A stretch of DNA of 36,545 bases from an uncultured Bacteroidota bacterium (lineage in GTDB: Bacteria > Bacteroidota > Bacteroidia > Flavobacteriales > UBA7312): contig CACHMF010000014.1 of the NCBI GenBank assembly GCA_902580855.1, positions 1 through 36,545 on the forward strand, written 5' to 3'. Within the stretch, counting starts at the first letter, position 1. Each line of letters starts with the position of its first letter. Position numbers and translations under genes: made by a program. Below are positions 1-36,545 of this stretch, piece by piece. Under the pieces are notes generated by a model, which did not search any database, was not told where the DNA came from, and saw nothing but the letters and a program-made list of their open reading frames with translations.

Positions 1-186
1 AGTGTCATCAAAACATGGTCTCGTGCTTCAATGATTTCTCCTGAAATGGTAGGGCAAACAATTGCAGTACATAATGGTAAACAATTTATTCCTGTATTCA
101 TTACAGAAAATATGGTAGGTCATAAGTTAGGTGAATTTTCGCCAACAAGAAATTTTAGAGGCCACGGAGGAAACAAGAAAAAATAA
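1..186 (+). CDS. rpsS: 30S ribosomal protein S19, 3' part (5' end outside window)
   Basis: Frame 1 reads [62 protein letters not shown]19 C-terminus; directly upstream of rplV. Confidence 0.96.
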
Positions 187-204
187 TTAGATAATTATAT
201 CAAA

Positions 205-609
205 ATGGGAGTTAGAAAGAAAAAAAGAGCTGAAGCTTTAAAAGAGGAACGTAAAAACGTTTCTTTCGCAAAGCTGAACAATTGCCCTACCTCTCCACGT
301 AAAATGAGGTTGGTTGCCGACATCATTAGAGGTGAGGATGTAGATAAAGCACTGCACATTTTGAAATTCAACCCAAAAGAGGCATCTTCTCGTTTAGAAA
401 AGCTTTTGTTGTCGGCATTAGCCAACTGGGAAGCAAAAAACGAAGGTGCTCGTATGGAAGATAGTCAACTTTTTGTAAAAGAAGTGACTGTAGACAGTGG
501 TCGAATGTTGAAGCGTATTCAACCGGCGCCACAAGGTCGTGCACATAGAATTAGAAAAAGATCCAACCACGTAACATTGGTTTTGGGAAGTAGAACAGAA
601 GAAAAGTAA
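205..609 (+). CDS. rplV: 50S ribosomal protein L22
   Basis: ORF with [18 protein letters not shown] and [16 protein letters not shown] motifs; operon position. Confidence 0.97.
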
Positions 610-616
610 TCATATA

Positions 617-1324
617 ATGGGACAAAAGACAAATCCGATAGGTAACAGATTAGGGTACATCAGAGGATGGGATTCTAACTGGTATGGTGGAAGAAACTAT
701 GGAGACAAGATTGCTGAGGACAGCAAAATTCGTCAGTATATTGGCGTGCGTTTAGCAAAAGCTAGCGTGGCGAAAGTGGTTATCGAGCGTACCCTAAAAA
801 TGATCACTATTACAATTCACACAGCTCGTCCAGGAATTATCATTGGTAAAGGTGGTTCTGAGGTAGATAAGCTTCGTGAAGAATTGAAGAAGATTACTAA
901 AAAAGAAGTTCAAATTAACATTTTTGAAATTAAGCGCCCTGAATTAGATGCGCGTTTGGTTGCCGCAAGTATTGCTCGCCAAATAGAAGGCCGTATTTCT
1001 TTTCGTAGAGCTATAAAAATGGCTATTGCCGGAACAATGAGAATGGGTGCCGAAGGAATTAAGGTGAAGATTTCTGGTCGTTTGAATGGTGCGGAAATGG
1101 CACGTTCAGAAATGTTTAAGGATGGAAGAACACCATTACATACATTCCGTGCAGATATCGACTACGCCTTAGAAGAAGCCCACACGACTTATGGTCGCAT
1201 AGGTATTAAAGTATGGATCTGTAAAGGTGAAGTATACGGTAAACGTGATTTATCACCAAACTTTGGTCAACCCAAGAAAGGTGGTGGTAAGGCAGGCGGT
1301 AAGTTTAAGAGAAGAAGAAAATAA
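617..1324 (+). CDS. rpsC: 30S ribosomal protein S3
   Basis: [13 protein letters not shown] start, KH motif [13 protein letters not shown]. Confidence 0.98.
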
Positions 1325-1346
1325 CAAAGCATAAAGGTTAAGAGCT

Positions 1347-1769
1347 ATGTTACAGCCAAAAAAGACAAAGTTTAGAAAGATGCAAAAGGGCAGAATGAAA
1401 GGTAATGCCCAAAGAGGTCACCAGTTGGCTTTTGGATCTTTCGGAATTAAGGCCTTGGAAGAAACTTGGATCACATCTCGTCAAATTGAGGCGGCTCGTA
1501 TCGCAGTAACGCGTTACATGAAGCGTCAAGGACAGGTTTGGATTCGCATCTTCCCAGACAAACCAGTAACTTCAAAGCCAGCAGAAGTGCGAATGGGTAA
1601 AGGTAAAGGTGCCCCTGATTATTGGGCAGCTGTTGTACGACCTGGTCGCGTGTTATTTGAGTGCGAAGGTGTGTCGAAAGAAATTGCACAAGAAGCGTTG
1701 AGGTTAGCAGCACAAAAATTGCCAATCAAAACTAAATTCGTTGTCAGAAGAGATTACGTAGAAGAATAA
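1347..1769 (+). CDS. rplP: 50S ribosomal protein L16
   Basis: [44 protein letters not shown]. Confidence 0.98.
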
Positions 1770-1782
1770 ATAAAAGAGCAAG

Positions 1783-1980
1783 ATGAAACAGTCAGTAATT
1801 AAAGAAATGGCGACTAATGAGTTGGAAGAGCGTCTTGATGAAGAAAAAGCTCGCTTGGAAAAAATGAGAGTAAACCACTTGGTTTCTCCTCTAGAAAACC
1901 CAAAGCAAATCACATTTGCTAGAAAAATAATTGCTCGTATTCTAACAGAATTACGTAGTAGAGAATTGAACGAAGCATAA
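1783..1980 (+). CDS. rpmC: 50S ribosomal protein L29
   Basis: 65 aa, ARKIIARILTELRSRE pattern, between rplP and rpsQ. Confidence 0.95.
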   Translation: MKQSVIKEMATNELEERLDEEKARLEKMRVNHLVSPLENPKQITFARKIIARILTELRSRELNEA

Positions 1981-1993
1981 TTAGGAAGATAAG

Positions 1994-2245
1994 ATGAGAA
2001 ACCTAAGAAAAGAACGTATCGGTGTCGTAACAAGTAGCAAAATGGATAAATCTATTGTTGTTGCTGTAGAGCGTAGAGAAAAGCACCCTCTTTATGGGAA
2101 GTTCGTAAAGAAGACCAGTAAGTTTACTGCTCATGACGAGAAGAATGATTGTAACGAAGGAGACACAGTTAAAATCATGGAAACACGTCCAATAAGTAAA
2201 AACAAATGCTGGAGATTAGTTGAAATTTTAGAAAGAGTCAAGTAA
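1994..2245 (+). CDS. rpsQ: 30S ribosomal protein S17
   Basis: [47 protein letters not shown]. Confidence 0.97.
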
Positions 2246-2246
2246 G

Positions 2247-2615
2247 ATGATACAACAAGAATCCCGATTAAAAGTAGCCGATAACTCTGGTGCAAAGGAA
2301 GTTCTTTGTATTAAGGTGCTTGGCGGTTCCAAAAGAAGATATGCTTCTGTTGGTGATACCATCGTAGTTACGGTGAAAGACTCCATGCCAGCAGGTAATA
2401 TCAAGAAAGGAACAGTAACTAAAGCCGTTGTTGTAAGAACAAAAAAAGAGGTAAGACGATCAGATGGTTCTTACATCCGTTTTGACGACAACGCGTGCGT
2501 ATTGCTAAATCCAACTGGAGAAATGAGAGGTACTCGTATTTTTGGTCCTGTTTCAAGAGAGTTGAGAGATAAGCAATACATGAAAATTGTTTCATTAGCA
2601 CCTGAGGTGCTGTAA
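2247..2615 (+). CDS. rplN: 50S ribosomal protein L14
   Basis: [37 protein letters not shown]. Confidence 0.98.
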
Positions 2616-2630
2616 ATAAAAGTAATTAGC

Positions 2631-2954
2631 ATGTCTAAGTTACACATTAAAAAAGGAGATACCGTAAAGGTTATTGCTGGAAACTCAAAAGGTTCTGAAG
2701 GAAAAGTAATCGAAGTTTTGATTGCTAAAAACAGAGCAATTGTAGAAGGCGTAAATATGGTATCTAAGCACAGTAAGCCAAATGCTGCCAATCCTCAAGG
2801 AGGAATTGTCAAGCAAGAAGCGCCTATTCACATCTCTAACCTTATGGTAGTAGACCCAAAATCTGGAGAAGCTACTCGTATCGGAAGAAAAAGAGATGAG
2901 AAGACAGGTAAATTAGTAAGATATTCTAAAAAATCAGGGGAGGTAATCAAGTAA
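2631..2954 (+). CDS. rplX: 50S ribosomal protein L24
   Basis: KOW-like [24 protein letters not shown]. Confidence 0.96.
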
Positions 2955-3499
2955 TGTTCATACCTAGATTAAAAATAAAGTACACGGAGGAAATCGTACC
3001 AAAATTACGAGAGCAGTACTCCTATAAGTCAGTAATGCAGGTTCCTGTATTAAAGAAAATCTGTATCAACCAAGGGTTGGGTGCAGCCGTAGCTGACAAG
3101 AAAATGGTAGATCAAGCATGTACTGAAATCAGCTCGATTACAGGACAAAAAGCAGTACCTACCTTATCAAGAAAAGATATTTCCAATTTTAAGTTACGTA
3201 AAGGTATGCCGATTGGCGCTCGTGTAACTTTAAGAGGAGAAAGAATGTATGAATTCCTTGAAAGATTCATCACAGCATCGCTACCACGTGTGCGTGATTT
3301 CAGAGGAATCTCTGCAAATGGGTTTGATGGCCGTGGTAACTACAATATGGGTATCAAAGAGCAAATCATCTTCCCAGAAATTGATATCGATAAAGTGAAT
3401 AAAATCACAGGTATGGATATTACATTTGTTACTTCTGCCAATTCGGATGAAGAAGCAAAGAGTTTATTAACAGAATTTGGTTTACCATTTAAAAAGTAA
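2954..3499 (+). CDS. rplE: 50S ribosomal protein L5
   Basis: L5 motifs ([37 protein letters not shown]). Confidence 0.98.
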
Positions 3500-3502
3500 G
3501 AT

Positions 3503-3772
3503 ATGGCTAAAGAATCAATGAAAGCCAGAGAGGTGAAACGTCAAAAATTAGTTGACAAATATGCAGACAAAAGAGCTGCATTAAAAGCCGCAGGCGATTA
3601 CGAAGGGTTGCAAAAGCTACCTAAAAATGCATCACCTGTTCGTTTACATAACAGATGCAAATTAACTGGTAGACCAAAAGGATATATGCGTCAATTCGGT
3701 ATTTCTCGTGTAACATTCCGTGAAATGGCGAATAATGGATTGATTCCTGGCGTAAAGAAAGCAAGTTGGTAA
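3503..3772 (+). CDS. rpsN: 30S ribosomal protein S14 (long form lacking a CxxC zinc motif)
   Basis: 89 aa, [43 protein letters not shown]. Confidence 0.97.
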
Positions 3773-3790
3773 CAATATAATAGATCAGAA

Positions 3791-4183
3791 ATGTATACAG
3801 ATCCAATTGCAGATTATTTAACGCGTATTAGAAACGCAGCAAAAGCAGGCCACAAGGTGGTTACTATACCTGCTTCAAACATCAAGAAGGAAATGAGCCG
3901 TATCTTGATGGAGAAGGGATATATCTTAAACTACAAAGTAGAGGAAGATAACAAGCAAGGAATTTTAAAAATTGCTTTGAAATACAACGGTTCAACTCCT
4001 GCATTTAAGAGTTTAGATCGTATTTCCAAGCCAGGTTTGCGTAAGTACGCAAATCAAGAAACAATGCCACGTGTATTAAACGGTTTAGGTGTTGCTATCC
4101 TATCTACTTCAAAAGGAGTAATGACGGATAAAGAAGCACGCATCAAAAACATAGGTGGCGAAGTATTGTGTTACGTTTATTAA
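3791..4183 (+). CDS. rpsH: 30S ribosomal protein S8
   Basis: [35 protein letters not shown]. Confidence 0.98.
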
Positions 4184-4202
4184 AAAGAAATAAATAAAAA
4201 CG

Positions 4203-4757
4203 ATGTCAAGAGTAGGTAAAAGCCCAATTACAGTTCCTCAAGGTATTGAAGTAGTCTTAGGCGAAAACAATGCTATTACTGTGAAAGGACCTAAAGGAGA
4301 GCTTGTAAAAACTTTCCACGCTGATATGATTATCAAAATGGAAGAAAACATTTTGACAGTAGAGCGTCCATCGGATAGCAAAGAGCATAAATCCTTCCAC
4401 GGATTAACACGCGCTTTATTAAACAATATGGTGATAGGTGTTTCTGAAGGTTTTAAAAAGGAATTGGAATTGGTAGGGGTAGGTTATCGTGCAAGTAACT
4501 CTGGTCAAAAACTAGAGATGGCACTAGGTTTTTCTCACAATGTTGTGTTTGAAATCCCATCAGAAGTGAAGATTGAAACTCAATCTGAGAAAGGTAAAAA
4601 TCCAATCATTACACTCACTTCTGCGGATAACCAATTATTAGGAGCTGTAGCCGCTAAAATTCGTTCGTTGAGAAAACCCGAACCATACAAAGGTAAGGGT
4701 ATCAAGTTCGTTGGTGAGCAGCTAAGAAGAAAAGCCGGTAAAACAGCCGCTAGTTAA
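4203..4757 (+). CDS. rplF: 50S ribosomal protein L6
   Basis: MSRVGKSPITVPQGIEV; KPEPYKGKGIKF. Confidence 0.98.
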   Translation: MSRVGKSPITVPQGIEVVLGENNAITVKGPKGELVKTFHADMIIKMEENILTVERPSDSKEHKSFHGLTRALLNNMVIGVSEGFKKELELVGVGYRASNSGQKLEMALGFSHNVVFEIPSEVKIETQSEKGKNPIITLTSADNQLLGAVAAKIRSLRKPEPYKGKGIKFVGEQLRRKAGKTAAS

Positions 4758-4781
4758 TAACTGAATAATTGCGAAAATAAA

Positions 4782-5123
4782 ATGGCATTTTCTAAAGAAG
4801 CAAGAAGAAATAAAATTAGAAGAAGAATTCGAGCAACGATTTCTGGAACTCCTGAACAACCAAGGTTAGCGATATTTCGTAGTAACAAAGAGATTTACGC
4901 TCAAGTTATTGACGATTTAAGTGGAAAAACTTTGGTTGCTGCATCATCAAAAGGTGCCTCAGGAACAAAGGTCGAACAAGCAGGTGTTGTTGGTAAAGTA
5001 ATTGCTGAAAAAGCAATTGCTGCTGGCATCTCTTCGGTAGTTTTTGATAGAGGCGGTTACCTTTATCATGGAAGAATTAAAGCTTTGGCCGAAGGAGCCA
5101 GAGAGGGTGGATTAAAATTCTAA
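4782..5123 (+). CDS. rplR: 50S ribosomal protein L18
   Basis: [61 protein letters not shown]. Confidence 0.97.
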
Positions 5124-5133
5124 GATATACATT

Positions 5134-5646
5134 ATGTCAGATATCAAAAGAGTAAAAGCAAGCGATATTGAACTAACAGATAAGTTAGTAGGTATTCAGC
5201 GTGTAACCAAAGTAACAAAAGGTGGTAGAACATTCAGCTTCTCTGCAATTGTGGTTGTTGGTGATGGTAACGGAATTGTTGGTCACGGATTGGGTAAATC
5301 TCAAGAAGTAACAACAGCTATAAGTAAAGCGATTGATGCTGCTAAGAAAAACTTGGTAAAAGTACCTGTAATGAACGGAACAATACCTCATGAGCAATTG
5401 GCTAAATTTTCAGGTTCTGAGGTGTTGATCAAGCCAGCTTCTAACGGTACTGGAGTAAAAGCCGGAGGTGCGATGCGTGCGGTATTAGAAAGCGCCGGTG
5501 TCACCGATGTATTAGCGAAATCAAAAGGTTCTTCAAATCCTCATAACCTAGTAAAAGCTACATTTAAAGCTTTAACTGAGTTAAGAGATGCGAGAGCTGT
5601 TGCTGCGCAAAGAGGTGTAAACTTAGATACAGTATTTAACGGATAA
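5134..5646 (+). CDS. rpsE: 30S ribosomal protein S5
   Basis: S5 motifs [30 protein letters not shown]. Confidence 0.98.
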
Positions 5647-5657
5647 AAAACATACTG

Positions 5658-5840
5658 ATGGCTAAAATCAGAATAAAACAAGTAAGAAGCAAAATTGGTA
5701 GACCAGAGGATCAAAAAAGAACCATGGTTGCCCTTGGCTTACGTAAAATGAACCAAGTAGTAGAGCATAATGCAACTCCTCAAATCTTGGGTATGGTAAA
5801 AAAAGTAAATCACTTACTTGAGGTTGAAGAAGTTAAGTAA
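5658..5840 (+). CDS. rpmD: 50S ribosomal protein L30
   Basis: 60 aa, IKQVRSKIGRPEDQKRTMVALGLRKMNQ. Confidence 0.96.
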   Translation: MAKIRIKQVRSKIGRPEDQKRTMVALGLRKMNQVVEHNATPQILGMVKKVNHLLEVEEVK

Positions 5841-5863
5841 GTAACGAATTAATCAGATTAACG

Positions 5864-6313
5864 ATGGATTTGAGTAATCTAACTCCTGCAAAAGGATCAG
5901 TTAAAAATAGAAAGAGAATCGCTCGTGGTGAAGGTTCCAAAAAAGGTGGCACCTCTACAAGAGGACATAAAGGAGCTAAATCTCGTTCAGGTTACTCTCG
6001 TAAAATTGGGTTCGAAGGTGGTCAAATGCCACTTCAAAGACGTGTACCAAAATTTGGTTTCACGAATCCAAATAGAAAAGAGTATAGAGGTGTGAATTTA
6101 CACACTTTACAAACTTTAGTTGACAACAAGAAAATTAAAGATGCTGTTGATTTAGAAGTACTAATTGCAAATGGTTTAGCGCATAAAAATGACTTAGTAA
6201 AGATTTTGGGTAGGGGTGAGTTGAAGGCAAAACTAAATGTGACAGTTCACGGCTTTTCAGAATCAGCAAAAACTGCTATTGAAGCTGCAGGTGGTACAGC
6301 CACTACATTGTAA
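5864..6313 (+). CDS. rplO: 50S ribosomal protein L15
   Basis: NLTPAKGSVKNRKRIARGEGSKKGGTSTRGHKGAKSR. Confidence 0.97.
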   Translation: MDLSNLTPAKGSVKNRKRIARGEGSKKGGTSTRGHKGAKSRSGYSRKIGFEGGQMPLQRRVPKFGFTNPNRKEYRGVNLHTLQTLVDNKKIKDAVDLEVLIANGLAHKNDLVKILGRGELKAKLNVTVHGFSESAKTAIEAAGGTATTL

Positions 6314-6321
6314 TATTTACT

Positions 6322-7665
6322 ATGAAGAATTTAATCACTACATTAGAGAATATTTGGAAGATTGAGGAACTAAGAAATCGCATCTTAGTAACTCTTGGTT
6401 TTATATTAATCTATCGCCTAGGATCGTTTGTAGTATTGCCAGGTGTTGATCCGACCCAATTAGCTGCATTACAACAACAAGCATCCTCGGGTTTGTTAGG
6501 GTTATTAAATTTATTTACTGGAGGAGCTTTTGCTCAGGCATCTATTTTTGCCTTAGGTATTATGCCATATATTTCTGCTTCTATTGTTATTCAATTGTTA
6601 GGAATTGCAGTTCCTTATTTCCAAAAACTACAACGCGAAGGGGAGAGTGGAAGAAGAAAAATCAACAATATTACGCGTTACTTAACAATATTAATTACTG
6701 CTGGACAGGCACCAGGTTATATTGCTAACCTACAAGCACAATTGCCAGCAGAAGCATTCTTGTTAGGCCCTACAGAGTTTTGGTTATCATCAATAATCAT
6801 CCTTGTAACAGGTACTATGTTTGTGATGTGGTTAGGAGAGAAGATTACAGATAGAGGTATCGGTAATGGAATTTCACTCATTATAATGATTGGTATTATT
6901 GCTGCTTTACCTGGATCTTTGATGGCAGAGTTTGCTACTGCTCTAGAGAGTCAAGGTGGTGGCTTAGTTATGTTCTTGGTAGAAATGGTAGCCTTGCTAG
7001 CTGTAATTTTGGTAAGTATTCTGTTAGTTCAAGGAACACGTAGAATTCCTGTGAACTTTGCAAAAAGAGTAGTAGGTAACAAACAATACGGAGGTGTTCG
7101 TCAGTATATTCCTTTAAAAGTGAATGCATCAGGTGTAATGCCAATCATTTTTGCACAAGCAATTATGTTTATTCCAATCACCCTAGTAGGGTTTTCAGAT
7201 TCAGAGGCATTGCAAGGCTTTCAAGCAGCATTTACTGATTTTGCAGGTTTCTGGTATAACTTAGTATTTTTCTTTATGGTGGTTATCTTCACTTACTTTT
7301 ACACAGCTATTACTGTAAATCCAAAGCAGATGGCTGACGATATGAAGAAAAATGGAGGTTTCATTCCAGGGGTCAAACCAGGTCGTAAAACAGCTGATTT
7401 CTTGGATGATGCAATGTCAAAAATAACACTGCCAGGTTCATTATTCTTAGCGTTTGTAGCTATTCTTCCCGCATTCGCTATGCAATTTGGAGTTAATCAA
7501 GGTTTTGCTCAGTTTTATGGAGGAACATCTTTGTTAATTATGGTAGGAGTAGTGTTGGATACACTACAACAAGTTGAAAGTCACTTATTGATGCGTCATT
7601 ATGACGGATTAACCAGTGGTGGTGGAAGAATAAAAGGTAAATCATCCACAGGGATGATGGGTTAA
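6322..7665 (+). CDS. secY: Preprotein translocase subunit SecY
   Basis: 447 aa polytopic protein; GIMPYISASIVIQLL, QREGESGRRKI, TDRGIGNGIS motifs; operon position. Confidence 0.98.
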   Translation: MKNLITTLENIWKIEELRNRILVTLGFILIYRLGSFVVLPGVDPTQLAALQQQASSGLLGLLNLFTGGAFAQASIFALGIMPYISASIVIQLLGIAVPYFQKLQREGESGRRKINNITRYLTILITAGQAPGYIANLQAQLPAEAFLLGPTEFWLSSIIILVTGTMFVMWLGEKITDRGIGNGISLIIMIGIIAALPGSLMAEFATALESQGGGLVMFLVEMVALLAVILVSILLVQGTRRIPVNFAKRVVGNKQYGGVRQYIPLKVNASGVMPIIFAQAIMFIPITLVGFSDSEALQGFQAAFTDFAGFWYNLVFFFMVVIFTYFYTAITVNPKQMADDMKKNGGFIPGVKPGRKTADFLDDAMSKITLPGSLFLAFVAILPAFAMQFGVNQGFAQFYGGTSLLIMVGVVLDTLQQVESHLLMRHYDGLTSGGGRIKGKSSTGMMG

Positions 7666-7676
7666 AATCTTTTCAT

Positions 7677-8453
7677 ATGGTTTTTTTAAGAACAGACGAA
7701 GAGATTGAACTTATAAGAAAAAGTTCTTTACTTGTTGCAAAGGCACATGCCGAAGTTGCGAAACTAATTCAACCAGGAGTAACATCTATTGAGTTAGATG
7801 CAAGAGCTGAAGAGTTCATTCGCGATAACGGAGGATATCCGGCCTTTAAAGGATACAATGGGTTTCCAAACTCATTATGTATTTCGCCAAACGAACAAGT
7901 TGTTCATGGCATCCCAAATGATGAACCTTTAGAAGAAGGGACCATCCTTTCAGTAGATTGTGGGGTTTTGATGAACGACTTTTATGGAGACTCTGCCTAC
8001 ACTTACACTATTGGTGAGATTAGCGCAGAAGTTCAACAATTGCTGGATGTAACCAAAGAGAGCTTGTACAAAGGAATTGAACAAGCAATAACTGGAAATC
8101 GTGTAGGTGATATCGGTTTTGCTGTACAACAGCATGCCGAAGAAAACGGATACGGTGTGGTGAGAGAATTGGTTGGACATGGTGTAGGTAACAGCCTTCA
8201 CGAAAGCCCAGAAGTGCCTAACTACGGTAAGCGTGGAACAGGACCCAAACTGCAAGACGGAATGGTAATCGCTATAGAACCAATGATTAATATGGGTATG
8301 CGAAATATTTTACAACATGCAGATGGATGGACTATAACCACAGCAGATAAGAAGCCTTCGGCACATTATGAGCACACTGTAGCAGTTAAAAAAGGTAAAG
8401 CCGATATCTTATCGAGTTTTGAATTTATTGAAGAAGTGTTGAAAAATAAATAA
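7677..8453 (+). CDS. map: Type I methionine aminopeptidase
   Basis: GYPAFKGYNGFPNSLCISPNEQVVHGIP, VDCGV, GHGVGNSLHESPEVPNYG, AIEPMI. Confidence 0.97.
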   Translation: MVFLRTDEEIELIRKSSLLVAKAHAEVAKLIQPGVTSIELDARAEEFIRDNGGYPAFKGYNGFPNSLCISPNEQVVHGIPNDEPLEEGTILSVDCGVLMNDFYGDSAYTYTIGEISAEVQQLLDVTKESLYKGIEQAITGNRVGDIGFAVQQHAEENGYGVVRELVGHGVGNSLHESPEVPNYGKRGTGPKLQDGMVIAIEPMINMGMRNILQHADGWTITTADKKPSAHYEHTVAVKKGKADILSSFEFIEEVLKNK

Positions 8454-8456
8454 AGT

Positions 8457-8672
8457 ATGGCCAAACAGGCACACATAGAACAAGATGGAACAATCACTCA
8501 GGCACTCTCTAATGCAATGTTTAGAGTTGAGTTAGAGAATGGTCACATAATTACAGCACATATCTCAGGGAAAATGCGCAAATTTTATATTAAACTATTA
8601 CCTGGAGATAAGGTGAAGTTAGAGATGTCGCCATACGATTTAACAAAAGGTAGAATAACTTATAGATACTAA
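8457..8672 (+). CDS. infA: Translation initiation factor IF-1
   Basis: 71 aa S1-like fold sequence [55 protein letters not shown]. Confidence 0.97.
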
Positions 8673-8676
8673 TACA

Positions 8677-8793
8677 ATGAAAGTAAGAGCATCATTAAAA
8701 AAGAGAAGTGAAGATTGTAAAATCGTTCGCAGAAAAGGTCGCTTATATGTGATCAACAAAAAGAATCCCAAGTTTAAACAACGTCAAGGTTAA
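8677..8793 (+). CDS. rpmJ: 50S ribosomal protein L36, form lacking most zinc ligands (not in supplied ORF track)
   Basis: Manual translation [38 protein letters not shown] (38 aa) between infA and rpsM. Confidence 0.96.
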
Positions 8794-8808
8794 TAAAAAC
8801 GAATATAG

Positions 8809-9186
8809 ATGGCTAGAATCGCAGGTATCGATTTACCAAAAAACAAAAGAGGCGTAATTGGCTTAACCTACATCTTCGGAATAGGGTCAACTACAGCTAA
8901 AGAAATATTGGACAATGCAGGTGTAGACCACAATGTAAAAGTGCAAGAATGGAATGATGACCAATTATCTAAGATCCGTCAAATCATCGGTGATGATATA
9001 AAGGTGGAAGGAGAATTGCGTTCAGAAATTCAATTAAATATTAAACGATTGATGGATATCGGTTGTAACCGAGGTATCCGTCATCGTACAGGATTACCAT
9101 TAAGAGGACAAAGGACAAAGAACAATTCTAGAACTCGTAAGGGTAAGCGTAAAACAGTTGCTAACAAGAAAAAAGCCACTAAATAA
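8809..9186 (+). CDS. rpsM: 30S ribosomal protein S13
   Basis: [51 protein letters not shown]. Confidence 0.98.
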
Positions 9187-9198
9187 AAAAGTTTAATC

Positions 9199-9582
9199 AT
9201 GGCTAAGTCAAATCAAAAGAAAAGAAACGTTAAGGTAGAAGCGATAGGTCAAGCGCATATCCAAGCTACTTTCAACAACATTATCATTTCATTGACCAAT
9301 AATCAAGGTCAGGTTATTTCCTGGTCTTCTGCTGGTAAAATGGGCTTTAGAGGTTCTAAAAAAAATACACCCTATGCTGCTCAAACAGCTGCAGAAGATT
9401 GCGCGCAGAAGGCTTATGAAGCTGGCTTGCGTAAGGTGAAAGTTTTTGTAAAAGGTCCTGGTTCAGGCAGAGAGTCAGCAATCAGAACATTGCATAACAA
9501 TGGTATTGTAGTTACAGAAATTGTTGATGTTACTCCAATTCCTCACAATGGATGTCGCCCACCTAAAAGACGAAGAGTCTAA
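9199..9582 (+). CDS. rpsK: 30S ribosomal protein S11
   Basis: [56 protein letters not shown]. Confidence 0.98.
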
Positions 9583-9610
9583 TTATTGTTAATTTAGAAA
9601 ACACAGTACA

Positions 9611-10213
9611 ATGGCAAGACACAGAGGTCCCCAATCAAAAATCGCCCGTAGATTCGGCGAACCAATTTTTGGTCCAGACAAGGCTTTAGAAAGAAGAAAC
9701 TATGGCCCAGGTCAACATGGTAACAATAGAAGAGCTAAAAAATCTGAATACGCAGGTCAGTTAGCTGAAAAGCAAAAAGCAAAATATACTTATGGCATAT
9801 TAGAGCGTCAGTTCTCAAATTTGTTTAAGGAAGCATCAAGAAGAAAAGGTATTACTGGCGAGATTTTACTTCAATTATGTGAAGCCCGTTTAGATAATAT
9901 CGTTTATCGATTAGGTATTGCTCCTACAAGAAGAGCTGCTCGTCAGCTAGTAACACACCGTCACATCACTGTAAACGGAGAAGTAATGAATATTCCTTCC
10001 TACTCAGTGAATCTAGGTGATGATATCGCTGTAAGAGAAAAATCAAAATCGTTAGAAGTTGTAACGAGTTCTTTGGCAAATACAGAAGAGCGTTGTGAAT
10101 ATGTACAGTGGAACCCAGATACAATGACGGGTAAGTTAGCTGCTATTCCAGAGCGCACACAAATTCCAGAAAATATCAAGGAACAACTAATCGTTGAACT
10201 TTACTCTAAGTAA
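9611..10213 (+). CDS. rpsD: 30S ribosomal protein S4
   Basis: [22 protein letters not shown]4 RNA-binding domain [31 protein letters not shown]. Confidence 0.98.
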
Positions 10214-10235
10214 TAATTTAAATCCTCTTATAACT

Positions 10236-11228
10236 ATGGCAATATTAGATTTTCAAAGACCGGACAAAGTTTACTTGGTTGAGTCTTCAGATACATTAGG
10301 TAACTTTGAGTTCCGTCCATTAGAACCAGGATATGGTTTAACTATTGGAAATGCACTAAGAAGAGTATTATTATCTTCTCTAGAGGGATTTGCTATTACA
10401 TCTGTGAAGATTGAAGGAGTAGAACATGAGTTTTCTACTATCAAAGGTGTTGTGGAAGATGTAACAGAAATGATTCTAAATCTAAAACAGATTCGTTTAA
10501 AACAACAAATCGAAGACGAGAATACCGAAAGAGTTTCTGTAAAAGTAAGTAATAGTAAAACACTTACAGCAGCTGATGTTGGTAAAAACCTGTCTTCTTT
10601 CCAAGTTTTAAATCCAGACCTAGTAATCTGTAATATGGAAAAAGATGTGACTATTGAGATGGAATTAACTATCGAGAAAGGTCGCGGATATGTTCCAGCT
10701 GAAGATAATAAGAAAGCAACAGCAGCTTTAGGCACAGTAGCAATGGATGCCATCTTTACACCAATAAAAAACGTTAAGTATAGCGTTGAAAACTTTCGAG
10801 TGGAGCAAAAAACAGATTATGAAAAATTAGTTTTCGAAATAGAAACAGATGGTTCTATTCATCCGCAAGATGCATTAACAGAAGCTGCAAAAATCTTGAT
10901 TCAGCATTTCATGTTATTTGCTGATGAGAATGTTACTTTTGAAACTGCAGATACAGATACTTCAAATGATTTTGATGAAGATACATTACATATGCGTCAA
11001 TTACTAAAATCAAAATTAGTGGATATGGAGCTGTCTGTTCGAGCTTTAAATTGTTTAAAAACAGCAGAAGTAGAAACATTAGGAGAATTGGTTTCTTTCA
11101 ACAAAACAGATTTATTGAAGTTTAGAAACTTTGGTAAAAAATCGTTAACAGAATTGGAAGAGTTAGTGAAAGATAAAGGATTGTCATTTGGAATGGACAT
11201 TGCTAAATTTAATTTAGATAAGGAATAG
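10236..11228 (+). CDS. rpoA: DNA-directed RNA polymerase subunit alpha
   Basis: ORF track starts at 10194 (overlapping rpsD); [12 protein letters not shown] at 10236 is the more likely start; [19 protein letters not shown]-like motif and alpha-CTD present. Confidence 0.96.
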
Positions 11229-11233
11229 AAAAA

Positions 11234-11890
11234 ATGAGACACGGAAAGAAATTTAACCACTTAGGTAGAAAAGCTGCGCACAGAAAAGCAATGCTATCTA
11301 ATATGGCTTGCTCATTAATTGAGCACAAGCGTATTAAAACAACCGTTCCTAAGGCGAAAGCTTTGCGTAAGTATGTTGAACCATTGATTACAAAATCAAA
11401 GAACGATACTACTCATTCAAGAAGAACTGTATTTAGCTACCTAAAGCAAAAAGAAGCTGTCACTGAATTGTTTGGTGATGTTGCAGCTAAAGTAGCTAAT
11501 AGAGAAGGAGGATATACACGTATCATAAAAACAGGAAACCGTTTAGGTGACAATGCAGAAATGTGTATAATCGAATTGGTTGACTATAACGATCTATATA
11601 CTACAGAAAAGCCAAAGAAAAAGACGAAATCAACTCGTAGATCAGGTCCTAAAAAAGCTGTATCAGCAGTTGTTGACGCTTCCGCTCAAGCAGTAGTAGC
11701 AGAGTCTTCGGTTGAAGAATCAAAAGCTGAGGAGGTAACTTCAGTAGTAGAAGGATTAGTAGAAGAAACTAAAGCTGATGAAGTAACTCCAGTAGCAGAA
11801 GCTGTAAAAGAGGACGTGAAAGAAGATAAATTAGCTTCTGAAGAAGCCAAGGAAGAAAACGCAAACGAGGATGAGCAAAAGAGTGAGTAA
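11234..11890 (+). CDS. rplQ: 50S ribosomal protein L17 with long acidic low-complexity C-terminal extension
   Basis: [37 protein letters not shown] core followed by about 90 aa Ala/Glu/Val/Lys-rich tail. Confidence 0.96.
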
Positions 11891-11914
11891 TCACTTGTTT
11901 GTTCGATAAATAAG

Positions 11915-11949
11915 AAGGGATAAGGCGTTTTCGTTTTATCCTTTTTTTT
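11915..11949 (+). terminator. Rho-independent terminator after rplQ
   Basis: GGATAAGGCG-TTTT-CGTTTTATCC stem (two G-U pairs) followed by a T run. Confidence 0.8.
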
Positions 11950-11975
11950 AAATTTTTTGAATTAAATAAAGAAAA

Positions 11976-14374
<2,399 letters not shown>

Positions 14375-14396
14375 AAAAGAAAATAGAAGATAAAAA

Positions 14397-15683
14397 ATGT
14401 CAAAAAAAGCAGAGCTAATTTATGATGGAAAGAGCTATCAAATTCCGGTAGTTGAGGGAACGGAAAACGAAAAAGCATTAGACATTAGTCGTCTTCGAGC
14501 AGAATCTGGTTTAATCACTTTAGATAAAGGATTTAAAAATACAGGCTCTACCGAAAGTGCGATTACTTTCTTAAACGGAGAAGAGGGAATTCTACGTTAC
14601 AGAGGTTATGCTATAGAGGATTTAGCAGAGAAGTCGAGCTTTTTAGAGGTTGCGTTTTTGTTGATTTATGGAGAATTACCAACAATCGAAGAATTGAAAG
14701 ATTTCCAAGAAAGAATCGTTCATCATACATTGGTCCACGAAGATGTAAAATCTATTTTAGATGGTTTTCCTTCTAATGCACATCCAATGGGCGTATTATC
14801 ATCTTTGGTATCATCACTAACAGCATTCTATCCAAAATCATTAGATCCTAATCGTTCAAAAGAAGAAGTGGATGGAACCATTATCCGTATTTTAGCAAAA
14901 TTACCAACATTAGCCGCATGGAGCTACAAGAACAGAATGCGTCAGCCAGTTGTTTATCCAAATAACAATTTAGACTACTGTTCTAATTTTTTGCGCATGA
15001 TGTTTGGTTTGCCAACAGAAGAATTTGATGTAAATCCGGTAGTGTCAAAAGCATTAGACAAGCTGTTAATTTTACACGCTGATCATGAACAAAACTGTTC
15101 GGCTTCTACGGTAAGGATAGTAGGTTCTTCTCATGCAAGCTTATACGCTTCGGTATCTGCAGGTATTGCTGCTCTTTGGGGGCCTCTACACGGTGGAGCT
15201 AATCAAGCAGTAATCGAAATGTTAGAAGCCATACGTAAAGATGGTGGTGATGTTTCAAAGTATGTTGCTAAGGCAAAGGATAAATCAGATCCTTTCCGTT
15301 TAATGGGCTTCGGACACCGTGTGTATAAAAACTTTGATCCAAGAGCCACAATTATTAAAAAGGCAGCCGATGAAGTCTTAACTGAATTAGGCGTTAATGA
15401 TCCTGTATTGGATATTGCTAAAAAACTAGAAGACATTGCCTTAAAAGATGATTACTTTATTGCAAGAGGTTTGTATCCGAATGTAGACTTCTACTCCGGA
15501 ATTATATATCGTGCTCTGGGTATTCCAACTGATATGTTTACAGTAATGTTTGCATTAGGTCGTTTACCTGGTTGGGTTGCTCAATGGAAAGAAATGCGTG
15601 AAAATAATGAGCCTATTGGTCGTCCTAGACAAATTTATACAGGATACAGTCAACGTGTTTTTTCTGATATTTCTGAAAGATAG
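14397..15683 (+). CDS. gltA: Citrate synthase
   Basis: HADHEQNCSASTVRIVGSSHASLYASVSAGIAALWGPLHGGANQAV; GFGHRVYKNFDPRA. Confidence 0.97.
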   Translation: MSKKAELIYDGKSYQIPVVEGTENEKALDISRLRAESGLITLDKGFKNTGSTESAITFLNGEEGILRYRGYAIEDLAEKSSFLEVAFLLIYGELPTIEELKDFQERIVHHTLVHEDVKSILDGFPSNAHPMGVLSSLVSSLTAFYPKSLDPNRSKEEVDGTIIRILAKLPTLAAWSYKNRMRQPVVYPNNNLDYCSNFLRMMFGLPTEEFDVNPVVSKALDKLLILHADHEQNCSASTVRIVGSSHASLYASVSAGIAALWGPLHGGANQAVIEMLEAIRKDGGDVSKYVAKAKDKSDPFRLMGFGHRVYKNFDPRATIIKKAADEVLTELGVNDPVLDIAKKLEDIALKDDYFIARGLYPNVDFYSGIIYRALGIPTDMFTVMFALGRLPGWVAQWKEMRENNEPIGRPRQIYTGYSQRVFSDISER

Positions 15684-15702
15684 AATTATAAAATTTCAAA
15701 AT

Positions 15703-15732
15703 AAAAAGTCACTTTTTAAAAGTGACTTTTTT
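15703..15732 (+). terminator. Rho-independent terminator after gltA
   Basis: AAAAAGTCACT-TTTTAAA-AGTGACTTTTTT inverted repeat with T tract. Confidence 0.85.
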
Positions 15733-15739
15733 ATTTTTG
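15732..15739 (+). promoter_or_regulatory. Candidate Bacteroidota -7 box (TATTTTTG, consensus TAnnTTTG) 4 nt before the ubiD ATG
   Basis: Exact consensus match; same spacing seen at 28523-28530 (-) and 33367-33374 (+); no clear -33 TTG seen. Confidence 0.45.
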
Positions 15740-15743
15740 CAAC

Positions 15744-17514
15744 ATGGGATATCGTTCGTTACAAGCATGCATAAATGATCTAGAAGAAAATGGCTTTTTA
15801 ATAAGAATAAAGGAAGAAGTAGATCCATATTTAGAAATGTCTGCAATTCAACTTAGAGTCTTCCAAGAAGAAGGGAAAGCAGTATTATTTGAAAATGTAA
15901 AAGGAAGTAAATTTCCGGCTGTTTCCAATTTATTTGGAACTCTTGAACAAAGTAGATTTATTTTTAGAGATACTATTGAAAATGTTAAAAAACTAGTAAG
16001 TCTAAAAGCTGATCCATTATCAGCTTTAAAAAAAACCATGGATTCATTTAAGCGCAATTGCTTCTGCTCGCATGGCACTTCCTAAAAAAGTAAGTTCTCA
16101 TACATTTAAAGAAATACAGATTTCAGATTTACCACAAATACAATGCTGGCCAATGGATGGTGGCGCTTTTATTACCTTACCACAAGTCTATACTGAAGAT
16201 ATCGATTCACCTGGAGTTATGAAGTCTAACCTTGGTATGTATAGAGTTCAACTCAATGGTAACGATTACATTTTGAATCAGGAAATAGGTATGCATTACC
16301 AAATTCATCGAGGAATAGGTGTACATCAATCTAAGTCAAATGCAAGAAATCAACCTCTTAAAGTAAGTATTTTTGTTGGAGGTCCACCTTCTCATACTCT
16401 AGCTGCGGTTATGCCTCTACCTGAGGGTATGAGTGAGTTATCTTTTGCAGGTGTAATGGGAGGGCGAAGATTTCGATATGTTACTGAAGATGGTTATACA
16501 TTGTCTACAGAGGCTGATTTTGTTATTTGTGGCGAGATAAATGCTGATGATGTAAAACCGGAAGGACCGTTTGGTGATCATCTAGGGTATTATAGTTTAA
16601 CTCATGATTTTCCTGTAATGAGAGTACATAAAGTTTATGCAAAGAAGGATGCAATTTGGCCATTTACTGTTGTTGGTAGGCCACCTCAAGAGGATAGTCA
16701 ATTCGGTGCTTTAATTCATGAAATTACTGATAGTATTATTCCTTCAGAAATACCTGGAATAATTGCAGTAAATGCAGTTGATGAAGCAGGTGTTCATCCA
16801 TTACTTTTAGCTATCGGAAGCGAAAGATATACCCCTTATAATCCAGAACGTAAACCACAAGAGTTATTAACTCTATCTAATCATGTTTTAGGTAAAGGTC
16901 AATTAAGTTTAGCAAAATACTTAATGATGGTTGCTCATGAAGATGATCCAAAGTTAAATGTAAATGATAAAGAATCCTTTTTCAAACATTTATTGGAGCG
17001 CATTGATTGGCAAAGAGATATGCATTTTCAAACTCAAACGACCATCGATACACTGGATTATAGTGCATGCGGAGGTATCAACTCAGGATCTAAAGTTGTT
17101 TTTGTCGCAGCGGGTACAAAAAAAAGAGAATTAGCAAACCAAATAGAACATTTTGAATTACCAGTTGGATTTCAAAAAGCACAACTAGTAATTCCTGGAG
17201 TTTTAGTAATTGAAGGAAATGGTGATATTGAAATACTAACAAAAACTAAATTACCTGATGGTATCGCTTTAGTAACTTTAGTCGATGATGCTGATTTTGT
17301 TGCGGAACATTTTCATAATTGGCTTTGGGTAACTTTCACAAGATCTAATCCATCCGATGATATTTCTGGATGGAACGATACTAATATTAACAAACATTGG
17401 GGTTGTGATATTCCTCTGATAGATGCAAGAATAAAAGAACATCATGCACCAGTAATGACAATGCCAGACGAAATTTGGATGAAAGCTGGAGAATTGATCA
17501 AAAAGTATAGATAG
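15744..17514 (+). pseudogene. UbiD-family (de)carboxylase, reading frame interrupted by one extra A in an A8 run at 16028-16035
   Basis: ORF 15744-16085 carries the N-terminus (MGYRSLQACINDLEENGFLIRIKEEVDPYLEM...FPAVSNLFGT), ORF 16072-17514 the rest (GGPPSHTLAAVMPLPEGMSELSFAG, PEGPFGDHLGYY); removing one A gives ALKKPWIHLSAIASARMALPKK with no other stop. Confidence 0.8.
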
Positions 17515-17552
17515 GTTTAAATTTAATTATCTTCCTTTATTTGTTTTTAAAT

Positions 17553-17577
17553 AAAACGCAAATCATTCGCGTTTTTT
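17553..17577 (+). terminator. Probable terminator after ubiD (alternatively an operator palindrome for the downstream receptor gene)
   Basis: AAAACGC-AAATCATTC-GCGTTTT then T tract; 23-nt near-perfect palindrome with one mismatched pair. Confidence 0.6.
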
Positions 17578-17618
17578 ATATAATTTGTTTTATTTTGCAT
17601 TGTCTTTGCAATTAAAAC

Positions 17619-19910
17619 ATGGCTTATTTTTCTACATTTAGTTTACCTGTAAAACAAGTCTTCTTGTTGTTGCTTTTTTTAAAAACAACTACTTTAATTA
17701 AAGCTCAAACTACAGGTATTATAACTGATATTAATAATCAGCCAATTGAAGCAGTTAATGTTTTACTAGTTGATCAAAACTTACTTTTAGAAACCAACTC
17801 TGAAGGTATTTTTATTGTTGATGAGAACATTGAAGAAAATTCAGATATTCAATTTTTTAAGTTTGGTTATTCTACACAGGTATTAAAATATAATTCAGTT
17901 GAAAAAATGAAGATTGTTTTAAAAAATCTTCATGTTGAATTAGATGAGGTTGGGATTATAGAAACTCATAATTTTTTAGGCAATAGTAAATTAACAAATA
18001 TTGAAAAGAAATCCCTAAAAAATAATTTTCTTAATAACAGTTCTATTGTTGAAAATATTATACAGTTAGGTGGAGTAGATATGATATCTTCTGGGCTTGG
18101 AATCCAAAAGATTGTAGTTAGAGGTCTTTCTGGAATGCGTGTTGTTACATATCTAAATGGTATGCAAATAAACAATCAACAATGGGCAAATGATCACGGT
18201 ATTGGCTTTACAGATTTAGGTATTAGTGAAGTTGAATTGATAAAAGGATCAAGTGCTTTAAGATATGGATCAGAAGCAATTGGAGGTTTGTTATATTTTA
18301 AGGACAATCCATTTGTTTATAATAAAAAACCAAAAGCTTATTTTTCTACTAAGTTTGATAATAGTAGTTTTTTAAATAGATCTCAATTTGGTGTCAAACT
18401 GAATAAAAAAGGTATTTATCTAAACTTTGATGCAGAAAATACTATTTCATCAGATTATAGAATGCCAAATGGAACATATTTCTATAATTCAAGATTTAAA
18501 CAAAATTCTTTAAAGTTATCACTTGGTTATCGATTAGGAAAATGGAATAATATATTCAGATTTCAACTACATAATGAGATAACAGGAATACCTGGGCATG
18601 TATGTGAGGGGGATCCAGCTAACGAAAATTTAAATGCACTTATTTCATCAGAATTCGATTTTGAAATAGCTTTTGATGTTGAAAGACCAACACAGTACAT
18701 AAATAATAAACTGTTCATTTATGAATCAAATTTCTTAAAAGAGAATGTCAAATTTGATTTATTTTTAGGTTATTACAATAACAATCTACAGGAATATGAG
18801 AAAGTCACTGTTGCAGCTTTTGACTTGGATTTAGAAAATATACTAATATCTCCAAATATTAGGTATCAACATAAAGATTTCACTTTTAACATAGGTGTAC
18901 AAGGTTTACAGACTAAAAATAAAAATCAAATAACCTCTAGACTTGTACCAGATGCTATTTCTTTAAATTTAGGTACATATTTCATAATGGATTATGAAAA
19001 GAAAAATTTTGGTATAAATGCTGGTTTAAGATATGATAATAAAAATCTTGAGCTTGTTGACGAAACAGCTGATTTTGAAAATATTGACTACATAAAGACT
19101 TTTAACAGTACAAGCTATTCTGCTGGAATATTTTATAAATTATTAGATCATCATTTCCGAATTTCATATTCGGGGGCATATAGAGCACCTCATTTTTCTG
19201 AACTATTTTCTAATGGAGTTCATCATGGAACCAACAGATTTGAAATTGGAGATACCGAATTGGGAATTGAATATGCTAATCAATTAGATTTTAAATATCA
19301 ATGGTCAAATGAGCATTTTGGTATTGTTATTAATCCATTCTCACAATATATTTCTGATTTTATTTCGGTGATCCCTACTGATAGTTTTCATGACTATCGA
19401 ACTTCTACTGGCGCGGTAATTTATTATCCTATATATAATTATATTCAATATGATCTTGTTAACATACGAGGAGTGGAACTAAATCTTCACTACCATCCAC
19501 ACTCATTACATAATTTACACATAGAACAATCATTTTCATTTTTAAATACTGAAAATAAGGATGATGAATTTGGTTTAGCTCTGGTGCCAGCAAACACTAT
19601 TAGAAATCAAATTTTGTATGATTTTCAAAATACTTTATTTGAAAAGTATAAAGTAGATTTTATCTCTTTTCATCATTTGTATAAGTTTAAACAAAATAAT
19701 CATGCTGAATATGAAAGTCCAACAAATTCTTATAATATTTTTAACATACAATTAGGACTAGCCCTAAATGAAAAATTTAAAAGTACTATTGGAATAAATA
19801 ATATACTAAACACTGTTTATACTCCTCACATTTCTAGAGTCCGAACAATTGCAGGTGGTATACCACATCCAGGCAGATCATTTAATATTAACCTTAAATA
19901 TGATTTTTAA
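17619..19910 (+). CDS. TonB-dependent outer-membrane receptor with N-terminal carboxypeptidase-regulatory-like domain; ZnuD-like metal receptor suspected
   Basis: Signal peptide, CarboxypepD_reg-like GIITDINNQPIEAVNVLL, plug VVRGLSGMRVVTYLNGMQI and IKGSSALRYGSEAIGG, terminal Phe barrel end; His-rich SNGVHHGTNRFEIGD and LNLHYHPHSLHNLH. Confidence 0.88.
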   Translation: MAYFSTFSLPVKQVFLLLLFLKTTTLIKAQTTGIITDINNQPIEAVNVLLVDQNLLLETNSEGIFIVDENIEENSDIQFFKFGYSTQVLKYNSVEKMKIVLKNLHVELDEVGIIETHNFLGNSKLTNIEKKSLKNNFLNNSSIVENIIQLGGVDMISSGLGIQKIVVRGLSGMRVVTYLNGMQINNQQWANDHGIGFTDLGISEVELIKGSSALRYGSEAIGGLLYFKDNPFVYNKKPKAYFSTKFDNSSFLNRSQFGVKLNKKGIYLNFDAENTISSDYRMPNGTYFYNSRFKQNSLKLSLGYRLGKWNNIFRFQLHNEITGIPGHVCEGDPANENLNALISSEFDFEIAFDVERPTQYINNKLFIYESNFLKENVKFDLFLGYYNNNLQEYEKVTVAAFDLDLENILISPNIRYQHKDFTFNIGVQGLQTKNKNQITSRLVPDAISLNLGTYFIMDYEKKNFGINAGLRYDNKNLELVDETADFENIDYIKTFNSTSYSAGIFYKLLDHHFRISYSGAYRAPHFSELFSNGVHHGTNRFEIGDTELGIEYANQLDFKYQWSNEHFGIVINPFSQYISDFISVIPTDSFHDYRTSTGAVIYYPIYNYIQYDLVNIRGVELNLHYHPHSLHNLHIEQSFSFLNTENKDDEFGLALVPANTIRNQILYDFQNTLFEKYKVDFISFHHLYKFKQNNHAEYESPTNSYNIFNIQLGLALNEKFKSTIGINNILNTVYTPHISRVRTIAGGIPHPGRSFNINLKYDF

Positions 19911-19938
19911 ATACTCTGATGAGCTTTTATGAAGCGAA

Positions 19939-19955
19939 ATACTCATATTGAGTAT
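19939..19955. promoter_or_regulatory. Perfect inverted repeat ATACTCA-TAT-TGAGTAT upstream of the lipoprotein gene; possible operator or RNA hairpin
   Basis: 7-3-7 palindrome; AATACTC core also present at 19910-19916. Confidence 0.35.
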
Positions 19956-19979
19956 CAGTATTAATTTAATGAAAATAAA

Positions 19980-20294
19980 ATGAAAAAGTCCTTAATTATG
20001 ATGTATGCATTTATTGCTATGTCACTATCTATTACATCATGTTCGGATGACCATGATCATGGCTGTGAAGAATGTCATATTGCATATTTCGTAGATGGTG
20101 TAGAGGTTGCTCAAGGAGAACTTGGTGAATTTTGTGATGAGGCTTTGGAAGATGTTGAAGCTAATGGATACAATTTAGCTGATGACATGGTAGTAGGAGA
20201 CTATACCATTCCTGCAGGTCAATATCCAGCTAATGAAGTTCATTGTGGTGAACATGAAGGCGAACATGATCATGATGATGATCACAATGATTAA
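19980..20294 (+). CDS. Small acidic His/Cys-rich lipoprotein, probable metal-binding protein
   Basis: Lipobox LSITSC then SDDHDHGCEECH; C-terminus HCGEHEGEHDHDDDHND. Confidence 0.8.
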   Translation: MKKSLIMMYAFIAMSLSITSCSDDHDHGCEECHIAYFVDGVEVAQGELGEFCDEALEDVEANGYNLADDMVVGDYTIPAGQYPANEVHCGEHEGEHDHDDDHND

Positions 20295-20312
20295 CGAATC
20301 AAAATTTAAATT

Positions 20313-20342
20313 AAAACAACTGTCTAGGCAGTTGTTTTTTTT
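20313..20342 (+). terminator. Rho-independent terminator between lipoprotein gene and ABC ATPase gene
   Basis: AAAACAACTG-TCTAGG-CAGTTGTTTT followed by T tract. Confidence 0.85.
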
Positions 20343-20362
20343 TATTTTTAAAAAAAAATACT

Positions 20363-20989
20363 GTGCTCAAAACAACTCCTATTTCATTTTCATATGATAA
20401 TATTAATAGTTTTATTTTTCCTGAAATTAGCCTTAGTGATGCAGAGGATTTATTAATACTAGGTAAATCAGGTGTCGGTAAAACAACTTTTATTCAAATT
20501 TTAGCAGGATTATTAAAACCTGATAAAGGATCTATTTCTTTAAACGGTGTAAAATACGCGGATTTATCAATGAAAAAAATGGATGAATTTAGAGGCAAGA
20601 ATATTAGTCTTGTTTTTCAAAAACCATATTTTATAAATAGTATTAATCTAATAGAAAATCTTCTCACTACTTTAAAATTATCTGGAAATGAAGTTGATAA
20701 TAAAAAGTGCGGATATTTATTAGAACAAATTGGCTTGTCTGATAAAAGTTATTCTAAAACATATGAATTAAGTGAAGGTGAAAAACAAAGAGCTTCAATA
20801 GCTATGGCAGTTTGTAAAAATCCAGATTTAATATTAGCAGATGAGCCAACTGCAAGTTTAGATGATGAAAACTGTGATATAATAATTAACTTATTAAAAG
20901 AACAAGCAAAAAATTCTAATTCCAAATTAATTATTATTACTCACGATCAAAGATTGAAAAGTCAATTTAAAAATACCATTAACTTATGA
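20363..20989 (+). CDS. ABC transporter ATP-binding protein, LolD/MacB-like (GTG start)
   Basis: Walker A GKSGVGKTT, signature LSEGEKQRA, Walker B LILADEPTASLD, H-loop IIITHD. Confidence 0.92.
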   Translation: MLKTTPISFSYDNINSFIFPEISLSDAEDLLILGKSGVGKTTFIQILAGLLKPDKGSISLNGVKYADLSMKKMDEFRGKNISLVFQKPYFINSINLIENLLTTLKLSGNEVDNKKCGYLLEQIGLSDKSYSKTYELSEGEKQRASIAMAVCKNPDLILADEPTASLDDENCDIIINLLKEQAKNSNSKLIIITHDQRLKSQFKNTINL

Positions 20990-22158
20990 CCATATTTAAG
21001 TTAAGTTGGAGAAATATAGTAGTTAGTCCACTTAATACAATATTAAGCTTGTTACTGATGAGTCTTGGTGTAGGAATAATTTCATTATTGATATTATTAA
21101 ATAATGAAATGAAACAACAGGTAAAAAACAATCTCAAAGAAATTGACATGGTTGTTGGAGCTAAAGGAAGTCCCCTACAATTAATACTTTCTTCCGTTTA
21201 TCATATTGATAATCCAACTGGAAATATTCCTTTAAGTTCAATAGATAAATTAAAAAAGAATAGATTAGTTGATTTAGTAATACCACTATCATATGGTGAT
21301 AGTTACGAAGGATTTAGAATTGTAGGGAGTACTCATGATTATATTGATTTATATAATGCAGAAATTAAAGAAGGAAGAAGTTGGGAAGGAGGTTTTGAAG
21401 TTGTTATTGGAAGTGAGATAGCAAGAATACATAATCTTCAAATCGGTGACAATTTTTATGGATCACATGGATTCAAAAAAGGTGGGCATGTTCATAATAA
21501 TTACGCATATACTGTTGTTGGAATTTTAAATTTTTCCGGCTCCGTTATTGATAATCTAATTCTGACTGATTATCAGAGTGTTTGGAATGTGCACAATAAA
21601 GATGCTCATTCAGAAATGGAAATTACTGCAGCATTATTTAAGTTTAAAAACCCTTCAGCGTTAATTAAACTTCCAAGACAAGTTAATGAAACAACTAATT
21701 TACAAGCAGCTGTTCCTGTTTTTGAAATGAATCGACTTATTAAATTACTAGGAAAAAATATTATTAATCCAATTCAGTTTATAGCTGTAGTTATTATGAT
21801 TGTTTCTGGATTGAGTATTTTTATAAGTTTATATAATTCATTAAAAAGAAGACGTTATGAACTTGCTTTAATGAGAGTTCATGGTGCAAGTCGTTGGCAG
21901 TTAGTTATGTTGATACAATTTGAAACACTTTTTTTATCAGTTTTAGGAGCATTTTTCGGTTTATTGTTGAGTAGATTGAGTATTTATATTTACAGTTTAG
22001 GCAGTGATAACCATATCATAAATAATTTTCCATTGACCTTTGTGGCTGAAGAGTTTTGGCTTTTCCCATCAGCATTATTAATTGGTGTATTTGCTGCAAT
22101 AATTCCTACTTTACAAGCCTATAGAACTAATATCCCTAAATTGTTAACTGATGCATAA
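20986..22158 (+). CDS. ABC transporter permease, FtsX/MacB superfamily
   Basis: Four TM segments with large extracytoplasmic domain; MVVGAKGSPLQLILSSVYHIDNPTGNIPL; C-terminal RRRYELALMRVHGASRWQLVMLI; ATGA overlap with the ATPase gene. Confidence 0.9.
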   Translation: MTIFKLSWRNIVVSPLNTILSLLLMSLGVGIISLLILLNNEMKQQVKNNLKEIDMVVGAKGSPLQLILSSVYHIDNPTGNIPLSSIDKLKKNRLVDLVIPLSYGDSYEGFRIVGSTHDYIDLYNAEIKEGRSWEGGFEVVIGSEIARIHNLQIGDNFYGSHGFKKGGHVHNNYAYTVVGILNFSGSVIDNLILTDYQSVWNVHNKDAHSEMEITAALFKFKNPSALIKLPRQVNETTNLQAAVPVFEMNRLIKLLGKNIINPIQFIAVVIMIVSGLSIFISLYNSLKRRRYELALMRVHGASRWQLVMLIQFETLFLSVLGAFFGLLLSRLSIYIYSLGSDNHIINNFPLTFVAEEFWLFPSALLIGVFAAIIPTLQAYRTNIPKLLTDA

Positions 22159-22582
22159 ATTTTTATTTTTTATTCTTTTATTTTCTGCTAACTTATCTTT
22201 TGCTCAAATCGAAATTACATGGAATGATTTAGAAGATGTAGAATTTGAAGATATATTTTATGATGAGGTTGATGAATTTATAGCATATCCACATTTTGGC
22301 CAAAGTGTTATGAATTTATCAGGTGTTGAAGTTTCACTAACTGGATATATTTTAGCACTTGATCCTGATGAAGGATATTACATTTTATCTAAGGGCCCTT
22401 TCGCATCTTGTTTTTTTTGTGGAGATGGGGGCCCAGAAACGATAGTTGAACTTGAGCTGAAAAATAAGAATCAATATTTTATGATGGATGAGATTGCTAC
22501 TATAAAAGGTGTCTTAAAATTAAATGCAGATGATATATATCAATGTGTATATATTTTACAAAATGCTGAAGTAAGCCGATAA
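22151..22582 (+). CDS. Small secreted protein with CFFC motif, DUF3299-like; translationally coupled to the permease
   Basis: Signal peptide MHKFLFFILLFSANLSFAQ; YPHFGQSVMNLSGVEVSLTGYILALD...KGPFASCFFCGDGGPETIVEL; 8-nt overlap with permease stop. Confidence 0.7.
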   Translation: MHKFLFFILLFSANLSFAQIEITWNDLEDVEFEDIFYDEVDEFIAYPHFGQSVMNLSGVEVSLTGYILALDPDEGYYILSKGPFASCFFCGDGGPETIVELELKNKNQYFMMDEIATIKGVLKLNADDIYQCVYILQNAEVSR

Positions 22583-22626
22583 TTTCTCTTTTTAAACTTA
22601 AATAACCTTTCAATAACATTATTTTT

Positions 22627-23787
22627 ATGAGGAAGAAGATCTTACTTTTAGGTTCGGGAGAATTAGGCAAAGAATTAGTAATTGCTTTGCAACGTTTGGG
22701 ACAGTATATAGTAGCAGTAGATAACTACATAGATGCTCCGGCTATGCAAGTTGCGCATGAGCATGAAGTCATCAATATGTTAGATGGCGATGCTTTGGAT
22801 GCGGTAGTTGCAAAACATCAACCAGATATTATTGTTCCGGAAGTAGAATCTATCCGAACCGAACGTTTTTATGATTATGAGCAGCAGGGTTACCAAGTAA
22901 TACCTTCTGCTAAAGCTGCTAATTTTACAATGAATCGTAAAGCTATTCGAGATTTGGCAGCGATAGATTTAGGAGTAAGAACAGCCACTTATCATTATGC
23001 TACTTCTTATGAAGAGTTAAAAGCAGGCGTAGAGATTTGCGGTATACCCTGTGTAGTTAAGCCTTTGATGTCGAGCTCTGGTAAGGGGCAGTCAGTGATT
23101 AAATCAGATGCTGATATACAAAAGGCTTGGGATTATGCTATTGAGGGTTCTCGCGGTGACTTGATGGAGGTAATTGTTGAAGAGTTTATCGACTTTGAAT
23201 ACGAAATAACTTTATTGACTTTAACTCAAAATAATAACAACACTTTGTTTTGTCCTCCAATAGGACACAGACAAGAGCGTGGTGATTATCAAGAATCTTG
23301 GCAACCTATGCCTATGTTAGATGCCCGTTTGCAAGAAGCGCAGGATATGGCTGCTAAGGTAACAGCTGCTTTAGGTGGCTCGGGTATCTGGGGAGTGGAG
23401 TTCTTTATCGCAAAGGATTGTGTTTACTTTTCAGAGTTGTCGCCAAGGCCGCACGATACGGGGATGGTAACTTTAGTAAACACACAAAACTATTCTGAGT
23501 TTGAATTACATGCCCGTGCCATTTTAGGGATTCCTGTGCATCAGATTTTTTTACTACAAAATGGTGCTAGTGCCGTAGTTTTGGCATCAGAAACAGCTGA
23601 AGGTTTCCCAGATTTTAAAGGCTTAGACAAAGCAGCGGCTATTCCTAATACAGATTTTAAAATTTTTGGCAAGCCGAGTACGCGTCCCTATAGAAGAATG
23701 GCGATATCACTTGCCTATGGAGATGATGAGGTTAGCGCTTTGGTAGATAAAGCCAAGGAGGTAGCTAGCTGTATAAAGATAGCTTAA
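22627..23787 (+). CDS. purT: Formate-dependent phosphoribosylglycinamide formyltransferase
   Basis: [30 protein letters not shown]-grasp [42 protein letters not shown]. Confidence 0.95.
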
Positions 23788-23801
23788 TTTACATGTAAAA
23801 A

Positions 23802-23875
23802 GGCTCCGTAGTTCAACTGGATAGAATAGCAGATTTCGGCTCTGCTGGTTGGGGGTTCGAATCCCTCCGGAGTCA
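23802..23875 (+). tRNA. tRNA-Arg, anticodon UCG (CCA not encoded)
   Basis: GGCTCCG/CGGAGTC acceptor, GCAGA-TTTCGGC-TCTGC anticodon arm, GGGGG-TTCGAAT-CCCTC T arm, discriminator A. Confidence 0.93.
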
Positions 23876-23882
23876 CATTTTT

Positions 23883-23909
23883 AACCTCAACTTTAGTTGG
23901 AGTTTTTTT
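23883..23909 (+). terminator. Weak terminator downstream of tRNA-Arg
   Basis: AACCTCAAC-TTTA-GTTGGAGTTTTTTT, imperfect stem with T tract. Confidence 0.5.
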
Positions 23910-24030
23910 GTGGAAAAGATTTTACAAAGGAAACTATGAATGCTGGAAATGATACAATTATTGCTAGTATCAAAATCTTAACTTGTAAGGTTTCATAATT
24001 TGGAAGTTCTTCAACCAATATTGTTTCCAT
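23893..24030 (-). CDS. Possible 45-aa single-pass membrane small protein (not in supplied ORF track)
   Basis: Manual minus-strand translation METILVEELPNYETLQVKILILAIIVSFPAFIVSFVKSFPQKNSN*; hydrophobic central segment, polar ends; intergenic. Confidence 0.35.
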   Translation of the reverse strand: METILVEELPNYETLQVKILILAIIVSFPAFIVSFVKSFPQKNSN

Positions 24031-24083
24031 TCTTTACAAATACTTTAAATCCTAATTGAAATTTGAAGTCATTTTTATAAAGT

Positions 24084-24118
24084 AAAAAACTACTCTTCAC
24101 AAACAATGTGGTTTTTTT
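24084..24118 (-). terminator. Terminator hairpin downstream of the DEAD-box helicase gene
   Basis: AAAAAACTAC...GTGGTTTTTT inverted repeat (one G-U), A tract on plus = T tract on minus. Confidence 0.6.
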
Positions 24119-24160
24119 AGATTCTCTCTAATTTTTAAGAAAATCATTGTTTTTCAGTCT

Positions 24161-25399
24161 CTAATCATTTTTCTTTTTATGCTTTCTTTTGTGCCATTGT
24201 TTCCTTCCAGCAAACTTTTTTTTGCCTTTAAAATTTTTCCCATTTTTCTTTTTGGTATTATAATCAGGTCCTGGTTCAAAACCCTCAGGTAAAGGGGACT
24301 TCTTAACTTCTCTTTCTATTAGCTCTTCTATAGCTTTGAATTTTCGGCATTGTTCGCCATTAATAAAAGTAATTGCTTCACCAGTACGATCGGCACGGGC
24401 TGTACGGCCAATACGATGTACATAATCCTCTGCATCATTAGGTACTTCATAGTTGATAACTAATTCAATTCCTTTAATATCAATTCCTCTTGAAAGGATG
24501 TCGGTAGCTACCAAAATCTTTACCTTCTTGTTTTTGAAATCTAGTAGAAGTTGTTCGCGTTTGTCTTGGTCCAATTCGGAGTGTATGTCTTGTGCAGGCA
24601 AACCTACTTTGCGTAAACTAAGAGCTAATTTCTTAGTGCTTTTAATGGTTGAACAGAAAATTAAAACATGCTCTAAATCTTTGCCTTTCAATAGATGTTG
24701 AGTTAGTTTAATCTTTTGAGAATCGTGTGCTAAAAAAGCTCTTTGCTGTATACCTTCTGCAGGTTTTGAAATGGCTAAGCTGATACTAACAGGATTGATT
24801 AATATATTATTGGCCAAAGAGCGAATCTTGGGAGGCATAGTCGCTGAGAATAAAAGTGTTTGTTTTTCTGTTGGGAGCTTTTGAAAAATTGACATGATGT
24901 CATCATGAAAACCCATGTCTAGCATGCGGTCTGCTTCATCTAATATAAAGTGCTTGACACCAGAGGGGTCAAAGTAGTTAAATTTCATGTGTGCTAATAA
25001 TCTTCCTGGTGTACAGACTAAGATGTCAGCTCCATTCTTGATGGCTTTTTTCTGTGCTTCAAAATCATCACCAGTTCCACCACCATACACAGGAAAAGAA
25101 GAGGAGTTGGTGAAATAGCTAAAACCTTCAATTTGTCGGTCTATTTGTAAAGCTAATTCTCTTGTCGGCGCTATAATAATGGTGTTGGTCTTTTTGGTTT
25201 GATTGCTACAAAGTTTATTTAATATGGGCAGGACAAACGCGGCAGTTTTTCCTGTTCCTGTTTGCGCACAAGCAATCAAATCTTTATTTGCTAAAATAGC
25301 CGGGATTGCTTGTTTTTGGATAGGAGTGGGCTCTTTAAAGCCCATCATTTCTAATCCTTCTTGTAGTTGTGGTTCAAAACCTAGTTCATTAAATTTCAT
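24161..25399 (-). CDS. DEAD-box ATP-dependent RNA helicase (RhlE-like) with basic C-terminal tail
   Basis: AQTGTGKTAAF, PTRELALQ, LDEADRMLDMGF, SATMP, HRIGRTAR. Confidence 0.95.
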   Translation of the reverse strand: MKFNELGFEPQLQEGLEMMGFKEPTPIQKQAIPAILANKDLIACAQTGTGKTAAFVLPILNKLCSNQTKKTNTIIIAPTRELALQIDRQIEGFSYFTNSSSFPVYGGGTGDDFEAQKKAIKNGADILVCTPGRLLAHMKFNYFDPSGVKHFILDEADRMLDMGFHDDIMSIFQKLPTEKQTLLFSATMPPKIRSLANNILINPVSISLAISKPAEGIQQRAFLAHDSQKIKLTQHLLKGKDLEHVLIFCSTIKSTKKLALSLRKVGLPAQDIHSELDQDKREQLLLDFKNKKVKILVATDILSRGIDIKGIELVINYEVPNDAEDYVHRIGRTARADRTGEAITFINGEQCRKFKAIEELIEREVKKSPLPEGFEPGPDYNTKKKNGKNFKGKKKFAGRKQWHKRKHKKKND

Positions 25400-26139
25400 T
25401 GTCTCTGTCTTACAGCTTCATATAAAATAACTCCTGCCGAAACAGATACATTCAATGAACCTATTGTACCATTCATTGGTATCTTGGCTTTATAATCGCA
25501 AAGTTTCAAATATTCAGTAGAGATACCATCTTCTTCTGATCCCAAAATAATTGCTGTTGGTAAATTGAAATTCAGCTGATAAATTTTTTCCTCTGTTTTT
25601 TCAGTACACCCTACAATTTGTAAGCCACAGTTTTTTAAATACTCAATGGTTGCTTTTAAATTGAATTCTCGACAAATAGGGATGTTGTGTAAAGCACCTG
25701 CTGAGGTTTTTAATGCATCACCGTTAATGGCTGCACTACCTTTTTCAGGGACAATAATTGCTTGAACACCAGAGCATTCAGCTGTTCTGACAATGGCACC
25801 GAAGTTGCGAACGTCTGTAACCCTGTCTAAAACTAAAAAAAGAGGGTTTTCTCCTTTTTCAAAAACATCTTGTATAATATTGTCTGTTTTGTGAAAGTTG
25901 ATAGGAGAGATGAATGCAAATACTCCCTGATGATTTTTGCGTGTCAACCGATTTAGTTTTTCTACCGGAACATGTTTATAGTTAACCTTTCGTGCTCTGA
26001 CTAATTGCCACAATTCTTGAAATAATTCATTCTTTAAGCCTTTTTGGATGAATAGGGTATCAATTTCTTTTCCTGCTTGTATAGCTTCAATTATTGGGCG
26101 CAGCCCAAAAATGGCATTCTCGTATCTAGTTATCTTCAT
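25396..26139 (-). CDS. rlmB: 23S rRNA (guanosine-2'-O-)-methyltransferase RlmB, SpoU family
   Basis: LDRVTDVRNFGAIVRTAECSGVQAIIVPEKGSA; ILGSEEDGIS; IPMNGTIGSLNVSVSAGVILYEAVRQR. Confidence 0.93.
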   Translation of the reverse strand: MKITRYENAIFGLRPIIEAIQAGKEIDTLFIQKGLKNELFQELWQLVRARKVNYKHVPVEKLNRLTRKNHQGVFAFISPINFHKTDNIIQDVFEKGENPLFLVLDRVTDVRNFGAIVRTAECSGVQAIIVPEKGSAAINGDALKTSAGALHNIPICREFNLKATIEYLKNCGLQIVGCTEKTEEKIYQLNFNLPTAIILGSEEDGISTEYLKLCDYKAKIPMNGTIGSLNVSVSAGVILYEAVRQRQ

Positions 26140-27241
26140 CTAGTTGAGGTTTCTCTAATAGTTCTCTGTCAAATCCGATAGAATGAGTCCCTCCTGAAAG
26201 TTTAGTGACATCCTTGTCTATTTTTTTGAATTCTTGTGAACTTTTGTTGTAATGGTTAACCACTGTTCCTATGGTGTTCCCGAGTTTGTCGTGAAAAATT
26301 TTATAACTGTTAAGGTGCGAAGAAAGCTTTTCAACATTCTTCAAAATATCTTCAATAGACTTTTCTACTTTTAAGTTGTGAAGAGCCTTTACCGTAATTT
26401 GTAGCATTGGAAATAAACTCATAGGAGAAACAATCATCACCTTTTTAGTGTAAGCATAAGACACCAAATCTCTGGAGTTTATCTGTAGGGTTCCTACACG
26501 GCTATTTAATAAATCTTGATATAAGCCATCAGCAGGTATAAACATGTATGCGTAATCAGTTGTGTTTTCTCTTGGTCTTATGTATTTTGCTGTTTCGTCA
26601 ATTCTACTTTTAATATCCTCTTTGAACTTTTTTTCAAGCCCTTCAATTTCTTTTTTATCAGAGCTTTCAATCATTTTATTGTAATTATCCAATGAAAATT
26701 TGGCATCAATAGGGATAATGAAATCTCCTACCTTAACAATTGCATCTACTGCTTCTCCGCTGCTAAAACTGTATTGCATTTGAAATAATTCTGGAGGTAA
26801 CACATTTGCTAATAGATTTTCTAGTTGAATTTCTCCAAGAATTCCCCTTTGCTTTTGATTGCTTAAAATTTTCTCTAGAGTTTTCATTTGATTTGCAAAA
26901 TTCAACACCTGTTCGTTTGTCCCTTTTATTTTCTCTAGTTCTTGAGTAACAGCTGTAATTACTTTATTAGAGTCTGCAAATTGTTTTTGGATGTCCGACT
27001 TACTAGATTTATGAAACTCATTGATTTCTTTATTTATATCTTTTAATTTATCATCTATTTCTTTTCTTCCTTTTTCTGAATTTTCAGACAATTCTTTTCT
27101 GACAGCATCTACTTTATTAATTAAATTTTCGTTTAGTCTTAGTAGAAATTCTTGCGATTGTCCATTGTCATTTTTCTTGTTGATCAGAAAAAAAACAGCG
27201 CCAATCAGGGCGATAAGTAAAAAAATGATAATTATATCCAT
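26126..27241 (-). CDS. rmuC: DNA recombination protein RmuC
   Basis: N-terminal TM, coiled coil, QRGILGEIQLENLLANVLPPELFQMQYSF, IPIDAKFSLDNY, FIPADGLYQDLL. Confidence 0.93.
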   Translation of the reverse strand: MDIIIIFLLIALIGAVFFLINKKNDNGQSQEFLLRLNENLINKVDAVRKELSENSEKGRKEIDDKLKDINKEINEFHKSSKSDIQKQFADSNKVITAVTQELEKIKGTNEQVLNFANQMKTLEKILSNQKQRGILGEIQLENLLANVLPPELFQMQYSFSSGEAVDAIVKVGDFIIPIDAKFSLDNYNKMIESSDKKEIEGLEKKFKEDIKSRIDETAKYIRPRENTTDYAYMFIPADGLYQDLLNSRVGTLQINSRDLVSYAYTKKVMIVSPMSLFPMLQITVKALHNLKVEKSIEDILKNVEKLSSHLNSYKIFHDKLGNTIGTVVNHYNKSSQEFKKIDKDVTKLSGGTHSIGFDRELLEKPQLDEDN

Positions 27242-27262
27242 AATTAAATGGGTTAAAGTTAG

Positions 27263-27853
27263 TTATTTATCAAGAATTAAGACTTTGATTCCTACAGCTA
27301 CTTTGTTATAAAGATTTAACACATCTTTATTGCTCATGCGGATACATCCGTGAGAAGCAGGTTTTCCGAGTCGGCCTTCCTCTGAAGTTCCGTGTATATA
27401 AATATAGCGTTGATAAGAATCTACATTACCTCTTTTATTTATTCCTTCTTCTTCACCACTTAACCACAAGATACGCGTAGTTACATCATCTGTTTTGGAT
27501 CGACTACTATCATTATATATAGTAGCGATTTGTCCGTAAAAGATCCGGCCTATCATTCTACCGTTAAGAGGCGTATTGTCTCCATGTTTTTCTTTTACAC
27601 TATGTAAGCCTAATGGTGTTTGGTTACTATTTTTTCTATTTCCTGTTCCTTTTTCAGCAGTTGAAATGATGTATGTTTTGATTATTTCATTATTTATGAT
27701 GTGATACATTTTTTGTTCTTTTACCGACACATACAATAGCTCTTTGTAAATGGTATTTTTTTTATTTTGGGTATAAGTATTAGCAGTCTCTACTGGGTTT
27801 TGGGCCCAAGTTAAACTAATAGAGACTAATAAAGTAAAGATTATTTTATCCAT
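27263..27853 (-). CDS. L,D-transpeptidase (YkuD domain), secreted
   Basis: Signal peptide; IYIHGTSEEGRLGKPASHGCIRMSNKDVLNLY catalytic HGT...SHGC(I/V)R motif. Confidence 0.9.
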   Translation of the reverse strand: MDKIIFTLLVSISLTWAQNPVETANTYTQNKKNTIYKELLYVSVKEQKMYHIINNEIIKTYIISTAEKGTGNRKNSNQTPLGLHSVKEKHGDNTPLNGRMIGRIFYGQIATIYNDSSRSKTDDVTTRILWLSGEEEGINKRGNVDSYQRYIYIHGTSEEGRLGKPASHGCIRMSNKDVLNLYNKVAVGIKVLILDK

Positions 27854-28518
27854 TGAATAGTTGGTTTGTTCATTTGTTCCAGTAACTCATTGGTTTTGGA
27901 AAAATGACCGCAGCCAAAAAAACCAGAGTGTGCTGAAAAGGGAGATGGGTGAGGTGCTGTTAAAATGTGGTGTTTACTAGTGTCTATCAATTCTGCTTTT
28001 TTTTGTGCAAATCTCCCCCACAACATAAAGATAAGACTTTCTCTTTCTAATGATAACTTTCTGATACAAGCATCGGTAAATTGTTCCCATCCTTGTTTTT
28101 GATGAGAACCAGCATTTTTAGCTCGTACTGTTAAAGTAGCATTTAATAGTAAAACGCCTTGTTGTGCCCAATTTTCTAAATTTCCAGACTCAGGAATATC
28201 AAGTCCTAAATCTTGATGTATCTCTTTGAATATATTGATTAATGAAGGTGGTTTTTTAATACCATCAGGTACGGAAAAGCAAAGCCCATTTGCTTGTCCA
28301 GCCCCGTGGTAGGGGTCTTGTCCAATAATGACAACTTTTACATCTGAAAAAGGTGTGTGGTTAAATGCAGCAAAAATTTGATCTTCCGGTGGGTAAATAG
28401 TGTTGTATTTCTTTTCGGACAACAAAAAAGCCTGGAGTTGCTGAAAATAAGCTTGTTGAAACTCGTTTGCTAATTGTAGTTTCCAGCTTTCGGCGATTTG
28501 CGGGCTGTTTTTTGTCAT
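27841..28518 (-). CDS. ung: Uracil-DNA glycosylase
   Basis: VVIIGQDPYHGAGQANGLCFSVPDG; GVLLLNATLTV; HPSPFSAH. Confidence 0.97.
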   Translation of the reverse strand: MTKNSPQIAESWKLQLANEFQQAYFQQLQAFLLSEKKYNTIYPPEDQIFAAFNHTPFSDVKVVIIGQDPYHGAGQANGLCFSVPDGIKKPPSLINIFKEIHQDLGLDIPESGNLENWAQQGVLLLNATLTVRAKNAGSHQKQGWEQFTDACIRKLSLERESLIFMLWGRFAQKKAELIDTSKHHILTAPHPSPFSAHSGFFGCGHFSKTNELLEQMNKPTIQWIK

Positions 28519-28522
28519 TGTT

Positions 28523-28530
28523 CAAAGATA
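28523..28530 (-). promoter_or_regulatory. Candidate -7 box TATCTTTG (TAnnTTTG) 4 nt before the ung ATG
   Basis: Exact consensus match on minus strand; same spacing as ubiD and gap. Confidence 0.45.
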
Positions 28531-28563
28531 GAACTCCAGTAAAGATTAACGAAATAAAATACC

Positions 28564-28571
28564 TAAATTTG
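28564..28571 (+). promoter_or_regulatory. Candidate -7 box TAAATTTG for the lipoprotein-ytxJ-lipA transcript
   Basis: Exact TAnnTTTG match 18 nt before the ATG at 28590. Confidence 0.45.
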
Positions 28572-28589
28572 TACAGTAAAATAAGAGAA

Positions 28590-28709
28590 ATGAAAAAAGT
28601 ATTTGTTGTTATTTTTATTATAGGCTTCATGGCTACTTTTACAGCTTGCCAAACTCAACAAGATTGTCCTAATTATGGACAATTAAAAACCGAACAAACT
28701 CGCTCATAA
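28590..28709 (+). CDS. Small putative lipoprotein (39 aa)
   Basis: MKKVFVVIFIIGFMATFTACQTQQDCPNYGQLKTEQTRS; lipobox-like FTAC; start chosen inside longer track ORF 28467-28709. Confidence 0.6.
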   Translation: MKKVFVVIFIIGFMATFTACQTQQDCPNYGQLKTEQTRS

Positions 28710-29036
28710 ATGAATTGGGAACAGCTTACAGACTTGCAACAATTGAAGCAGCTTACAGAGGCATCTTATCAAGTTCCTGTTTTGTTTTTCAAACACAGTA
28801 CCCGTTGTTCTATAAGTGTAATGGTTTTAAATCGTTTTGAGCGTGAGTGGAACAATATGACAGTTCATCCTTATTTTTTGGACTTGTTAAATTATAGAGA
28901 GGTTTCTAATCAAATTGCTATTTTTTTTGAGATTGAACATCAATCTCCTCAAGTATTATTGATTAAAGATGGTTCATGTGTTTATCATGCATCACATAAT
29001 GCTATCGATGCGCATGTAATAAATGAATTTTGCTAG
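28710..29036 (+). CDS. ytxJ: YtxJ-like bacillithiol-system/monothiol redox protein
   Basis: VPVLFFKHSTRCSISVMVLNRFEREW; HQSPQVLLIKDGSCVYHASHNAI. Confidence 0.8.
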   Translation: MNWEQLTDLQQLKQLTEASYQVPVLFFKHSTRCSISVMVLNRFEREWNNMTVHPYFLDLLNYREVSNQIAIFFEIEHQSPQVLLIKDGSCVYHASHNAIDAHVINEFC

Positions 29037-29891
29037 ATGAGTGAATTAGTAAAACAAAGAAAGCCAAAATGGTTACGTGTAAAATTGCCGACAGGTGAAA
29101 ATTACAAACATGTTCGCAAACTTGTTTCTGAACATAATTTGCACACAATTTGTGAAAGTGGGAATTGCCCAAATATGGGCGAGTGTTGGGGTGAAGGAAC
29201 AGCAACTTTTATGATATTAGGAAATATTTGTACACGCTCCTGCGGTTTTTGTGCTGTAGCAACTGGTCGGCCTTTATCTGTAGATTGGCAAGAACCAGAA
29301 AAAGTTGCAGAATCAGTTCGTTTGATGGAAGTAAAACATTGTGTAATTACCTCAGTAGATCGAGATGAATTGGAGGATGGAGGTTCTATTATTTGGTCAG
29401 AGACCGTAAATGCTGTTCGTAGAAAAAGCCCAGGAACAACTATGGAAACTTTGATTCCAGATTTTAAAGGAGACCAAGAAGCGGTGCAACGTATTATTGA
29501 TGTGGCACCGGAAATAGTTTCACATAATATAGAAACAGTTCGTAGATTAACGCGTCAAGTGCGTATTCAGGCAAAATATGATAGAAGTTTAGAAGTTTTG
29601 AGATGGTTGAATGAGGGAGGAATGCGCACAAAGTCAGGTATCATGTTAGGTTTAGGAGAGAAAGAAGAAGAGGTAATTCAAACCATGGATGATTTGCGAG
29701 CTGTAGGTGTGCAAATCATGACTATTGGGCAATACTTACAGCCAACTCCTAAGCATTTACCAGTAAAAGAGTTTATTACACCAAAACAGTTCAAGAAATA
29801 TGAAAAAATAGGTCTTGAAAAAGGCTTCCGTTTTGTTGAAAGTGGTCCGCTTGTAAGATCCTCATATAGAGCCGAAAAACACATGGCCTAA
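29037..29891 (+). CDS. lipA: Lipoyl synthase
   Basis: [41 protein letters not shown]. Confidence 0.97.
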
Positions 29892-29970
29892 TAAAAGGCG
29901 ATTTTCAGCTTGAATTACAGTGAAAATAGTTGTAGATTTAACCTCAATTTTTGATAGAAAAAAACACAAT

Positions 29971-32900
29971 ATGAAAAAGAGATTTTTAACATTTGGAATC
30001 TTACTAGCTGCAACTGGTGTTGCGCTTAATTTTTTAAGCGCACCTGAAGCTACTTACACTTCAATTGAAAATCGTTCGAAAAAAATTAAAGAAGGAATTG
30101 ATGTTGCTCAAGATTACCTAACTGATAGAAAGGCAAACAAACTAACTGGAAAAGTTGACTTACAAGACGTTCAAAAAGTGCGTGAACAGGTTAATTTACA
30201 CAAAGCAATGCGTTCTTCAGCATCGGTTTTGGAGTGGGAAGAAATGGGGCCAGATAATGTTGGTGGAAGAACTAGAGCTGTTCTTATTGACAAAGACAAT
30301 CCATCAAGAATCTATGCAGGCTCAGTTTCAGGAGGTCTTTGGATTTCTGAGTCTGGTGGTAGAGCATGGAGAAAATACTCCGATGAATTAGGTAACTTGA
30401 ATGTTTCATGTATCACACAATCCTCAAATGGTGATATTTACTTTGGTACAGGAGAGTTGTATTTTGCTAAGTATTCTGATGGTGATGGTTCTTCTGGTTT
30501 TGTTGGAAACGGAGTATGGAAAAAAGAAGCGGGTTCTTCAGATTTTGTTCATTTACCATCTACTGATTTAGGCGCCATCAATAATAATGAAAACGCAAAT
30601 TGGTCTAGTGTGAATAAATTAGCAACAGACCCAACTAATCCTAATAGGGTATATGCTGCTACAAGTGGTGGATTACAAATTTCAGATGATGGTGGTCAAA
30701 GTTGGACTGTAGCTGGTTCAGGCCCTATTCAGGTGAATGCAATTGATGTAGAAGTTGCATCTGATGCATCTTATGTTTTAGCTGTAGCAGGTACTTTAGG
30801 AGGTAACAAAATTTATAAATCTAATTCTGGAGATGTTGGTACATTCTCTCTCCACCACAATTTTGTTGCTTCTGACAATGTAATGACTCAAGTTGGTAGG
30901 ATACAAATATCTATATCTCCTACTAATACTAATATTCTTTACTGTGCAGTTTCTGATGATGCAGGTAATGGTAATATGAAAGGGATATTTCGTTCTGAAG
31001 ATAAAGGAGATTCATGGGAGATTATCGCTCACCCTGGATTTGATGAGCTAAACATAATGAATGGTCAAGCTCGCTACAGTTCCTTGCTCGCAGTTCATCC
31101 TACAAATCCTGATAAAGTTTATGTAGGGGGACTTGATTTATGGAAATGGGAAAAGGGAAGTAATTGGGAAAAATTAACCCAATGGTTCTATTCATATTAT
31201 CCAACTTTCACAGATTATTTACATGCTGATCAGCATATAATGGTATTTAATCCAGATAATCCAAATGTACTATATGTTGGAAATGATGGAGGTGTATTTC
31301 GTTCAGAAGATGGAGGTTCATCATTTAGACCTATGAATAAAGGATATAATGTAACACAATTTTATGCATTAGGTTTCTCACCACATGGCGAAGTCATAGG
31401 AGGTACTCAAGACAATGGAACTCAAATGATAGGATGGAAAGCTGAGCATTCTAATTCTGGCATTACTCAAGGAGCTACTCCACAATCAGGAATGAAGGTT
31501 AAAGGCGGTGATGGTGGTTTTGCAGAAATGTCTAGAATAGATTCTGACATTATGTTTGTGGAATCTCAGTTTAGTACAGATGTGCATGGTTGGCTCCAAA
31601 GAACAAAAGATAAAGGATTATCTTTAGAGTATTCTAATAACGATAAGCTCTTTTTAGATGCGTTTGTAGAAAATTATCTAGAAACAAATGGTGCGCCGTT
31701 TATAACCCCATTTAGTTTATGGGAAAATCCAAATGATTCAGAAAGTAGAGATTCTATCACTTTTATCAACGGAACTACTGCAATTGGGATCGGTGCTGGT
31801 GATGGAGTTTCATCTTCGTTCAGTGGTGTTTTAGAAGCTACGCAGAATGCTGCAGATATAGACTTTTCAACTCTTCGCTTTTACTCTGGTGATATGGAGA
31901 TTATTGGAGCAAATTCATCATATTGGGCTGTAAATTTTGATACTCTAGGAAATGCTATAGATTCGGTGTATGTTACTTCTACTACAGATGTTTCATCTGG
32001 TGAATTTACAATTGATTTTGGAGAACCTGCATCTTTAAATGTACCTGTTTTAGCTAGTTTTGAAACAAACTATTCTGCAGGAGATGTTTTAAATGTACAA
32101 TCAGCTACACTTGATTTACCTTTGACATATACTTTAACAACAGATTTAGTTCCAGGTGATTCGGTAAGAATACAAGATCCTGTACAATCAAAGTTCTTTT
32201 TAGGTGCTTCAAATGGTACCTGGATGACAAGAGATCCTTTAGATTTGTCAGGCGAAGGTGAATGGATGCAAATTGCAAACACAAGTTGGTCAACTAGAGA
32301 TATTGATTGGTCAGTTGATGGGAATTATTGTTTTATTGCATCAGGAACTTCTGTTTACAGAGTATCCAGACTTAGATATGCTGATGACAAAGCACATGGT
32401 CATGTTGATGGAGCATATTATGTTTTAGATCAAATAACTCTAGGTGCTGCTCACGGATTACCTTCTGGTCAGGCGGCAACAGGTGTATATGTAGATAAAA
32501 AAGATGCAAATAGAGTAGTTGTAACATTTGGAAACTATGGCAATACAAATTATGTGTTTGCTTCATCAAATGCACTTGCAAATTCTCCAAATTTTATTTC
32601 AATTCAGGGAGATTTACCTCAAATGCCTGTATACGATGCATTGATTAATATTGCTGACTCTAGTCAAATCTTTTTAGCAACAGAATTTGGTGTATGGTCA
32701 ACTTCATTAAGTTACGCCAATTTACCAACTGCTTTAACTCAAACAGATGATTTTAACTATATACAAGAAAGAATCAACTATGATATTGATCCAAATGGTA
32801 TTTTGACTTGGGATACAATTCCTACATCTCAAATAGTATCTATAACGCAAAACTTACCAGCTCAAAACCCAAATTGGACTCCTGAAGATGTCGGATTAGG

Positions 32901-33324
32901 TAATGTTCCTACATTTTCCATTCGTCAACAATATTATCCAGGTGACAATTATGGACAGATTTATATTGCTACTCATGGAAGAGGGATGTACAAATCTGGT
33001 TCTTTTGTTGCTAGAAATAATGAGGATATAAATGAAGACTTAGAAGAAGTTCTTACAGAAGAGATAGTAACTTCAATGAATGTATATCCTAACCCTGTTT
33101 CAAATCAATTAACAATAGATTATGTTTCTGAATATGATCTTGCAAATGTAGATGTTAGCATCTACGACTTAACAGGAAAAGTACTTATTAAAACACAAGT
33201 AGAATTAACTATGGGTTCTAATCAAATTCCAATGGATGTGTCAACACTTCCAATAGGAACATTCCTAGTACACATTAATAATGGTGTAAATAGCCAGTAT
33301 GCCAAAATTGTAAAGGCATACTAA
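29971..33324 (+). CDS. Large secreted beta-propeller (VPS10/BNR-type repeats) protein with T9SS type A C-terminal sorting domain
   Basis: Likely start MKKRFLTFGILLAATGVALNF; repeats such as IYAGSVSGGLWISESGGRAWRKYS, VYAATSGGLQISDDGGQSWT, LYVGNDGGVFRSEDGGSSF; C-terminal VYPNPVSNQLTIDY...DLTGKVL...LPIGTFLVHI..AKIVKAY. Confidence 0.85.
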   Translation: MKKRFLTFGILLAATGVALNFLSAPEATYTSIENRSKKIKEGIDVAQDYLTDRKANKLTGKVDLQDVQKVREQVNLHKAMRSSASVLEWEEMGPDNVGGRTRAVLIDKDNPSRIYAGSVSGGLWISESGGRAWRKYSDELGNLNVSCITQSSNGDIYFGTGELYFAKYSDGDGSSGFVGNGVWKKEAGSSDFVHLPSTDLGAINNNENANWSSVNKLATDPTNPNRVYAATSGGLQISDDGGQSWTVAGSGPIQVNAIDVEVASDASYVLAVAGTLGGNKIYKSNSGDVGTFSLHHNFVASDNVMTQVGRIQISISPTNTNILYCAVSDDAGNGNMKGIFRSEDKGDSWEIIAHPGFDELNIMNGQARYSSLLAVHPTNPDKVYVGGLDLWKWEKGSNWEKLTQWFYSYYPTFTDYLHADQHIMVFNPDNPNVLYVGNDGGVFRSEDGGSSFRPMNKGYNVTQFYALGFSPHGEVIGGTQDNGTQMIGWKAEHSNSGITQGATPQSGMKVKGGDGGFAEMSRIDSDIMFVESQFSTDVHGWLQRTKDKGLSLEYSNNDKLFLDAFVENYLETNGAPFITPFSLWENPNDSESRDSITFINGTTAIGIGAGDGVSSSFSGVLEATQNAADIDFSTLRFYSGDMEIIGANSSYWAVNFDTLGNAIDSVYVTSTTDVSSGEFTIDFGEPASLNVPVLASFETNYSAGDVLNVQSATLDLPLTYTLTTDLVPGDSVRIQDPVQSKFFLGASNGTWMTRDPLDLSGEGEWMQIANTSWSTRDIDWSVDGNYCFIASGTSVYRVSRLRYADDKAHGHVDGAYYVLDQITLGAAHGLPSGQAATGVYVDKKDANRVVVTFGNYGNTNYVFASSNALANSPNFISIQGDLPQMPVYDALINIADSSQIFLATEFGVWSTSLSYANLPTALTQTDDFNYIQERINYDIDPNGILTWDTIPTSQIVSITQNLPAQNPNWTPEDVGLGNVPTFSIRQQYYPGDNYGQIYIATHGRGMYKSGSFVARNNEDINEDLEEVLTEEIVTSMNVYPNPVSNQLTIDYVSEYDLANVDVSIYDLTGKVLIKTQVELTMGSNQIPMDVSTLPIGTFLVHINNGVNSQYAKIVKAY

Positions 33325-33340
33325 TTATAATTTTAGATTG

Positions 33341-33371
33341 AAAAGCCCTGCATTTGCGGGGCTTTTTATTT
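33341..33371 (+). terminator. Rho-independent terminator after the T9SS protein gene
   Basis: AAAAGCCCTGC-ATTT-GCGGGGCTTTT with T tract. Confidence 0.9.
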
Positions 33372-33374
33372 TTG
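33367..33374 (+). promoter_or_regulatory. Candidate -7 box TATTTTTG 4 nt before the gap ATG, overlapping the upstream terminator T tract
   Basis: Exact TAnnTTTG match. Confidence 0.45.
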
Positions 33375-33378
33375 AGTT

Positions 33379-34371
33379 ATGAAGACAAGAGTTGCAATTA
33401 ATGGTTTTGGTCGTATAGGAAGGGTTTTTTTTCGTTCTGTATATAATCATTCAAATATTGAGGTTATTGCTATTAACGATTTAGCAGACGTAACAACTAT
33501 GGCTCATTTATTGAAGTATGACTCTGTTCATGGACAATTTAACGTACATATATGCACTAATGAAGCGAATCTTATTGTTGATGAAAAATCAATTATATAT
33601 TCTAGTATTGCTCAACCCACACAACTCTCATGGAAGGATTTAGATATAGATGTTGTGATTGAAGCAACTGGTTTGTTTAGGACAGCAGAATCAGCACAAG
33701 CACACCTCACTGCAGGTGCTAAAAAGGTTGTTGTTACATCACCACCTGAAGATGATTCTATCCCAACAGTAGTGATGGGAATCAATGAACGTATTTTAAG
33801 TGGTGATGAGCAGATTATTTCTAATGCTTCTTGTACTACAAATTGTTCTGCTCCATTGGTACAATTGATAGATGAGTATCTTAGTATTGAAAGTGCTTAT
33901 ATCACCACAGTACATTCATATACTACCGATCAACAGTTGCATGATTCTCCACATAAAGATTTAAGAAGAGCTAGAGCTGGAGCATCTTCAATCGTACCAA
34001 CCACAACAGGTGCTGCTAAGGCCATCACAAAAATATTTCCTCATTTATTGGGTAAAATTGGAGGTTGTGGAATTCGGGTTCCTGTGCCAGATGGCTCATT
34101 AACAGATATCACTTGTATTGTGAAAAAAGAAACTTCTATCGAAGAAGTGAATAAGCTTTTCAAGCACGCTGCAGAAGACTCTATGAAACATATTTTGAGT
34201 TACATAGAAGATCCGATTGTTTCTATAGATGTTATTGGAAATACATACTCATGCGTTTTTGATTCAAAGTTAACTTCAGTATTAGGAAAGATGGTTAAAG
34301 TAGTAGGCTGGTACGACAATGAAGTTGGTTATTCTAACCGACTTATAGACCTTATTGAAAAAATTAGCTAA
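33379..34371 (+). CDS. gap: Glyceraldehyde-3-phosphate dehydrogenase
   Basis: VAINGFGRIGRVFFRSV; SNASCTTNCSAPL; RARAGASSIVPTTTGAAKA; WYDNEVGYSNR. Confidence 0.97.
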   Translation: MKTRVAINGFGRIGRVFFRSVYNHSNIEVIAINDLADVTTMAHLLKYDSVHGQFNVHICTNEANLIVDEKSIIYSSIAQPTQLSWKDLDIDVVIEATGLFRTAESAQAHLTAGAKKVVVTSPPEDDSIPTVVMGINERILSGDEQIISNASCTTNCSAPLVQLIDEYLSIESAYITTVHSYTTDQQLHDSPHKDLRRARAGASSIVPTTTGAAKAITKIFPHLLGKIGGCGIRVPVPDGSLTDITCIVKKETSIEEVNKLFKHAAEDSMKHILSYIEDPIVSIDVIGNTYSCVFDSKLTSVLGKMVKVVGWYDNEVGYSNRLIDLIEKIS

Positions 34372-35104
34372 ACTCTTTCAGGGCTAATTTTTCTCCATCA
34401 AAAACAGCATAAGTATTATAATTTACCCACTCACCTAAGTTGATGTATCTTGTATTACTTCCTAAATCAATATCTAACGGAAGGTGTCGATGACCGAAAA
34501 TGAAGTAATCAACATTGGTTGTTTTCATTTTTTCTTTGCAGTACTGCGTAAGCCATTCTTTGTCTCCATGATCTATTTCATCTTTAAGTCCATTTGCAAT
34601 ACGACTTCTTTTGGACCAAAATTCAGCTATAGAAATACCTAAGTTTGGATGAATACGTTCAAATAACCATTGACATAAGGAATTCTTAAAAGCTTTTTTG
34701 ATTATTTTAAAACCTTTATCTCCAGGTCCTAAGCCATCTCCATGACCTAAGTAAAAATTTTTATTTTTAATAGAAACTTCAATAGGACTTCTGTATATTT
34801 CTTTGATTCCTACTTCATCCTTTAAATAATCGAAAGCCCACATGTCATGATTGCCAGTAAAGAAGTAAACAGGTATACCGCTATCCGCTATTTCCGACAG
34901 CTTGCCTAATAATCGAGTATACCCTTTAGGAATGACTTTTCTGTACTCAAACCAAAAATCAAATATATCTCCCAAAAGATAAATTGCTTCTGCATCTTTT
35001 TGAATTTCAATGAGCCAACTGACAAATAGTTTTTCTCGCTCCAAACTTGTTGATTTGTCAGGAACGCCTAAATGTAAATCCGATGCGAAATAAACTTTAC
35101 TCAA
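34364..35104 (-). CDS. lpxH: UDP-2,3-diacylglucosamine diphosphatase (metallophosphoesterase; TTG start)
   Basis: YFASDLHLG, YLLGDIFDFWFEY, FFTGNHDMW, YLGHGDGLGPGDKGFK, IFGHRHLP. Confidence 0.85.
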   Translation of the reverse strand: MSKVYFASDLHLGVPDKSTSLEREKLFVSWLIEIQKDAEAIYLLGDIFDFWFEYRKVIPKGYTRLLGKLSEIADSGIPVYFFTGNHDMWAFDYLKDEVGIKEIYRSPIEVSIKNKNFYLGHGDGLGPGDKGFKIIKKAFKNSLCQWLFERIHPNLGISIAEFWSKRSRIANGLKDEIDHGDKEWLTQYCKEKMKTTNVDYFIFGHRHLPLDIDLGSNTRYINLGEWVNYNTYAVFDGEKLALKEFS

Positions 35105-36545
35105 TTATTTTTCTAATGCTTCTCTTACTAACTGATTGGCTAATTTTGGGTCTGCTTTACCTTTAGAAAGCTTCATTACTTCTCCCATAAATAAGCCAAT
35201 AAGACCTTTTTTACCTTCTTTATATTCTGTCACCTTTTCAGGATACTTAGCCACCGCAGAATCTATCCATTCTTGTAAGGCAATGTTATTAGATTCTTGA
35301 ATCCAGTTATTAGCTTTTGCAATCATTTCTGGAGAATCTTCATTATTTAACATGTTGATAAATACTTTTTGTGTAGCTATCGAGTTACTCACTTTTCCAT
35401 CATCTACTAAATCGATAAGTGCAGCCATTCGCTCTTCATTAATACTGAAATTACTTATGTTGATAGCGTTTTCGTTCAGATAGGATTTAATACTTCCTGT
35501 TACAAAATTAGCTGCTGCTTTGTAATTTTTGGTGAAAGAACAAAGCTTATTGAAGTAAAGAGCGATTTCTTTATCTTCAATTAATACATTTGTGTCATAT
35601 TCTGATAAGCCAAAGGTATTTGTGAATTTTTCAAACAGTTCGTTAGGGAGTGGAGAAAGTGTTTCTTTTACTCTAGCTACATACTCTTTTGTAACAATAA
35701 CTGGTTGTAAATCTGGATCTGGAAAATAGCGATAGTCATTAGCATTTTCTTTACTTCGCATAAGAATAGTGTTTCCATCAGACGCATTAAAAGAACGTGT
35801 TTGTTGTTCTACTTCACCGCCATTCTCTACAATCTCAATTTGTCTATCTATCTCATGCTCAATAGCGCGTTTTACATTACGTAATGAGTTCATATTTTTT
35901 ACCTCTACACGATTTCCAAAAGTATCGCTTCCCTTGTGCATAATGGAAATATTAGCATCACAACGCAAACTACCTTCTTCTAGGTTGCCATCACAAATAT
36001 CTAGGTATCGAACAAGTCTTCTAACCTCTAAAAGGTACTTATAAGCTTCATCAGAGCTTCTTAAATCTGGCTCTGAGACAATTTCGATAAGTGCGACACC
36101 AGCTCTGTTTAAATCAATAAGCGTATTAAAAGGATCTTGATCGTGAATGCTTTTTCCAGCATCTTCTTCCATGTGTATTCGTGTTACGCCTATTTTTTTT
36201 ACGCTTCCATCTTCTTTTTTGATGACAATATACCCTCCATTGCATATAGGAGTTGTGTCTTGTGTAATTTGATATCCCTTTGGTAAATCTGCATAGAAAT
36301 AGTTTTTTCTTGCATATTCGTTCCGTTCCCGAATTTCGGAATAACAAGCAATTCCCATTTTCACAGCATACTCAACTACTTTAGCATTACTTACTGGAAG
36401 TGTACCAGGATGACCTAAAGAAATAGGACTTGTTTGGGTATTTGGTGAAGAGCCATAAACTGTAGAATCACTGCAATACGCTTTGGTGTTGGTAGATAGC
36501 TGTGCATGCACTTCAAGTCCAATCACTACTTGATATTTATCTCGT
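35105..36545 (-). CDS. gatB: Aspartyl/glutamyl-tRNA(Asn/Gln) amidotransferase subunit B, 5' end beyond window
   Basis: Frame open to window edge (RDKYQVVIGLEVHAQLSTNTKAYC...); YFYADLPKGYQITQ; RCDANIS; YRYFPDPDL. Confidence 0.96.
   Translation of the reverse strand, partial: RDKYQVVIGLEVHAQLSTNTKAYCSDSTVYGSSPNTQTSPISLGHPGTLPVSNAKVVEYAVKMGIACYSEIRERNEYARKNYFYADLPKGYQITQDTTPICNGGYIVIKKEDGSVKKIGVTRIHMEEDAGKSIHDQDPFNTLIDLNRAGVALIEIVSEPDLRSSDEAYKYLLEVRRLVRYLDICDGNLEEGSLRCDANISIMHKGSDTFGNRVEVKNMNSLRNVKRAIEHEIDRQIEIVENGGEVEQQTRSFNASDGNTILMRSKENANDYRYFPDPDLQPVIVTKEYVARVKETLSPLPNELFEKFTNTFGLSEYDTNVLIEDKEIALYFNKLCSFTKNYKAAANFVTGSIKSYLNENAINISNFSINEERMAALIDLVDDGKVSNSIATQKVFINMLNNEDSPEMIAKANNWIQESNNIALQEWIDSAVAKYPEKVTEYKEGKKGLIGLFMGEVMKLSKGKADPKLANQLVREALEK

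Follow-up and report, generated by a model that had tools for sequence, protein, structure and literature searches.

How an ABC pair of the MacB type might serve zinc acquisition is the question raised by a locus in an uncultured member of the Flavobacteriales. Work on the comparable Zrg systems has been done in Vibrio and Pseudomonas, and the field is divided between zinc import and metal-chelate export by the MacB-type pair. The zrg genes are induced 75- to 206-fold in zinc-poor V. parahaemolyticus, where zrgE encodes a DUF3299 protein (PMC9817125); a V. cholerae znuA mutant needs zrgA to grow at low zinc, and Zrg in Vibrio is described as an importer (PMC9820375). PA4063-PA4066 of P. aeruginosa, in contrast, has been argued to export cobalt-pyochelin rather than import zinc, deletion of PA4065 leading to higher cellular cobalt via pyochelin (PMC11481552). 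No account of Zrg in Bacteroidota was found in the open-access literature searched. To our knowledge, the four-helix MacB/FtsX folds of such pairs have no known central import path.

Gene organization and conservation of two modules

The window (the whole stretch of DNA analysed, 36,545 nucleotides) belongs to a Flavobacteriales genome of 1.34 Mb that is 75% complete. A sequence-only reading had proposed a candidate locus for capture of a metal, perhaps zinc, made of five consecutive genes on one strand, and five successive ORFs, all on the + strand, were found at exactly its span (17619-22582). The features of the locus are as follows.

17556-17572, no strand assigned: candidate Zur operator ACGCAAATCATTCGCGT (core 17558-17570) in the receptor promoter, from a pattern search
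17619-19910, + strand: ZnuD-like TonB-dependent receptor, 763 aa, with Pfam TonB plug and barrel
19980-20294, + strand: small His/Cys lipoprotein, 104 aa, no Pfam family over cut-off
20313-20338, + strand: intrinsic terminator-like hairpin between the lipoprotein and ATPase genes (dG -15.4 kcal/mol, z -4.1; scan match)
20363-20989, + strand: ABC ATPase of the LolD/MacB type, Zrg-like, 208 aa, GTG start (PF00005, 7e-28)
20986-22158, + strand: FtsX/MacB-type permease, relative of the Zrg permease, 390 aa (Pfam MacB_PCD and FtsX)
22151-22582, + strand: secreted CFFC protein, divergent relative of DUF3299 proteins (PA4066/ZrgE), 143 aa (AF2 fold)

The last three genes (ATPase, permease, and CFFC protein) overlap one another and each of the five ORFs has close homologues elsewhere, which indicates that all are real genes; the next gene downstream of the CFFC gene is purT, at 22627. 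These genes recur, about 75-92% identical, in a sister genome (G060; public MAG contig PAYR01000037), where the receptor gene is split over two contigs. The hairpin at 20313-20338 indicates that the locus is probably read as two transcription units, one for receptor and lipoprotein and one for the ABC pair and DUF3299-type protein. The sister genome has a hairpin of different sequence at the corresponding position, and a relative (G145) also has one 3′ of its lipoprotein gene. A single five-gene operon was considered and set aside, since a terminator-like hairpin interrupts it and the two modules move independently.

Of 298 Flavobacteriales genomes, 68 were found to have a permease homologue, the weakest of which (G157) lies in an ordinary, true MacB locus. 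The ATPase gene precedes and adjoins the permease gene in all 40 homologous loci that were read, and a CFFC-protein gene lies closely 3′ of the permease in all but two of these; the three genes stand side by side in nearly all loci, frequently joined by a further CFFC paralogue. Beside this module there is another, of receptor and lipoprotein: the lipoprotein gene is directly 3′ of the receptor gene in 14/14 genomes whose receptor is at least about 38% identical. In one relative (G145) a single stretch holds receptor, lipoprotein, MerC, Zur, ATPase, permease, and CFFC protein. On conservation of the neighbourhood, the lack of which the sequence-only reading had named as telling against it, the outcome is mixed: both modules are widely conserved, but the exact five-gene order was encountered only within the window's own genus.

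A ZnuD-like receptor and its lipoprotein partner

In a search of solved structures with the receptor family profile, the best match was ZnuD of N. meningitidis (4rdr, 7.4e-53), with the copper receptor OprC next at 5e-28 and PhuR, a heme receptor, after it at 1e-24. The likeness extends to the buried zinc site of ZnuD, whose ligands D99, H100, E340, and H499 align with the conserved D192, H193, E392, and H535 of the window receptor. The site has once been listed as D90/H100/E340/H499 (PMC4557270); we read its first ligand as D99, since in the ZnuD chain sequence the residue at 99, beside H100, is an aspartate and that at 90 a threonine. The start of the first ZnuD loop 3 cluster (H241, H243, and D246) aligns with H327, C329, and D332 of the window receptor, at the GIPxH motif, so that cluster 1 is partly kept; the second His/Asp cluster of loop 3 is absent. 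The window receptor further differs from ZnuD in its N-terminal carboxypeptidase-like domain, identified by Pfam, and in having a partner lipoprotein. The sequence-only reading had drawn the ZnuD parallel and named grouping with non-metal TonB-dependent receptors as the outcome that would tell against it; the nearest relative proved instead to be ZnuD, with all four zinc ligands kept. Passage of Zn2+ through the outer membrane via this receptor is a well-supported prediction from these alignments.

The lipoprotein has 13 homologues, which have in common the lipid-anchor cysteine, a CxxCH motif, FC and HC motifs, and a C-terminal histidine; the invariant residues are C29, C32, H33, C52, H88, C89, and H96, in addition to the lipid-bearing Cys21. 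No Pfam, NCBIfam, sequence, or PDB fold match to it was found, and its structure model is of low confidence outside the core. As judged from its sequence, the protein represents a new family encoded downstream of the receptor. The CxxCH motif is likelier to be a metal site than a heme c site, because Zur-linked receptors adjoin and further Cys and His residues are conserved. That the lipoprotein binds zinc is a guess from its composition and context.

The ABC pair and the CFFC protein

The permease matches a Phaeobacter Zrg permease over its full length (26% identity, 1e-42), and among plasmid records its matches are Phaeobacter and Sulfitobacter genes located between genes for ZrgA (DUF2796) and DUF3299 proteins. 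Two permease histidines, H161 and H203, are kept in the relatives from Phaeobacter/Sulfitobacter, Deinococcus, and Thermus and in all 36 Flavobacteriales rows of the alignment, and are absent from the two true MacB proteins aligned with them. Many relatives have a His-rich insertion just after H203; in one (G244) the permease contains 47 histidines among 491 residues. The ABC pair is thus, on sequence criteria, a relative of the Zrg pair, where the sequence-only reading had named a grouping with lipoprotein or peptide exporters as an outcome that would tell against it. A simple swap between a separate lipoprotein and a His loop on the permease was also considered, and does not fit the genomes: G145 carries both, and the window the lipoprotein only.

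In the CFFC protein a CFFCG motif is invariant and a GPE motif nearly so; the protein matches no Pfam family over cut-off. A direct search of PDB sequences with the family profile gave nothing useful; a fold search with its AF2 model (pLDDT 89) gave PA4066 (4hsp, 1.6e-4) as the only PDB match below 1e-3. The profile also gives a full-length alignment with the DUF3299 protein of Phaeobacter (6e-4), and matches to the DUF3299 HMM in relatives fall mostly on CFFC genes (one over cut-off, the rest sub-threshold). The protein is a divergent DUF3299 protein with a PA4066-like fold.

ZrgABCDE of Vibrio, PA4063-PA4066 of P. aeruginosa, and the Phaeobacter plasmid copy (L133) likewise have a DUF3299 protein after a MacB-type pair that is split into ATPase and permease; the permease histidines are common to these systems and to the window and its relatives, and a Fur/Zur-family regulator adjoins in several loci. 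The window and its relatives differ in having no ZrgA (PF10986; over cut-off in 0 of 67 genomes), in a CxxC motif where DUF3299 has CIHxPPPP, in an often His-rich permease loop or two tandem DUF3299-like genes, and, in some Flavobacteriales genomes, in the receptor and new lipoprotein alongside. The parallel with PA4063-PA4066 and Zrg drawn by the sequence-only reading holds for the permease, matched over its full length, and for the fold of the CFFC protein, but not for ZrgA. Because ZrgA is missing, we class the locus as a Zrg-like variant and not as a member of Zrg.

Zur-type regulators and a candidate operator

In 22 of 49 genomes the best homologue of the receptor has a Fur-family (Zur-type) gene no more than 1 kb away (0.18 expected), and in 10 of 67 a Fur-family gene is found no more than 2 kb from the ABC unit (0.34 expected); the genomes being related, linkage probabilities overstate the number of independent events, and the count of genera, 11 for the receptor, is the safer measure. 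Four genomes have strong COG0523 GTPase genes no further than 3 kb from the permease. When aligned, the adjoining regulators match E. coli Zur best (9.4e-21), as against about 2e-14 at best for structures named PerR or Fur; the NCBIfam Zur cut-off is not reached. The window genome has a Zur-type gene of its own on a different contig (C6), where it stands back to back with merC.

A 13-bp palindrome, GCAAATCATTYGC, is common to the receptor promoter and the merC/zur gap of this genome. A genome-wide pattern search with GCRANTNANTYGC gave six matches in the 1.34 Mb, compared with none for the reversed-pattern control; two are intergenic (the receptor promoter and merC/zur) and the other four lie within long ORFs. 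The sister genome retains the palindrome at this position of its receptor promoter, with altered core bases (GCAAGTCAATTGC). Relatives' loci, 254 kb in all, contain 22 exact GCAAN5TTGC sites, of which 18 fall in receptor, zur, merC, or ABC promoters, with 0.42 expected, a comparison that is approximate as some promoter boundaries were set after the sites had been seen. We propose the palindrome as the predicted Zur operator of this Flavobacteriales group, and Zur control of the receptor is, on this promoter evidence, well supported.

No operator is present in the 68-bp gap upstream of the window's ABC unit, which sits behind the terminator-like hairpin; for both reasons, Zur control of this unit is inferred from relatives. 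In these, operators precede ABC or zur-ABC units, and one genome (G022) has a GCAAN5TTGC site 142 bp 5′ of the ATPase gene with no zur gene near. The zinc assignment of the sequence-only reading gains from these results, in that a Zur-type regulator and a common operator tie the genes together.

A possible zinc route across the periplasm

The main points of the sequence-only reading are supported. Taken as a whole, the locus is very probably a Zur-type zinc-starvation locus; in the association with zinc, with Zur, and with Zrg-related proteins we place high confidence, and the action of the ABC pair as a relay is a more tentative proposal. Our analysis suggests a Zur-controlled zinc route that operates without ZnuABC and ZrgA, a scheme we favour while regarding it as somewhat less than an even chance. 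The ZnuD-like receptor would take Zn2+ through the outer membrane, and the lipoprotein, a putative periplasmic or surface carrier, would bind it via CxxCH, FC, HC, and the C-terminal histidine at the receptor's periplasmic mouth and hand it on. The Zrg-type MacB-fold ATPase/permease pair would work with the periplasmic OB-fold DUF3299 protein; ATP may drive the periplasmic domain of the pair as a mechanotransmission machine (H161 and H203, with the His-rich loop in many relatives), which would thereby strip zinc from periplasmic carriers, or relay it, at the inner membrane. Entry into the cytoplasm might be via the pair itself or via one of the two ZIP transporters encoded in the genome.

True import of zinc by the pair over the inner membrane, with the lipoprotein or the permease's own His loop in place of ZrgA, is possible but rather unlikely. 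It would accord with the two families closest to the window, which carry the locus and in which an ABC-3 (ZnuB-type) permease is absent from 19 of 20 genomes, and with the name of importer given to Zrg in Vibrio (PMC9820375). ZIP transporters are present in all 20 of these genomes, however, so that an inner-membrane route besides the ABC pair exists and the two ZIP carriers of the window's genome could perform this step. Nor does the pair replace ABC-3 permeases overall: mutual exclusion of the two was considered over the 298 Flavobacteriales, and many genomes of one family (f8) hold both. The lack of a known central path through MacB/FtsX folds tells against import as well. Movement in the opposite direction, in which the ABC pair and DUF3299 protein export a metallophore, cobalt complex, or zinc-binding peptide in zinc starvation and the receptor re-imports the loaded complex, we judge improbable. 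The MacB fold and the cobalt phenotype of the PA4065 deletion (PMC11481552) speak for it, and the receptor alone could handle a chelate; yet, with G157 and its true MacB locus excepted, none of the 40 loci read has MacA/TolC or biosynthesis genes, as recognised by eye, beside the ABC pair and DUF3299 gene, the permease histidines, conserved or inserted, are on the periplasmic side, and V. cholerae depends on zrgA for growth at low zinc (PMC9820375).

That the receptor takes up heme or hemoglobin and the locus concerns iron is very improbable. NCBIfam does rank TonB-hemin, a heme-receptor subfamily, first and ZnuD second, but every score is far below cut-off (81.7 bits against 950 for the ZnuD model NF038289), and ZnuD itself was formerly misannotated as a heme receptor (PMC4557270); the two acidic residues of the ZnuD site, D192 and E392, are retained, and the adjoining regulator is Zur-like, not Fur-like. 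That the pair exports in the manner of LolCDE or MacB, has no role in metals and stands here by chance is scarcely likely. Its ATPase type and FtsX/MacB-core permease do resemble those systems, and FtsX and MacB domains are generic, but the permease scores far under cut-off with all LolC/E and MacB models (40.5 bits against 362 for LolC/E; 13.9 against 966 for MacB). The pair has no MacA or TolC partner, its permease matches that of Zrg over the full length and has the Zrg-specific H161 and H203, Zur-type and COG0523 genes are linked to it, and a DUF3299 partner adjoins in nearly all loci.

The relay scheme, and the zinc locus on which it is built, bear on the disagreement over Zrg. A widespread Flavobacteriales version that has no ZrgA, in lineages that have no ZnuB-type permease, is a natural experiment on what the system consists of, and its constant core is the ATPase, the permease with its histidines, and the DUF3299 protein. 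The locus also gives an orphan lipoprotein family as a candidate for zinc binding, a predicted Zur operator, and a possible role in zinc for the DUF4625 and MerC neighbours.

Variation around the permease

In many of the loci read from relatives, plasmid records and the organism's own genome (L-numbers), the FtsX/MacB-type permease gene is followed by two DUF3299-like genes in tandem (L040, L044, L058, L060, L069, and others). A Sulfitobacter locus (L140) likewise has a tandem DUF3299-like pair 3′ of the permease; the paired products perhaps form a heterodimer. In one genome, G244, about 100 residues rich in histidine are inserted in the permease (L072 4305-5780), which has 47 histidines in 491 amino acids. 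On Deinococcus and Thermus plasmids (L134 and L135), an alkaline phosphatase gene lies near the permease homologs, and neither an annotated ZrgA (the zinc-binding Zrg protein) nor an annotated DUF3299 was found beside them.

Neighbors of the receptor and of the Zur-type gene

In the window, a UbiD-like decarboxylase gene is broken up into two ORFs (15744-16085 and 16072-17514) that overlap and differ in reading frame, reflecting either an assembly error or a frameshift in the genome. Zur regulons elsewhere include folE paralogs. Other neighbors in the loci were as follows.

L052, upstream of the ATPase gene; L124 9494-10093: GTP cyclohydrolase I-like genes close to ABC or receptor genes (recognized by eye)
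L130 4836-5294; L047, L115, L035, L036, L052: MerC-domain gene adjoining the Zur-type gene (own genome and relatives)
L113 4494-4877; L114 6587-6976; L131 6126-6482: short His-rich secreted proteins ahead of the receptor in several genomes (no Pfam family for the L113 protein, the one tested)
L125 6057-6857; L126 6063-6848; L127 4171-5019: DUF4625 (PF15418) lipoprotein, Flavobacteriales family f8 (assignment confirmed for L125)

In the f8 genomes, the DUF4625 gene is flanked by the gene for the ZnuD-like receptor on one side and the Zur-type gene on the other; this position suggests a zinc-related role for the DUF4625 family.
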